From: Bacillota bacterium
Lineage (GTDB): Bacteria; Bacillota; Bacilli; Alicyclobacillales; SLC66
Assembly: GCA_021821085.1 (NCBI GenBank)
Contig: JAKACV010000001.1
Span: forward strand, 26,630 to 90,629
Reading direction: 5' to 3'
Length of the DNA: 64,000 bases
Numbering within the stretch: the first letter of the stretch is position 1; each line of letters begins with the position of its first letter. The notes under the pieces are model-generated. The model worked only from the letters and a program-made list of their open reading frames with translations. It did no database searches and was not told the DNA's origin. This document shows positions 1-64,000 of the stretch, one piece after another. The position numbers and the translations under genes were made by a program.

Positions 1-140
1 GTCAAGTTTGCAGTCAAGTTTGCAGTCAAGTTTGCAGTCAAGTTTGCAGTCAAGTTTGCAGTCAAGTTTGCAGTCAAGTTTGCAGTCAAGTTTGCAGTCA
101 AGTTTGCAGTCGAGTTTGCAGTCGAGTTTGCAGTCGAGCA
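1..140. repeat. 12-bp tandem repeat (GTCAAGTTTGCA)n, about 11.7 copies visible, truncated by the window edge
   Basis: Nine GTCAAGTTTGCA units, then two GTCGAGTTTGCA units and a partial GTCGAGCA. In + frame 2 it reads (SSLQ)n-SSK-stop, with TGA at 143-145. Confidence 0.97.
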
Positions 141-226
141 AATGAGCGTGCTTCCCCTCATTTTGGGGCTCTGTCGCCGGTGTCGACCACGTTCCACCGG
201 GACTTACAGCACCGTTTTAGGTGAAC

Positions 227-802
227 TCACTTCCCGTAAAATCGGCTGAACGTTTCAAATGTGTATAGAACCCGTGCTACAAAGTGCCGCGTTTCGCGTA
301 CGGGAATATCATTGATCGTCATCTCTTCCCCCGACCAAGTTCCATTGGAAAGCCAGCGTTGTACGCGATTTGGACCCGCGTTATACGCGGCGATCGCTTC
401 TGGCAAATTGCCATGAAACATCTGCAGTAAATAGGCTACATACCACGAGCCGAGTCGAACATTGACAGATGGACTCGCTAAATCAGCTCGAGAATATTTA
501 CTCATGTCCATTTTCTGTGCAGCCCAAGATGCAGTACCTGGCATCAATTGCATCAGGCCAATTGCCCCGGCATGCGAAACATCGTCCTCACGAAAATGGC
601 TCTCCACCCGAACGAATGCTGCAACGAGAAGAGGGTTCACACGAGAAAGATTCGCTTCATGTTGTATCACTGGATAATAATAAATTGGATAGACAAGCTT
701 CCAAAAAGGCGAAATAAATGTCATGACCACGACACCCACGAGAAGAGCTGTCGCCACAAGCGTTCGCATGCGAACCGCAAAAATGAAATTGCGCCCCATC
801 AC
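227..802 (-). CDS. lytic transglycosylase (SLT domain)
   Basis: N-terminal TM segment followed by SLT motifs: ESHFREDDVSHAGAIGLMQLMPGTASW and AIAAYNAGPNRVQRWL. Confidence 0.9.
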   Translation of the reverse strand: MMGRNFIFAVRMRTLVATALLVGVVVMTFISPFWKLVYPIYYYPVIQHEANLSRVNPLLVAAFVRVESHFREDDVSHAGAIGLMQLMPGTASWAAQKMDMSKYSRADLASPSVNVRLGSWYVAYLLQMFHGNLPEAIAAYNAGPNRVQRWLSNGTWSGEEMTINDIPVRETRHFVARVLYTFETFSRFYGK

Positions 803-868
803 GGGCCAGTCGCCCCCTTAACAACGCACACTTTCTCATGTAACCAAACAGATGATTCGTCCGTTCAT

Positions 869-1549
869 CTATTGTATAACAAAATCCTGTACCACGCTGC
901 GATCAAACTTCCCATCTTCCCGCACCCCAGCCTGCGCTACATTCTCCAGATGACGATACAATTCTCTCGCCAAACGGGGAACCTCTTTTTCATCGCCGCT
1001 ATTCTCGACAATTACATCTGCATGAGCGCGCTTCTCCTCAATAGAGAGTTGCGCAGCTATACGAGTATGCGCCGTGCCTTCGTCGTATCCATTACGCTTC
1101 ATTAATCTGATCAACTGTTGTGCTGGGGGAGCATAAATAAGGACCGTCACATCCACCAATCGATGCGTCCCCCCCTCAATCAAGAGAGGCACGTCGAGAA
1201 TTGCGATCCGAGTTGCATCGTTTCCCACATAGCGATTTGCACGAAGCCACATTTCTTCGCGCACAAGCGGATGAACGATCTGATTCAATTGTAACCGCGC
1301 CTTTTCATCGCAAAAAATAAACTGACCCAATTTCTCCCGATCAAGACGCCCATCCGCATGGAGATACTGTGCCCCAAAAACCTCGACAATCGCGCGCAGT
1401 CCACGCGTTCCAGGCTCGACAACTTCCCTTGCAATCACGTCTGCATCCACAAGATAGACACCCCGTTGTACAAGGGTAGTGGAAATTGAACTTTTCCCAG
1501 TGGCAATTCCACCTGTCAACCCAACAATCACAATCGATCCCCCATTCAT
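869..1549 (-). CDS. coaE: dephospho-CoA kinase
   Basis: P-loop GLTGGIATGKSSIS, DADVIAREVVEPG and DVPLLIEGG motifs. Adjacent to mutM-polA. Confidence 0.95.
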   Translation of the reverse strand: MNGGSIVIVGLTGGIATGKSSISTTLVQRGVYLVDADVIAREVVEPGTRGLRAIVEVFGAQYLHADGRLDREKLGQFIFCDEKARLQLNQIVHPLVREEMWLRANRYVGNDATRIAILDVPLLIEGGTHRLVDVTVLIYAPPAQQLIRLMKRNGYDEGTAHTRIAAQLSIEEKRAHADVIVENSGDEKEVPRLARELYRHLENVAQAGVREDGKFDRSVVQDFVIQ

Positions 1550-1594
1550 TCAACTATCTACCACATATCTGTGGTCATCCACTTACCAAATGCT

Positions 1595-2425
1595 CTAACG
1601 CGGCTGTCTTTGACACTTCGGACAAAAATGCGTACCTCGTCCCACGACTTTCATTTTCACGATAGACGCACCGCAATTGACACACGGTTCCCCTGTTTTC
1701 CCATAAACGTTTAATGCAAATTGATACTGGCCTTGTTCGCCATATCCATTTACATACGACTTGACAGAGCTTCCCCCATGTGCGATAGCATCTGAAATAA
1801 CATTTCGAGTTTCGTCAACAATGCAACGCAAAGCTCGTGCAGATAACGTTTCCGCAGAATGCATGGGGTGAACCTTAGCGCGAAATAAAATCTCATCGAC
1901 GTAAATATTTCCAAGTCCAGCTACCATATGTTGATCGAGAAGCGCCGCTTTTACAGATGTAGAACGTCTGCTAAATGCGTCACGCAGATAGCGCGAAGTA
2001 AATTCTTTCTGTAGCGGCTCGGGTCCAAGCTGCACAAGCGGTGCAAAATCATGCAAGCCACTGGTGGGTAACAAATCCATCGTTCCGAATTGTCGCACAT
2101 CCTGGTAACGCAATTCTTTCTCACCATCAAGGTGGAAAATCACATGCGTATGAGCCGTCACCCCTTCGCCAGCCTTATAGACACCGTAGCGCCCCTCCAT
2201 GCGAAGATGTGAGATCAGTGTCTTCCCCCCGAGATCGATCAACAAATATTTCCCTCGCCGATGCACGTCAACAATCGTCGCCCCCTGAAGATCTGCCACA
2301 AACTCGTCGACACTGGGCGTTCGAACAATGCGCGGTAGGCGAACGTCCACTCGCCCGATGACCCGTCCTGTAACTAAGGTCTGCAGGCTGCGACGCACCG
2401 TCTCGACCTCTGGTAATTCAGGCAT
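1595..2425 (-). CDS. mutM: formamidopyrimidine-DNA glycosylase
   Basis: N-terminal MPELPEVETVRRSL and C-terminal zinc finger CVNCGASIVKMKVVGRGTHFCPKCQ. Confidence 0.97.
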   Translation of the reverse strand: MPELPEVETVRRSLQTLVTGRVIGRVDVRLPRIVRTPSVDEFVADLQGATIVDVHRRGKYLLIDLGGKTLISHLRMEGRYGVYKAGEGVTAHTHVIFHLDGEKELRYQDVRQFGTMDLLPTSGLHDFAPLVQLGPEPLQKEFTSRYLRDAFSRRSTSVKAALLDQHMVAGLGNIYVDEILFRAKVHPMHSAETLSARALRCIVDETRNVISDAIAHGGSSVKSYVNGYGEQGQYQFALNVYGKTGEPCVNCGASIVKMKVVGRGTHFCPKCQRQPR

Positions 2426-2443
2426 AGCAACGTACTCCTTTAT

Positions 2444-5185
2444 CTATTTTGCATCATACCAAGTTGCACCGGAATGGACATCTACTTTGAGTGGCACCGA
2501 CATGGTCGCAGCACCCTCCATTTGCCGCCGAACAAGCTCTGTAAGCGATGTGAGCTCATCAACAGGGCACTCAAAAATCAGTTCATCATGAACTTGCAAC
2601 AACATCTCGCCCTCGAACCCTTCCGTTTTCATATCGCGCAACAATCGTACCATCGCCACTTTGATCACATCTGCGGCTGTCCCTTGAATCGGGGTGTTCA
2701 TCGCCGTACGTTCCGCGAAACTTCGTTCATTAAAATTGCGACTATGAATCTGCGGCAAGTAGCGTTTGCGACCAAGCAATGTCTCCGTATATCCAAGATC
2801 CCGCGCTTTTTGCACCGACTCAGCCATATAGCGTTTAACCCCAGGAAACTTGGCAAAATACTGTTCAATGAACTGAGCAGCTTGAGCCCGCGAAATATTC
2901 AAATTCTGCGACAGTCCATAATCACTAATCCCGTACACGATCCCAAAATTGACCGCTTTAGCTTGTCGTCGCATGAGAGAAGTTACATCCTCCGGTGCGA
3001 CTTCAAATACATCACTCGCCGTTCGCGTATGAATATCCATATCTGCTAAAAATGCTTCGATGAGCGCCTCATCTTGCGACAAATGAGCAAGAATACGCAA
3101 CTCTACTTGTGAATAGTCTGCTGACAGCATCACCCATTTTGCGTGACTTGGTACAAAGGCAGAACGCAACCGTCGTCCCTCTTCCATGCGAATCGGGATG
3201 TTTTGTAGATTAGGATCCGCACTAGAAAGCCTCCCGGTGGCAGTCATCGCCTGATGAAAAGACGTATGAACGCGCGATTGCGGTTGACGAACCACACGCA
3301 GCAACCCTTCGACATAGGTCGACTGCAACTTCGTCAACTGGCGATAGTGTAGAATGTGCGTCACAATATCACTGTGCGGGGCTAATTTCTCAAGCACATC
3401 CGCACTTGTCGAGTACCCTGTCTTGGTCTTTTTAACTGGAGGCAATCCCATTTTCTCAAATAGAATTTCACCTAATTGTTTGGGCGAATTAATGTTGAAT
3501 TCAACCCCTGCGAGTGCGTAAATCTCACCTGTCAGGCGTTCAATTCCCGTAGCGAGTTCTGCCCCGATTTCCCGCAGACACTCCGTATCCACTTTCACCC
3601 CATATAGTTCCAATTTTGCCAGAACTGCGGCAAGCGGCAACTCCAACTCCTCATACAAAGTCAGTAGCTGATAGGTAGAAAGATCCGCGCGCAACGTCTC
3701 ATAGCCTGCATATAGCCGCGCGGCGCAGTAAACCAGCGCAGCCGACCGCATGCTGCCACCCTTTTCAATTCCCATACGCACCCACTCAGGAGTTTTGGCG
3801 TCCAACTGTGCTTTCTCGATCACATTCAGCAAAGTCGGTTCCCCATCTGAGGTGTGAATAAGGTATGTGACGAGCAATGTATCAAATACAGGTGCAATCG
3901 TCTCCAACACTTCATTCGCCAAACCAAGAGACACACTGTGCACCATGATCGCTTTGGCGTCATAGACCACCTTAACTAATTGCTTATTTTGCAAAATTGC
4001 CCGCAACGCAGCCCGTTCAGAATCAACGTGCAACTGTTCTTCCGATATAGGGACATAGAAGGCGCCGTCTTTGCCAGCAACCGCCATCCCCTTCCAGTCA
4101 CCCGTCTGGTAGACGCCTTGCAAATCAAACAATAAAGCGCAACGTTCTCCCATCGACTTCATTCGATCTGAGAGCTGTGAGAGCGAAACTGTCTCTATCA
4201 CCTGTTCTGCAACAGAAGTCTGTCCCATTTCCGATCCACGCAGGGGATGGAGTCCATCTCCACCATCTGCCTTCCCTGAAACCGCGTGATTCTCCTTTTC
4301 GATGCGAGCCAGCAATGAACGAAACTCATAGCGCCGAAAAGCCTCACTCAATTCCGCAAGATCATAGCCCCTATACACAAGTTCATCCAACGAAGTGGCA
4401 AGTGGAACCGTACGGTCAATTGTCGCTAGTTGCTTTGAAAGCAACGCTAACTCATGATTGTCGCGCAACCGCTCCTGCAATTTTGCACCGGATACCTCCG
4501 TCGCATGCGCCAGTACTTCTTCGACTGTCCCATACTGTGTAAGCAACTTAATCGCAGTCTTTTCCCCTACCCCTGGAACACCTGGAATATTATCCGATGA
4601 ATCTCCCATCAAAGCTTTTAAGTCAATAATCTGCGTTGGTGCAAGCCCATAACGTTCCAGAATTGCCCCCGGATCATACCGCACGACATCCGTTGTGCCC
4701 TTGCGTGTCATCCCTGCAGTAATCCGCTCCGACACAAGTTGAAATAAATCCTTATCGCCCGATATCACAAACACTTCATAATTCTTTTCACCCGCTTGTG
4801 TCGCAAGCGTCCCAATAATATCATCCGCTTCATACGACTCAAGCTCAAGCGATGGAATCCGAAAATGACTAAGCAGATCGCGCGCCATTGGAAATTGCCC
4901 AATCAGTTCAGGTGGTGTACTTTGTCTCTTCCCCTTATACTCTGGAAAAAAAGCATGACGAAAAGTCATCTTCCCTTTATCAAACGCCACAGCGACATGA
5001 CTTGGCTGCTCATCTTGAAGCAATTTTAACAACATTGTTGAGAATCCATAGATCGCATTCGTATATTCTCCAGACGCTGTTGACAACAATGGCACACCAT
5101 AAAATGCCCGATACAACACAGAATTCCCATCAATTAATAATAATTTCTTTCTCGGCATCTGCCCGCCCTCATCGGCCAACAACAT
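2444..5185 (-). CDS. polA: DNA polymerase I
   Basis: 5'-nuclease domain at the N-terminus. Pol A motifs SADYSQVELRILAHLS, RRQAKAVNFGIVYG and QVHDELIFE. Confidence 0.97.
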   Translation of the reverse strand: MLLADEGGQMPRKKLLLIDGNSVLYRAFYGVPLLSTASGEYTNAIYGFSTMLLKLLQDEQPSHVAVAFDKGKMTFRHAFFPEYKGKRQSTPPELIGQFPMARDLLSHFRIPSLELESYEADDIIGTLATQAGEKNYEVFVISGDKDLFQLVSERITAGMTRKGTTDVVRYDPGAILERYGLAPTQIIDLKALMGDSSDNIPGVPGVGEKTAIKLLTQYGTVEEVLAHATEVSGAKLQERLRDNHELALLSKQLATIDRTVPLATSLDELVYRGYDLAELSEAFRRYEFRSLLARIEKENHAVSGKADGGDGLHPLRGSEMGQTSVAEQVIETVSLSQLSDRMKSMGERCALLFDLQGVYQTGDWKGMAVAGKDGAFYVPISEEQLHVDSERAALRAILQNKQLVKVVYDAKAIMVHSVSLGLANEVLETIAPVFDTLLVTYLIHTSDGEPTLLNVIEKAQLDAKTPEWVRMGIEKGGSMRSAALVYCAARLYAGYETLRADLSTYQLLTLYEELELPLAAVLAKLELYGVKVDTECLREIGAELATGIERLTGEIYALAGVEFNINSPKQLGEILFEKMGLPPVKKTKTGYSTSADVLEKLAPHSDIVTHILHYRQLTKLQSTYVEGLLRVVRQPQSRVHTSFHQAMTATGRLSSADPNLQNIPIRMEEGRRLRSAFVPSHAKWVMLSADYSQVELRILAHLSQDEALIEAFLADMDIHTRTASDVFEVAPEDVTSLMRRQAKAVNFGIVYGISDYGLSQNLNISRAQAAQFIEQYFAKFPGVKRYMAESVQKARDLGYTETLLGRKRYLPQIHSRNFNERSFAERTAMNTPIQGTAADVIKVAMVRLLRDMKTEGFEGEMLLQVHDELIFECPVDELTSLTELVRRQMEGAATMSVPLKVDVHSGATWYDAK

Positions 5186-5227
5186 TCACTCCATTTCGAA
5201 AAACAAATCCGTTCAACATCCCTTTCG

Positions 5228-5617
5228 TCATTTTACCATACTCCATTTGTGCGCCGATACAAGAAGCGCTAACTCCTCCCACTGCTCAGTAAGTAAAACA
5301 GTTGCGAAAAACCATGCAAAAATGCTCATAAACAGACCTCCGCTAAGTAATGAACTCATCCCCAGACGATCGCACCAAATAGTGCCGATCAGAAGAAACA
5401 ATCCGCTCACAGAACAACCAAAACCAATGTGGCGCTTCCCGCGATGCAGTGTGATTTTGAGTTGACTGCGATCCTCCAATAATGTACCTGCTACGATCAA
5501 GGATATCCCCGCGCCAATCCATATTGGATTCATGCCAAGCCAAAAATGAACTGACTTGCCGAGAATGACATGAGAGCATTCCAGCCAAATCCACCCACAC
5601 CTTACTCCAAGGACCAT
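5228..5617 (-). CDS. small hypothetical membrane protein, possibly frameshifted (overlapping ORF 5343..5705 in another frame)
   Basis: Hydrophobic segments present. No good Shine-Dalgarno before ATG 5617. An alternative N-terminal TM-like sequence lies in the overlapping frame. Confidence 0.35.
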   Translation of the reverse strand: MVLGVRCGWIWLECSHVILGKSVHFWLGMNPIWIGAGISLIVAGTLLEDRSQLKITLHRGKRHIGFGCSVSGLFLLIGTIWCDRLGMSSLLSGGLFMSIFAWFFATVLLTEQWEELALLVSAHKWSMVK

Positions 5618-5768
5618 CGACTACAGAATCGTGCGTTCCTTGACCATTGACCATTGACCACAATAGAAAAGTGATTGTTGATCCGACAATCACGGCATTG
5701 CGCAAAGTGATTCCGGAGACGTCCCATCACGCCAAATGTTCTGGGCGCAACAAGACATAAAGCACTAT

Positions 5769-5929
5769 TAGAGGTTGTTCAAAAAGGGTTGAGAACTCTG
5801 CGGCGCAGGGCTTCGGCTTGTGCTGGACATGCGTGCTCATGTACCACCTATCGTACACTCCGCGCGCATGTCCAGACTTCACCAAACCCCTGCTTGCATC
5901 TTACCTCGACCCTTTTTGAACAACCTCTA
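5769..5929. repeat. Palindromic dispersed repeat, copy 1 (157-bp core, 21-bp perfect terminal inverted repeats)
   Basis: TAGAGGTTGTTCAAAAAGGGT (5769-5789) is the exact reverse complement of 5909-5929. The interior matches 42795-42951 in reverse complement. Confidence 0.95.
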
Positions 5930-6118
5930 TAACCAAAGAAACTAGAAAATCACCCCGCCACACTCCTGCACAGGAATCTCTCGCTATTCAAGATATGAAA
6001 CGCATACAAACAACAAGCGATTGCAATCCACATCATCACCCGTCCTGCTGAACACCTCGCTCGCAGTACTTTGCTCTTTCTCCATTATCTACATTCTTAC
6101 GCAACTGTAAAACAAAAC

Positions 6119-6152
6119 GTGGGTGTATAGCGGTCTATTCCGCCATACACCC
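6119..6152 (-). terminator. Rho-independent terminator downstream of icd
   Basis: GGGTGTATAGCGG...CCGCCATACACCC hairpin, followed by a T-rich tract on the minus strand. Confidence 0.7.
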
Positions 6153-6164
6153 ACTCGAACACAC

Positions 6165-7460
6165 TTACAGATTCTTAATCACCGCATCCGCAAATTCTGA
6201 AGTTTTCACTTCTGTTGCGCCATCCATCAATCGTGCAAAATCATACGTGACAACTTTTTGTTCGATCGTTTTTTGTAGTGATTGAACAATCGCGTCAGCT
6301 GCATCCTGCCACCCAAGATGCTCTAACATCATGACGCCAGATAAGATCACTGAACCAGGATTCACCTTGTCAAGATTGGCGTACTTCGGTGCAGTTCCAT
6401 GTGTTGCTTCAAATACGGCATGTCCGGTCACATAGTTAATATTGGCACCTGGGGCAATTCCGATGCCGCCAACTTGAGCTGCCAATGCATCAGAGAAGAA
6501 GTCGCCATTTAGGTTCATCGTAGCGACCACTTCGAATTCTGCAGGACGTGTTAGCACCTGTTGCAAGAAGATGTCCGCGATGGCATCCTTCACGATAATC
6601 TTACCCGCAACTTCTGCTGCTTTTTGCGCCTTATCCGCTTCTTCAGAACCAGATTTTTCCTTAATCCGGTCATATTCAGACCAAGTAAAGGTCTGTTCTG
6701 CAAATTCTTGCTCCGCAAGAGCATATCCCCAATTTTTAAAGGCACCTTCTGTGAACTTCATGATATTCCCTTTATGAACTAATGTGACACTCTTGCGATC
6801 ATGCGCAATGGCATACTCAATCGCAGCGCGAACAAGTCGTTCCGATCCTTCTTTTGATACCGGCTTAATCCCTATCCCAGACGTTTCCGGGAAGCGAATC
6901 TTCTTCACGCCCATTTCATTTTGCAAAAAGTCGATGACCTTTTTAACTTCTGGAGTACCTTGCGCCCACTCAATGCCAGCATAAATATCTTCTGCATTTT
7001 CGCGAAAAATCACCATATCCACTAACTCCGGACGCTTCACGGGAGACGGAACCCCTGTGAAATACCGGACAGGACGTAAACAAACATACAGATCAAGCTC
7101 TTGACGCAAAGCGACATTTAAACTCCGAATGCCCCCGCCAATTGGCGTCGTCAGAGGTCCTTTAATACTAACGAGGTATTCACGTAGTGCAACAAGAGTA
7201 TCGTTTGGCAACCACTCGCCGAATTTGTTATACGCTTTTTCTCCAGCATACACTTCGAACCATTCAAGTTTCCGCTTGCCGCCATAAAGTTTCTCTACCG
7301 CCGCATCTAACACACGAACAGAAGCCCGCCAAATATCCGATCCCGTTCCATCACCTTCAATAAATGGGATAACAGGGTGATCAGGAACATGCAGACCTGT
7401 GCTTCGCATTTCAATCTTATCACCATGAATTGGCATATCCAGCTTTTCAAACATGGACAT
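6165..7460 (-). CDS. icd: isocitrate dehydrogenase (NADP+)
   Basis: Icd motifs [47 protein letters not shown] and [10 protein letters not shown]. Start set at [10 protein letters not shown] because of the upstream AGAGGGG Shine-Dalgarno (the ORF extends to 7565). Confidence 0.93.
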
Positions 7461-7587
7461 CCAGAACAACCCCTCTCTATGTGAAAAATATAACCCCGTT
7501 ACATCTATACAGCCGATCTCTTCAAAACCAGTGAATATCATACCACACGGAATACCACCAATCAATCATTTTTTCCGCACTGTGAAC

Positions 7588-8490
7588 CTATGTTTCATTG
7601 AGCGAGACAGAGGCGCGATGTATAGAATGTACAAAGAGTACAATTCCTACACTTACCATCACCGCACCTGCATACCATAGACTGGGGATTGGAGTGCGAA
7701 AAATAAGAAAAGCGAGAAACGTCGCCCCAATCGGCTCACCGACAATACTGATGGCGATCGTAGAGGCTGGGAGATGTTTTAGCAACGTATTGAATAACGT
7801 GTGTCCAAAAAGAGTTGGAACAAATGTTAACAATAAAAATAGTTCCCAATCGCTACGCGGATAATCCACAAGCGAATGTCCACGTCCTAGACTATAGAAC
7901 GCTAACAAGACACCCGAAATCACGTATACGAGGAAACTATAGTGCACAGACGACAATCCGCGTCGCAGAGTTTGTCCAGCCAAAAAATAAACGGCAGTAG
8001 CTGCTGTCCCGAGCAATGACAACAAGTCACCCAAGAGAGCGGTCTTCCCGGCATGCAGATCATGCCATCCAATCAATGCGGTTCCAAAAATTACAACAGC
8101 CGCAAACAAACACGTACGAATCGCTACGTGTTTTTTAAAAACAAAATAGTCTCCAATCAACACAAAAATCGGTTGTAGAGTCAACACAAGTGTTGAACTT
8201 GCAACCGATGTGTAAAACAGAGAGTGAATCCAAAAAATAAAGTGTACAGCAAGCGCGACACCACTTACCAGAAGAATCAACTTCTCACGCACAGTCATTC
8301 GCCGTAAAGCAGCACGTAATCCAGACCATGCAAACGGCGCAAGCAGCACTGCCGTCATGAGCATGCGATACATGGCCGTTATGGATGCTGGTGCTGTCGT
8401 CATTTTGATAAAGATCGCTGCAAAAGAAATTGCGACAATCCCGATACCTAACCACATGTAGGTAACGATGGGTCGAGTCGATGAAGACAT
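7588..8490 (-). CDS. EamA/DMT-family transporter
   Basis: About 10 hydrophobic segments and EamA-like features (IFIKMTTAPASITAMYRM, SIVGEPIGATFLAFLIFRTPI). Confidence 0.85.
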   Translation of the reverse strand: MSSSTRPIVTYMWLGIGIVAISFAAIFIKMTTAPASITAMYRMLMTAVLLAPFAWSGLRAALRRMTVREKLILLVSGVALAVHFIFWIHSLFYTSVASSTLVLTLQPIFVLIGDYFVFKKHVAIRTCLFAAVVIFGTALIGWHDLHAGKTALLGDLLSLLGTAATAVYFLAGQTLRRGLSSVHYSFLVYVISGVLLAFYSLGRGHSLVDYPRSDWELFLLLTFVPTLFGHTLFNTLLKHLPASTIAISIVGEPIGATFLAFLIFRTPIPSLWYAGAVMVSVGIVLFVHSIHRASVSLNET

Positions 8491-8529
8491 GACTCATCCC
8501 CTCCATCTCCACAAGTCTTGACTACTCCC

Positions 8530-9015
8530 TTATTCACCGATGAGTACGCGATGGATGTGAGGAGCGAGATGAGCAACACGAATCGGTTTTAGTGTGCGAT
8601 CTGTAAAAACATGCTCCGTTTCTCCCTGGGCCAATCGCTTCCCATTAGCCGATAATGTTACAACATAGCTAAATGTCACACGCAGTCCATTGTAATCCTT
8701 TAATTCAGCGTTCACAGTTACCCCATCGTCGTAACGCGCAGATTGTATATAGTCGCAGCGCACACTCAACACAGGGAGCATGATTCCATGCTCCTCAAGT
8801 TTACGATAGGACAAATTCGCCATCCTCAACCAATCGGTGCGTGCTACTTCAAACCACTCAATGTAGTTGCCATGCCATACAACGCCCATTTGATCTGTTT
8901 CCCGATATCTAACGCGAAACTCTGATTGCGATCTTGTCACATTCATCAGTTTGTCCCTCCCAAATGCTATTTTAGCATGGGAAAAGGCTCTCTTTTCAGT
9001 ACCGATTATGACCAA
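8530..9015 (-). CDS. acyl-CoA thioesterase (4HBT, YbgC/FadM-like)
   Basis: RVRYRETDQMGVVWHGNYIEWFEVARTDWLR hotdog signature. True start may be the internal MNVTRSQ. Confidence 0.88.
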   Translation of the reverse strand: MVIIGTEKRAFSHAKIAFGRDKLMNVTRSQSEFRVRYRETDQMGVVWHGNYIEWFEVARTDWLRMANLSYRKLEEHGIMLPVLSVRCDYIQSARYDDGVTVNAELKDYNGLRVTFSYVVTLSANGKRLAQGETEHVFTDRTLKPIRVAHLAPHIHRVLIGE

Positions 9016-10776
9016 CTATAAAACTTGCGTTTTACCCCGATACAAAAATCCGCGCGCTGAATCTACCGTGATAATCTCTCCATCCATCACAGCTTGCGTG
9101 ACTCCAGTTGCACCTACGATTACAGGAATTCCGAGCGATAATCCCACAACAGCCGCATGCGAGGTCAGGCCACCTTCCTCCGTGACAACTGCCGCCGCCC
9201 GATCAAACGCAGGCATCATATCACGATCAGTCATGACCGTTACGAGAATGTCTCCTGGCTCAAGACGATTGAGAATATCGGTAGCCTTTTTCGCAACCAC
9301 CGCACGCCCCACGACACTTTTTGTACCAACACCCGTCCCGCGCACTAAAACATCACCAATTGTGTGGATTTTCAACAAATTAGTCGTTCCCGCTTCTCCA
9401 ACGGGTACCCCCGCCGTAATCACAATCAAATCTCCACTGCTGACAAGTCCACTTGCAAGTCCACCATCCACCGCCACGGCCAGCATTTCATCAGTCGATT
9501 GCGTAGGTTTTACAAGTACAGGGTAAACTCCCCAACAAAGCGTGAGGCGGCGCGCGACCGCCGCATGCGGAGTGACCGCGATGATCAGGCTTTGCGGTCG
9601 ATGCTTCGAGACCATGCGAGCCGTAAACCCACTCTCTGTTGACGTGACTATTGCGCCAGCCCCCAATTCCTGTGCCACACTGCGCACAGCATTACTAATC
9701 GCGTCTGTCTGTGTCCGTTGCACATCATTACGATGACGTCCCATCACCTCGTGAGTCTCCAAAGCCCGTTCTGCACGCAGCGCAATTTGCGCCATCGTCG
9801 TCACCGCTTCAACTGGGTATCTCCCTGCCGCCGTCTCTCCGCTTAACATAATCGCATCCGTTCCATCAAAAATAGCATTCGCGACGTCTGTAGCCTCCGC
9901 CCGTGTGGGTCTTGGATTTCTTTGCATCGAGTCCAACATTTGCGTCGCAGTAATCACTACTTTCCCCGCCTTATTGCACCGTTCAATGAGTAACTTTTGT
10001 GCAATGGGAACTTCCTCCGTTGGAATCTCAACACCAAGATCCCCTCGCGCAACCATCAGTCCATCTGATACTGCAATAATCTCATCGATCAAATCGAGTC
10101 CCTCTTGCGCTTCAATTTTCGAGATAATATCGCACTGTATATGATGATCTTCCAGCAGTTTGCGGATCTCCAGAACGTCAGAAGCCTTGCGGACAAAAGA
10201 AGCTGCAATAATATCCACACCTTGTTCAATGCCAAAAAGAATATCTTCGATATCTTTATCTGTAACACCAGGCAACCGCAGTCGAACACCGGGAGCGTTG
10301 ATTCCTTTACGGTTTTTCAGCGCTCCCCCATTGGTCACGATACAATGAATTTCTCGATTCTCGACCTTCTCAACACGCATACCAATCAGTCCGTCATCAA
10401 TTCGAATGATCGAACCCACGCGAACATCTTCTGGCAATCCATCGTAGCTAATGGAGATGCGCTCCTTCGTACCCACGATCTCATCTGTCGTCAAAATGAT
10501 CCGGTCTCCGTCGTTCAGCTCAACTCCGTCATTCTCAATCAAACCCGTCCTGATCTTAGGTCCTTTGATATCCAACATAATGCCGACAATTTTGCGTTCC
10601 AATCGTGCGGCCTCGCGAACCGTCGCAATCATTTTGCGATGATCTTCATGCGTTCCATGCGAGAAATTCAACCTTGCAACATCCATTCCAGCACGCACGA
10701 TTTGCCTCATGACCGTTAAATCGCTTGTAGCCGGGCCCATCGTACAGACAATCTTCGTCTTTCTCATCTGCTTCAC
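9016..10776 (-). CDS. pyk: pyruvate kinase with C-terminal PEP-utilizer mobile domain
   Basis: MRKTKIVCTMGPA, MVARGDLGVEIP, ATQMLDSMQRNPRPTRAEATDVANAIFDGTDA. C-terminal EEGGLTSHAAVVG. Confidence 0.97.
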   Translation of the reverse strand: MKQMRKTKIVCTMGPATSDLTVMRQIVRAGMDVARLNFSHGTHEDHRKMIATVREAARLERKIVGIMLDIKGPKIRTGLIENDGVELNDGDRIILTTDEIVGTKERISISYDGLPEDVRVGSIIRIDDGLIGMRVEKVENREIHCIVTNGGALKNRKGINAPGVRLRLPGVTDKDIEDILFGIEQGVDIIAASFVRKASDVLEIRKLLEDHHIQCDIISKIEAQEGLDLIDEIIAVSDGLMVARGDLGVEIPTEEVPIAQKLLIERCNKAGKVVITATQMLDSMQRNPRPTRAEATDVANAIFDGTDAIMLSGETAAGRYPVEAVTTMAQIALRAERALETHEVMGRHRNDVQRTQTDAISNAVRSVAQELGAGAIVTSTESGFTARMVSKHRPQSLIIAVTPHAAVARRLTLCWGVYPVLVKPTQSTDEMLAVAVDGGLASGLVSSGDLIVITAGVPVGEAGTTNLLKIHTIGDVLVRGTGVGTKSVVGRAVVAKKATDILNRLEPGDILVTVMTDRDMMPAFDRAAAVVTEEGGLTSHAAVVGLSLGIPVIVGATGVTQAVMDGEIITVDSARGFLYRGKTQVL

Positions 10777-10788
10777 TCCTCCATAGGG

Positions 10789-11787
<999 letters not shown>

Positions 11788-11895
11788 CTATTCATCCCCC
11801 AATCTCCTCATGGCACCACATGTTGAGACCCTAATGGCCTTTTTATGTCCCGGTAATGTTATACTCATTACTATCCAGTAATGAGCTCTGCCCGA

Positions 11896-12930
11896 TCAAC
11901 TAGAAAAGTTGTGCAACTTCACCCCGTTCGCGCTCACCTGTTCCCCATCTGCAGGTGTCTGCACGGAAGGATGTTCGACCTCCGTAAAGACTCCAATTTT
12001 GCGATACTTTTCATAACGCAATACAGGGAGATCCTCTTCTGAAGTTTCTTTAAGTTTTAATAAAGCACGCCATACAGCTTCTTTCACCGTGGCCACCATG
12101 ACCGACGGATCGCGTTGTGCACCACCAAACGGCTCTTGGAGAATTTCATCCACAATCCCGAAACGAAATAAATCTTGCGCCGTAATGCACATTGCGTCAG
12201 CCGCGCGTTGCCCTTGCGTCGCATCTTTCCATAGTAATGCTGCCGCGGATTCAGGAGCAATTACCGAATAATAGGCATGCTCCAGCATTAAAATGCGGTC
12301 GCCTATACCAAGTCCGAGTGCACCACCGCTCCCGCCCTCGCCCGTCACAACGCACACAACCGGTACAGTAAGCGCCGCCATCTCAATCAGATTGCGTGCA
12401 ATCGCTTCTCCCTGACCGCGCTCTTCCGCCGCAGCACCAGGATAGGCACCCGCTGTATCAATAAAGGTCACAATGGGACGCCCGAATTTTTCTGCCTGCT
12501 TCATTAAACGAAGCGCCTTGCGATATCCTTCTGGATGCGCCATTCCAAAGTTACGAAAAATATTTTCCTTTGTATCGCGCCCTTTTTGCGTGCCGATGAA
12601 AGTGACTGCAATGCCCTCCATGCGCCCAATCCCGCCGACAATCGCCGCATCATCACGAAATGAGCGATCGCCATGCAGTTCAACAAAATCATCACACAGT
12701 CCGCGAATATAATCGAGCGTAGTTGGGCGCTCTGGATGACGCGCAATCTGTACCTTTTGCCATGGAGTAAGATCGCGATAGATCGCTTCCGCAAGACTCT
12801 TTGCTTTTGTTTCAAGCGTTGCTACCTCTTCACTCATATCGATGCCCTTCTCTTCTGTAAAACGCTTTAGCTCATCTATTTTCAATCGCAATTCGATGAG
12901 CGGCTTTTCAAAGGGCAGTTCGATTGCCAC
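11896..12930 (-). CDS. accA: acetyl-CoA carboxylase carboxyltransferase subunit alpha
   Basis: [56 protein letters not shown] start at 12930 after GGAGGGG; overlaps accD. Confidence 0.95.
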
Positions 12931-13789
12931 TCCATTCCCCTCCTTCAGCATGTATCGAAAGAATCGTAGCAAGCATTGCCCGTAAATCTTTTCGATGAAC
13001 AACCTGATCAATCATGCCATGTTCAAGCACAAATTCTGCCGTTTGAAATTCATCCGGCAACTTTTGTCGAATCGTTTGTTCAATAATACGACGCCCTGCA
13101 AACCCAATCGTTGCCCCAGGTTCCGCGAGGTTAATATCACCTTGCATCGCAAAACTCGCCGTTACGCCGCCCGTAGTTGGATGCGTCAAAACGGAAACAT
13201 AAAGAAGTCTCGATTTCGCCAATCGCGCCAACGCGGTCGAAACCTTCGCCATCTGCATCAAAGAAAAAATACCCTCCTGCATCCGTGCGCCACCTGAAAC
13301 GGAGAAAATCACCACAGGAACCGAACGCTCAATTGCTTGTTCCACAGCCCGAGTAAGCTTCTCCCCAACAACAGAACCCATACTCCCCATAATAAAGCGC
13401 GAATCCATTGCCCCAACCACAACAGGGAACCCACCAATTGAGCCGGCTCCTGTAACCACCGCATCCGCAAGTCCTGTTGCCTTCCTGCTGCGTTCAACAC
13501 GCACCGGATAATCCGGAAACTGAAGTGGGTCACCCGATAAAAGGTTATCATCAAACTCTTCAAATATCCCCTCATCAAGCGTAACTTGGATACGCTCTTG
13601 CGCAGTCAACGTAAAATGATATCCGCAATGCGGACATGTTTTCACCTGTTTATCTAATTCTTTAGCAAAAAGAATCTGTCCGCACTGCTTACACTTTTCC
13701 ATCAAGCCTTCTGGAACTTTGTCACGAGCGCTTGAACTCGATGCTACCGTTGCATACCGTTTTTTCTTTGGAAATAGGTCCTTTAACAC
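12908..13789 (-). CDS. accD: acetyl-CoA carboxylase carboxyltransferase subunit beta
   Basis: Zinc ribbon [51 protein letters not shown]. Confidence 0.96.
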
Positions 13790-13815
13790 TCCGTCACCTC
13801 AAGGTTTATGAAACT

Positions 13816-14016
13816 TCAATTCGACAGAGAAGAATGCAAGATGTCGTTCAAGGCTTCGCGTACATCTTCAAGCTCCGACTCAGGCACCAAAATCTCGAAT
13901 TGTTGCTTGGACACACTTAACTGTCTACGCTTAACCAGGAAACCTTCGGTCACTAGTTTCTCGCAAATCTTTTCCGCTAGCCGCAAACTAGGCGCTATGT
14001 AGATAACCGTCCACAT
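13816..14016 (-). CDS. small conserved protein between malic enzyme and accD (DUF2007-like fold, tentative)
   Basis: MWTVIYIAPSLRLAEKICEKLVTEGFLVKRRQLSVSKQQFEILVPESE. Position inside the malic enzyme-accD cluster. Confidence 0.6.
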   Translation of the reverse strand: MWTVIYIAPSLRLAEKICEKLVTEGFLVKRRQLSVSKQQFEILVPESELEDVREALNDILHSSLSN

Positions 14017-14096
14017 ATCGTTCAATGACCTCCTAGTTGGCCCCTCATTCAATACGTCCATCTTAACACTAAAAATTGAACAGGTGCAACCAAGCA

Positions 14097-15326
14097 CTAG
14101 CTTCGAATACTCGCCATTTGGCGCGTGCGTTCTGCGATTTCGCGCGGATCTACCCGCAATCTCGCGACGCCACTCGCAAGTGCAGCTTCAGCTACAGCTT
14201 GCGCCACTTTCGGTGCGACCCGCACATCAAACGGCTGAGGAACCACGTAGTCTGGTTGCAAATCTTCCTCAGCAATCAGACTCGCGATGGCATAAGCTGC
14301 CGCCACCTTCATCGGTTCATTGATGGTTGTCGCGCGCGTATCGAGCGCCCCGCGAAAAATACCTGGAAACGCCAAAACATTATTCACCTGATTGGGATAG
14401 TCAGAACGCCCCGTACCAATAATCCGGGCTCCTGCAGCCTTAGCATCTTGCGGGGAAATTTCTGGATCTGGATTCGCCATCGCGAAAATAATGGGGTCGG
14501 TCGCCATGTCTCGCACCATATCCTGTGTGACTGTCTTGCCTACTGAAACGCCAATAAAGACATCTGCACCTTGCATGACTTCTGCCAGCGTACCTGTGCG
14601 GCGCTCGTAGTTTGTATTTCTTGCAATCCAATCCTTTAGCGGATTCATATGATCTCGTCCCTCAAAGATGGCGCCTTTTGTGTCACACATCACAACGTCT
14701 CGCACACCGCAAGAAAGCAACAGTTTCACTGTAGCAATACCCGCTGCACCGGCGCCACTAACCACGACACGAATGTCTAACAGATTTTTCTTAACGACCT
14801 TAACAGCGTTAATCAGTGCAGCAAGGGTTACGATCGCTGTCCCATGTTGATCATCATGAAAGACAGGAATGTCGAGTTCCTGTTTCAATCGCTCCTCAAT
14901 TTCAAAACACGCGGGAGATGCAATATCTTCAAGATTGATTCCGCCAAAAGAGGGTGCAACCATTCTCACAAAATCGACGATCCGATCCACTTCATTTGCC
15001 GAAATGCATAGTGGCCAAGCATCAACCCCAGCGAAACTTTTAAATAAAACCGCCTTCCCCTCCATTACAGGCAATCCAGCAGCGGGACCGATATTTCCCA
15101 GACCCAAAACAGCCGTTCCATTGGACACCACAGCAACTGTATTGCCTTTTGCCGTATACTCATAGACCAAATCCACATCACGATAGATCTCTTTACACGG
15201 CTCAGCTACACCTGGGGAATAGGCTAGGCTTAAATCCTTTGCATTTGCCACAGCGACCTTTGTCTGCAGGGCAACCTTTCCTCTATGTTCTCTATGTAAT
15301 TGCAGTGCTTCCTTGTACAAATCCAT
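14097..15326 (-). CDS. NAD(P)-dependent malic enzyme (YtsJ-like)
   Basis: [54 protein letters not shown]. Start [17 protein letters not shown] after AGGGTGAT. Confidence 0.93.
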
Positions 15327-15624
15327 ATGTATCACCCTTCCATCAACGCCATCATCAGTATCCGTTTTCACATTTGCGTGTATTTTATTATTATATCATG
15401 ACGACCTTCAGAGAGTGGAAGTAAATTGATCGGTGCGGATTCACATCCTCACCATCGTTGAATCGCGGTGCATATAGCAATCAATCGCGACTTCTATACA
15501 TCATAAGGACACCAACTTTGAACACTGTTAAGATCTGCAACGCCCTGCCCCATTTTCGGAGCAGGACATCTTTATGATTACTACGCAACGTCTCCTAAGT
15601 CCATTGCTACATAAGTATCGCCAA

Positions 15625-18600
15625 TTACCGAATTTGCACGCCACGTTGACCCACCATAAGCCGCAATGCAGCGATCAAATCTTCTGTTGGTGCCACTTGC
15701 ACCACGTCGAGTGGTCGTTGCTTTCCGCTCGCATACACAAGCGTAACTGGCATAGACCCTGCATGTGCGACAAGCGTTTCACGCAAAGCCCGCAGTTGAG
15801 CGTGATCCCGCTCAAGTGCCTCATGTACCTTTATATATAGACGTTTCTCACCCGCAGTTCTCGTTGGTCTATCGCGTTTCTTTTGTGGCGCGTGAATCTC
15901 TGCCTGTTCATGTGATTTAACAAAGATCCAACCCTTACTACGACTTGCATCCCGTTTCACAGTCACGCTAATCATTGCTTCAAGTTGCAGGTAACGCTGA
16001 ACTTGTCGAAACAATGTTGAGAATACAACCACTTCAATTCGAGCTGTGCGATCCTCCAACATGAAAAAAGCCATCATTTCGCCCTTCTTCGTAACGACCG
16101 GACGAATTGCAGTCACCTTTCCAAGTACCTGAATGACCACATCTGATCCATCCCGACGCGTATCTGCATACTCGATCATCTGCTGCAAAGTGGAGAGTTG
16201 GAGTCGCGCTTGCGCTTCACTCACTTCTTGAAATGGATCGTAGGAGACCGGAAACCCTATCAACTCACGTTCCCACTGTGCACATTGTTTTGGATCGTCT
16301 GGAAGAAGTCCCACTGGCTGATCGATCGACTGCGTGTGAAGACCTTCTACAAGTCCAGTCATCGTCAGTTGTCCGCCGCGCCCACCCGCCTTTGCAGAAC
16401 CTGCTAATCGTTCAATCTCCACCAGTAGATATTGACGAGACAGGCCAAATTCATCGAGCGCGCCACTTTGTACTAAACTTTCTACGACTCTACGCGTTAG
16501 TGCACGTGTGTCTATCCGCTCGTAGAGATCGATCAGTGTGCGAAAAGGACCATCTTTTTCACGCGCATACAAAAGCTGCTCCACTACCGCCACTCCGACA
16601 TGCTTCACAGCAGAGAGTCCAAGACGAACAGCAATCTCCCCATTTGGCAACCGCTCCGGTACGCATACATCAAAACTATGATTGACATCCGGACCCAATA
16701 CGCGAACTCCAGTTCGCATACAAGCTCCTGCATATTGCTCAAGCTTTTCTGGACGAGACACAACATCCGTCATCAGTGCAGCCATAAATTCAGCGCGAAA
16801 GTTCGCCTTAAGGTAAGCTGTTCGATGCGCCAAAATCGCATAAGCTGCCGCATGTGAACGATTGAATCCATAGTCTGCAAAACGGACAATTAAGTCATAG
16901 ACTTGATTTCCAAGTTGTTCTGAATGCCCATGTGTCAAACAACCACGAACAAATGCCGCCCTCTCTTGGTCGAGTACATCTCGTTGTTTTTTACTCACGG
17001 CACGGCGCAATACGTCAGCCTCGCCAAGAGAAAATCCTGCCATTGAAGCCGCAATTTGCATGATTTGCTCTTGATACACGAGAATTCCATAAGTCGATTT
17101 TAAAATCGGTTCTAATTCGGGAACTTCATAGACAACGGGGATGTCCCCACGACGCGCTTTAATAAATGTCCCGATTTGTTCCATCGGACCAGGGCGATAG
17201 AGTGAAACAACAGCGATAAGATCTTCTAGCGTCGTTGGCAGAAGTTCTCTTAACACGCGTTTCACACCGCTCGATTCGAGCTGAAAACACCCATCTGTAT
17301 CGCCTTGCGCCAATAAGTCGAGCGTTTTCGCATCCATGGGCAAATCTGAAAAGTGGATATCAATTCCGTGCAGACGCTTCACATAGTTTTGTGCGCGATC
17401 GCAAATCGTCAGTGTGCGCAAACCAAGGAAATCCATTTTCAGTAATCCAATTGCAGCAATGTCATCCATTCCATATTGGGTGGCAACAACCTCTTCCCCA
17501 CCACGCATTAGCGGAACAAGTGTAGTCAGCGATTCACGGCTAATCACAATACCTGCAGCATGCAGCGACGCATGGCGCGGCAATCCTTCAATCCGCAGTG
17601 CAAGATCCACCACGCGCTGTAAATGAGGCATGTGCGTGAGCAACTTACTGATTTCCGGCTCTGCAGTGAGCGCCCCTTGAAGTGTCATCCCAGGAGTCGC
17701 CGGGATTGCTCGCGCCAGGCGATCAATGTCAGACTGCGGCGCGCGCACGACACGCCCCACATCACGAACAGCGGCACGTGCAGCGAAGGTACCGAGCGTT
17801 CCGATGTGCCCCACATGATCCCGCCCATATTTTTGCGACACATACGCGATGACTTCATAGCGCCGCTCCGCCTCAAAGTCGATATCAATATCCGGCCAGG
17901 AAACACGTTCAGGATTTAGGAATCGCTCAAATAACAAGTTTTGTGCAATCGGGTCAACATCCGTAATCGCCAATGCATAGGATACCAAACTACCTGCCGC
18001 CGACCCCCTTCCGGGACCGGTGGAAATCCCCTTTTCATGTGCATAGCGCATAAAATCCCATACAATAAGAAAGTAGCCCGCAAATCCCATCCGAATGATC
18101 ACCTGTAATTCTCGTTGAAGACGCTCCTGATACCTCGGATCATCTGCCACCTTGCGCCATACAAGTCCCGCTTGTGCTCGCGCCGTAAGTTCGTCTTCTT
18201 CTCGTCGACCTTCTGGCAAAGGGAAATACGGCATAGACCACTGGTTGAGTGGCAACGTGAATTGCGCTTTCCGTGCGATCTCAGCGCTAGCATGTAGCGC
18301 CTCCGGATATTGCGCAAACAGTTTTTCGATGTCCGCCTGTGTGCGAAAATGAAAAGTGGCTCCTGCATCCCGGGCATGTCCTGCCGCCTCCATATCAATC
18401 CCTTCGCGGACTCCTGTCAACACGTCAAGTACTTGCAAATCTCCTTTTCCTACGTACCGGACTTCACTTGTCGCAACAAGAGGAAGATCCATCATTTTTG
18501 CTAATGTTGCAAGAAAGCGATGTTCTTCACGCTCGCGCAAAAGTCCCTGTCCCTGCAACTCAATATATACGTGATCGGTGCCAAATATCTGGATCAGGTG

Positions 18601-19071
18601 ACGCAAAGTGCGTTGCGCATGTTCCATATGGTGCGCGTGCACAGCCTCTTGCAGCGGTCCCTGCGTCCCACCCGTAAGACACAACAGCCCGTTTGCATAC
18701 TCTTCAAGTTCCATCCATGTATTATATATAATTCCATCCGCTTGATTCAAAGCCGCAAGCGATGCAAGTCCAGTTAAAGATTGATACCCCTCCATTGAAG
18801 TGGCAATTAGAACGAGTTCATGACGCCTCAGCGATGACCGGGGAGTCCGCTCCTTTGCGACCTGAACGATCTGTCCCAGGATCGGCGACATCCCTGCATC
18901 AATCATCGCCCGATAGCAAGCGAGCGCACCATACATTCCATTTCGATCTGCGACACCAAGTGTAATCATCCCATCTTGTTTCGCCTTTTGTATGACTTCT
19001 TCAATACGCGCCGCACTATATAACAAGCTATATTCAGAGCAAACACGCAGGTGCACGAATTCGCCCATCAC
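15625..19071 (-). CDS. dnaE: DNA polymerase III subunit alpha
   Basis: PHP domain N-terminus (FVHLRVCSEYSLL), GPGRGSAAGSLVSYAL, PDIDIDFE, YQEQIMQIA, FNRSHAAAYAILAHRTAYLKANF. Start overlaps the HK stop codon. Confidence 0.96.
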   Translation of the reverse strand: MMGEFVHLRVCSEYSLLYSAARIEEVIQKAKQDGMITLGVADRNGMYGALACYRAMIDAGMSPILGQIVQVAKERTPRSSLRRHELVLIATSMEGYQSLTGLASLAALNQADGIIYNTWMELEEYANGLLCLTGGTQGPLQEAVHAHHMEHAQRTLRHLIQIFGTDHVYIELQGQGLLREREEHRFLATLAKMMDLPLVATSEVRYVGKGDLQVLDVLTGVREGIDMEAAGHARDAGATFHFRTQADIEKLFAQYPEALHASAEIARKAQFTLPLNQWSMPYFPLPEGRREEDELTARAQAGLVWRKVADDPRYQERLQRELQVIIRMGFAGYFLIVWDFMRYAHEKGISTGPGRGSAAGSLVSYALAITDVDPIAQNLLFERFLNPERVSWPDIDIDFEAERRYEVIAYVSQKYGRDHVGHIGTLGTFAARAAVRDVGRVVRAPQSDIDRLARAIPATPGMTLQGALTAEPEISKLLTHMPHLQRVVDLALRIEGLPRHASLHAAGIVISRESLTTLVPLMRGGEEVVATQYGMDDIAAIGLLKMDFLGLRTLTICDRAQNYVKRLHGIDIHFSDLPMDAKTLDLLAQGDTDGCFQLESSGVKRVLRELLPTTLEDLIAVVSLYRPGPMEQIGTFIKARRGDIPVVYEVPELEPILKSTYGILVYQEQIMQIAASMAGFSLGEADVLRRAVSKKQRDVLDQERAAFVRGCLTHGHSEQLGNQVYDLIVRFADYGFNRSHAAAYAILAHRTAYLKANFRAEFMAALMTDVVSRPEKLEQYAGACMRTGVRVLGPDVNHSFDVCVPERLPNGEIAVRLGLSAVKHVGVAVVEQLLYAREKDGPFRTLIDLYERIDTRALTRRVVESLVQSGALDEFGLSRQYLLVEIERLAGSAKAGGRGGQLTMTGLVEGLHTQSIDQPVGLLPDDPKQCAQWERELIGFPVSYDPFQEVSEAQARLQLSTLQQMIEYADTRRDGSDVVIQVLGKVTAIRPVVTKKGEMMAFFMLEDRTARIEVVVFSTLFRQVQRYLQLEAMISVTVKRDASRSKGWIFVKSHEQAEIHAPQKKRDRPTRTAGEKRLYIKVHEALERDHAQLRALRETLVAHAGSMPVTLVYASGKQRPLDVVQVAPTEDLIAALRLMVGQRGVQIR

Positions 19072-20462
19072 GTTGACTCCTCTTTTCTATCGTAGGCTGG
19101 AAAAATAATCTCAGCTTTCGTTCCTTTCCCTCCATCTGCATCACATAAGGAGAAGTGCCCATGATAGTGCTCCACAATCTCCCGACAGATAGCGAGACCT
19201 AACCCTACTCCGCCCTCTTGCCGACTACGCGCCTTATCCGCTCGATAAAACCGTTCCGTGACATGAGGTAAATCCTCAGGTGGAATTCCCTCACCTTCAT
19301 CTACAATAGTCAAGTGAATCTTCTCATCCTTGCGCAGAACCGCAAGCTTAATTTCCTTCCCATCTGGCGTATACTTGCATGCATTATCAAGCAACGCGCG
19401 GATCACCTGTTCAAGCCGAACTTCATTCATTCGCACGATGGTGGCATGTTCTTCGATCAGAGAAATGATCCATGTATACTGTGGATTTAAGCGTTGCCAT
19501 TTGCGAACCACACGCTTCAGAATTGCAGCAACCGCGATCGCATCACAGTCTGTTGAGGATTCCTGATCAATCGCGGCCAAAGTCAACAGTTGGCTCGTCA
19601 TATTGCGCAAGTGACGAACCTCTTCTTCAATCGCCGCCACAGACTCTTTGCGCACCTCTTCATCTTCCCAGCCCCAACGCCGCAAAAGATGCACATACCC
19701 TTCGAGTACAGAGAGTGGCGTACGCAATTCATGTGATGCATCTGCAATAAATTGGCGTTCTCGCGAAAAAGCTAGCAATATGCGGTCCAACATCGCGTTA
19801 TATGTATTGGCGAGTTCTGTTAATTCATCTTTGCGGCGTGGAACTTCAATGCGACTACTCAAATCCCCGGGGGTAATGGCCCGTGCTGTCGCAATCATCT
19901 CACGAATGGGCAGCAGTGAATAACGAGCGAGAAAATAACTTCCAAAAGCGGCTAAAACCAGTCCTCCAATGGAACCTGTGAGAAGCAGGTAAAAGACAAA
20001 CGCAATGCTATGATCTAACGATGCCACATTTTCTAACCACTGCAATGTTACTCGTCCATCTTTTAGATGTAGCGATACACTTGCCACAAGAATCCGATGA
20101 TTCTCTTCATCGTAAAGCATGACACCATGCCCTAGCATCTGGCTGGCATGAAACCCAGAGGGCACCCACCTGTCTCGAAATTGCGTGGTGGCAACAGCGA
20201 GAACTTTGCCGTTTGGAGCGAGTAGGCGAACCATTTGACGCGGATCAGGGACGATATGCTGAACCTCAGTCACCGCCTGCGAAACAGTTCCTTTATCCAT
20301 TCTTCGAACCAGATCTGCAAGCCGCGACACGACAATTTGTCGCTCATTATCAATCGTGACATTCATAAATTCAAGATATACAAACGCATTGAACAGGAAA
20401 AAAATAAACGCGACGACCATCGTAGATAAGGCCACGAACCGAGTTGTGATCGTCAGTTTCAC
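19068..20462 (-). CDS. sensor histidine kinase (TM, HAMP, HisKA, HATPase_c)
   Basis: H-box FIADASHELRTPLSVLEGYV, N-box LLDNACKYTPDG, G-boxes VDEGEGIPPED and GGVGLGLAICREIVEHYHG. Confidence 0.93.
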   Translation of the reverse strand: MKLTITTRFVALSTMVVAFIFFLFNAFVYLEFMNVTIDNERQIVVSRLADLVRRMDKGTVSQAVTEVQHIVPDPRQMVRLLAPNGKVLAVATTQFRDRWVPSGFHASQMLGHGVMLYDEENHRILVASVSLHLKDGRVTLQWLENVASLDHSIAFVFYLLLTGSIGGLVLAAFGSYFLARYSLLPIREMIATARAITPGDLSSRIEVPRRKDELTELANTYNAMLDRILLAFSRERQFIADASHELRTPLSVLEGYVHLLRRWGWEDEEVRKESVAAIEEEVRHLRNMTSQLLTLAAIDQESSTDCDAIAVAAILKRVVRKWQRLNPQYTWIISLIEEHATIVRMNEVRLEQVIRALLDNACKYTPDGKEIKLAVLRKDEKIHLTIVDEGEGIPPEDLPHVTERFYRADKARSRQEGGVGLGLAICREIVEHYHGHFSLCDADGGKGTKAEIIFPAYDRKEEST

Positions 20463-21157
20463 GGCCTGCGTAAAACGTATCCAACACCGCGAATCGTATG
20501 AATCAGCGGTGTAGAAAAGGGTTCGTCAACTTTCATCCGCAAATACCGGATATAAACGTCAACTACGTTTGTCTCCCCCTCAAAATCATACCCCCACACG
20601 CGTCTCAAGATGACATCGCGCGATAACACTTTATCCACATTGCGAAGTAAAAAATGCAAAAGATCAAACTCCCGTGTTGTCAATTCCAAATTCTGGCCAG
20701 CTCTTACGGCTCGCCTTTCCTCGGGAAACACCTGTAGATCAAACGCAACGAGTTCCTCTCGCGCCATCCCACGACGCAGCGCAGCGCGGATACGAGCCAA
20801 CAATTCATCCGTCACAAAGGGCTTTGTCACGTAATCGTCTGCTCCTGCATCGAGCCCCTCCACTTTATCCCCTGTGCTATCGCGTGCAGTTAAAATAATA
20901 ATCGGAGTTCGTTTCTGTTTGCGCAACGTCCTGCATACTTCAAGTCCACTCATGCCAGGAAGCATTAAGTCAAGTAAGATCACGCCAAAGTTTTTTTCAA
21001 GCGCAAGGCGCAAGCCAGTCGCCCCATCGAATGCCAGTTCAACATGAAATCCCTCGTGAACAAGTTCTAATTCAATTAAACGTGCGATGCGACGCTCATC
21101 TTCGACGACGAGCACAGAAGATGCGATCGAAGACCCATCCACTCCTGCCACTCCCAT
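20459..21157 (-). CDS. OmpR/PhoB-family response regulator
   Basis: LVVEDERRIARLIELEL, LLDLMLPGMSGLEVCRTLR, and winged helix LTTREFDLLHFLLRN...TIRGVGYVLR. Confidence 0.95.
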   Translation of the reverse strand: MGVAGVDGSSIASSVLVVEDERRIARLIELELVHEGFHVELAFDGATGLRLALEKNFGVILLDLMLPGMSGLEVCRTLRKQKRTPIIILTARDSTGDKVEGLDAGADDYVTKPFVTDELLARIRAALRRGMAREELVAFDLQVFPEERRAVRAGQNLELTTREFDLLHFLLRNVDKVLSRDVILRRVWGYDFEGETNVVDVYIRYLRMKVDEPFSTPLIHTIRGVGYVLRRP

Positions 21158-21159
21158 CT

Positions 21160-22503
21160 TTAGCGCTCCAACACTTGAATGGTGACAAGCGCTTTCCCTA
21201 CGAGCTCATTCCCACGAAATATTTCTACATCTACCTTGCCCATTTTCCGTCCAGAGTCAATCACGCGCGCATGAGCATCAATACGTTGATCAATCTGTAC
21301 TGGTTTCAGAAAATATAACGTACTATTCTCAATCAACATATTGGCATCCTTCACTTTTCGCAAGGCCTGCATCGCAGCTTCCCCGATAATTGCCGTAAAC
21401 GCACCGACTGATAAGGAACCATGTGGCGTCGACATCTGTGGCGTCACTTCGCCTGAGAGCCGCACCACTTTATCTTCCACATTCGAAACAAATCTTCCAA
21501 GCACAATGTCTTCGATCGTATCTCCCATTTGGGGTTGCTTTTGGTTATATTGCAACGCTTTGATCACATCTTGTCGACTAATCACACCAACTAAGCGCTT
21601 AAATTCAATGACCGGAAGAAGTTCCAATCCTTCCCATACCATCATGTGTGCAGCCGCTGCTACAGAAGTTTTAGCCGTCACCGAGATCGGTTGTCGAGTC
21701 ATTATCTTCTCAATCGACGTGTCCGCGTCCTGCCCATAGACATCGCGAGCAGCGACGACTCCCACGAGCTTCCCGTCACCTTGCAGCACTGGGAAACGTG
21801 AATGTCCTGTCTGAGCTACAAGATTGCGATAATCGCCAATTGTATGATCGGAAGACAAAATGGCAGGCGGTTCTTGACCCAATAAATCTTCAACTAATAA
21901 TACTTCTTTTTTGATTAACCGATCATAAATGGCACGGTTAATCAGAGCAGCCACAGAGAACGTATCATACGCAGAAGAAATTATCGGTAAATCCAATCGG
22001 TCTGCCAGCTGAATGACTGCCGAATTTGTTGTGAACCCACCCGTAATCAGGACCGCAGCACCATGTTCCAATGCGGCCATATGAACCGCTTCACGATTAC
22101 CGACAATCACAAGTGACCCTGGATCTACGTATTTAACCATATCTTGAATTTCCATCGCTGCAATGACAAACTTTTGCAATGATTTATGTAAGCCACTTCG
22201 TCCACCGAGCACCGATCCATCAATAATGTTGACAACTTCCGCAAAAGTTAGGCGGTCGATATCACGACGCTGTTTCTTTTCAATTCGCACAGTTCCGACC
22301 CGTTCAATGGTTGTAACAAAACCCTGACCCTCTGCTTCTTTGATCGCGCGATAAGCTGTTCCTTCACTCACTTGCAGTTGTTTCGCAATCTGCCGCACAG
22401 AAATTTTGTGTCCGATAGGCAGATTCTCTATGTGTTTTAAAATTTGGTCGTGTTTTGTCGACATACTGTTCCTCGCCCTCAGGTCGCTGTCTCTATTATA
22501 CAA
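21160..22503 (-). CDS. DRTGG-CBS-hotdog regulatory protein (YtoI-like)
   Basis: N-terminal GntR-like wHTH, DRTGG-like domain, two CBS motifs, C-terminal hotdog domain. Position near dnaE matches Bacillus ytoI. Confidence 0.85.
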   Translation of the reverse strand: MYNRDSDLRARNSMSTKHDQILKHIENLPIGHKISVRQIAKQLQVSEGTAYRAIKEAEGQGFVTTIERVGTVRIEKKQRRDIDRLTFAEVVNIIDGSVLGGRSGLHKSLQKFVIAAMEIQDMVKYVDPGSLVIVGNREAVHMAALEHGAAVLITGGFTTNSAVIQLADRLDLPIISSAYDTFSVAALINRAIYDRLIKKEVLLVEDLLGQEPPAILSSDHTIGDYRNLVAQTGHSRFPVLQGDGKLVGVVAARDVYGQDADTSIEKIMTRQPISVTAKTSVAAAAHMMVWEGLELLPVIEFKRLVGVISRQDVIKALQYNQKQPQMGDTIEDIVLGRFVSNVEDKVVRLSGEVTPQMSTPHGSLSVGAFTAIIGEAAMQALRKVKDANMLIENSTLYFLKPVQIDQRIDAHARVIDSGRKMGKVDVEIFRGNELVGKALVTIQVLER

Positions 22504-22511
22504 CAGCCAGA

Positions 22512-22545
22512 AAAAAAGTGCCTTTTCCTTTAAAAGGGCACTTTC
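22512..22545 (-). terminator. Rho-independent terminator after the yitJ-like gene
   Basis: AAAGTGCCTTTTCCTTTAAAAGGGCACTTT hairpin with a T7 run on the minus strand. Confidence 0.8.
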
Positions 22546-22550
22546 TATTT

Positions 22551-24428
22551 CTATTGTACAGAGTTCGCCTTCACCTTTACGTAGCGAGATAGTTCAGCCG
22601 TCATTTCATAGCGTAACAGCGGTGTAATGAGGTAAATTCCACGAAAATGTTCCATCGCGACGTCAAGCAATTCCCTTGCAATTGCTATCCCTTCTTCACG
22701 CGCTTTGGCACCTTGATAGCACGCCATACGCTGTCTAACCTCATCAGTCAATGAAATTCCTGGAACTTCATTGTGCAGAAACTCCGCATTGCGTTGACTT
22801 AAAAGCGGCATCACGCCAACAAATAACGGCACAGAAAGATGCTTTGTCGCATCACGCAGGATCTTAAAAAACGCGGGATCATAAATTGGCTGTGTCATAA
22901 TAAAATCAGCGCCAGCTTCCACTTTTCGCTCCAGACGTTTGATTGCCTTATCAAAGTGTCGCACATGAGGATTAAATGCGGCGCCAACCACAAACCCAGC
23001 CGGCGCATCAAGTAACTTCCCCGAGAATGAAATTCCTTGATTCAATTGTTTAACCATACGGATCATATCGAATGACGAAACGTCAAAGACAGACGTTGCC
23101 CCTGGTAAATCGCCAAACCGTGACGGATCACCAGTTACCACGAGAATTTGCGAAATCCCAAGCGCATGCAGCCCCATCAAATGCGATTGCTGTCCAATCA
23201 AGTTGCGATCTCGACAGGAAATGTGCAGCAGCGGTTCGACACCTTGCTGCTTCATGAGTGCTCCGAGCGCCATATTGCTCATCCGTGTCATAGCAAGAGA
23301 ATTATCAGCAAGAGTCACCGCATCTGCGCCTGCATCTTGTAGTTCCTTTGCCCCCCTCATAAATTTATCATATGAAAGGTCTTTTGGTGGGTCGAGTTCC
23401 ACAATCACGGTATGAGTGTGCAACACCTTCTGATGCACAGACTCAGGTACCGATATGTCACTGAGTGAGTTTTCAAGATTTTTTATAGTCGCTCCTGCGC
23501 TCATCACACGCGGACGCAGCTGATCCTTCTTTTCTGGCGCCACAAGCGGTGGTAAATTCCCCACTGCGCGCGCCATCGCTGCCACATGCTCCGGGGTCGT
23601 GCCGCAACATCCCCCGATAATTCTCACTCCGAGTGTTCGAAACTCGAGCGCAGCCTCCGCGAAATAATCCGGTTCAGAAGGGTAGGTATACTCCCCATCT
23701 GTCATACTGAGTAATCCGGCATTGGGATACACCGAGATCATGGCATGATCAGGCACGTGAACGACTTTTAGCACACGCTGCATATCTGCAGGACCAAAAC
23801 GACAATTGAGACCAATGATATCCGCCCCCTCGTCAAACAAGACGCGAAACGCTTCTGCCACAGGTTCTCCATCCCTTGTCACCGACAAGTCAAGTAACGC
23901 AAGTTGCGCCATAATAGGTTTATCAGTCAACTTTCTCACAACTTGTAAGGCAGTGCGCAATTCCCCTAGATCCAAAAATGTCTCAAGCAAAATCGCGTCT
24001 GGCTCTTCTTCTAACAGAGCAAACGCTTGCTCTGCATACGCGCGCTTCAAATCAATGGGTGGCGCCAGATTGCGCCTTGCACCTGTAACCGCTCCAATGG
24101 TTCCCGCCACATAAGCGTCTGCAACTTGTGCCGCCTCACGGGCAATTCGCACAGCTGCACGATTGATCTGCTCTAGTTGATCTTCCAATCCGTAACGCAA
24201 GAGTCCTTCACGATGAGCGCCAAACGTATTGGTTTCGATCAGCAATGCACCTGCATCGACATAAGAGCGATGCACAGACGATACGATGTCTGGTTTTGAT
24301 AGACACAGTTCTTCATAACATACGCCAACTGGCACACCCATTCCATAGAGTTGCGTCGCCATAGCCCCATCGCCAATGACAATGCGATCCTTAAGAAAAT
24401 CGGTTAATCTCATTTTTTGATTTTCCAT
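22551..24428 (-). CDS. bifunctional homocysteine S-methyltransferase / methylenetetrahydrofolate reductase (YitJ-like)
   Basis: N-terminal DGAMATQLYGMGV and GGCCGTTPEHVAAMA (zinc Cys pair). C-terminal MTHFR domain (VTGDPSRFGD, FIMTQPIYDP). Confidence 0.93.
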   Translation of the reverse strand: MENQKMRLTDFLKDRIVIGDGAMATQLYGMGVPVGVCYEELCLSKPDIVSSVHRSYVDAGALLIETNTFGAHREGLLRYGLEDQLEQINRAAVRIAREAAQVADAYVAGTIGAVTGARRNLAPPIDLKRAYAEQAFALLEEEPDAILLETFLDLGELRTALQVVRKLTDKPIMAQLALLDLSVTRDGEPVAEAFRVLFDEGADIIGLNCRFGPADMQRVLKVVHVPDHAMISVYPNAGLLSMTDGEYTYPSEPDYFAEAALEFRTLGVRIIGGCCGTTPEHVAAMARAVGNLPPLVAPEKKDQLRPRVMSAGATIKNLENSLSDISVPESVHQKVLHTHTVIVELDPPKDLSYDKFMRGAKELQDAGADAVTLADNSLAMTRMSNMALGALMKQQGVEPLLHISCRDRNLIGQQSHLMGLHALGISQILVVTGDPSRFGDLPGATSVFDVSSFDMIRMVKQLNQGISFSGKLLDAPAGFVVGAAFNPHVRHFDKAIKRLERKVEAGADFIMTQPIYDPAFFKILRDATKHLSVPLFVGVMPLLSQRNAEFLHNEVPGISLTDEVRQRMACYQGAKAREEGIAIARELLDVAMEHFRGIYLITPLLRYEMTAELSRYVKVKANSVQ

Positions 24429-24468
24429 GGTCCTCCCCTTTTAGCTACGATGAGTAGAACGTTCACTT

Positions 24469-25233
24469 TTAATGAAATACTGAAATGCCCATTTGAATCG
24501 AGAGCACCACTGCAGCAACTAAGAATAGCGGGCGTATCAACCTCGCACCACGCTTGACGGCAATGCGAGAACCTACGCGAGCCCCCACCATCATCGCGAG
24601 CCCCATGGGAAGTCCAAACACGTACATCACCTTACCGCGCACAGCAAACAACAACAAAGCGGCGATATTACTCGTGAAGTTTAGCACTCTTCCGTTTCCT
24701 GCTGCCCCAAGGAAATCAAAGCGAAATACCGAAAGAAACGCAAACAACAAAAACGATCCCGTTCCAGGCCCAACAAAACCATCGTAAAATCCTAAAATAC
24801 CTGCGACAAGAACAGCTACGATGACCGTCCGTGGATATAGACCTTTAAATTCATTTACTGTACCTAAATGTCGTTTCCATAAGGTAATCATTGTGATTCC
24901 AACAATAGCTATAAAAATAATTAACTTAAGGTATTTTTCATTGACATTCAAAACAGTGTCCGCACCGACCAATGCACCAATAAACGTAAAAGGAATCATC
25001 CAACGCAGAAGTGGAAAATAGAGTTTGTTTGATCGAAAATAGGTAAATGAACTCGTGGAAGAAGCAAATGTTCCCGCTAACTTGTTTGTTCCAAGCGCTA
25101 GATAGGGGGGCATTCCCGTCCATAAAAGCGTAGGCAGGGTGATGACACCCCCGCCTCCTACAACAGAGTCGAACAATCCAGCGACAAATCCACCAGAAAC
25201 TAACGCCAGTAACACAATTAACGTATGGTGCAC
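24469..25233 (-). CDS. TSUP-family (TauE/SafE) permease
   Basis: GGFVAGLFDSVVGGGGVITLPTLLWTG and GFYDGFVGPGTGSFLLFAFL repeat motifs. Confidence 0.92.
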   Translation of the reverse strand: MHHTLIVLLALVSGGFVAGLFDSVVGGGGVITLPTLLWTGMPPYLALGTNKLAGTFASSTSSFTYFRSNKLYFPLLRWMIPFTFIGALVGADTVLNVNEKYLKLIIFIAIVGITMITLWKRHLGTVNEFKGLYPRTVIVAVLVAGILGFYDGFVGPGTGSFLLFAFLSVFRFDFLGAAGNGRVLNFTSNIAALLLFAVRGKVMYVFGLPMGLAMMVGARVGSRIAVKRGARLIRPLFLVAAVVLSIQMGISVFH

Positions 25234-25279
25234 AAGCCGCCTCCGTTCGATTGTACGCTCGCGTCAAACAAGCTCACTT

Positions 25280-25771
25280 CTATTCTGGAGAAAGTTCGAG
25301 TCGAACATCTTCCCCGATCAACGTCACATACCCATCGGCCAGAACCAAGGTGGCGACTGTCATGGAAAATTCCGGTCGAAAAATATGATCGAAATCAATC
25401 AAAATGGTTGTGCCAACCGTTCGTACGCCAGGTGCCATTTGAGCGGTCAATCGTTGTAAAGCAAAAGCAAGCAGTGAACGCGGTAGGCGAATCCACTTAG
25501 ATACTTCCACAGCAAGGGTGACAACGCTCTCCCCGATCTGGACACCTAGATCGGCGTAATCTGCGGATTCGCTCACGAAGAAATGTGTTGGTTGCGATAT
25601 TTTTACAGTCACATCCAAGTTAGTCCAGGGAGTATGCAATGTTGCACAGATACCGTCTGTCATAACATGCAGGTGAGACAGTGAATAACCTGCATCCAAT
25701 CGCTCATTGATAGCAGACTGCACTTCATCTTGATTCATCGATAATTGGACAGAGCGAAACTTCAATCCCAT
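25280..25771 (-). CDS. hypothetical protein
   Basis: 163-aa ORF in an operon-like position. Family not recognised. Confidence 0.65.
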   Translation of the reverse strand: MGLKFRSVQLSMNQDEVQSAINERLDAGYSLSHLHVMTDGICATLHTPWTNLDVTVKISQPTHFFVSESADYADLGVQIGESVVTLAVEVSKWIRLPRSLLAFALQRLTAQMAPGVRTVGTTILIDFDHIFRPEFSMTVATLVLADGYVTLIGEDVRLELSPE

Positions 25772-25785
25772 CCCTCATTGTTTAG

Positions 25786-25817
25786 CTAGATCGGGAGTTC
25801 TGACACTCCCGATCTAG
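25786..25817. terminator. Intergenic hairpin, likely terminator
   Basis: CTAGATCGGGAGT-TCTGAC-ACTCCCGATCTAG, perfect 13-bp stem. Confidence 0.65.
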
Positions 25818-25824
25818 ACTCACT

Positions 25825-26292
25825 TTATTGACGCAATAGCTTTTCACGGATCTCCTTCAGCTCACTAATTCCCGATTCAATCTTTTCTTTTTGGTCCAAG
25901 ATCAACTGCAAGTTTTCTTGCAAGCTTACTACATTTTTATCAATTTCATCGATCATCACAGACAATTCATCTGCGCCCACCGTTTCTATTCCGGACAACA
26001 CCTTATACAATCTCAACCCTGACAATGCCGCGCTAGTTGCGATATTGGACGCTGCAAAGGCTACACCAGGTGCTGCTGCGCGCATGCCAGCTCCACCAAT
26101 ACTCGCAAGAAAGCTGACCGCCTTTCCCGTGCGTGAACCGCGTCGACTGAGAAACGCTTGTAAATCTTCTTCTTTGATTAGATATTTACCACTGAAATCG
26201 TCTGCCTTTAACTGACCTGTACGAATCCATCGACGCACCGATTCTTCTGAGACATTCAGTCGATATGCAATCTCATACGTAGTAAACTCCAT
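25825..26292 (-). CDS. excisionase/MerR-type HTH protein with hydrophobic middle and coiled-coil C-terminus
   Basis: MEFTTYEIAYRLNVSEESVRRWIRTGQLKADDFSGKYLIKEEDLQAFL, then an Ala-rich hydrophobic stretch and a heptad-like C-terminus. Confidence 0.75.
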   Translation of the reverse strand: MEFTTYEIAYRLNVSEESVRRWIRTGQLKADDFSGKYLIKEEDLQAFLSRRGSRTGKAVSFLASIGGAGMRAAAPGVAFAASNIATSAALSGLRLYKVLSGIETVGADELSVMIDEIDKNVVSLQENLQLILDQKEKIESGISELKEIREKLLRQ

Positions 26293-26421
26293 TCCTCAAC
26301 ATCCTCTATCCTAAGATAGACTTGGCAATTGGACACCCTTCACACTTCGAGTGATCCGCCTTATCTTCACACACATTATACACCGCACAGCATGCGTGCG
26401 CATATAGGTGTGTGCATCAAT

Positions 26422-28152
26422 TTAGTTGAGATAAGGAGCAATACGCGCTTCCACCACCTGGCGAAACTGTCGCCGCCTATGCTCTGCCTCTTCATTCGTA
26501 CTCCCCTTGACGCCAATGTATACTTTCAATTTCGGTTCGGTACCAGAAGGACGTACAGCAATCCAATCCCCATTTGCAAATCTAAACTTCACTACATTAG
26601 ACATCGGTAAGTGTAACGGAGTTTCCTCAAGCGTGCGTGCATTTCTTCGACGCAGAGATTGATAATCCTCCTCGTACTCCAGATCCAACCCTTCAGCTTG
26701 TATCCCACGCTCGCGAAAATCTTCCATAAGTGATTTCATACGCTCATTTCCATTTCGCCCAACAAACTGATATCCTGCTAGATGATCCTTATAATAGCCA
26801 AACCGTTTATACAACTGTTCTAATTGCGCTCGCACACTACCCGCTTCATGTTTGCACCGAACGGCCAGATTGGCGATCGCCACAGCCGCTTGCACGGCAT
26901 CCTTGTCGCGAACAAAGGGCAACGGCAAATACCCTACGCTCTCCTCATAGCCAAAGACAAACGTCTGCTGACCCGTTCTTTCATACTGAGCGATCTTCGC
27001 CCCAATGTACTTAAAACCTGTCAAGACGCGCTCTGTTCTCACACCGTAACTTGCCGCAACATCTTCACCAAAGTCAGAAGAGACAATGGTTGTAATCGCC
27101 ATTGGCTCCGTCATATGAATCCGTTCGGCCCGGTGATGTTCTAGGAGATCATATAAAAGCAATCCACCAACTTCATTGCCAGTAAGCAATGTATATTCGC
27201 TGTCTCGTTCTTTGACCATTAAGCCGACACGATCACAATCTGGATCAGTTGCAAGAATGATGTCCGCGTTTACCGAGTGCGCAACCTGCATTGCCTCTCT
27301 GTATGCGACGCCATCCTCTGGATTTGGACTCTGTACATGAGTAAACTTGGCATCCAAAGCCATTTGCGCTTCAACCGCGACCACGCGTTCATATCCCGCG
27401 TTGCGAAGCGCTGTCATAACCGGTTGCGCTCCGGTCCCATGTAAAGGTGTATACACAATCGTAAGTTCACTCTTTTTTGCTGCTGATTCCACCTGTAGCA
27501 AGGGCTGTAAGTAACGATAATAAGCTGTCTCTAGTTCCGATCCCACCTCATGAATAAGATCAGATCTACGCGCATCTTGTTCTGTCAATACGGGAATGGA
27601 AAATAAATCCATGCATTGATTCATCTCTGTCATGATCTGCTCTGCGTCGGCTTCGAGAACCTGCCCGCCTTCACTGTCGTATACTTTGTATCCATTATAT
27701 TCAGCTGGATTATGGCTTGCAGTTACCATCACTCCAGCTCCACAGGTGAGTTCCCGAACCGCAAACGACAAAAAGGGCGTTGGGCTCGCTTTTATAAATA
27801 AATAGGCGCGAATTCCACAGGCAGCCGCGACACAGGCAACTTCATGTGCAAAGCGTTTTGAATCGCGTCTACCATCATATCCAATCGCTATTTTCCACAT
27901 CTGCTTCGGACGTGTTTGACGTATCCATTGTGCGACTCCATACGAGGCTTTGCGAACCGTGTAGATGTTCATCCGATTTGTTCCAGGTCCCATTTTCTCA
28001 CGCATACCGCCCGTGCCAAAGCGCAAATTCTGCGCAAAGCTTTCTTCCAACGCTACTTGCTGACCCGCATCGATCAGCTCCTGTAATTCGCTGCGTACTG
28101 TGGGATCCAGTGCTTCATTCTCTACCCATGTCGTCCACATGTGCTCACCCAA
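26422..28152 (-). CDS. pgcA: phospho-sugar mutase (phosphoglucomutase/phosphomannomutase)
   Basis: RFGTGGMREKMGPGTNRMN, MVTASHNPAEYNGYKVY, ATDPDCDRVGLMV, GYEESVGYL, VRPSGTEPKLKVYI. Confidence 0.93.
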   Translation of the reverse strand: MGEHMWTTWVENEALDPTVRSELQELIDAGQQVALEESFAQNLRFGTGGMREKMGPGTNRMNIYTVRKASYGVAQWIRQTRPKQMWKIAIGYDGRRDSKRFAHEVACVAAACGIRAYLFIKASPTPFLSFAVRELTCGAGVMVTASHNPAEYNGYKVYDSEGGQVLEADAEQIMTEMNQCMDLFSIPVLTEQDARRSDLIHEVGSELETAYYRYLQPLLQVESAAKKSELTIVYTPLHGTGAQPVMTALRNAGYERVVAVEAQMALDAKFTHVQSPNPEDGVAYREAMQVAHSVNADIILATDPDCDRVGLMVKERDSEYTLLTGNEVGGLLLYDLLEHHRAERIHMTEPMAITTIVSSDFGEDVAASYGVRTERVLTGFKYIGAKIAQYERTGQQTFVFGYEESVGYLPLPFVRDKDAVQAAVAIANLAVRCKHEAGSVRAQLEQLYKRFGYYKDHLAGYQFVGRNGNERMKSLMEDFRERGIQAEGLDLEYEEDYQSLRRRNARTLEETPLHLPMSNVVKFRFANGDWIAVRPSGTEPKLKVYIGVKGSTNEEAEHRRRQFRQVVEARIAPYLN

Positions 28153-28201
28153 AAACGTTCCTCCTCAAGCCGTCATACCTGTCTTCCTTTACATCACTTT
28201 T

Positions 28202-29596
28202 CTATTTCTCATGAAATAAAGGGGGAGTCAATACTGGATACACCTCTTCAATCCATCCACCAATCTGCAGTAATCTCGCTTCTGAAAAAGGCGAACCCAC
28301 CACTTGGACACTCATCGGCAATCCTTCTCTTGATACTCCACATGGAATGGACAATGCAGGTAGCCCCGTTAAATTGAACGGATTGGTAAAACGCGTGAGG
28401 TTGGATCGAATCTTTTGTTCACCCCCGCGCACTGTGACCACACGATCACCGATCGGGGTCGCTAAAAATGGAAGTGTTGGCGTAAGTAGCACATCCACAC
28501 GCGCAAATAACTCTTCCCAAGACCGTCTCACTTGGGCCCGAAATCCAGCTGCACGCGCGTATTGAACGGCCGTATAGCCCTGTCCCGACTCCAACCTCTT
28601 CCGTACATCTTCCCCATACAAATCAGGGGATTCAGCTAACCATTTTTCGTGCACGAGCAGTGCTTCTGATGCAATCGTGACCGTTTGCGCCTCTGCCACA
28701 TCAAAAATCATTGGAATGTCCACTTGTTCTACATATGCGCCAGCTTGCACGCAAAGATCAAGGACATGACGCACGCGATTTTCCACTTGATCATCTGTAT
28801 CTGCAAAGAAAAAAGATTCGTTATAAGCGATGCGCACCCCGCGCAGTGAGGTCCCTATCAACCGATCGTAACGCTCTTCCGGTATCCGTTCACTCGTCGG
28901 ATCCTGTGGGTCATACCCTGCTAAAATTTGCAAAAGGAGTGCGGCGTCGCGTACTGACCTTGTTAAAGATCCCACGTGATCAAGCGAGGATGCCAGCGGC
29001 ACCACGCCCTGTTTGCTTACAAGTCCGTAGGTGGGTTTCAGTCCAACAACCCCTGAACAGGCTGCAGGTATACGCACAGATCCACCTGTGTCGGTGCCAA
29101 GTGATGCAGGAGCCAACTCTGCCGCCACCGCAGCAGCGCTCCCGCCACTTGACCCCCCTGCAATTCGCATAAGATCCCACGGATTATGTACAGCACCATA
29201 ATGAGGATTTTCAGTCGTGGTACCATAAGCAAATTCATGCAAATTCGTCTTCCCAAGTAGAAGTGCTCCCGCATCCTTCAAACGCGTCCATACCTTCGCA
29301 TCGCTCTCTACCCAATTCCTCTCCGAGCGTTTTGAACCGGCTGTCGTGCGCACTCCTTTTGTAAAAAATAGATCCTTTAGCGCAAGGGGAATGCCATGCA
29401 GCACACCTTTTCGATTTCCTGCGGCGAGTTGCGCGTCCGCCTCTTTAGCAGATTGCATTACTTCATCTGCACAAACGGTGATAAAAGCGTTTAGCACTGA
29501 ATCATACGACTCAATACGATCTAAATAGTACTGCGTAACTTCAACACTTGAACGTTTTTTTTTCGCAATCTGTAAACTTAATTCTGTTAAATCCAT
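28202..29596 (-). CDS. amidase (GatA-like amidase signature family)
   Basis: GIPLALKDLFFTKG, GGSSGGSAAAVAA, SLGTDTGGSVRIPAACSGVVGLKPTYG. Confidence 0.9.
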   Translation of the reverse strand: MDLTELSLQIAKKKRSSVEVTQYYLDRIESYDSVLNAFITVCADEVMQSAKEADAQLAAGNRKGVLHGIPLALKDLFFTKGVRTTAGSKRSERNWVESDAKVWTRLKDAGALLLGKTNLHEFAYGTTTENPHYGAVHNPWDLMRIAGGSSGGSAAAVAAELAPASLGTDTGGSVRIPAACSGVVGLKPTYGLVSKQGVVPLASSLDHVGSLTRSVRDAALLLQILAGYDPQDPTSERIPEERYDRLIGTSLRGVRIAYNESFFFADTDDQVENRVRHVLDLCVQAGAYVEQVDIPMIFDVAEAQTVTIASEALLVHEKWLAESPDLYGEDVRKRLESGQGYTAVQYARAAGFRAQVRRSWEELFARVDVLLTPTLPFLATPIGDRVVTVRGGEQKIRSNLTRFTNPFNLTGLPALSIPCGVSREGLPMSVQVVGSPFSEARLLQIGGWIEEVYPVLTPPLFHEK

Positions 29597-29696
29597 GCCC
29601 GTTTCAACCTCCTACCTGATCATCAGTTTCAACAATGCATGGCTATATTTAATAGGATGACAAAACCAGCATACCGCAATTCCCAATTCAGAACCA

Positions 29697-30920
29697 CTAG
29701 CGATTTAGCTCATCCAGTGCAAAAACACGATGAACTTGATTCACAGCCTCATGAAGCTGCTCATTTGCAATCACGCACGATACTTTGATCTCAGATGTAC
29801 TCACCATTTTAATTTCTGCACCAACCGTCTCAAGAGCAGCGAACATTTGGGCTGCGACGCCAGGATTTGTAATCATCCCCGCTCCGACGATCGACACCTT
29901 GGAGAGCTCAAGTTCCTGCATGATTTCACGATACCCAAGCAGTGCCTTCAATCCCTCACAAATGCGAATAGCCCGTTCAACGTCAGCTTCTGCGACCGTA
30001 AACGAGACATCAACTTCACCCGTTTTGACAACACTTTGTACAATCACGTCCACATTCACCTGTTCCTGCGCAAGCGCTGTGAACATTTCACTCAAATGAT
30101 GTTGCATGGTGGGAATTCCAAGCACTGCGATGCGCGCAACTTCTTTTTCAGTCGCTACGCCTGTTACGATACGCATCCCTTCCATTGTCGCCATATCAGT
30201 AATCACCGTTCCCTCCGCTTGAGTAAAGCTAGATCGCACGACGAGTGTAACCCCATGCTGTTTTGACGTTTCTACCGCACGTGGATGCAAAACCTGCGAA
30301 CCCAGTGTGGCCAGTTCCAACATTTCTTCATAAGAGATCACAGAAAGTTTACCTGCAACAGGAACTACCCGTGGATCCGCCGTATAAACACCTTCTACAT
30401 CCGTATAGATTTCACAGCGATCAGCCCGTAATGCAGCTGCAATGGCCACCGCAGTCGTATCTGACCCCCCACGTCCAAGCGTCGTGATTTCACCGTCATG
30501 AATCCCTTGAAAGCCTGCAATTACAGGTACAATACCGCTCGCAAGCAATGCATCTAAGCGCGCCGTATCAATCGATTCAATGCGAGCCGCACCATGTACT
30601 GCTTCCGTACGGATCCCCGCCTGCCAACCCGTCATAGATTGCGACTGAATTCCTTTCGCTTGAAGCGCCATTGCTACTAGAGCAATTGAAACTTGTTCTC
30701 CTGTCGCTAACAAAGCATCCATTTCACGACGATTGGGTTCGTTCATCATCTGATTTGCTAGGTCTACAAGACCATCCGTGGAATGACCCATGGCAGAAAC
30801 AACAACCACACAGCGGATTCCCGATTGCACCGTCGCTGCAACTCGTTCTGCCACCGCACGAATCCGTTCCGCGGTGCCAACGGATGTCCCCCCGTATTTT
30901 TGTACAATGACCGTCATCAT
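29697..30920 (-). CDS. lysC: aspartate kinase
   Basis: VQKYGGTSVGTAERI, TLGRGGSDTTAVAIAAALRADRCEIYTDVEGVYTADPR, and C-terminal ACT domains. Confidence 0.95.
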   Translation of the reverse strand: MMTVIVQKYGGTSVGTAERIRAVAERVAATVQSGIRCVVVVSAMGHSTDGLVDLANQMMNEPNRREMDALLATGEQVSIALVAMALQAKGIQSQSMTGWQAGIRTEAVHGAARIESIDTARLDALLASGIVPVIAGFQGIHDGEITTLGRGGSDTTAVAIAAALRADRCEIYTDVEGVYTADPRVVPVAGKLSVISYEEMLELATLGSQVLHPRAVETSKQHGVTLVVRSSFTQAEGTVITDMATMEGMRIVTGVATEKEVARIAVLGIPTMQHHLSEMFTALAQEQVNVDVIVQSVVKTGEVDVSFTVAEADVERAIRICEGLKALLGYREIMQELELSKVSIVGAGMITNPGVAAQMFAALETVGAEIKMVSTSEIKVSCVIANEQLHEAVNQVHRVFALDELNR

Positions 30921-31029
30921 TACACTCCTATCTCTTTTTCATAAGATTGCATAGTTATGCAAGACATCCTATCATATTTTCGACTAAACGCTAACCCATT
31001 CCAGTACAGTATCCTAAAAAACATACAAA

Positions 31030-31068
31030 AACCCGTGCCGCCAACAGTTGAATCAATCGGCAACACGG
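31030..31068 (-). terminator. Terminator downstream of the pspA-like gene
   Basis: Minus strand: CCGTGTTGCCG...GGCGGCACGGGTTTTTGTATGTTTTTT. Confidence 0.6.
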
Positions 31069-31107
31069 ATCCCGTCTACATCATGCACTTTTTTTGCAAG
31101 AGCCTGC

Positions 31108-31731
31108 TTATTCGCCGTCTTTTGTCTCTCGTAACAAGCGTTCAAATTCCTGATCAATAGACTCTGTCAATTCCACGCGCGCTTCAGCTAACCGCGCTTC
31201 ATCTTGCGCCTTCGTCAATACGTTTTCTTTCGCATCTTGCGCCATGGCTAACGCCTTTTGTACAGCGAGCGCCCCCTGCGCTGAAGCTAATCGCGTTTGC
31301 GCCTCATCGCGCGCGTCGCGAAACGCTCGAACATGCTCACTTAGTTCTTCCACCGCATCCTGTAAATGCTCCAATTTCTGCTGTAACGTCTGCTCGTGTT
31401 CCTTCAATGCAACTCGTTTTTCTTTCAACGGTTGACGCTTTTGCAAGCGTTCGCGCGCACGCACTTCATCTCCTTGCTGCAGTGCCTGCTTTGCCTCGTC
31501 TTCATACCCAGCGAGACGTACGTCCAGTTGTTCAATCTCGTGCTGCACCCGCACCTTTGCCGCAGCGATCTCCCCAACCATCCGCTTCACTTCGCCCACC
31601 TGTACAATCATCTCTTGAAAAGTGATTTGTACTTGCATATGCGGATCGTTATGCTGCTCTTTACGGTCCTCTATACCTGCTTGCACAATCTTTGCGGCGC
31701 GTTTAAAAATCCCCATGCAATCCGCCTCCAT
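31108..31731 (-). CDS. PspA/IM30-family protein
   Basis: MGIFKRAAKIVQAGIEDR start with a long coiled-coil typical of PspA/IM30. The internal MGIFKRA may be the true start. Confidence 0.8.
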   Translation of the reverse strand: MEADCMGIFKRAAKIVQAGIEDRKEQHNDPHMQVQITFQEMIVQVGEVKRMVGEIAAAKVRVQHEIEQLDVRLAGYEDEAKQALQQGDEVRARERLQKRQPLKEKRVALKEHEQTLQQKLEHLQDAVEELSEHVRAFRDARDEAQTRLASAQGALAVQKALAMAQDAKENVLTKAQDEARLAEARVELTESIDQEFERLLRETKDGE

Positions 31732-31767
31732 AAGACTGTCTTCACATAAACAACGACAAACGCCCTG

Positions 31768-32583
31768 TTAGTCGTTAAGTGAGAGTACAATTTGCGGTGT
31801 GGGAATCGTGTGATCACTCGAAGTGGGAACCACTGCAGTTCCGACAGCAAAAAACTCGATCACGTGACTCCCCCAACCATGACTTTTTTCGTGCAAATGA
31901 ACACCTACAATCCCCTCCGCCTTTGCACTATGCGCCTCCGTTTGCATGCGTTCCATAGCCAATTCGCGCGCATCGTAGAGTGCCTGCGTAAAGTTGGTCA
32001 TCTCGCAATTTTGCCCTGCCGTACGCAAAAACTGACGAAATCCTTGATGCGCCACATGATACACACAGCTACCCATGACGAGCGAAAGAGGACGATAACC
32101 CGCGCGCAACAATGCCCAAAAATCTTGACCAGACAAGTCACTTGTAAATGGCTTGCCATTTGCCATGCGATAATTGCCTTTATTGCGCGCAGCAACGGCG
32201 GTTCCGACAGCGATAAATTCAGCGAGATCTTCGCCCCATTCATACCGTCCAACCTCAAGACGAACGCCTACTACACCGTCCGCACCAAGGGATTGCGCCT
32301 CTTCCTCCATGCGCGACATAGCAAGTTCACGAGCATGGTACATCGCTTGACTCAGCACTTGCATCTCTTCATTGTTGCGAAAGTTCGCTTGTTGAAACCC
32401 AATGTGATAAATCGAACTCCCAACGACCATGCCAATTGGTTCAAAACCTGCTTCGCGCACAAGTAAAAACTCATTGACCGTAAGATCACTTGTAAATACA
32501 CCACCAGGATGATTGGCATCCCTCAATCCGGCCAGACGTTCTAGCGCATGTTTTGGTAAATCATTAAACTGCTGATCTGCCAT
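31768..32583 (-). CDS. tandem YbjQ/UPF0145-like (heavy-metal-binding domain) protein
   Basis: Two internal repeats of FTSDL...GMVVGSSIYHIG...A..ELAM.RM..EA...GA.GVVGV... Confidence 0.8.
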   Translation of the reverse strand: MADQQFNDLPKHALERLAGLRDANHPGGVFTSDLTVNEFLLVREAGFEPIGMVVGSSIYHIGFQQANFRNNEEMQVLSQAMYHARELAMSRMEEEAQSLGADGVVGVRLEVGRYEWGEDLAEFIAVGTAVAARNKGNYRMANGKPFTSDLSGQDFWALLRAGYRPLSLVMGSCVYHVAHQGFRQFLRTAGQNCEMTNFTQALYDARELAMERMQTEAHSAKAEGIVGVHLHEKSHGWGSHVIEFFAVGTAVVPTSSDHTIPTPQIVLSLND

Positions 32584-32613
32584 AGCTCGAGCCTCCTATG
32601 TACATCACATGAT

Positions 32614-33606
32614 TTATGAATTCAAGTCAAACACTGACTCAATCGTCAGATGTGTCGCCGCATGAGGTTCAACCTGCAAAATTGCTGTTCCCAACGTGGT
32701 GACCTCTATAATGTGATCGATAATCTCCTCGCCTTCTTCCGTCGCAGCGCCCCTAGACACTTCCTCAACGCGCAAGGCAAAGTCAGCCCCAACCACTCCT
32801 GTTGCACCAAGCCGCGCCATATCCTCACGTAACTTACGCATCGCGAGATGCCTCGCTTGATACACCCCCTGCGTAAAACCTCGCATCTCCTGATTGTACC
32901 AACTGTGCTCTTGACGCATGTCATACCAATCGGTCTGCAAGTAGTACACAGTGGCGCCCAAAGCCAACCCAACAGGCAATTGCCCTGCGGCAATCAGACG
33001 AACAAAATCTTGACCGGACACTGAACAGATCACCGGTGTGTCGAACTTTGGCAGACCCTCAATTTGCACCGCCGTCCCGAAACACACAAATTCAATTATC
33101 CCATCCTTTGGCTCATACCCTTTTGCATCCATCCGAAATCCTACTACTGCATTGGCGCCAAGCATGGCCGCCTCTTGCAACAAACGAGTGATTGCAAGCC
33201 TTCGTCCTTCATAGAGCGCTCGGGTAGGCGCTTGCAACTCCCGCGAAGCCGAAAAATATCCACCAAAGCCCGTTGCAGTCGGTGTGCTTACATACCCTAT
33301 CTGATAATAGGAACTGCCCATCACCTGCCCAAGCGGTTGCAATTTATAACGCTTGAGTGACAGCCACTCGTTGACACTCAAGTCACTGGTCCATGGTAGT
33401 TGCTGTGCACGTTGACTTGTCAACCGCTGGACGACATTTGGCGGCAGTTGTCCATGTTCAAGCGCCTGCAATGTACGCGCCGACCGCTCCATTTCCTCTT
33501 GTCTTAACCTTTGTAAATCCAATTTTGGCGGCAATGAGCGATTCACTGCTCCATCTTGCTCATCTTCGCGCTTACCTGACAAAAAGCCAAAGCGTAAACG
33601 GAACAT
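32614..33606 (-). CDS. second tandem YbjQ/UPF0145-like protein
   Basis: Two more repeats (WTSDLSVNEWLSLKRYKLQPLGQVMGSSYYQIG... and SVSGQDFVRLIAAGQLPVGLALGATVYYL...). Confidence 0.8.
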   Translation of the reverse strand: MFRLRFGFLSGKREDEQDGAVNRSLPPKLDLQRLRQEEMERSARTLQALEHGQLPPNVVQRLTSQRAQQLPWTSDLSVNEWLSLKRYKLQPLGQVMGSSYYQIGYVSTPTATGFGGYFSASRELQAPTRALYEGRRLAITRLLQEAAMLGANAVVGFRMDAKGYEPKDGIIEFVCFGTAVQIEGLPKFDTPVICSVSGQDFVRLIAAGQLPVGLALGATVYYLQTDWYDMRQEHSWYNQEMRGFTQGVYQARHLAMRKLREDMARLGATGVVGADFALRVEEVSRGAATEEGEEIIDHIIEVTTLGTAILQVEPHAATHLTIESVFDLNS

Positions 33607-33648
33607 TTCCCCACCTCCGCACGCGCATCATTCATCGCATTTCCTACA

Positions 33649-34029
33649 TTATAACAAAAAATCTTCAAGAGACTGTCGCGTCTCTTCATGTTCATTTGCA
33701 TATACACCAATGGATTGGGATAACTCATGTAACCATTCTTTCACTGATAAAACTTCACTGGAAAGTACGATCCCGCGAACTGTTTTCGCCTTGCGAGCAA
33801 CTATTTTGGCTCCATCAAGCGTAACAATAAAAGTATCTGCTCCTAATTGCAATTCAATCTTTACAACATGCTGAACTTTGCTAAACAATTTTCGATTCCG
33901 TGTAACTACAACCACATCAGGAAGCGATTTTTCCAAACGGACGGCAAGTGCTTCAATATAAGCAAGTTCATCATCATGGTTGTGCCGCCATGATGCGGCA
34001 TTTAAATCAAACTGAAGGTCGTTCTCCAT
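33649..34029 (-). CDS. hypothetical protein
   Basis: 126-aa ORF in line with neighbouring minus-strand genes. Confidence 0.6.
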   Translation of the reverse strand: MENDLQFDLNAASWRHNHDDELAYIEALAVRLEKSLPDVVVVTRNRKLFSKVQHVVKIELQLGADTFIVTLDGAKIVARKAKTVRGIVLSSEVLSVKEWLHELSQSIGVYANEHEETRQSLEDFLL

Positions 34030-34098
34030 CGTCGTCTCACCACCCTCGACGAAACTACACGTGCACTACCTTACATACGCAAAAAACGACAAAAGGTT

Positions 34099-34908
34099 TC
34101 ATCGTTTTTTCCTTGTTTCCCTATCTTGACGCAGTTTTTTTTGCGAGCGCACATATGCGAGCGCATTCTCTACGCCCTCCCATGAATTCCGAAAAACTGC
34201 AGTATATCGAATAGCCTCAGATTCATCCCCCGGAGTTGCTTCACGTGGCATTGTCTGCGGAAGTTCACGTAGTTGCAAAAGATAATCCAGGACAAATACA
34301 TTGTGTCTACGTGCTGCTAAAAATGCCGAGCGCGACATTAATGAATCCCCCTGCAGGGCGAAGATAGCGAGTAATTTACCATAAAGAAAGACTGTAGATT
34401 GCTCCTCCTCATAGCTCTCTATCAAATCATAGGCATCTTGGAAGCGATGGTCATCGAGCATCGCCTTTAAAAGAATATACCGAATGCCCTGCGGATCTGT
34501 GCGATTCAGTTCCAGCGTTTCACTAAACACCCGAACTGCCTCATCTCGCTCGCCAATTTCCCATAAAACTTGACCGTAGGCCGAACACGCCTGCATATAT
34601 GGGCGTGTTTCCGGTAAAGTCCCAAACTCTCCTTTCCACTCTTCCCTATGATCTGCAAATAGGCGATCTCCTGCAGCCACTGCCTCACGCAAATACTCTT
34701 TGCTTTCCTCAAAGTTATCTGCAGCATCCTGAGCGAGCAATAACCACGCTTCTATACAATTATGCGAAAGTTCCAATGCTTGCTTCGCAATATCCGCGCG
34801 CCGATTTGGATCTAATTCGCCTATAGCCTTCTGTAATAAGTCAGTTGCTTCAGTTAAACCCACTAGTTGATCTTGCGATCCTACTGTCGGTTGCCCCTTC
34901 TTTACCAC
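34099..34908 (-). CDS. TPR-type repeat protein
   Basis: Helical repeats such as ALELSHNCIEAWLLLAQDA, AYGQVLWEIGERDEAVRVFSETLELNRTDPQGIRY. Confidence 0.7.
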   Translation of the reverse strand: MVKKGQPTVGSQDQLVGLTEATDLLQKAIGELDPNRRADIAKQALELSHNCIEAWLLLAQDAADNFEESKEYLREAVAAGDRLFADHREEWKGEFGTLPETRPYMQACSAYGQVLWEIGERDEAVRVFSETLELNRTDPQGIRYILLKAMLDDHRFQDAYDLIESYEEEQSTVFLYGKLLAIFALQGDSLMSRSAFLAARRHNVFVLDYLLQLRELPQTMPREATPGDESEAIRYTAVFRNSWEGVENALAYVRSQKKLRQDRETRKKR

Positions 34909-35070
34909 ACATTCTCCTCCTACCGCCTGACCACTGCCAAATCAAGTTCACTTTTAAATCGAACTCTGTCAGGCGCTACCCTCGTATACCATTATCATAA
35001 CACAAGAAAGCCATCCATCCCTCACAAGAAGGTCGATCATAGAAGGTAAAGAACTATCTATAAAGCATCA

Positions 35071-35895
35071 TCAAACTTCTTCATTTTGCATTTCCATGAT
35101 CTCCGAATGTTCACGCGCCTCCTCTTCGCGTAATTGAGCCATCCGCTCATCCTTATCCAATCCCATTATATGAACTTTTTTCTCAATATCGTGAGTTAAT
35201 TCTTGAAGAATCTGATATCCATCAATCCCTACAATTCTTGCCTCATCCTGCAATCTTTTCAACATGCCCTGCATGATAAAAAGCAAATCATCACGCATAG
35301 TTAACAATCGATCTCGGACCTCATGAGGCATCTCATCGCGCAAAGAGCCGATATAATATTCCGCAAAGGCCTGATGGCGAGCCTCATCCAATATAATTCG
35401 CGTAGATAACTGTCCGAATAACGTATTGGGGAATAATTTGCGAAATGCACCATAAAAGTTTTTTGCAAACAAATCGCTAATTAAAATACCGAAAAGCCAA
35501 TCCAGCCTGTTTTTCGACTTCAATAATCGATAATGATAACGAAACATCTCACGCAAATCCCGCAGTTCAAGGGGTCTTTTCCCAATCAAACGATAGACCT
35601 TTGTGAGCATTTCAAAATGCCGAGCTTCATCTAACATAAACGTTGTAATATACAGTTGTGCACTCGTCTCATGAGCTTCAACAAAGTGAGGTAAAATGGT
35701 TGAAGCACCCAGCATAGCCGTTTGTTCCCCTAGATAGACAGGAGTTAAAATATGTGCAAACGCTGTGGCTTCCGCATCGTCAAGATGAAATGAAAGTTCC
35801 CAATCGAAATCACTGGAGGACCATTGGCCTTTAACCCCTTTGTGAAATAGCTGAAGAATCGGATCCTCTTCATTTAGGTCAGGATATACGCGCAA
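35071..35895 (-). CDS. ferritin-like diiron protein (ribonucleotide reductase R2-like)
   Basis: Carboxylate-His motifs: E in YLGEQTAML, FMLDEARHFEML, RIILDEARHQAFAEYY. Confidence 0.8.
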   Translation of the reverse strand: MRVYPDLNEEDPILQLFHKGVKGQWSSSDFDWELSFHLDDAEATAFAHILTPVYLGEQTAMLGASTILPHFVEAHETSAQLYITTFMLDEARHFEMLTKVYRLIGKRPLELRDLREMFRYHYRLLKSKNRLDWLFGILISDLFAKNFYGAFRKLFPNTLFGQLSTRIILDEARHQAFAEYYIGSLRDEMPHEVRDRLLTMRDDLLFIMQGMLKRLQDEARIVGIDGYQILQELTHDIEKKVHIMGLDKDERMAQLREEEAREHSEIMEMQNEEV

Positions 35896-36014
35896 CGTGA
35901 TCGTCCCCCCTCACAAAAATCTACATCTTTCCATTTTATTGTACTCTGTGAACGGGGGACAGACAACCGCAAGGCGAAGATTAGATCGATTTACCCGATG
36001 GTTGATCCGGTATC

Positions 36015-36356
36015 TTATCCCCGTAGCACACGATTTTGTTTCGATAAATCCTCTGTTGTTTTATTGAATGAACTTTTTGTGGAGGATAAGTCATAACGGG
36101 AACGACTCATCTTACGTTCCTTGTCAGCCCCTAGAACAAACCACAAATTCGCCCCCATAACAAGCAGCGCAAAAGAAACCCATACGATCGTAAATACACC
36201 TGCCTGCCCCCGTAGAAAATGGGGTAACCGCGGAAGCATCACATATAATATGCCTAATACAGCGAGCACATATAAACCAGACACGCCTGGTCTCACACGT
36301 TTAGTTGGTCGAAACATAGCCATCCCCCCATTTCCCCATAAAGACAACTCCATCAT
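36015..36356 (-). CDS. hypothetical small membrane protein
   Basis: Two hydrophobic segments (GLYVLAVLGILYVMLPRL, FTIVWVSFALLVMGANLWFVLG). Confidence 0.6.
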   Translation of the reverse strand: MMELSLWGNGGMAMFRPTKRVRPGVSGLYVLAVLGILYVMLPRLPHFLRGQAGVFTIVWVSFALLVMGANLWFVLGADKERKMSRSRYDLSSTKSSFNKTTEDLSKQNRVLRG

Positions 36357-36506
36357 TGATACCTATGCACTGGCTACACATTTTCAGACCTTAAAAAATC
36401 CCCCTATCTTATGAGGAATCGCCAACATGCCGTGCATAAAAACCAAAACGGACGCAAACAATAGCATAGTATTATAGCAATATGAGTTCTGAGGGGGTAC
36501 ACTTGG

Positions 36507-36821
36507 ATGGATCAAACTCCAGAAAACACGATCAAAAGCTCTGTTGAGCATGCAGTGACGTCCGGTGAAGTATTGGATGATTTTGGAAAATGGCGTGAGT
36601 TTCTCGGAACTCAGGTGCAACGTGCACAGAGCATGGGGGTATCAGAGCAACATATCGACGACGCGGCGTACAAATTGGGCGAATACCTCGCCGGTAAAAT
36701 TGATCCAAAAAATCCACAAGAACGTCTTCTAAAGCAAATGTGGGATGCGAGTCCCAAAGAAGACCAACGTGCTCTCGCGCGAATTATGGTCAACGTGACG
36801 TCCAACCAAACAACGCACTAA
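36507..36821 (+). CDS. DUF3243-family protein
   Basis: FGKWREFLGTQVQRAQSMGVSEQHIDDAAYKLGEYLAGKIDPKNPQERLLKQMWD. Good Shine-Dalgarno (GAGGGGG). Confidence 0.85.
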   Translation: MDQTPENTIKSSVEHAVTSGEVLDDFGKWREFLGTQVQRAQSMGVSEQHIDDAAYKLGEYLAGKIDPKNPQERLLKQMWDASPKEDQRALARIMVNVTSNQTTH

Positions 36822-36855
36822 TCGGGGACTGAAATCGTTCAATCTCATAAACCAG

Positions 36856-36900
36856 AATAGATAAGAGCAGAGCCACCGACCAGTTCTGCTCTTATCTATT
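36856..36900. terminator. Bidirectional terminator between convergent genes
   Basis: AATAGATAAGAGCAGA...TCTGCTCTTATCTATT, 16-bp perfect stem. Confidence 0.85.
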
Positions 36901-36908
36901 GAACACCT

Positions 36909-37592
36909 TCATACAGATATGGTTTCTCCTGGCTTTAACGCCTGTCCTTTGATCCCTTTATGCGCTAACTGACGCACAAACGATGCAGCATCCTGCGCAA
37001 TTAGCGGAAAAGTATCATAGTGCATTGGGATGACTGTCTTCGCTTTGATCCACTCTGCAGCGAGTAAAGCGTCTTCTGGTCCCATCGTGAAATTATCGCC
37101 AATGGGCAAAGCGGCGACATCGATCCGATTTAATTCCCCAAGAAGTTTCATATCACCAAATAACGCTGTATCCCCGGAATGGTAGAATGTTTTCCCAGCT
37201 GCCGAAAATAAAATTCCGGCAGGATTCCCCCCATAGAGCAGCCCAGTTTCCGTTTCAATGGCAGCCCCATGAAAGGCAAGTGTGAACTTCACTCGTCCAA
37301 ATGGAAACACATGTGATCCACCGAGATGCATCGGATGTGTGGGGATGCCTTGTTGTGAAAGCCATGTTGCTAATTCATAAACTGCGACGACTGTAGCTCC
37401 CGTACGCTTTGCGATGGCAATCGTATCACCGACGTGATCGGCATGAGCATGCGTGAGCAAAATCGCATCCGCTTGAACTTCATCCGCCTTGACCGGCGAA
37501 TTCGGATTTCCTGTAAGAAAGGGGTCGAAGAGAATGTGATGCGACTCTGTCTCAACAACAAAACTAGAATGACCAAGATAAGTGATCTTCAT
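36909..37592 (-). CDS. metal-dependent hydrolase, UPF0173 (MBL fold)
   Basis: MKITYLGHSSFVVET, LTHAHADHVGDTIAIA, YHSGDTALFGDM, IPMHYDTFP. Confidence 0.93.
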   Translation of the reverse strand: MKITYLGHSSFVVETESHHILFDPFLTGNPNSPVKADEVQADAILLTHAHADHVGDTIAIAKRTGATVVAVYELATWLSQQGIPTHPMHLGGSHVFPFGRVKFTLAFHGAAIETETGLLYGGNPAGILFSAAGKTFYHSGDTALFGDMKLLGELNRIDVAALPIGDNFTMGPEDALLAAEWIKAKTVIPMHYDTFPLIAQDAASFVRQLAHKGIKGQALKPGETISV

Positions 37593-37617
37593 CGTACACT
37601 TCTCCTCTGCGCATGAG

Positions 37618-37959
37618 TTATGGTGCGATCATTACCTCTTCAAGTGCATCTGCCAAGATTTTTTGAATGTCTTGTACAATCACTCCAAATTGGTACTCAG
37701 AGCGCAAATAATCACGCACAGTTGTATGCAATTGAAGCACGTCATACAACTTTTGCAATTCCTCCTGATCTTGCTGTGTAGGCTCTTCACCAATCAAGCG
37801 TTTGCGTTCGAAATCCAACTGTTTCATGTGAAAATCTGTGATCATTCGCTTTGCTTGCTCATCGCCGCCCACTTGATCAACAGCGGTTTTCATCATCCGA
37901 AACTCTTCTGAGTCCTTGAGTGCGCGAACTAATTCATGTGCCTTATCATACAGATTCAT
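37618..37959 (-). CDS. YlbF/YmcA-family protein
   Basis: MNLYDKAHELVRALKDSEEFRMMKTAVDQVGGDEQAKRMITDFHMKQLDFERKRL. Confidence 0.85.
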   Translation of the reverse strand: MNLYDKAHELVRALKDSEEFRMMKTAVDQVGGDEQAKRMITDFHMKQLDFERKRLIGEEPTQQDQEELQKLYDVLQLHTTVRDYLRSEYQFGVIVQDIQKILADALEEVMIAP

Positions 37960-38057
37960 CCAATCCCTCCAACCAGTCGCCTTTCTTCATTACAAGTATA
38001 ATCCATGTCTCTATTACAACAAAGCAGAAAACATTTTATAAAGTTACTCAACTGACT

Positions 38058-38085
38058 TTGTCCAGGTCTTTATTTCTGGCATAAT
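38058..38085 (+). promoter_or_regulatory. Putative sigma-A promoter for tkt-tal
   Basis: TTGTCC-16 bp-CATAAT, upstream of a Shine-Dalgarno (AAGGAGG) and the tkt ATG at 38134. Confidence 0.4.
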
Positions 38086-38133
38086 AGAATCATTATGGTG
38101 AAATAGTGCCTTCAAGGAGGACGATGCGAATTT

Positions 38134-40167
38134 ATGCCTGACCAAATAGTGATCTCAGCCATTGATGAATTATCTGTTACGACCCTGCGCACGTTGTGCA
38201 TTGATAGTGTGGAACAGGCAAACTCTGGTCATCCAGGGCTTCCCATGGGAGCGGCTCCGATGGCATACACCCTGTGGAGCAGATTTTTGCACCACAATCC
38301 TAAGAATCCAGCCTTTGCAAACCGCGACCGCTTTGTGTTATCTGCTGGACATGGTTCAACCCTTCTCTATAGCCTGCTCCATCTATTTGGATATGATCTT
38401 TCACTTGAAGATTTGAAGCAATTTCGCCAATGGGGAAGTAAAACGCCGGGTCACCCTGAACGCGGTCACACTCCTGGTGTCGAAACCACGACTGGACCAT
38501 TAGGTCAAGGTATCGCGAATGCAGTCGGCATGGCCATGGTAGAACGCTTTCTGGCTGCGACTTTTAACCTTGCAGATTTTCCGTTGTTCGACCACCGAAC
38601 GTATGCACTTGTTGGTGACGGAGATCTGATGGAAGGAATATCATATGAAGCAGCTTCGCTTGCAGGACATCTTGGCCTCGACAAATTGATCGTTTTATAT
38701 GACTCCAATGATATTTCCCTTGATGGTCCCACTGAAAAGTCGTTTACAGAAGATGTGCGCACAAGATTTATTGCAGCGCAATGGAACGTCCTGCGCGTTG
38801 ACGATGGCAATGACTTAATGGCGATCGCTGAGGCTCTACAAACGGCTCAAATTCAAAATGGCCATCCTACATTGATTGAAGTTCGAACAATCATCGGATT
38901 CGGCAGTCCGGGGCGCCAAGGCACATCAAAAGCGCACGGCAACCCCTTAGGTAAGGAAGAAGTACAACTCGCCAAAAAGGCCTATGGTTGGAACTACGAA
39001 AAATCACATACCGTACCAGATGAGGTACTTCAGCATGTTACACAATGGGTGCAACGTGGCGAACAAATGGAAGCAGAGTGGAATGAGTTGCTTCAACGCT
39101 ACAAAACAGCCAATGGGGCATTGGCACAGAAATTAGAACATGTGTTAAACGGACAATTACCAGCTGATTGGGACGCCGATCTCCCCGTTTTCACTCCAGG
39201 TTCAGGCGAATTCGCCACACGTCAAGCCTCTGGTCAAGCGATCAACGCGCTTGCAAGGCGCATCCCGAATCTCATCGGTGGTTCTGCAGATTTAGCTTCT
39301 TCAAATGAAACCACGATGAAAAGCGAAAGCGTGTTCTCAAGCGACCATTACGCCGGGCGCAATCTCTGGTTTGGTGTTCGTGAACATGCAATGGGTGCAA
39401 TCTTAAACGGAATGGCAGCTCACGGTGGTGTGCGCGTATATGGTGCAACTTTCCTTGTCTTTTCTGACTATCTACGACCAGCCATTCGCCTCGCAGGACT
39501 CATGAAATTGCCTGTCACATACGTCTTTACGCATGATAGCATCGGAGTCGGCGAGGACGGCCCGACACACCAGCCGATTGAACAAATTGCATCCCTGCGG
39601 ATCATTCCAAACGTGATTCTCATTCGCCCTGCGGACGCCAATGAAACCATTGCTGCATGGCACTACAGCACAGGACAACAGAAACATCCAGTCGCACTCG
39701 CCCTCACACGTCAGAAGTTACCTATCCTACCCGACACGGACAAGGCGGCAAGAACGGGCGTTGCTCGCGGAGCCTACGTGATTAGCGCGGAAACTAAGGA
39801 ACCTATCGATGCCATCTTAATCGCTTCAGGATCAGAGGTCAGTCTTGCGTATCAGGCAAAACAACGTCTAGAACAACAAGGTCTCTCCATTCGTTTAGTC
39901 AGTATTCCATCCTTTGCGCTATTTGAAATGCAAAGTCAAGCCTATCACGATTCAATTCTCCCACCACATATCACCGCACGGGTGGGTATCGAGATGGCTC
40001 ATTCCTTTGGTTGGGATCGCTATATCGGCGCACAGGGTGAAATGATCGCGATTGACCACTTTGGCGCATCGGCTCCGGCACCTGAACTCATGCAACATTT
40101 CGGATTCACGGAGGATGCGATCGTTCAGGCCACGCTTCGCTGCATCGAAAGGAGCAACGTAAAATGA
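38134..40167 (+). CDS. tkt: transketolase
   Basis: [65 protein letters not shown]. Confidence 0.97.
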
Positions 40168-41258
40168 GTACTCATTTGCAAGAACTCGTAACCATGGGGC
40201 AAAGTCCTTGGCTTGATTATATCCGCAAAGACATGCTCAATAACGGTGAATTAGAACGCCAAGTGGCACAAGGGTTACGCGGCGTGACCTCGAATCCATC
40301 TATTTTTGAAAATGCCATTGCGAAAAGCGACTTATACAAAGATGACATCAAACAACTCGCCAGATCTTTATCCAGCACACTTGAAATCTACGAATCACTC
40401 GTCAAAACGGACATCTCTCGGGCAGCAGACATCTTACGTCCTGTCTACGAACAATCAGAAGGCGCGGATGGATATGTCAGCCTCGAAGTCGCGCCCGAGT
40501 TGTGTGATAACCATGAAGAAACGGTGACGGAAGCGCTGCGTTTATGGGAATGGATTGGCAAGGAAAACGTCATGATCAAGGTGCCGGCAACAACGGAAGG
40601 TCTTATCGCCATCGAACATCTCATCGCCAGGGGCATTCCCGTGAATGTCACGCTCATGTTTACGTTGACCGACTATCGAAATGTGGCAGATGCGTATCTT
40701 CGTGGCCTTGAGCGGCGTGCGGCAAACGGTCAGCCGCTTGCTGCCGTCGCATCCGTTGCGAGCGTATTTGTCAGTCGTATCGACAGTGCCATTGAAGCAT
40801 TAGCATCCACGAAAGACATCACCTCTTTAGTGGGCAAAGTCGCCGTTGCAAACAGTCGAGCAATTTATCAAGAATTTATTCGCATCTTTACGAGTGAGCG
40901 CTTTGCTAAACTCAAAGCGCTTGGAGCGCGCGTCCAACGGCCACTATGGGCATCTACGGGAACAAAAAACAAAAATCTCTCAGATGTTCTGTATATCAAT
41001 GAACTGGTGGGGCCCGACACGGTCAACACATTGCCGCCAGCTACGCTTGAGGCTTTCCTCGATCACGGAACGACAGTGCGCGCAATCGATCAACATGCAT
41101 CTGAAGATCAAGCGGTTCTCGATACGTGCGCTACCCTTGGAATTAACCTGGAGGACATTGGACGCGAACTCAAGCAAAAAGGACTAACGCAATTCAAAGA
41201 CGCGTTTGTTCACCTGATGAAAGCAATCGAACAAGAAGCATCGCAAGTAAATGACTAA
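40164..41258 (+). CDS. tal: transaldolase
   Basis: [42 protein letters not shown]. 4-bp overlap with tkt. Confidence 0.95.
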
Positions 41259-41290
41259 TATCACACAGATCTCATCTTTGTGATACCCAT

Positions 41291-41349
41291 GTAATACATA
41301 AGTAAGGGAGTATACGTTCCAGACGTATACTCCCTTACTTATGTATTAC
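41291..41349. terminator. Very long perfect hairpin between convergent tal and permease genes
   Basis: GTAATACATAAGTAAGGGAGTATACGT-TCCAG-ACGTATACTCCCTTACTTATGTATTAC: 27-bp perfect stem, 5-nt loop. Confidence 0.9.
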
Positions 41350-41355
41350 AACTTA

Positions 41356-42762
41356 TTATGCTACTTTTGTCTCCCCACTGATCTCTTCTTTTTTGCTCAT
41401 CTTCGAAAATGCGATATACAAAACCGCTGCAACAACAAATCCAACGTAATAGGAAATGTCGCCTAGTTGTGGCAACTTTGCCGCCAGCATGCCTGTAAAG
41501 AGTGTTTGATTAAAGAAGAAACTCGATGCAATAATGGCGAGTATAAACGCCCATAGACCCGCGCGCACATTCCCACTACCTTCATAGAAATCATCAATGT
41601 GGTGACGATGACGGCGGTGCATCGCATAGTCAACTAGGACAATGGCAAGCCATGGGCTAACCCAATATCCAAGCAATAGAAGGAAGTTGTTATAGCTATT
41701 ATAATATCCTTCAGCCCCAGCCAAGTAAGACAAAATACCTCCTAAAAGACCTAATAACAATGCAGCTACCCATCGTTTTGGAGCGATCGCGCGAATCCAC
41801 TTTACATCAATTGCAAGAAGTGACAAAGACCCCGAATAAATATTTAACACATTTGCCGTCACCGTCCCGAGGATAATGGCGAGCATCGCCAATACAACAA
41901 GAAAATGCGGCATCAATCCAGTCACGAGATCTGTCGGTGAAGCGATATTTTTGACTGTTGCCAATCCCGCCCCCAGGAATTCAAGCCATACAGCAGGAAT
42001 GACATTTCCCCAAAAAGCCGAATGAAACGCTTGATTAAATGGCGTGTTTTGTGGCAGATAACGACTGTAGTCAGAGCTAAATGTCAACCATCCCATCATG
42101 TACGATAAAGAAGTGCCAATGGCGAGAACGAATGAACCAAAAAGACCACTGTACAAAGGCGCCTTTACATTGACTGGAATAAAGAAATGAATGTGCCCCA
42201 TCGCATAAATAGTCACAACCAAAAAGATAATAGCTAAAAACACAGCAGAGATACGTTCTACAAAGTGAATCAAATTATGGCCATATATACTTACTACCGC
42301 CTGAATTAAGATCATGATGATTAAATCACCAGTAAATCCGATAGGAAGAAGCCACTGCAACGCGAAGACACCTAAAACGGTATTGACCGCGTACCAACCT
42401 ATGCCTGATATAAAATTCAGTAAAGATGGCATGAAATTACCATAAAACCCAAATGCGCCGCGTGATTGAATCAGTTGCGGTATTCCCCATTTATACCCAA
42501 ATGTCGTAAGAACACCGATCGCGCCCGCCCCCACCACCGTGCCAATAATGATCGAAATTGCAGCCTGGGCTAAATTCAAACCGAATAATCCAACAGACAG
42601 AGCTCCGAGCGTGAGCGTTGCAAATTCGAGGTTCGCGCTGAACCATAGGGTAAATAAATTACGCGCATTTCCGTGTCTCTCTTGAACGGAGATCGGGTCA
42701 ATTCCGTGGGGTTCAACGTGTAATACCTCGTCCCCGTAATAGTTCACGTCTACTGAATCCAT
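41356..42762 (-). CDS. NCS1-family purine/cytosine-type permease
   Basis: HGIDPISVQERHGNARNLFTLWFSANLEFATLTLGAL and about 12 TMs. Start MDSVDVNYYG at 42762 after GGGAGG. Confidence 0.88.
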   Translation of the reverse strand: MDSVDVNYYGDEVLHVEPHGIDPISVQERHGNARNLFTLWFSANLEFATLTLGALSVGLFGLNLAQAAISIIIGTVVGAGAIGVLTTFGYKWGIPQLIQSRGAFGFYGNFMPSLLNFISGIGWYAVNTVLGVFALQWLLPIGFTGDLIIMILIQAVVSIYGHNLIHFVERISAVFLAIIFLVVTIYAMGHIHFFIPVNVKAPLYSGLFGSFVLAIGTSLSYMMGWLTFSSDYSRYLPQNTPFNQAFHSAFWGNVIPAVWLEFLGAGLATVKNIASPTDLVTGLMPHFLVVLAMLAIILGTVTANVLNIYSGSLSLLAIDVKWIRAIAPKRWVAALLLGLLGGILSYLAGAEGYYNSYNNFLLLLGYWVSPWLAIVLVDYAMHRRHRHHIDDFYEGSGNVRAGLWAFILAIIASSFFFNQTLFTGMLAAKLPQLGDISYYVGFVVAAVLYIAFSKMSKKEEISGETKVA

Positions 42763-42794
42763 GGGAACCTCCCTCATGTGATGAAATCTAATAA

Positions 42795-42951
42795 GAGCCT
42801 GTTCAAAAAGGGTTGAGGTAAGATGCAAGCAGGGGTTTGGTGAAGTCTGGACATGCGCGCGGAGTGTACGATAGGTGGTACATGAGCACGCATGTCCAGC
42901 ACAAGCCGAAGCCCTGCGCCGCAGAGTTCTCGACCCTTTTTGAACAACCTC
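42795..42951. repeat. Palindromic dispersed repeat, copy 2 (inverted relative to copy 1)
   Basis: About 4 mismatches over 157 bp to the reverse complement of 5771-5927. Terminal IR GTTCAAAAAGGGT/ACCCTTTTTGAAC. Confidence 0.95.
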
Positions 42952-43104
42952 AATAAGTATCGGTACTTATTATGATACGGATCTATACTGTCCAGTCAAT
43001 AGGAAATACGAACATAAGGTAATAAATTTTGTTTAATGTTCGGATCTGAATGTATAACCGCTTGCGTATCTGCAGAATCTATGGTCAAAGGGGGAGGTTC
43101 AGCT

Positions 43105-43281
43105 ATGCTGACAGGAGTCAAGTGTACCGTAGATCAATGTGTCTATAACCAATCTTCGCACTGTACGGCGGCATCGATTCTTATTAAACTTCAAGGAAAC
43201 GACGTCGTAGGAACAAGTCGCGGAACACTGTGCGACACATTCTCCTATCGGAATTCGAACCACCAAGTTACCCACAGTTGA
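43105..43281 (+). CDS. DUF1540-type small Cys-rich protein
   Basis: MLTGVKCTVDQCVYNQSSHCTAASILI with Cys spacing. Start at 43105 after GGGGGAG. Confidence 0.75.
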   Translation: MLTGVKCTVDQCVYNQSSHCTAASILIKLQGNDVVGTSRGTLCDTFSYRNSNHQVTHS

Positions 43282-43325
43282 ACACACATGTGCCGAAGGG
43301 CAATCCCTTCGGCACATGTGTGTTC
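43280..43325. terminator. Bidirectional terminator hairpin overlapping the DUF1540 stop codon
   Basis: GAACACACATGTGCCGAAGGG-CAAT-CCCTTCGGCACATGTGTGTTC, 21-bp perfect stem. Confidence 0.85.
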
Positions 43326-43340
43326 ACTTGATACGTATCA

Positions 43341-44777
43341 TTACAAAAACTTGCGAGACATCTTTTTCCCGTCATAGGTAAATAAAACGGATCTACCTTC
43401 CATCACGGTCTCTAAATGTACCGATCTCCCCCATAGTCGATGCACATACGGCAACGTCTTTTCTGTATATTTCACATCGAGCTCCATTCCCTCATACGCA
43501 TGTTTCAAGTACAATTCTCCTGACAATTGATAATCGCCATTCCGAACCAAAAGAACAGGGTACCCCCCATTCACTCGCGAGGCACAAAGTTTATCTCTTA
43601 CCTTTTCCCAATCCTTTTCAACCACTCGCCATTCATTTCCAATCTTTTGATACAAATAAAGGTCTAATTCCTCCACCAATTCCCTGGTCAAGTAGTTGCG
43701 GATAAAAGATGCATCATTCTCTGTTTCACGTACTTCAAACATCTTTTCGCGACCTCGCCCCGGTTCAGTTCCAAACCGCTCCCTGTCTTCCACGCTGGGA
43801 TGATCATAACGTCGTTCAATGTCTTCCCAAAGTTTCAGACCAAGCAAGTATGGATTGACACTTGTTCGCGACGGCAATACGACTCCAGAGTGCGTATGTG
43901 CAAAATCTAACCCTTCCGCATCTGTTAACTCCATCTCGCGCATGATGCGCAAGTGCCAATAGGTCGCCCAACCTTCGTTCATGATCTTGGTTTCCACTTG
44001 TGGCCAGAAGTAAAGCATTTCCTCTCGAATCACGGTCAATACATCTCGTTGCCAATCTTCAAGTACCTTACTGTGGTGAATCAAGAATAAAACGAGATCC
44101 TTGTTCAATTCCATTTCCGTACGTTTCGAAGATTGACTGGAGTTCTCCTTAAGGCGATCCTCATGTGGATGAAGGCGTTCATCCAAGGCAAATAAATCTT
44201 CATACGGATTTGCAGATTCCCTTTTTACCGTAGCATCCGCCTTTTGATCCCGAAGACGCTGACGGCGAAGCGTGGTACGCGATGCATCCACGTGTTCTTG
44301 AATCGCTAATGCCGCATCAAGAACATGCTCAACTGCTTCTTTCCCGTATTCTAACTCGTATTGACGAAACCGTTCTGCACTTGCAGCCATTGAATCCACC
44401 ACATTGCGAGCTGTTTGAGAAAACATTGCATTGTTTTTAAAAAAATCACAATGTGCAAGCACGTGTGCACTCACTAGCTTATTTTGCACGAGTGAATTAC
44501 TGTCGAGCAAAAAGGCATAACATGGATCAGAATTGATGACGAGTTCATAGATCCTGCTGAGACCAAGATCATAATCTAACTTCATGCGATGATACGCTTT
44601 TCCAAAGCTCCAATGTGAAAAGCGAGTTGGCATGCCCTGATAAGCACCAAACGTATACAAAATATCTGCCGGTACAATTTCAAAACGCATATCGTAGAAA
44701 TCGAGTCCAAAGTCTTTTGCCAAGGCAGTCATTTGCTCAATCACTTTTTCCAATTCGCTGACTTCATCAGGAGTCAT
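43341..44777 (-). CDS. spoVR: SpoVR-family stage V sporulation protein
   Basis: FYDMRFEIVPADILYTFGAYQGMPTRFSHWSFGKAYHRMK, NEGWATYWHLRIMRE, NPYLLGLKLWEDIERR. Confidence 0.95.
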   Translation of the reverse strand: MTPDEVSELEKVIEQMTALAKDFGLDFYDMRFEIVPADILYTFGAYQGMPTRFSHWSFGKAYHRMKLDYDLGLSRIYELVINSDPCYAFLLDSNSLVQNKLVSAHVLAHCDFFKNNAMFSQTARNVVDSMAASAERFRQYELEYGKEAVEHVLDAALAIQEHVDASRTTLRRQRLRDQKADATVKRESANPYEDLFALDERLHPHEDRLKENSSQSSKRTEMELNKDLVLFLIHHSKVLEDWQRDVLTVIREEMLYFWPQVETKIMNEGWATYWHLRIMREMELTDAEGLDFAHTHSGVVLPSRTSVNPYLLGLKLWEDIERRYDHPSVEDRERFGTEPGRGREKMFEVRETENDASFIRNYLTRELVEELDLYLYQKIGNEWRVVEKDWEKVRDKLCASRVNGGYPVLLVRNGDYQLSGELYLKHAYEGMELDVKYTEKTLPYVHRLWGRSVHLETVMEGRSVLFTYDGKKMSRKFL

Positions 44778-44932
44778 GCACTCTCGCCCCCTTCACGCCC
44801 TGGTTCGGGACTGAAAAAGGTTCGCAAAGCCTTATACACTTCACCCTTTTCGTGAATCAATGCATTGCGAAAGCGAGGCGTATGAAAATGTCGATAGGCG
44901 GTCATTAATGTGGAACTGCGATTGTATTGATT
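44774..44932 (-). pseudogene. yhbH: 3' fragment of yhbH (DUF444), separated from its 5' part by the intervening element
   Basis: Minus-strand frame, not in the ORF track: NQYNRSSTLMTAYRHFHTPRFRNALIHEKGEVYKALRTFFSPEPGREGGESA*. TGA overlaps the spoVR ATG (ATGA). It continues the 53784-54806 fragment exactly in frame. Confidence 0.93.
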
Positions 44933-44955
44933 CAATCCCACACCTTATCCCCATA

Positions 44956-47088
44956 TCAAATGGTGGACGATGAGAAATCCACTTGTATCCGCGTTCCGAT
45001 CGGAACTGAATGACCCGCAGGTATACTCTGCGTCGTTGCAAATCCAAACCCTGAAGGATTGAGTCGCAATCCAAGCGACGAACACACATGCATTGCTTCG
45101 GTCATCAACATGCCTTTGAAATTCGGAACGGTGACACTTGACACGTTATGTCTCTGTATTTCTATGGCCACAGTTGATCCTTCAGGCACCCGCGTGCCTA
45201 CATGCGGCCATTGATCAATAACTGTACCCTGCCCGCCAATAACGGTATCCTGTAGTCCAGCATCATGCAAATGCTGTGATGATTGATTTGATGGAATACC
45301 AGTCACATTTGGCACAGAAACATACTGCGTGGCATGAGTCGCTGCTTGTGTCTGTGTATGAGTTTTCTGTGTTGTCGTTTGGTGTGGAGGAATCTCCAAG
45401 TATTTCAATGTCCGCTCTAATACATAGCGAGCGGCGGGCGTTGCTACCCAATCGCCCCACTGCGCAGTATGTAAAGGTTCATTAACCGTTACATAAATTT
45501 CGACTTTCGGATGATGCGCTGGAACGAATCCAATAAAGGATAAGTTATATACATTGGCGTAATAGCCTCCACCTGGTTTGGGAATCTGAGCTGTGCCGGT
45601 TTTTCCGGCGATATTGTACCCAGGAATAACCCCAACATTCCCTTGTGGATCCTCATTTACAACCTTCACCATCGCATTCGTAACTTCCGTCATGATAGAG
45701 CGAGGAGCAACATTCCGCACCACGTGTACGTGATGCTGAAAAACATCCTTGCCACTGGGAGCTACCACTTTTTGCACAACGTAGGGGGTTATCAAGTCTC
45801 CGCCGTTGGCAATGGCCCCGATTGCGGCCACCTGTTGGATAGGGGTAACAGCAAGCCCTTGCCCGAAGGCCATCGTCGCAAAATCAACAGCATTTAAATT
45901 TTTCTCAGGGAATATGATCGAATGACCTTCCCCTGGTAAATCGATCCCTGTTCGATGATTAAATCCAAATAAGCGCCAGTAGTTATAGAAATTCTTCACT
46001 CCCTCGGCCTGCCCAATGTGAATTAACCCCACATTACTGGAGTAGATCAGCGCTTGCTCATATGTGAGCCGCCCCCATCCATAAATGTTCCAATCGTGAA
46101 TTGGAACCCCATTCACATAGTCCACGCCAGACATATAGGTTTGATTCATGGTTATGCTGTGCGTAGTCAATGCCCCCACAAAAACTTCTGGTTTAAAGGT
46201 CGAACCAGGTTCAAACGGATCGCTGATCGCCCAGTTTGTATATAATGTCGAAGCAGAGTACTTCCAGTATTCATTTGGATTAAATGTGGGGAGTGTCGCC
46301 ATCGCTAGAATGGCCCCTGTTTTTGGATTCGCCACAATAATGGCAGCACGCTTAGGAGTAAACCGCTGTTGAATGGTCGACAACGCTTTTTGCGCATATC
46401 TTTGAATGACCGGATTGATGGTCAGGTACACATTATCGCCATTTTGAACTGGCTTTTCATGTTCCGGATAAAACGGGATGGGGTTCCCGAATGTGTCTTG
46501 CGTAAATTGACGATATCCTGGTGTACCTGCAAGATACTTATTATAGGACAATTCTACTCCTGTAGACCCTTGTCCATGCTCATTTGTAAAACCTATCACA
46601 TGAGAGGCGAGAGTCTGATTCGGATATTCACGTAAATACGCTTTGTAGATCGTAAGATCATTGCTAAGATTTAAGTGAGTGAAGAGCGCCTCGACTTTTT
46701 GCTTAGTAAAGAGAGATACGTGAATGAGATATGGATACAATTGTAACCACGTAACCCCCGGTCGATTAAGCGCAGAGAGCATCGTTGCCTGCCTCACATG
46801 GACAATACTTGCAAGTCCACCTGCCACTGCACTGAGCTTGTCCGCTTGACGAATCGCCTGCAAATTCAGATCTATCGTATAGGCAGGTACGCTGTATGCT
46901 AGAATACCTCCAGTCGAATCATAGATCGTCCCTCGAACGGGTTGAATTACATCGCTCGCATCCCATTGCAATTTTGCACGATGATACAAAAATGCGTCAG
47001 CCGTCTGCACATAACCGATACGCACAAGAACGGCCGCAACCGCTACTACAAACCCAATTTGTAAACTTCGTATTCGAAATCTTTGCAC
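44956..47088 (-). CDS. class B penicillin-binding protein with PASTA domains (SpoVD/FtsI-like)
   Basis: N-terminal TM, PVRGTIYDSTGG, transpeptidase motifs GSTFKP, SSN, KTGTAQIP, and two C-terminal PASTA repeats (VPNVTGIPSNQSSQHL..., VPNFKGMLMTEAMHV...). Confidence 0.92.
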   Translation of the reverse strand: MQRFRIRSLQIGFVVAVAAVLVRIGYVQTADAFLYHRAKLQWDASDVIQPVRGTIYDSTGGILAYSVPAYTIDLNLQAIRQADKLSAVAGGLASIVHVRQATMLSALNRPGVTWLQLYPYLIHVSLFTKQKVEALFTHLNLSNDLTIYKAYLREYPNQTLASHVIGFTNEHGQGSTGVELSYNKYLAGTPGYRQFTQDTFGNPIPFYPEHEKPVQNGDNVYLTINPVIQRYAQKALSTIQQRFTPKRAAIIVANPKTGAILAMATLPTFNPNEYWKYSASTLYTNWAISDPFEPGSTFKPEVFVGALTTHSITMNQTYMSGVDYVNGVPIHDWNIYGWGRLTYEQALIYSSNVGLIHIGQAEGVKNFYNYWRLFGFNHRTGIDLPGEGHSIIFPEKNLNAVDFATMAFGQGLAVTPIQQVAAIGAIANGGDLITPYVVQKVVAPSGKDVFQHHVHVVRNVAPRSIMTEVTNAMVKVVNEDPQGNVGVIPGYNIAGKTGTAQIPKPGGGYYANVYNLSFIGFVPAHHPKVEIYVTVNEPLHTAQWGDWVATPAARYVLERTLKYLEIPPHQTTTQKTHTQTQAATHATQYVSVPNVTGIPSNQSSQHLHDAGLQDTVIGGQGTVIDQWPHVGTRVPEGSTVAIEIQRHNVSSVTVPNFKGMLMTEAMHVCSSLGLRLNPSGFGFATTQSIPAGHSVPIGTRIQVDFSSSTI

Positions 47089-47260
47089 GGCTCATCTTCC
47101 CTGCCTTTAAACTGATATTCGCGCACATAAACGCGTCAGCATATCTCAACTATAGACAAGTAGTGTTTGCTATGTTCATAAATGACTCTATCATAAATGA
47201 ACGTTTATAAAAATCTATAGTAGTATAATCGACCCGTATATAGAATTTGGGGGTCTCTTT

Positions 47261-48598
47261 TTATGCATCGCGCGTATCGATATGAAAATACTCAAGTGCT
47301 TCCGCAACGAGCGACTGCGTTCCGATAATAGCAAGTAGCCCTTTTTCATCCAGCCCTTCTAACGCCAGCGAAATAGCTTCTTCCAGATCAATTGCAGCGT
47401 GTACCGTGACAAATTGAGCAGCGAACGTTTGCGCATCTGCGCTAAAAGTCAAATGTTTATTTTTAATCTTTGGCAACCATAATCCCTGACTAAGCGGTGC
47501 AAGTACACTAAGAAATCCGCGATAATCTTTGTCACTTGGCACAGCGCTAATCAGGTGAAGACGTGAATATGTCATCATGCCAAGCACTTCACGCACATAC
47601 TCCGCGCTCTCCCGATTGATCGCTCCATCAATCAATACCTTTGGTGAACCCGGAATCACTTGGCATCTTCCCGGAATCGAAACATCCAGCAGCGCCTGTC
47701 TCACTTTCGCGAGATCAAGTGTCCCCCCGACAACCCACTCGGCTGTAGCCATGGCAACAGCCGCGTTATCCACTTGATGCCTGCCCAACATGCGCAATTC
47801 TAATGCTCGATAGTGCTGCTGAGCAGTTATCACAGACAACCGCGTCCCTTGCGCACTTGTTTCGACATCTTGCACCCAAAAGTCGGTATTCAACTCGCGC
47901 AAGACCTTTCCTTCTTTGCGCCCTTCGTCCCTCAAAATTGAAAGCGCCGGCTCCACCTGATAGCCAACCACGACCCCCATCAGTTCAGGGGTCATGATGC
48001 CCGCCTTATTGTTCGCAATCTCTGAGATATGCGCGCCCAGTTGCTCCGGATGTTCGTATAAAACTGGCGTAATGACCGCCAATTCCGCATGAAGTGCATT
48101 GACATCATCATAGCGCGCCCCTCGACCAAGCTCAATCACATTGATGTTCGTGCGCATTTCTGCAAAATATAACATCGCCACCACTGCGGTAATGCCGACT
48201 GGACCAAAATATTCATGCGGAGCCATCACACGTTGAATCTGCTCTAACGGTCCCCGAATACGCTCTAGCAACCGCATGAAATCAGCTTCCGAAATCGCTT
48301 TGCGATTCACCCGAATACGCTCTGTAAAATCAAGCAAATGAGGACTGGTGAATAGCCCCACTCGATACCCCTGTTGTTCGAGTATTTGTGCAATCATCCG
48401 TGAAGTGGATCCCTTGCCTTTACTACCAGTTATCTTGATATTACGCTGTAGGCGATCAGGAGATCCAATATTATCCAACAAATGTCTGATGTGCAAAGGA
48501 TTGCGCGTGTCACGGTCTAAGCCGTCAACACGATAGGGCTTAGACTGCGTATAACTTGAAAACACATATGATACAGCATCATAAAACCGCGTAAACAC
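47261..48598 (-). CDS. FolC-like / Mur-ligase superfamily enzyme
   Basis: ITGSKGKGSTSRMIAQILEQQGYRVGLFTSPHLLDFTERIRVN, ELGRGARYDDVNA, NNKAGIM, PGRCQVIPGSPKVLIDGAIN. Confidence 0.85.
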   Translation of the reverse strand: MFTRFYDAVSYVFSSYTQSKPYRVDGLDRDTRNPLHIRHLLDNIGSPDRLQRNIKITGSKGKGSTSRMIAQILEQQGYRVGLFTSPHLLDFTERIRVNRKAISEADFMRLLERIRGPLEQIQRVMAPHEYFGPVGITAVVAMLYFAEMRTNINVIELGRGARYDDVNALHAELAVITPVLYEHPEQLGAHISEIANNKAGIMTPELMGVVVGYQVEPALSILRDEGRKEGKVLRELNTDFWVQDVETSAQGTRLSVITAQQHYRALELRMLGRHQVDNAAVAMATAEWVVGGTLDLAKVRQALLDVSIPGRCQVIPGSPKVLIDGAINRESAEYVREVLGMMTYSRLHLISAVPSDKDYRGFLSVLAPLSQGLWLPKIKNKHLTFSADAQTFAAQFVTVHAAIDLEEAISLALEGLDEKGLLAIIGTQSLVAEALEYFHIDTRDA

Positions 48599-48615
48599 TT
48601 GGCTCCGCTCCTTAT

Positions 48616-50520
48616 TTATGGGTGCGTGGATTTAGATTTTGCCTTTGCCGCATTTTGCGCTTGCTGTGCAAAGTAGGCGTCAATCACTGTCTTTGCCATT
48701 GGCGTAGCCGCCCGAAAACCTTCTCCTGTGACATTTGGAATGACGGCTGCAACTGCAATCTGCGGATTTTTATAAGGGGCGAACCCGATAAACACTGAGT
48801 TGTTACGCCCTGGAATCCCGCTTTCTGCCGTCCCTGTTTTCGCCGCCACATTGATCGGATCATTGCCAAAGAAATAGGTGGCAGTCCCCAATGTGCCATG
48901 CGTCGCAAGTTCCATCCCTTGCTTAATCAGATTGATATAAGTCGGGTTCACATTCACCTTATCAATTAAATGGGGTTGAAATACTTTGACGACGTGTCCT
49001 GATGGAGATATAATCTCATGTACCATTTGCGGTTGATAGCGATATCCGCCATTTGCGATGGTTGCAACATACGTCGCCATCCCTATGGTTGAGTACGTCT
49101 CTTCTTGTCCAATCGCAGCGGCAGGAAGATCATATAATGTCGGTGGGTTTGCAATCGTCACATAGCCAGTCGCTTCACCTGGCAAATCAATTCCAGTTGG
49201 GCTGGTCAACCCAAATTGCTTACCCATGGATGAGATCTGCTTCAGTGCCGTGACACGCGGTCCAGTTAACCAAGACTCAATGTTTTGCGGTGGATTATTG
49301 ACATTAAAATGCCCCATGTCGAGTCCCACCTGATAAAAATACGTATCATCTGATACCTCTAAGGCTTCACGTAAACCAATAACGCCAAATCCAGCTTGAT
49401 TCCAGTTTTTCATATAATAAGTCCCAATTTGCAGTCCACCGGTGTCATTCACCTTCAGCGAAGGGGTTATTTCATGATTCATCAAAGCTGCAAAGGCAGT
49501 CAGTGGCTTCTCCGTAGAACCAGGCATATAGAGGCCAGCGATCGCGGTATTCAGTCCTGCATCATTTTGCAGAAAGCTCTGATAGTGTTGAGAGGAGATC
49601 CCGCCCACCCACCACTGCGGTTTATATGTCGGATAACTCGCCATCGCAAGAACAGCGCCCGTATGAACATTTAGCACAACAATCGTCCCAGAATACACGT
49701 TAGATTCGCCTAACGCATGCAAATAGTTAATCCGATAAATCAGCGCTTGCTCCGCTATCTTTTGAAGCGGTCCATCCAAATTCAACACGAGGTTATTCCC
49801 TGCATGCGCAGGTACATGGATCGTCCCCCCGGTCAAAGGCACCCCCGCTGGGTTGACCGGGATTTTCTCCGCTCCGGATTTCCCTCGCAGTACACTTTGA
49901 TACTGCTCCTCTAGACCTGACAAACCAACCAAGGAATTTGGATTGTACCCTTGGCTTGCGTACTGGGATGCTTGATTTTGGGGAATCGACCCAATATAGC
50001 CAATCTCATGTGCAGCCTCATAGCCTTTTGGATAAACCCGTACAGGAGTGGTAATCATAGTGATACCTGGCAAAGAGTTGCGATGTTCTGCCACATAAGC
50101 TAATTCGACTGGTGTAGCATTTTGAACTAATGTCACAGTTGCAAATCCGGGTTTTGACGTCGTCATATCATATAGCAACTTCTTAGCCGGAATCTTCAAC
50201 ACAATCGACAATTTTTTAGCAATTAACGAAGCAGAGGCGAGATCATTTGGATACCTGACAAAAACGATATTAAAATCTGCCTTGTCCGCGGCCAACACTT
50301 GACCTTGACTATCATAAATCCAACCCCGTGGTCCTGGGATTGGAATCGTATCGTAGTTTTGCACCGAAACTTGCGATTGAAATTGCTGATTTTCTGTAAT
50401 TTGGATATAGCCTAACCGCACCAAAAGTGTGGCACTAGCCAACACGGTGACGAGAAACATGCCCTGGATACGCCTTGGTACGCGACGTTTCACCGGACGC
50501 TCTTCGCGCCGAACACTCAC
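48616..50520 (-). CDS. penicillin-binding protein 2-type transpeptidase
   Basis: GPRGWIYDSQGQVLA, PGSTEKPLTAF (SxxK region), SDDTYFY (SxN region), AKTGTAESG (KTG). Confidence 0.92.
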   Translation of the reverse strand: MSVRREERPVKRRVPRRIQGMFLVTVLASATLLVRLGYIQITENQQFQSQVSVQNYDTIPIPGPRGWIYDSQGQVLAADKADFNIVFVRYPNDLASASLIAKKLSIVLKIPAKKLLYDMTTSKPGFATVTLVQNATPVELAYVAEHRNSLPGITMITTPVRVYPKGYEAAHEIGYIGSIPQNQASQYASQGYNPNSLVGLSGLEEQYQSVLRGKSGAEKIPVNPAGVPLTGGTIHVPAHAGNNLVLNLDGPLQKIAEQALIYRINYLHALGESNVYSGTIVVLNVHTGAVLAMASYPTYKPQWWVGGISSQHYQSFLQNDAGLNTAIAGLYMPGSTEKPLTAFAALMNHEITPSLKVNDTGGLQIGTYYMKNWNQAGFGVIGLREALEVSDDTYFYQVGLDMGHFNVNNPPQNIESWLTGPRVTALKQISSMGKQFGLTSPTGIDLPGEATGYVTIANPPTLYDLPAAAIGQEETYSTIGMATYVATIANGGYRYQPQMVHEIISPSGHVVKVFQPHLIDKVNVNPTYINLIKQGMELATHGTLGTATYFFGNDPINVAAKTGTAESGIPGRNNSVFIGFAPYKNPQIAVAAVIPNVTGEGFRAATPMAKTVIDAYFAQQAQNAAKAKSKSTHP

Positions 50521-50670
50521 ACTCTTAGCCCCCTTGGTCTACCTACTTGGTTGATCCATTCATTGTACCGTAACTCTATGAGACTGTCATGGAACTACCC
50601 TATAGTTTCCCAATGAAACTTGTAACAAGAATGTGTCGATGCTCACGAAAGCGACAATCCGCATGTAATC

Positions 50671-51852
50671 CTATATATGACGTACATTCCTAAATACATT
50701 CACACTGGCGATCACCAGAATGAAAAGGGTCCCCGCGACAAAAACGACAGGCATTGCAATCACCAACGGGCCAAGCAATGGCGGCAACACCGCAACCCCT
50801 ACGTTCGAGGCCATACTAAATCCTGCCGTTTGCACACCTGCTCCACGCGTCTCGCGCGCCGCTTCCGCCGTTGTACTAAGCGCAAGCGCGTAACACCCGT
50901 TCCCAAATATTCCTAGAAACAAGAAAATCAACTGTAATACACCCGCAGTAACGGTCCAAACCCCTGTGAATTGCAAAACCACGAAGAGACTGAGTATCGT
51001 GGTCAACACAATCAGAATCTCCTGCCAAATTCCTGACCGACCAAGAAAGTCTGCCAACACAGGAAAGAGAATCGCCCCAATTCCCGAGCCAAGAAACGTA
51101 AGCGCAGTGAGTGTGGCGCCGAGTTGCGCCGCATTTGCCACATGCAAATGGAGAAGCGCACTCACTGCAACACCGCCAAACATGACACTCGTTGCAGCAA
51201 TAGACAACCCCACCCACCACCATCGCGGCGAACCAAAGACAATTCTCTCCACACCTGAAACAGGTTCGTCAAACCGCTGCACCTGATTCAGTGACAAAAA
51301 CAAAAGGACTCCAACCACTGCATTCACGATCCATACCGCCACGAGCGTACCCGTATAGCCAAATCCGTGCAAAAGCGTAGGTCCCATATAGGCCCCCGCC
51401 GCCATCCCGAAAAACAGCATGCCAAGCGTAAAACCCGTCAACGTCTTCACATGTGTCAGGTGAACCTGACGGACAACCGCTCCTACAGGTGAAATCAGGA
51501 GAGGATAGGCAATCGCCGCAATCGCTTGCGCCACCATGAACCAACTGTAGGAAGGCGCAAAAATGCGCCCAAGAAGCCCGACAAAGGAGAGGACGATCGC
51601 CGTTCGCAACACAGGCGCAATTCCATCTTTCCTGGCCCACCATGCGGCTGGCATACTAAAGAGAATCATTGCAAATCCATAGAGTGATAAAAACATCAGA
51701 ATCGAACTCAGCGATGCATGCAGATTACCAATCAACTCCGGCACCATCGGTGCCATAACGAACCACGCGGCCCCGACTGTAAATGCAAATACCACATAGG
51801 CAATAACAAAGAACAGCGGTGCAGAACGTTCTCTTTGCGATGTTCGTACCAT
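50671..51852 (-). CDS. MFS transporter
   Basis: About 12 TM segments. MFS-like loop AAWWARKDGIAPVLR. Confidence 0.85.
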   Translation of the reverse strand: MVRTSQRERSAPLFFVIAYVVFAFTVGAAWFVMAPMVPELIGNLHASLSSILMFLSLYGFAMILFSMPAAWWARKDGIAPVLRTAIVLSFVGLLGRIFAPSYSWFMVAQAIAAIAYPLLISPVGAVVRQVHLTHVKTLTGFTLGMLFFGMAAGAYMGPTLLHGFGYTGTLVAVWIVNAVVGVLLFLSLNQVQRFDEPVSGVERIVFGSPRWWWVGLSIAATSVMFGGVAVSALLHLHVANAAQLGATLTALTFLGSGIGAILFPVLADFLGRSGIWQEILIVLTTILSLFVVLQFTGVWTVTAGVLQLIFLFLGIFGNGCYALALSTTAEAARETRGAGVQTAGFSMASNVGVAVLPPLLGPLVIAMPVVFVAGTLFILVIASVNVFRNVRHI

Positions 51853-51914
51853 TTCTCTAAACCTCCTCGCATTTGTCTATTTTATGACGATACCATGAAA
51901 GCAGATAAATGAAA

Positions 51915-52115
51915 CTAGTTCGACTGCCCCTGATCAAGATTTATTTGACTTGCTATGCGAATTGCAAGATCAAGCAGTCGATCTACCCATTGAGCCCCAT
52001 TTTTATCCTGTAATAAAACCCACTCTCTTTGCGCATCGAAAGAAAGATGAGCTACTTCCAAAGAATCAATTTCAATGAGACTATTGCCCATTTGGTATCT
52101 AAGTCGCTCTTTCAT
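51915..52115 (-). CDS. small hypothetical protein divergent from the recombinase
   Basis: 66 aa, strong Shine-Dalgarno AGGTGGGGGTG upstream. MKERLRYQMGNSLIEIDSLEVAHLSFDAQREWVLLQDKNG... Confidence 0.6.
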   Translation of the reverse strand: MKERLRYQMGNSLIEIDSLEVAHLSFDAQREWVLLQDKNGAQWVDRLLDLAIRIASQINLDQGQSN

Positions 52116-52196
52116 TTTTTCACCCCCACCTCTCTATACTATGAAAATATGCGCTACTTCTGTCTGTTGAAATAATCGCAGTGCGCGCCGCGTAAA

Positions 52197-53762
52197 GTGT
52201 CAAGAGGAGGAATACAGATGGCCATCTATCCGACAGGTCTGCATACTGTCGCCCTATATTTACGAAAATCTCGTGCGGATCTTGAGTCCGAGAAACGTGG
52301 AGAAGGGGAGACTCTCTCAAAACACAAACGCGCCCTCTATGCCCTCGCAGCAAAATACGACTATGTCATTAGCGATATTTATGAGGAAATTGTTTCAGGC
52401 GAACGGATCATCGATCGACCCGCGATGCAACGTCTCTTACAGACGGTCGAACTAGCACGCTATCAAGCCGTTTTATGCATGGACGTAGATCGACTAGGTC
52501 GAGGCAATATGATCGATCAAGGCATCATTCAAGATATCTTCAAACAATCGCGAACGCTCATCATTACGCCACGCAAAGTCTATGATTTACAAGATGATAT
52601 GGATGAAGAATGGAGCGAATTTGAAGCGTTTATGGCACGCCGCGAGTTAAAGATGATCACGCGCAGAATGCAGCGTGGTCGCCGTCAAAGCGCTCTTGAA
52701 GGCAAGAGTATCAGCCGCAAACCACCTTATGGCTATCTTCGCGATCATACGCTCCATCTTCACCCCAACCCTACCACCGCTCCGATTGTCAAGATGATCT
52801 TTGCACTCGCAGCACAAGGCCACGGTGCAAAACGCATCAGCACTCATCTTACAAAACTCGGAATCAAATCCCCAAGTGGAAAGGATTATTGGGATCGCTC
52901 CACGATCGATTCCATCTTAAAAAATCCAGTCTATCAGGGACATATTCGTTGGGGACATTACCGCTACCAAAAAACGACAAATGGCAAAACAGGGTATACT
53001 CGATCGCTCGCAGAAGAGCAGACAACGGTGATGAAATATCATGCGCATGAACCACTCGTTGATCACGCGCATGTTGCAAAATATCTCGCTCATGTGAGCC
53101 ATCATCCAAGCGTCCCATCCAATAAAACCTTGGCAAATCCCTTGGCCGGACTCATCACATGTGTAAGATGCGGCCGGGCCATGCTGCGCAAAAAGACGTA
53201 CAATCGGCCACATCATCGTTTAGTCTGCACGACTCCTAGCTGTCTGACAAAAGGAACACATTTTGAATATGTCGAGCGATCTATCACCCAAACCTTACAA
53301 TCCGTGTTGGCTGGCATCCATTTGCAGCCCGAAAGGCTACAAAAAGCCCTCGCGGTCAGTCAACCTAAGCCAGACTGGGTCGAACACCAGATTGCACAAT
53401 TACAAGCATCAATCTCACAAAACGAAAAGCAATTGGCTCATTTACACGACATACTCGAGCAGGGGATATACAACATTGCGACATTTGACGCGCGGCGAAA
53501 TTTGCTTTTACAACGGCTGCAAGATCTTGATCATGAAGTACAAAAGGCACGACACGAGGCAACTCACAAAGCGCATACTTTGCCTATCCCACACGTTGTG
53601 CACACCACTGCACTCAGTCCATGGGACTTATATCAAAACGCATCCACCAACGAACTGAAAAATGAACTGTTAAAGCTTTTCATCCTTCGCATCACGTATC
53701 GTAGAGAAAAAGAATGGACACAACCCGATCACTTTGAATTACACATTTCTCTGCGCTTTTGA
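52197..53762 (+). CDS. large serine recombinase (SpoIVCA/SprA-type site-specific recombinase)
   Basis: Catalytic N-terminus VALYLRKSRAD, DVDRLGRGN, recombinase domain (PPYGYL...ISTHLTKLGIKSPSG...WDRSTIDSILKNPVYQG), zinc ribbon (CVRCGRAML...CTTPSC), C-terminal coiled coil. Likely start MAIYPTG at 52218. Confidence 0.96.
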   Translation: MSRGGIQMAIYPTGLHTVALYLRKSRADLESEKRGEGETLSKHKRALYALAAKYDYVISDIYEEIVSGERIIDRPAMQRLLQTVELARYQAVLCMDVDRLGRGNMIDQGIIQDIFKQSRTLIITPRKVYDLQDDMDEEWSEFEAFMARRELKMITRRMQRGRRQSALEGKSISRKPPYGYLRDHTLHLHPNPTTAPIVKMIFALAAQGHGAKRISTHLTKLGIKSPSGKDYWDRSTIDSILKNPVYQGHIRWGHYRYQKTTNGKTGYTRSLAEEQTTVMKYHAHEPLVDHAHVAKYLAHVSHHPSVPSNKTLANPLAGLITCVRCGRAMLRKKTYNRPHHRLVCTTPSCLTKGTHFEYVERSITQTLQSVLAGIHLQPERLQKALAVSQPKPDWVEHQIAQLQASISQNEKQLAHLHDILEQGIYNIATFDARRNLLLQRLQDLDHEVQKARHEATHKAHTLPIPHVVHTTALSPWDLYQNASTNELKNELLKLFILRITYRREKEWTQPDHFELHISLRF

Positions 53763-53783
53763 CGCCCGTTGTGGGCAACCTGC

Positions 53784-54806
53784 TTAGCTGTATTGATTAA
53801 TCTCACCATACCCAAAGACGTTACACACATCCATGAGCTCTGTGACCAATTTGACACAACGCTCATTGTCAGAGGATAAATTGTCTCCATCCGAGAAATG
53901 AAAAGGATAGATATTGTACAATTGCGGCGAGTAGCGAGCATCGATCAGATTTAGCGCAAGCTGATAGGCTGACGAGCAGATCGTTCCGCCGCTTTCACCT
54001 TTTGTAAAAAACTCGTGTTCAGTGACGAGTTTCGCTTCTGTATGGTGTGCAATGAATTCAATGCCCACATGTTCATACTTAGTACGCAAAAAGCGCACCA
54101 TCCAGAAGTAAAATGTCCGAGCGATATACTTCTCAAATGTGCCCATGGATCCAGATGTGTCCATCATCGCGATCACGACCGCTTGCGACCGCGGCACCTG
54201 CACATCATCCCATGTTTTATAGCGCAAATCCTCCGGAGTAATCGGATGCAAACTGGGATGCCCCAATCGCGCATTACGTTTTAGCGTTTCAAGGATCGTT
54301 CGCTTTTTATCGATATTGCTCTGTAGCCCCTTCTTCCTTATGTCGCGAAATTCAACATCTTCGACAACCAGTTGATCTTGAGATTTTTGTACAAGATAAG
54401 GAAGTTCTAGTTCCGCAAACAACACTTCTTGAATCTCATCGACAGAAACCTCCGCCTCATAATAATCGACGCCCGGTTGATCTCCCGCACCCTCACCTTG
54501 CCCTGGACCTTTGGGGTTCCCTGGCTGTGGGTCACGTGCAATCACATCGCCTACCGCCGCATCACCGTCACCTTGACCTGCTTGTTGACTTTTATTGTAA
54601 TTAAAGCGAAACCGATATTCATCGAGCGAACGAATGGGGACTTTCACAATCTGCCTGCCATCTGTCATAATGATGCTCTCTTCACTCACGAGATCAGGTA
54701 GATTATTGCGGATGGCCTCTTTCACCTTTTGTTTATGCCGCGCTTGATCCTGCTGTCCCTTGCGGTGAAGGGACCAGTCGTCTTGACTTAGTGTAAATAC
54801 TCCCAT
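53784..54806 (-). CDS. yhbH: 5' portion of yhbH (DUF444, vWA-like), truncated two codons inside the intervening element
   Basis: [32 protein letters not shown]..., vWA-like [18 protein letters not shown], ending [14 protein letters not shown] 54806 after AAGAGGTGA. Confidence 0.95.
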
Positions 54807-54953
54807 GTCTCTCACCTCTTCGGATAGTTGCGTAAGGCAATTGGTAGAGATACGAGCAGGGCGTGAGTCATTCGACACACACCCTGCATTGCCATCCACC
54901 TAACACTTCATAATCCATAGCCAATTTCCGATCAGCTATCGGATTCATTACAC

Positions 54954-56852
54954 TTAGCGATTGAGCAAACTGCCCGTATACTGTAACAATTCATTGGAGC
55001 ATGAAGCACAATAGCCATGCTCCTCCATCAAACGACGACTGACTTCATTTATTTTCTTTAATTGGTTAGAATCTGGTGTTTTTGTCGATGTTGTAATTTT
55101 TACAACATCTTTTAGATCATCAAATAATTTCTTCTCAATCGCTTCGCGCAGCCGTTCATGTGAATGATAATCAAATCGTTTCCCGCGTCTCGCATAGGTC
55201 GAAATGCGAATTAAGATCTCCTCGCGAAATGCACGTTTTGCATTTTCTGAAATGCCAATTTGCTCCTCAATCGAACGCATTAACTTTTCATCTGGATCCA
55301 TCTCTTCGCCTGTGATCGGATCTCTCATTCGTTGCCAATTACAGTACGCTTCGACATTATCCAGATAATTTTCAAGCAACGTTTTAGCCGACTCTTCATA
55401 CGAATACACGAATGCCTTCTGAACTTCTTTTTTAGCCATATCATCGTACTCTTTACGTGCAATAGCTATAAAATTCAGTAATTTCCCACGATCCTCCTTA
55501 CTTATCGAAGCGTGCTGATCGAGTCCTTCTTTAATTGCACGCAACACATCCAGCGCATTGATACAACTCGTATCCCGTCTAATCAAAGCGCTCGAAATGC
55601 GATTAATCACATAGCGCGGATCGATACCTGACATCCCTTCATCAGGTGCTTCTATTCGCAACTCCTCAATGTCTTTATCTTTGAACCCTTCCACACTACG
55701 TCCATCGTACAAATACAACTTCTTCAACAAATCCATACCCTGCTTTTTGGATTCCTTTAGTCTTGTGAGTACTGAGAAAATGGAAGCGGTCATCAATGCA
55801 TGCGGGGCGATGTGGACATCTCGCAAGTCACTCTGTTGCACCAATTTGCCATAAATTTTCACTTCGTCAGTAACACGTAGATTGTACGGAATTGGCATCA
55901 CAATCATCCGCGATTGAAGTGCCTCATTGCGCTTATTTCCAACGAATGTCCGATATTCCGTCTCGTTCGTATGCGCAATCACCATCTCATCAGCTGAAAT
56001 CAGCGCAAAACGTCCGGCCTTAAAGTTGCCCTCTTGTGTCAATGAAAGCAAATGCCATAAAAATTTTTCGTCACATTTCAACATTTCTTGAAATTCCATC
56101 AGACCTCTATTCGCTTTATTTAACTCTCCATCAAAACGATATGCACGCGGATCACTCTCTGATCCATATTCCGAAATTGTGGAAAAATCAATGCTCCCTG
56201 TCAGATCTGCGATGTCCTGGGATTTTGGATCAGACGGGCTGAATGTGCCTATGCCAACGCGCTCATCCTCTGACAATAAAATGCGTTCAATCGGCACCTG
56301 TTCAATGTGTCCCCCGAATTCTGATTCCAGTCTCATGCGGCAACTTGGGCACAAATTCCCTTCAATCCGAACGCCAAATTCATTTTCGAAATCAGAACGT
56401 AATTCGGCAGGAATGAGATGCAGTGGTTCTTCGTGCATAGGACACCCTTTAATGCCGTACAGCGCCCCTTCCAGTGTACGTGAATAACGCTCTAACCCGC
56501 GCTTTAGCATCGTAACAATCGTCGATTTCCCACCACTGACAGGTCCCATAAGAAGCAGAATACGTTTGCGCACATCGAGGCGTTTTGCCGCCGAATGAAA
56601 GTATTCTTCGACCAGACGCTCTAAAGAAAGATCGAGACCGAATATTTCATCGGAGAAAAATAGATATCTCTTATGTCCATGATCATCAACATTTACACCG
56701 GTAGATTCGATCATTCGATAGATACGTGAATGGGCAGATTCAGCAATGATTGGCTGTTTACGCACCAACTCCATGTAATCCAAAAATTTCCCTTCCCAAG
56801 TTAACTCTTTTTCCCTTGCACGATATGCGGCCAATCGGTTCAGAATATCCAC
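54954..56852 (-). CDS. prkA: PrkA family serine protein kinase/AAA protein
   Basis: GPVSGGKSTIVTMLKRGLERYSRTLEGALYGIKGCPMHEEPLHLIP, ISADEMVIAHTNETEYRTF, C-terminal PrkA domain. Confidence 0.96.
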   Translation of the reverse strand: MDILNRLAAYRAREKELTWEGKFLDYMELVRKQPIIAESAHSRIYRMIESTGVNVDDHGHKRYLFFSDEIFGLDLSLERLVEEYFHSAAKRLDVRKRILLLMGPVSGGKSTIVTMLKRGLERYSRTLEGALYGIKGCPMHEEPLHLIPAELRSDFENEFGVRIEGNLCPSCRMRLESEFGGHIEQVPIERILLSEDERVGIGTFSPSDPKSQDIADLTGSIDFSTISEYGSESDPRAYRFDGELNKANRGLMEFQEMLKCDEKFLWHLLSLTQEGNFKAGRFALISADEMVIAHTNETEYRTFVGNKRNEALQSRMIVMPIPYNLRVTDEVKIYGKLVQQSDLRDVHIAPHALMTASIFSVLTRLKESKKQGMDLLKKLYLYDGRSVEGFKDKDIEELRIEAPDEGMSGIDPRYVINRISSALIRRDTSCINALDVLRAIKEGLDQHASISKEDRGKLLNFIAIARKEYDDMAKKEVQKAFVYSYEESAKTLLENYLDNVEAYCNWQRMRDPITGEEMDPDEKLMRSIEEQIGISENAKRAFREEILIRISTYARRGKRFDYHSHERLREAIEKKLFDDLKDVVKITTSTKTPDSNQLKKINEVSRRLMEEHGYCASCSNELLQYTGSLLNR

Positions 56853-57088
56853 ACGTCTTCCTCCTTTTCCGAGGCATCGACCAATAGGTGCCGATTTCCT
56901 AAAATCCAGTGTTAAGTGTGATCCACAAAGAACGAGCTACACGGCCGAATACGAGAAGACACATAAGCGAAGCAATCTACGCTGTAGTGTGTTACTATGC
57001 TTATGCGATGGTCAAGCTGTGGTTGCTCTAAAAGTTTATGAGCATATTCATACACTCGCAACCTCTACAAAAAGGCAGGTGTCCACGT

Positions 57089-57748
57089 ATGACTTCATCG
57101 AAAACCCGAATGATTTTCGAGGCAGCCATCGACATTTTTTCCGAACGCGGCTTCGAGAAAGCAACCATGGACGAAATAGCCGCCAAAGCCAATGTGGCTA
57201 AAGGAACGATCTATTACCATTTCAAGAGTAAAGAAGAGTTATTTGTGTTTTTGGTCGAAGAGGGAACTGAGTTGCTTCGCGAGCACGTTCTAGCTAAGTT
57301 GTCAGAACAAATGACAGCAACCGACAAAATGCGAACTATTATTCACGAACAGCTAACCTTCTTTAAAGATTATAAGGATTTTTGCATTATTATTCTTCGG
57401 GAAGCCTGGGGAGAAGAACAAAGACAGAGACAATTTCGAAGAATGCTGGTCCATTACGTTCATTCGATCGAAGACGTCGTACTTGCGGGAATTCACTCGG
57501 GGGAATTTGCAGAAACGGACAGTTCAACCGCAGCTTGGTCCATTTTCGGTGGACTTAGCATTACGGCACTCAACCACTTATTTGCTGATCCCACCTTTGA
57601 TTTGCCCACTCTCGGCCCTTTTTTTGAAGATCTACTCATGCGTGGACTTACACATCGCGATTCTTGTGCGGTCCAACCAGAAATCCCGCACGAAGATGGC
57701 GTCGCGCCACCTCCGTCACGTGAGGCCAGGAAATTGGAGTTGCCGTAG
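57089..57748 (+). CDS. TetR/AcrR family transcriptional regulator
   Basis: RMIFEAAIDIFSERGFEKATMDEIAAKANVAKGTIYYHFKSKEELF. Start at MTSSKTR. Confidence 0.93.
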   Translation: MTSSKTRMIFEAAIDIFSERGFEKATMDEIAAKANVAKGTIYYHFKSKEELFVFLVEEGTELLREHVLAKLSEQMTATDKMRTIIHEQLTFFKDYKDFCIIILREAWGEEQRQRQFRRMLVHYVHSIEDVVLAGIHSGEFAETDSSTAAWSIFGGLSITALNHLFADPTFDLPTLGPFFEDLLMRGLTHRDSCAVQPEIPHEDGVAPPPSREARKLELP

Positions 57749-58189
57749 TGCTTCATAAAGCGCGATGGCCACTGTATTAGATAAATTCAACGAACGCATG
57801 GCTTGTCCCATCGGCAAACGCAAGCAAGAAGAGGCATGTGCTTCATGGACAAAGGCCGGTAAGCCAGTAGTCTCCTTTCCAAACACAAGATAATCATCTG
57901 ACTGATAGGTGACATCTACATAGTGACATTCAGCGAATTTTGTAAAAAAATACATATTCGAGCCTGCATGTTCCGCTTCGTCGATCACCTCTTGCAAGTG
58001 ATCGTGCATTCGAGTATCCACCATATGCCAATAATCAAGACCAGCTCTACGTAAAGAACTATCGTCAATCTTAAATCCAAGCGGCTGCACCAGGTGTAAA
58101 ACTGTTCCTGTTGCAGCGCACGTTCGAGCAATATTTCCCGTGTTAGGTGGGATTTGAGGTTCGAATAAAACAATATGCATACTCTTCAC
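57716..58189 (-). CDS. trmL: tRNA (cytidine(34)-2'-O)-methyltransferase
   Basis: MHIVLFEPQIPPNTGNIARTCAATG, FGKETTGLP, RSLNLSNTVAIALYEALRQL. Confidence 0.95.
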   Translation of the reverse strand: MKSMHIVLFEPQIPPNTGNIARTCAATGTVLHLVQPLGFKIDDSSLRRAGLDYWHMVDTRMHDHLQEVIDEAEHAGSNMYFFTKFAECHYVDVTYQSDDYLVFGKETTGLPAFVHEAHASSCLRLPMGQAMRSLNLSNTVAIALYEALRQLQFPGLT

Positions 58190-58200
58190 TTCCTAACTAT

Positions 58201-59145
58201 CTACTCATTCAGATGCAAAAATAGATATCGCGTTCGTTCCGTCCAAGCATGACTATCTTCATAGGAATAGTGACGCATCCGACTATTCACCGTATGCGCA
58301 TTGACGAGCGGATCTCCATTGCCATCAAACGCTGTAACGACTGCCATGTGGTGATACATACCTGATCCATCCCAATCATACCCGATTAGATCTCCGATTT
58401 GCAGTTGCCGTGGGTCATCTACCACATCAGCATGTACAAATTGTGACGAATTACGCAAGAAATGCACTAGGGAATGAGATACAGCCCAGGAATAACTCCA
58501 ATTCACTTTATCCTCATGGTGAAACCACCAGCCAGACTCTCTTTTCCCTGTAAAATGCATGGGAACATTGCCTGCACGCAAGACCTGAGACACAAAATTA
58601 GTACAATCCTCAGCGAATGCCAGATAGTCAGGATTTGTACGATCCCACCAAAGTTCCGCGTACCGATAAGCTAACATGCGCTGATACGGAGCCGGCGGCC
58701 TTTTCGAGCGCTGCATGTCCGACCAAAGATCCGTTCTTTCGTGACGATCCTTCACATGAGAAGACGACCATTCCGCACGATGGCGATGTGCCACTAGTCG
58801 AGGTGTTATATCCTCGGTTTGCCATATCAGAACATGATCAATCACACGTTGTTCATGTTCTAGCACACCGCGCAATTCGTACACGAAACGGATCGATTCG
58901 CGTGCAATGATCTCATACTGAACATTCTTTTCGTCTGTCACTGGCTTCATTCGCAATTGTACATCCGTAATCGTCTTCTTATCTACTGCATTGCGTTTAG
59001 AAAAAAGCTGATAGCGTCGATCCATCTCGGCCACAACAGGCTGAATCCCATGAATCGTGTACAATGATTCATAATCTCGAGCAACCCATCCTTGATTCCT
59101 TCGAAAAAACCAATCTCTTGTAGCCTGAATGATTTTTTCCGTCAT
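58201..59145 (-). CDS. amidase domain-containing protein (Amidase_6-like, NlpC/P60-related fold)
   Basis: YRYAELWWDRTNPDYLAFAEDCTNFVSQVLRAGNVPM, GDLIGYDWDGSGMYHHMAVVTA, PLVNAHTVNSR. Confidence 0.88.
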   Translation of the reverse strand: MTEKIIQATRDWFFRRNQGWVARDYESLYTIHGIQPVVAEMDRRYQLFSKRNAVDKKTITDVQLRMKPVTDEKNVQYEIIARESIRFVYELRGVLEHEQRVIDHVLIWQTEDITPRLVAHRHRAEWSSSHVKDRHERTDLWSDMQRSKRPPAPYQRMLAYRYAELWWDRTNPDYLAFAEDCTNFVSQVLRAGNVPMHFTGKRESGWWFHHEDKVNWSYSWAVSHSLVHFLRNSSQFVHADVVDDPRQLQIGDLIGYDWDGSGMYHHMAVVTAFDGNGDPLVNAHTVNSRMRHYSYEDSHAWTERTRYLFLHLNE

Positions 59146-59277
59146 GCCGCATACCCCCTAGTTACAACGTATGTTATAGGATGAGTACTTAGCGATGTTT
59201 GGCAAGTCCAACTTCTATGATACACTAATGAAATAATCCAAGTTGAATTGAAATCGTTTCATCCCGAGGTGACTCAG

Positions 59278-60048
59278 ATGGTCCACTTGCCCGCTAAAGA
59301 TCAATCTAATGACCGTAATACGGTTCGTGCCGTCGAGCGTGCACTGGATATTCTACTGTGCTTTGGAAACGATCGCGATCTCGGTTTAACTGAAATTGCA
59401 AGTCGGGTTTCACTCCACAAAAGCACAGTTCATCGACTCCTCGCTTCGCTTGAGGCAAAAGGTTTTGTGCAGCGACATCAACAGACAGATCGTTACCGCT
59501 TAGGGTGGGTGCTTTTGGATCTGGCAAATCAGATGTTTCAATCAGATGATCTTGTCACACGCGTTCTTCCAGAAATGACTGAACTACGCGATAAAATTGG
59601 CGAAACGATCAGTCTCTATGTCAGATCAGGCATTGAACGGATTCGCATTCAAGCGGTGGAAGGCATTCATCCCGTACGTCGCGTAGCAAATATCGGAAAA
59701 AGGTTTCCTCTCTACGTAGGTGCATCTGGAAAGGTTCTGCTTGCATTTTCAGACGACCTTGTCTTGGATGAATTGCGAACACTCGGGGCATTTCCTGAAG
59801 AACTTGACCTTTCCGAACTAAAACATCAATGTGATCATATTCGCTCTGAAGGTTATGCTGTAAGTATCGAAGAACGTGAAGTTGGCGCTGCCGCAGTAGC
59901 CACACCGATTTTTGATCGCCAACATAAGTGCGTAGCGGCACTTTCGATATCTGGGCCTGTTGATCGCTATACACCAAGTCATGTACTCCACTTTGCCAAA
60001 GCGTGCATGCAGACATCGGAGGCGATTTCACGTTATTTAGGGATTTAA
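59278..60048 (+). CDS. IclR family transcriptional regulator
   Basis: RALDILLCFGNDRDLGLTEIASRVSLHKSTVHRLLASLEAKGFV with IclR effector domain. Start MVHLPAKDQ after GAGGTGA. Confidence 0.93.
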   Translation: MVHLPAKDQSNDRNTVRAVERALDILLCFGNDRDLGLTEIASRVSLHKSTVHRLLASLEAKGFVQRHQQTDRYRLGWVLLDLANQMFQSDDLVTRVLPEMTELRDKIGETISLYVRSGIERIRIQAVEGIHPVRRVANIGKRFPLYVGASGKVLLAFSDDLVLDELRTLGAFPEELDLSELKHQCDHIRSEGYAVSIEEREVGAAAVATPIFDRQHKCVAALSISGPVDRYTPSHVLHFAKACMQTSEAISRYLGI

Positions 60049-60144
60049 CCAGATGCCTACGCACACAAGATAAGCCTTCATGAATACAATACCTCAGGAA
60101 AGCTAGGTACAATACCCTACGCTTTTTCTCTGGAGGTGAAGGCA

Positions 60145-61611
60145 ATGGATAAGCGCTCTCTTCCACCATGGATGCAGCACTTGTGGAACGAACTCACAAA
60201 ACCGCCTGCTGTTTTGCATCGTCCCACAACGCACATGCGCAAACCTCGTCAAAATCCGCAAAACGAGATGCGTGACGAGGCTGAAGACGAAGATTTTTTA
60301 TACGATAGCCCAACAGATCCTCCGTTTACCGGTAAATCAACAAAAGGAAACGTACAAGCTGCGTCCAAAGCTTCACGTAAGTATTTTGTCCCACGCAAAA
60401 CAAACACACATCGTACCATGACAAAGCCCCGTCCACGTAAAACGATGAAAACACCGAAACGTATACAGCAAATGCCCCTGACACAAGGTGTGGAGCAAGT
60501 CGGACAACCTCGTCAACAACCGATCCAAACAATGGCAGCAAAAACCGCATCTCAGCCCGAACGTACACTCCGTACAAGCCAACAGTCAAAAACAAAACCA
60601 GAGACCAAGACAGCCGAACGATATTTCGAGCAGGTTCACCACATTGAACCAACCAATGGCGTTTGGAAAATTACAGTAGCCGATAGCAGACAGTTTGCCC
60701 TCAAAGAGAGTAAGCTATCGCCAGCACGAATCACCTTTATGGCAGATGCCCTCGATGAATTGCATCGTCGTGGATTCAAACGCGTTGCGCGCATTATTCG
60801 TACGGCACGTAGTAACAAACCTTACTTGATCGATGGCGCTCATACGTACTATGTCTCTGAATGGGTTCCCGGTTTACCAGTGCAGCTAGCTTCAATGCGA
60901 CAATTGAATGCGGCAGCAAAATCACTTGCGCGATTTCATGAACGGTCTCAAAACTACGAGTCAGGTTCATTCCAGCCTCCACATGCATATCGTGTCTTTG
61001 AACATTTGCTAAATCGCAAACAGGATCTCACCCGCTTATATCAAACCATCGAACATCGTTCGGAAAAAAATTCCTTTGACGAATTGTTTCTGCACCACTT
61101 CGCAAAGGCTGACAAACAAGCGACAGATGCACTCTCTCTTTGTAAGTTGCCAGAAGTGGAATCTCACTTAAAACAAGCCATGGATAAGCCTGGACTATGC
61201 CATTTAGACGTTACACGTTCAAACCTCATTGTCCATCCTGCCGGATTTGTACAATTGATCGACTTTGATACCATGACGTTTGGTCCGCGCGCAGTGGACT
61301 TAGCCCATTTACTCCGCCGCGCCATGCAAGCCCAAGGTACATGGTCAAATGAGATTGCACTCGTCCCACTGATTGCCTACAATCGCGTGCAACCACTCGT
61401 TCAGGGCGAGTATTTACTGCTCGAATCACTACTGACCTTTCCACATCGCTTCTGGCGCATCGCGCATACCTACTATGGCGCTTCACCTCAAAGCACAGAA
61501 TCGTATCACTTACAATTAAAAAACCTACAAGATTCACTTGCACTCGAGAACCCACGCGATGAATTTCTAAGTTCTTTTTCTCGCCAAGTCACACGTCGCA
61601 CCCATTCTTAG
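60145..61611 (+). CDS. CotS/aminoglycoside-phosphotransferase-like spore kinase with long basic N-terminal extension
   Basis: Kinase motifs GLCHLDVTRSNLIVHPAGFVQLIDFDTMTFGPRAVDLAHLL. Basic low-complexity N-terminus. ATG 60145 after GGAGGTGAAGG. Confidence 0.85.
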   Translation: MDKRSLPPWMQHLWNELTKPPAVLHRPTTHMRKPRQNPQNEMRDEAEDEDFLYDSPTDPPFTGKSTKGNVQAASKASRKYFVPRKTNTHRTMTKPRPRKTMKTPKRIQQMPLTQGVEQVGQPRQQPIQTMAAKTASQPERTLRTSQQSKTKPETKTAERYFEQVHHIEPTNGVWKITVADSRQFALKESKLSPARITFMADALDELHRRGFKRVARIIRTARSNKPYLIDGAHTYYVSEWVPGLPVQLASMRQLNAAAKSLARFHERSQNYESGSFQPPHAYRVFEHLLNRKQDLTRLYQTIEHRSEKNSFDELFLHHFAKADKQATDALSLCKLPEVESHLKQAMDKPGLCHLDVTRSNLIVHPAGFVQLIDFDTMTFGPRAVDLAHLLRRAMQAQGTWSNEIALVPLIAYNRVQPLVQGEYLLLESLLTFPHRFWRIAHTYYGASPQSTESYHLQLKNLQDSLALENPRDEFLSSFSRQVTRRTHS

Positions 61612-61619
61612 GTAGATGA

Positions 61620-62762
61620 CTACTGTACGCCTTCTTCACACGCCCACTGCATCTCCTTTCTTACACTCTCATCCGCCTCGCTACCAAACGCTGTAGCGAC
61701 GACAGTTCGCACTTCGTCAGGAGCAATCTGACAGAGCGCCCATGCTGTCGTTGCGCGGATCTCTTTACGAGGATCAGATAAAAATGGCAACAATTCAGGT
61801 AGTGCTCCCTTTGCGCGTAGATTGCCAAGAGCCAGAATCGCATTGCGTCGCCATACATAAAATCCTCGCCATGCGGCAGCCGTATGGCCAAATTCCCGCA
61901 AAAATGCCCGGCGCGAGAGCTTTAGAATATGCACTAATTCTGGATAGCTAAGCTCTTCATCAGGTGCAAAAGCAGGATCTTGGCTTAGTAGACTTTGATT
62001 ATTCTTTGGACAAACGTTTTGGCAAACGTCACATCCCCAAAGTCGTCGTCCGATTGCCTTGCGATATTCATTTGGTATAATACCACTACTTTGAGATAGG
62101 TAGGAAATGCAGCGCTTCCCATCTAAAATATACGGATCGACCAATGCGCCAGTGGGGCACGCAGTTATACACAGAGTACAAGTACCACATGAATCAAAAT
62201 CAATAGCAACATCCTGCGGTTCAATCGCAAGATCAGTTATAAGGGAACCAAGAAATACCCACGAACCATATTTTTGTGTAATAAGCATACCGTTCTTTCC
62301 AATCCAGCCAATTAACGCACGCTCTGCAACAGCCCGATCGACAAGAGGAGCAGTGTCTACTCCAATATGATAAGCAATATCCCGTCCGACATATCGCGCC
62401 AACCCATCTGCAATCGACTCCAACTGACGAGTCAATACTCTATGATAGTCGCGTCCATAGGCATACAGGGACACACTCCCACGCAACCCTTTAGGCCGTC
62501 TGAGCGCTTTTGTTGCAGGTGTAATGTATGGTACGGCAATCGCTATAATACTCTTGGCCTGAGGGAGTATGGCTGCCGGGTCGACGCGCAGACGAGAGTT
62601 GGGATGCTCAAATCCCGTGGCTCGCCCCTCCTCATAATAGCGATCCAATTTTGGGATTACATCAGAAAATTCATCTGCCGTCGTAACGCCCACCAAGTCA
62701 ACCCCAACTGTGCTCGCCAATGTTTTCAAAACGCGAAATGAAACTTCATAGGACATTATCAT
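61620..62762 (-). CDS. queG: epoxyqueuosine reductase with C-terminal HEAT-like repeats
   Basis: CGTCTLCITACPTGALVDPYILDGKRCISYLSQSSG, CDVCQNVCPKN. Start MIMSYEV at 62762. Confidence 0.94.
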   Translation of the reverse strand: MIMSYEVSFRVLKTLASTVGVDLVGVTTADEFSDVIPKLDRYYEEGRATGFEHPNSRLRVDPAAILPQAKSIIAIAVPYITPATKALRRPKGLRGSVSLYAYGRDYHRVLTRQLESIADGLARYVGRDIAYHIGVDTAPLVDRAVAERALIGWIGKNGMLITQKYGSWVFLGSLITDLAIEPQDVAIDFDSCGTCTLCITACPTGALVDPYILDGKRCISYLSQSSGIIPNEYRKAIGRRLWGCDVCQNVCPKNNQSLLSQDPAFAPDEELSYPELVHILKLSRRAFLREFGHTAAAWRGFYVWRRNAILALGNLRAKGALPELLPFLSDPRKEIRATTAWALCQIAPDEVRTVVATAFGSEADESVRKEMQWACEEGVQ

Positions 62763-62781
62763 CCCCCATTTCCCGCCTTCA

Positions 62782-63225
62782 TTAGCGAGGGATAGCCGCA
62801 CGGGCAAGCACATCACATCGTTCATTATAATGATGTCCACTATGTCCTTTAACTTTGCCAAACTGAACGTCATGTATAGATAATTGTTCTATTAACATTT
62901 CCCATAAATCTCTATTTTTAACAGGTTGTTTACTGCTATTAACCCAGTCGGTCTGCTGCCATTTCACATACCATTTTTGTGTGAAACAATTCACCACATA
63001 CGCGGAATCACTATACACCGTCACTTTACAAGGTCGCTTCAGTGCACGCAACCCCTCCACAACCGCCTGAATTTCCATGCGTTGATTCGTGGTGTGCAAT
63101 TCGCCCCCCGATCGCTCTACCTCTTTTTCGCCCCAAACGAGAATAGCCGCCCATCCACCTGGTCCTGGATTTCCACTACAAGCCCCGTCTGTATAGACGG
63201 AGACCACGGTTAACTCAACTCCCAC
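62782..63225 (-). CDS. rnhA: ribonuclease HI
   Basis: VYTDGACSGNPGPGGWAAIL, TNQRMEIQAVVEGL, YSDSAYVVNC, VKGHSGHHYNERCDVLA. Confidence 0.96.
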   Translation of the reverse strand: MGVELTVVSVYTDGACSGNPGPGGWAAILVWGEKEVERSGGELHTTNQRMEIQAVVEGLRALKRPCKVTVYSDSAYVVNCFTQKWYVKWQQTDWVNSSKQPVKNRDLWEMLIEQLSIHDVQFGKVKGHSGHHYNERCDVLARAAIPR

Positions 63226-63407
63226 GTTTATTTCCCCCGGTCTAAAGACATCTTAAGTATTATCGGTTACTTACCCACAGTGTCGCAAGTCCAATTGTAG
63301 TACATCCCGGTTAAGACTCAAAATAAAGGTCATCAGAGGACGGTGTTTCATATGTTGATCTACAATCGAGTTGCTCCATCAATCCATGCACATTGGAGAA
63401 TAGATTG

Positions 63408-64000
63408 ATGAACGGAGCCTTTTGGGTTGGACTTCTCACGATGCTTTCTTTTGGCCCATTCGCACAACACATGACACCTACACACGGACATCTATACTGG
63501 GAAAAACGATCTCCTGGCCATATCGTATATTCCGTGCAGACTACAAAAAAATGGGTAGCCCTGACGTTTGATGATGGACCAAATCCTAAATATACGATTC
63601 AAATGATGCATATTTTAGATCGTCATCACGCGCATGCGACATTTTTCGTTCTGGGAAATTTGGTCCGCGAACAGCCCAAGATCGTACAAACTCTGTACGC
63701 CCATGGGCACGAAATTGGCAATCATACGGATCAACATCTAAAAATGGATCGGATTACAACCGCAGACATTATCGCCTGTGATCGAGCCATTCAGGAAGTT
63801 ACCGGAAAACACCCCTATCTCTTGCGACCACCTGGTGGTGGGCTTTCTGAGCGACTCGTGCGCATCGCCGAACAAACGAAACATATTATCGTCATGTGGT
63901 CGTGGGATGTGGACTCAAAGGACTGGTCACAACCCGGTGTTCAAAAAATCGTCAACCGTGTCGTAACTCATGTAAGTCCTGGGGCAATTATCATTTTGCA
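63408..64000 (+). CDS. polysaccharide deacetylase (NodB domain), partial at window end
   Basis: Open frame from ATG 63408 to the window edge: WVALTFDDGPNPKYT, GNHTDQH, LLRPPGG. Confidence 0.9.
   Translation, partial: MNGAFWVGLLTMLSFGPFAQHMTPTHGHLYWEKRSPGHIVYSVQTTKKWVALTFDDGPNPKYTIQMMHILDRHHAHATFFVLGNLVREQPKIVQTLYAHGHEIGNHTDQHLKMDRITTADIIACDRAIQEVTGKHPYLLRPPGGGLSERLVRIAEQTKHIIVMWSWDVDSKDWSQPGVQKIVNRVVTHVSPGAIIIL

Follow-up and report, generated by a model that had tools for sequence, protein, structure and literature searches.

A probable sporulation gene-intervening element in yhbH that carries host genes instead of phage genes

Sporulation-intervening elements are usually described as occurring one per gene and as being phage leftovers. 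The elements skin (in sigK), SP-beta (spsM), vfbin (spoVFB), vrin (spoVR), and yin (yabG) all carry phage or phage-like genes, have a serine recombinase adjoining the split gene, and are expected to leave the chromosome in the mother cell, where excision is the known behavior of this class (PMC5595907, PMC4191935, PMC5025042, PMC6957869). In Bacillus cereus, gerE is split by gin, an element that is free of phage genes, uses serine recombinases and a short core of 9 bp, and restores a mother-cell gene in frame (PMC5595907). In cyanobacteria, the heterocyst DNA elements are recombinase-borne, are excised in a development-specific manner, and can occur several per gene or operon, with four in the nifD gene of Rivularia (PMC4874684).

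Here we describe an element of 8866 bp (8.9 kb, counting one core copy) inserted within yhbH, found in a 64-kb stretch of DNA that we refer to as a whole as the window (Table 1). It is like gin in being non-phage, in its serine recombinase and short core, and in the in-frame restoration of a mother-cell gene, but gin is 28.6 kb long, has three recombinases where this element has only one, targets gerE, and has no reported relocated host genes. The recombinase adjoining the split gene and the expected mother-cell excision are shared with skin, SP-beta, vfbin, vrin, and yin, whereas the target here is yhbH, the cargo consists of host genes, and neighboring genes of the same operon are split independently in relatives. 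Heterocyst elements are similar in their multiplicity, their recombinase, and their development-specific excision, which is predicted here, but they belong to another phylum and cell type, and the recombinase here scores 93.9 bits on the XisF heterocyst recombinase model NF041201, below its 375-bit cut-off. There are precedents for interruption of spoVR (vrin of Geobacillus thermoglucosidasius), for an element free of phage genes (gin), and for a single gene with several elements (Rivularia nifD, PMC4874684). What is new here is the apparent relocation of a host gene, FolC-2, into the element and an operon that is interrupted at six sites, with up to five interruptions per genome. In the openly accessible literature, we found no earlier case of yhbH or prkA being interrupted, of an element of this kind having taken up relocated host genes, or of a sporulation operon with five elements.

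Read along the minus strand, the order is prkA, a truncated yhbH, and, 8.9 kb further, spoVR, with the yhbH tail directly before spoVR. At the level of sequence, yhbH is clearly split at about codon 342, a conserved codon motif, and the PF04285 match of its 5′ piece stops at profile position 375-377 of 418. The core is a 10-mer, TGTATTGATT (AATCAATACA on the minus strand), that occurs in exactly two copies in the window, one at each junction, and when the two cores are joined in silico, a full-length in-frame YhbH is regained. The joined sequence has near-identical residues and zero gaps when compared with the empty site of the unsplit relatives G012 and G007. No inverted repeats flanking the core matched above about half. 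The split recurs, with the same set of cargo genes, in two independently assembled Sulfoacidibacillus genomes and is therefore not an assembly artifact. As in elements of the skin/SP-beta/gin type, there is a split mother-cell sporulation gene, a short direct-repeat core at both ends with the frame restored on excision, and an intact large serine recombinase adjoining a junction. The mother-cell regulation of yhbH is taken from the B. subtilis literature, in which the yhbH region is bound by the mother-cell regulator SpoIIID (PMC517825). The host is an acid-loving spore-former with a genome of 2.85 Mb; among named organisms, Sulfoacidibacillus thermotolerans Y002 (G001) is the closest to it. 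The sigK gene of the host is intact.

Table 1. Features of the prkA-yhbH-spoVR locus and of the element within it (positions in the window)
Feature	Position	Strand	Basis or remark
spoVR, intact here	43341-44777	-	PF04293
yhbH 3′ piece, 49 codons after NQY	44774-44932	-	stop overlaps spoVR ATG
Core repeat copy 2, junction at yhbH 3′ piece	44923-44932		exact 10-mer
yhbH-intervening element	44933-53798		in-frame join across core
PASTA-domain PBP, extra copy	44956-47088	-	Transpeptidase + PBP_dimer + 2 PASTA
FolC-2, FolC-family ligase from metK-phoU locus	47261-48598	-	Mur_ligase_M/C; TIGR01499
PBP2-type transpeptidase, family-conserved single-copy orthologue	48616-50520	-	Transpeptidase + PBP_dimer
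MFS transporter (cargo; also in genus g7 elements)	50671-51852	-	PF07690 (MFS_1)
66-aa ORF, divergent from recombinase	51915-52115	-	candidate directionality factor
Large serine recombinase, 521 aa, with invariant YLRKSR serine motif	52197-53762	+	Resolvase + Recombinase + Zn-ribbon domain match; yhbH-342 clade
yhbH 5′ piece (DUF444), ends ...GEINQYS*	53784-54899	-	~49 codons missing; PF04285
Core repeat copy 1, junction at yhbH 5′ piece	53789-53798		exact 10-mer, two copies in window
prkA, intact here, upstream gene of operon	54954-56852	-	Pfam AAA_PrkA + PrkA

We surveyed the operon in 61 genomes, our own and 60 relatives. Interruptions of prkA-yhbH-spoVR fall at six sites, and 36 of the 61 genomes have at least one of these sites split. 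By hand tally there are 67 interruptions, a few of which span the ends of contigs and are called with less certainty. The site at yhbH residue ~342 is split in 18 genomes and a second yhbH site at residue ~220, inside the DTSGSMG motif, in 17; spoVR is split at residue ~60 in 12 genomes and at residue ~270 in 8, and prkA at residue ~290 in 10 and at residue ~505 in 2. The maximum of five interruptions per genome is reached in Ferroacidibacillus organovorans SLC66 (G006) and in the MAG G011, and four each are found in G003, G013, and Alicyclobacillus tolerans BL-1 (G056). Transketolase (677 aa), which served as a control, turned up in 57 genomes and was unsplit in all of them, with one copy truncated at the end of a contig. 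Large serine recombinases adjoin the junctions in nearly all loci with sequence examined. In the recombinase tree, all 18 of the 18 recombinases at yhbH-342, including our own, form one clade (99/97), apart from those of the yhbH-220, spoVR-60, and spoVR-270 sites; the two spoVR sites fall in separate clades, and the yhbH-220 recombinases are set off by a branch with weak support (84/49). In-frame joins with cores of 8-17 bp are seen at many junctions, for example AACGAAGGCTGG in spoVR; at several yhbH-220 junctions the candidate cores are 5-7 bp, misplaced, or none, and the assignment there rests on the split and the recombinase instead. The cargo varies. Elements at the yhbH-342 site of relatives carry a gerA-type germinant-receptor operon (G037), an ABC transporter (G004), or an amino-acid permease (G013), and other elements carry sulfur assimilation, sulfite reductase, aconitase, cytochrome bd, or ars genes. 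An element-borne aconitase was considered as the sole core copy and rejected, as G036 has a second aconitase. From this variety of host-type cargo across elements, we conclude that the slots act as platforms for host-type genes generally.

A preliminary description of this DNA had listed four cargo proteins, all on the minus strand, and no phage structural genes. The domain matches bear out these four, a 66-aa ORF is present on that strand as well, and by PHROG comparison there are no phage structural or packaging genes among the cargo, with the recombinase alone matching an integrase PHROG. The absence of phage genes, which it had taken to set the element apart, has a precedent in gin. Its label of cell-wall cargo suits the two PBPs only, because the MFS transporter has no wall link and the protein that it called FolC/Mur-ligase-like belongs to the FolC family (267.5 bits on TIGR01499, above the 162.65-bit subfamily cut-off) and is not an evident Mur ligase. 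The suggestion that the cargo might be sporulation machinery is not supported: the PASTA-PBP was rejected as SpoVD, with 465.7 bits on the SpoVD model TIGR02214 against an equivalog cut-off of 688 bits, whereas the PBP of the dcw locus scores 682 bits on the same model and is likely the SpoVD of this genome. On the PBP2/MrdA model TIGR03423, the element PBP2 scores 439.7 bits and the mre-locus PBP2 410.2 bits, both below the 455-bit equivalog cut-off. Nine proteins with a transpeptidase domain are encoded in the genome, among them the dcw pair, one adjoining mreBCD, and, on C30, a third PASTA paralogue; there is also a separate FolC-1 besides FolC-2. The paralogue check that had been proposed therefore finds that the chromosome keeps housekeeping paralogues of both PBPs and of FolC, so the cargo is not the sole copy of these functions, and no feature in its sequence marks it as sporulation machinery.

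Where, then, did the cargo come from? In G004, G006, and G013, FolC-2 lies in a native block, metK-143aa-GGDEF-FolC2-HTH-phoU-helicase-RR (the GGDEF label is provisional), fragments of which are present in G007, G005, and G010. In G000, G001, G002, and G003, this block is complete except for FolC-2, which there sits in the yhbH element, and in the contig-edge blocks of G008 and G011, both of which have copies of the element, FolC-2 is absent beside the HTH gene. Because the metK-phoU locus lacks FolC-2 in just those genomes whose element carries it, it is close to demonstrated by gene order that a conserved single-copy host gene was relocated into the element. For PBP2, one close orthologue (64-90% identity) is found in 17 of 18 family genomes and was undetected in the remaining one, G010; it lies in the element in ten genomes (in one case at the edge of a contig, next to the MFS gene of the element) and at scattered loci elsewhere in seven, and we infer that it is likewise a conserved chromosomal gene that was relocated. 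Three genera retain FolC-2 and PBP2 as a pair, and in genus g2 (G003, G015, G017) the element is 5.0 kb and holds FolC-2, PBP2, and the recombinase only. In a search of the 61 genomes, many of them drafts, we found no carrier with a further orthologue of FolC-2 or PBP2 elsewhere than in the element. A single capture of the two genes is not proven, since placement in or out of the element needs three changes on the PBP2 tree, and the FolC-2 tree does not resolve the number of captures. In the host marker tree (mre-locus PBP2), deep support is too poor to settle the order of the genera.

An alternative account is that the element is a recently arrived mobile island, either a prophage remnant or a satellite, with ordinary horizontal cargo, and that the apparent relocation is coincidence or the differential loss of ancient duplicates. 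The recombinase is of the phage-integrase type with related prophages at yhbH, and the MFS transporter and PASTA-PBP look like optional additions, as such an island would have them, but the base composition of the element is that of the host, recombinase branching broadly follows the host genera, the pair has been retained in three genera, FolC-2 is lacking from its native block, which is conserved in other respects, in precisely the carrier genomes, and the count of second orthologues outside the element is zero, so we regard a recent island as unlikely. The recombinase has relatives in IMG/VR prophages integrated next to yhbH, some of which are bordered by a yhbH 3′-end match, and further relatives lie beside an intact-looking yhbH in Geobacillus, Anoxybacillus, and others. 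The ancestor was likely, judging from these matches, a phage integrating in yhbH; in the Alicyclobacillales the phage genes have been lost and yhbH is genuinely divided.

The next question is whether the split gene is still used. For the 49 codons of the yhbH 3′ piece, comparison of our genome with two congeners gives pN of 0.05-0.06 and pS of 0.67-0.89, with amino acid identity of 90-94% and synonymous sites near saturation, so the exact pN/pS ratios are not meaningful. In prkA, in the yhbH 5′ piece, and in all of the cargo proteins except the 66-aa ORF, pN is also far below pS. A scrap with no role would not have been kept in frame over such divergence, and the strong purifying selection on the 3′ piece indicates that yhbH is probably rejoined and used. 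If instead the insertion had become fixed and excision had ceased, yhbH would be a pseudogene or its two pieces would act as separate polypeptides. There is a possible GTG or TTG start just upstream of the 3′ piece, and some relatives have a second, unsplit prkA-yhbH-spoVR set, both of which would suit a fixed insertion, yet we consider it very unlikely, given that the 3′ piece retains its frame and sequence across near-saturating synonymous divergence, that the in-frame cores are precise at many sites, that the recombinases adjoining the junctions form one clade per site, and that the yhbH-220 cut in relatives falls inside the DTSGSMG motif, where two pieces are unlikely to work in trans.

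Least probable by our estimate is a device that partitions genes between mother cell and forespore, in which excision would lower PBP and FolC dosage and couple wall remodeling to YhbH, as the preliminary description had proposed from a loss of wall genes in the mother cell: two PBPs are aboard and another same-site element carries a gerA-type germinant-receptor operon, a forespore function, but the loss does not follow if every cargo ORF stays intact on the predicted non-replicating circle, the paralogous PBPs and FolC-1 remain on the chromosome, and the cargo changes from the transporter or permease genes at the same site to the cytochrome bd, ars, sulfite reductase, and aconitase genes at neighboring sites, so that the device has no constant complement of wall genes. 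That description is partly supported, in that this is a non-phage element with two PBPs whose excision, if it occurs, would reconstitute yhbH.

We favor with good confidence the reading that this is a sporulation gene-intervening element of the serine-recombinase type whose cargo is accumulated host DNA and not a wall-remodeling switch. By analogy with the described elements, we infer that during sporulation the recombinase, aided by a directionality factor for which the 66-aa ORF is a candidate, would excise the 8.9-kb element as a circle in the mother cell, which would restore yhbH and reconnect spoVR to the prkA-yhbH operon, while the forespore would keep the element. Host DNA may have built up in a stable chromosomal slot once the ancestral phage genes were lost; FolC-2, judging from gene order, left its native locus and now lies only in the element, and the conserved, single-copy PBP2 is likewise found only there in our genome. 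We hypothesize that the relocated genes lock the element in: if FolC-2 or PBP2 is needed for growth, loss of the element from the germ line would be selected against, and the doomed mother cell would be unharmed by its excision. A non-phage element with conserved chromosomal genes makes the germ-line persistence of such elements testable. A bolder and more tentative extension, which we consider possible but somewhat doubtful, is that the operon of the Alicyclobacillales consists of genes in pieces, with up to five independently targeted elements that must all leave in the mother cell and that are held in the germ line partly by relocated, conserved single-copy genes (FolC-2, PBP2). If true, only a terminal cell line can afford to lose such DNA. 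Several elements in one operon also pose the question of how simultaneous DNA excisions are coordinated to build it.

The 66-aa ORF has no family match among protein family models or PHROGs and evolves fast, its counterparts in two Sulfoacidibacillus being 28-30% identical to it, and the g2 elements have no space for an equivalent. No sigma-E or sigma-K promoter is demonstrable from the intergenic sequence between this ORF and the recombinase, and upstream of prkA there is no convincing mother-cell promoter motif in an alignment that has one row in the wrong orientation. In the intergenic alignment of three Sulfoacidibacillus species, there is no conserved -35 box, and a -10-like match, TCATAnnnTA, is common to all three upstream of the 66-aa ORF. 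A caution for annotation is that prkA, yhbH, and spoVR in that order can be expected to look like pseudogenes in many assemblies.

The window element splits yhbH at amino acid ~342 (site yhbH-342); all of its cargo has the same orientation as spoVR, and the core and the stop of the PASTA-PBP gene are only ~24 bp apart. Because of this short gap and shared orientation, transcription of the cargo may, before excision, continue across the 3′ piece of yhbH and on into spoVR.

The yhbH-342 element of a relative, G037, carries a full gerA-type germinant-receptor operon (GerA, GerAC and a spore permease), spore genes being here the cargo of an element that is expected to exit the mother cell only. 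The window spoVR is intact, whereas in both congeners a second element splits spoVR at amino acid ~270. In G001 (Sulfoacidibacillus thermotolerans Y002), this second element carries a cytochrome bd oxidase together with a rhodanese protein and a pyridine-nucleotide-disulphide oxidoreductase; in G002, it carries an ars operon and an oxidoreductase similar to that of G001. Two interruptions, ~131 kb at yhbH-342 in G040 and ~135 kb at spoVR-60 (amino acid ~60) in G021, are far bigger than the others, and these genomes are complete or near-complete.

Coordinates of the features described
Feature	Genome	Position
Core to PASTA-PBP stop	window	44932-44956
gerA-type operon	G037	L053:5047-9257
Second element, spoVR	G001	L042/L094
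Second element, spoVR	G002	L043/L095
yhbH-342 interruption	G040	C1:852878-984405
spoVR-60 interruption	G021	C1:533316-668428
Large serine recombinase	G000 (own genome)	C61:9671-10033
Large serine recombinase	G000	C27:60266-60550
Large serine recombinase	G000	C27:7739-8062

Among IMG/VR prophage contigs (L247-L326; e.g., L248, L249, L259, L265, and L273), some with related recombinases adjoin an apparently full yhbH, and in others the yhbH match is limited to the 3′ end (amino acids ~338-379), as if the prophage supplied a replacement 3′ end that keeps the gene whole.

No split gene was recognised next to the three additional G000 recombinases, of which that at C27:60266 is the nearest outgroup to the yhbH-342 clade. 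A second prkA-yhbH-spoVR set, its yhbH ~42-54% identical to that of the window, is also present in G020, G035, G038, G040, G041, G043, G046, G048, G054, G055 and G056, and may serve as a backup for the split copy wherever the first set is interrupted.
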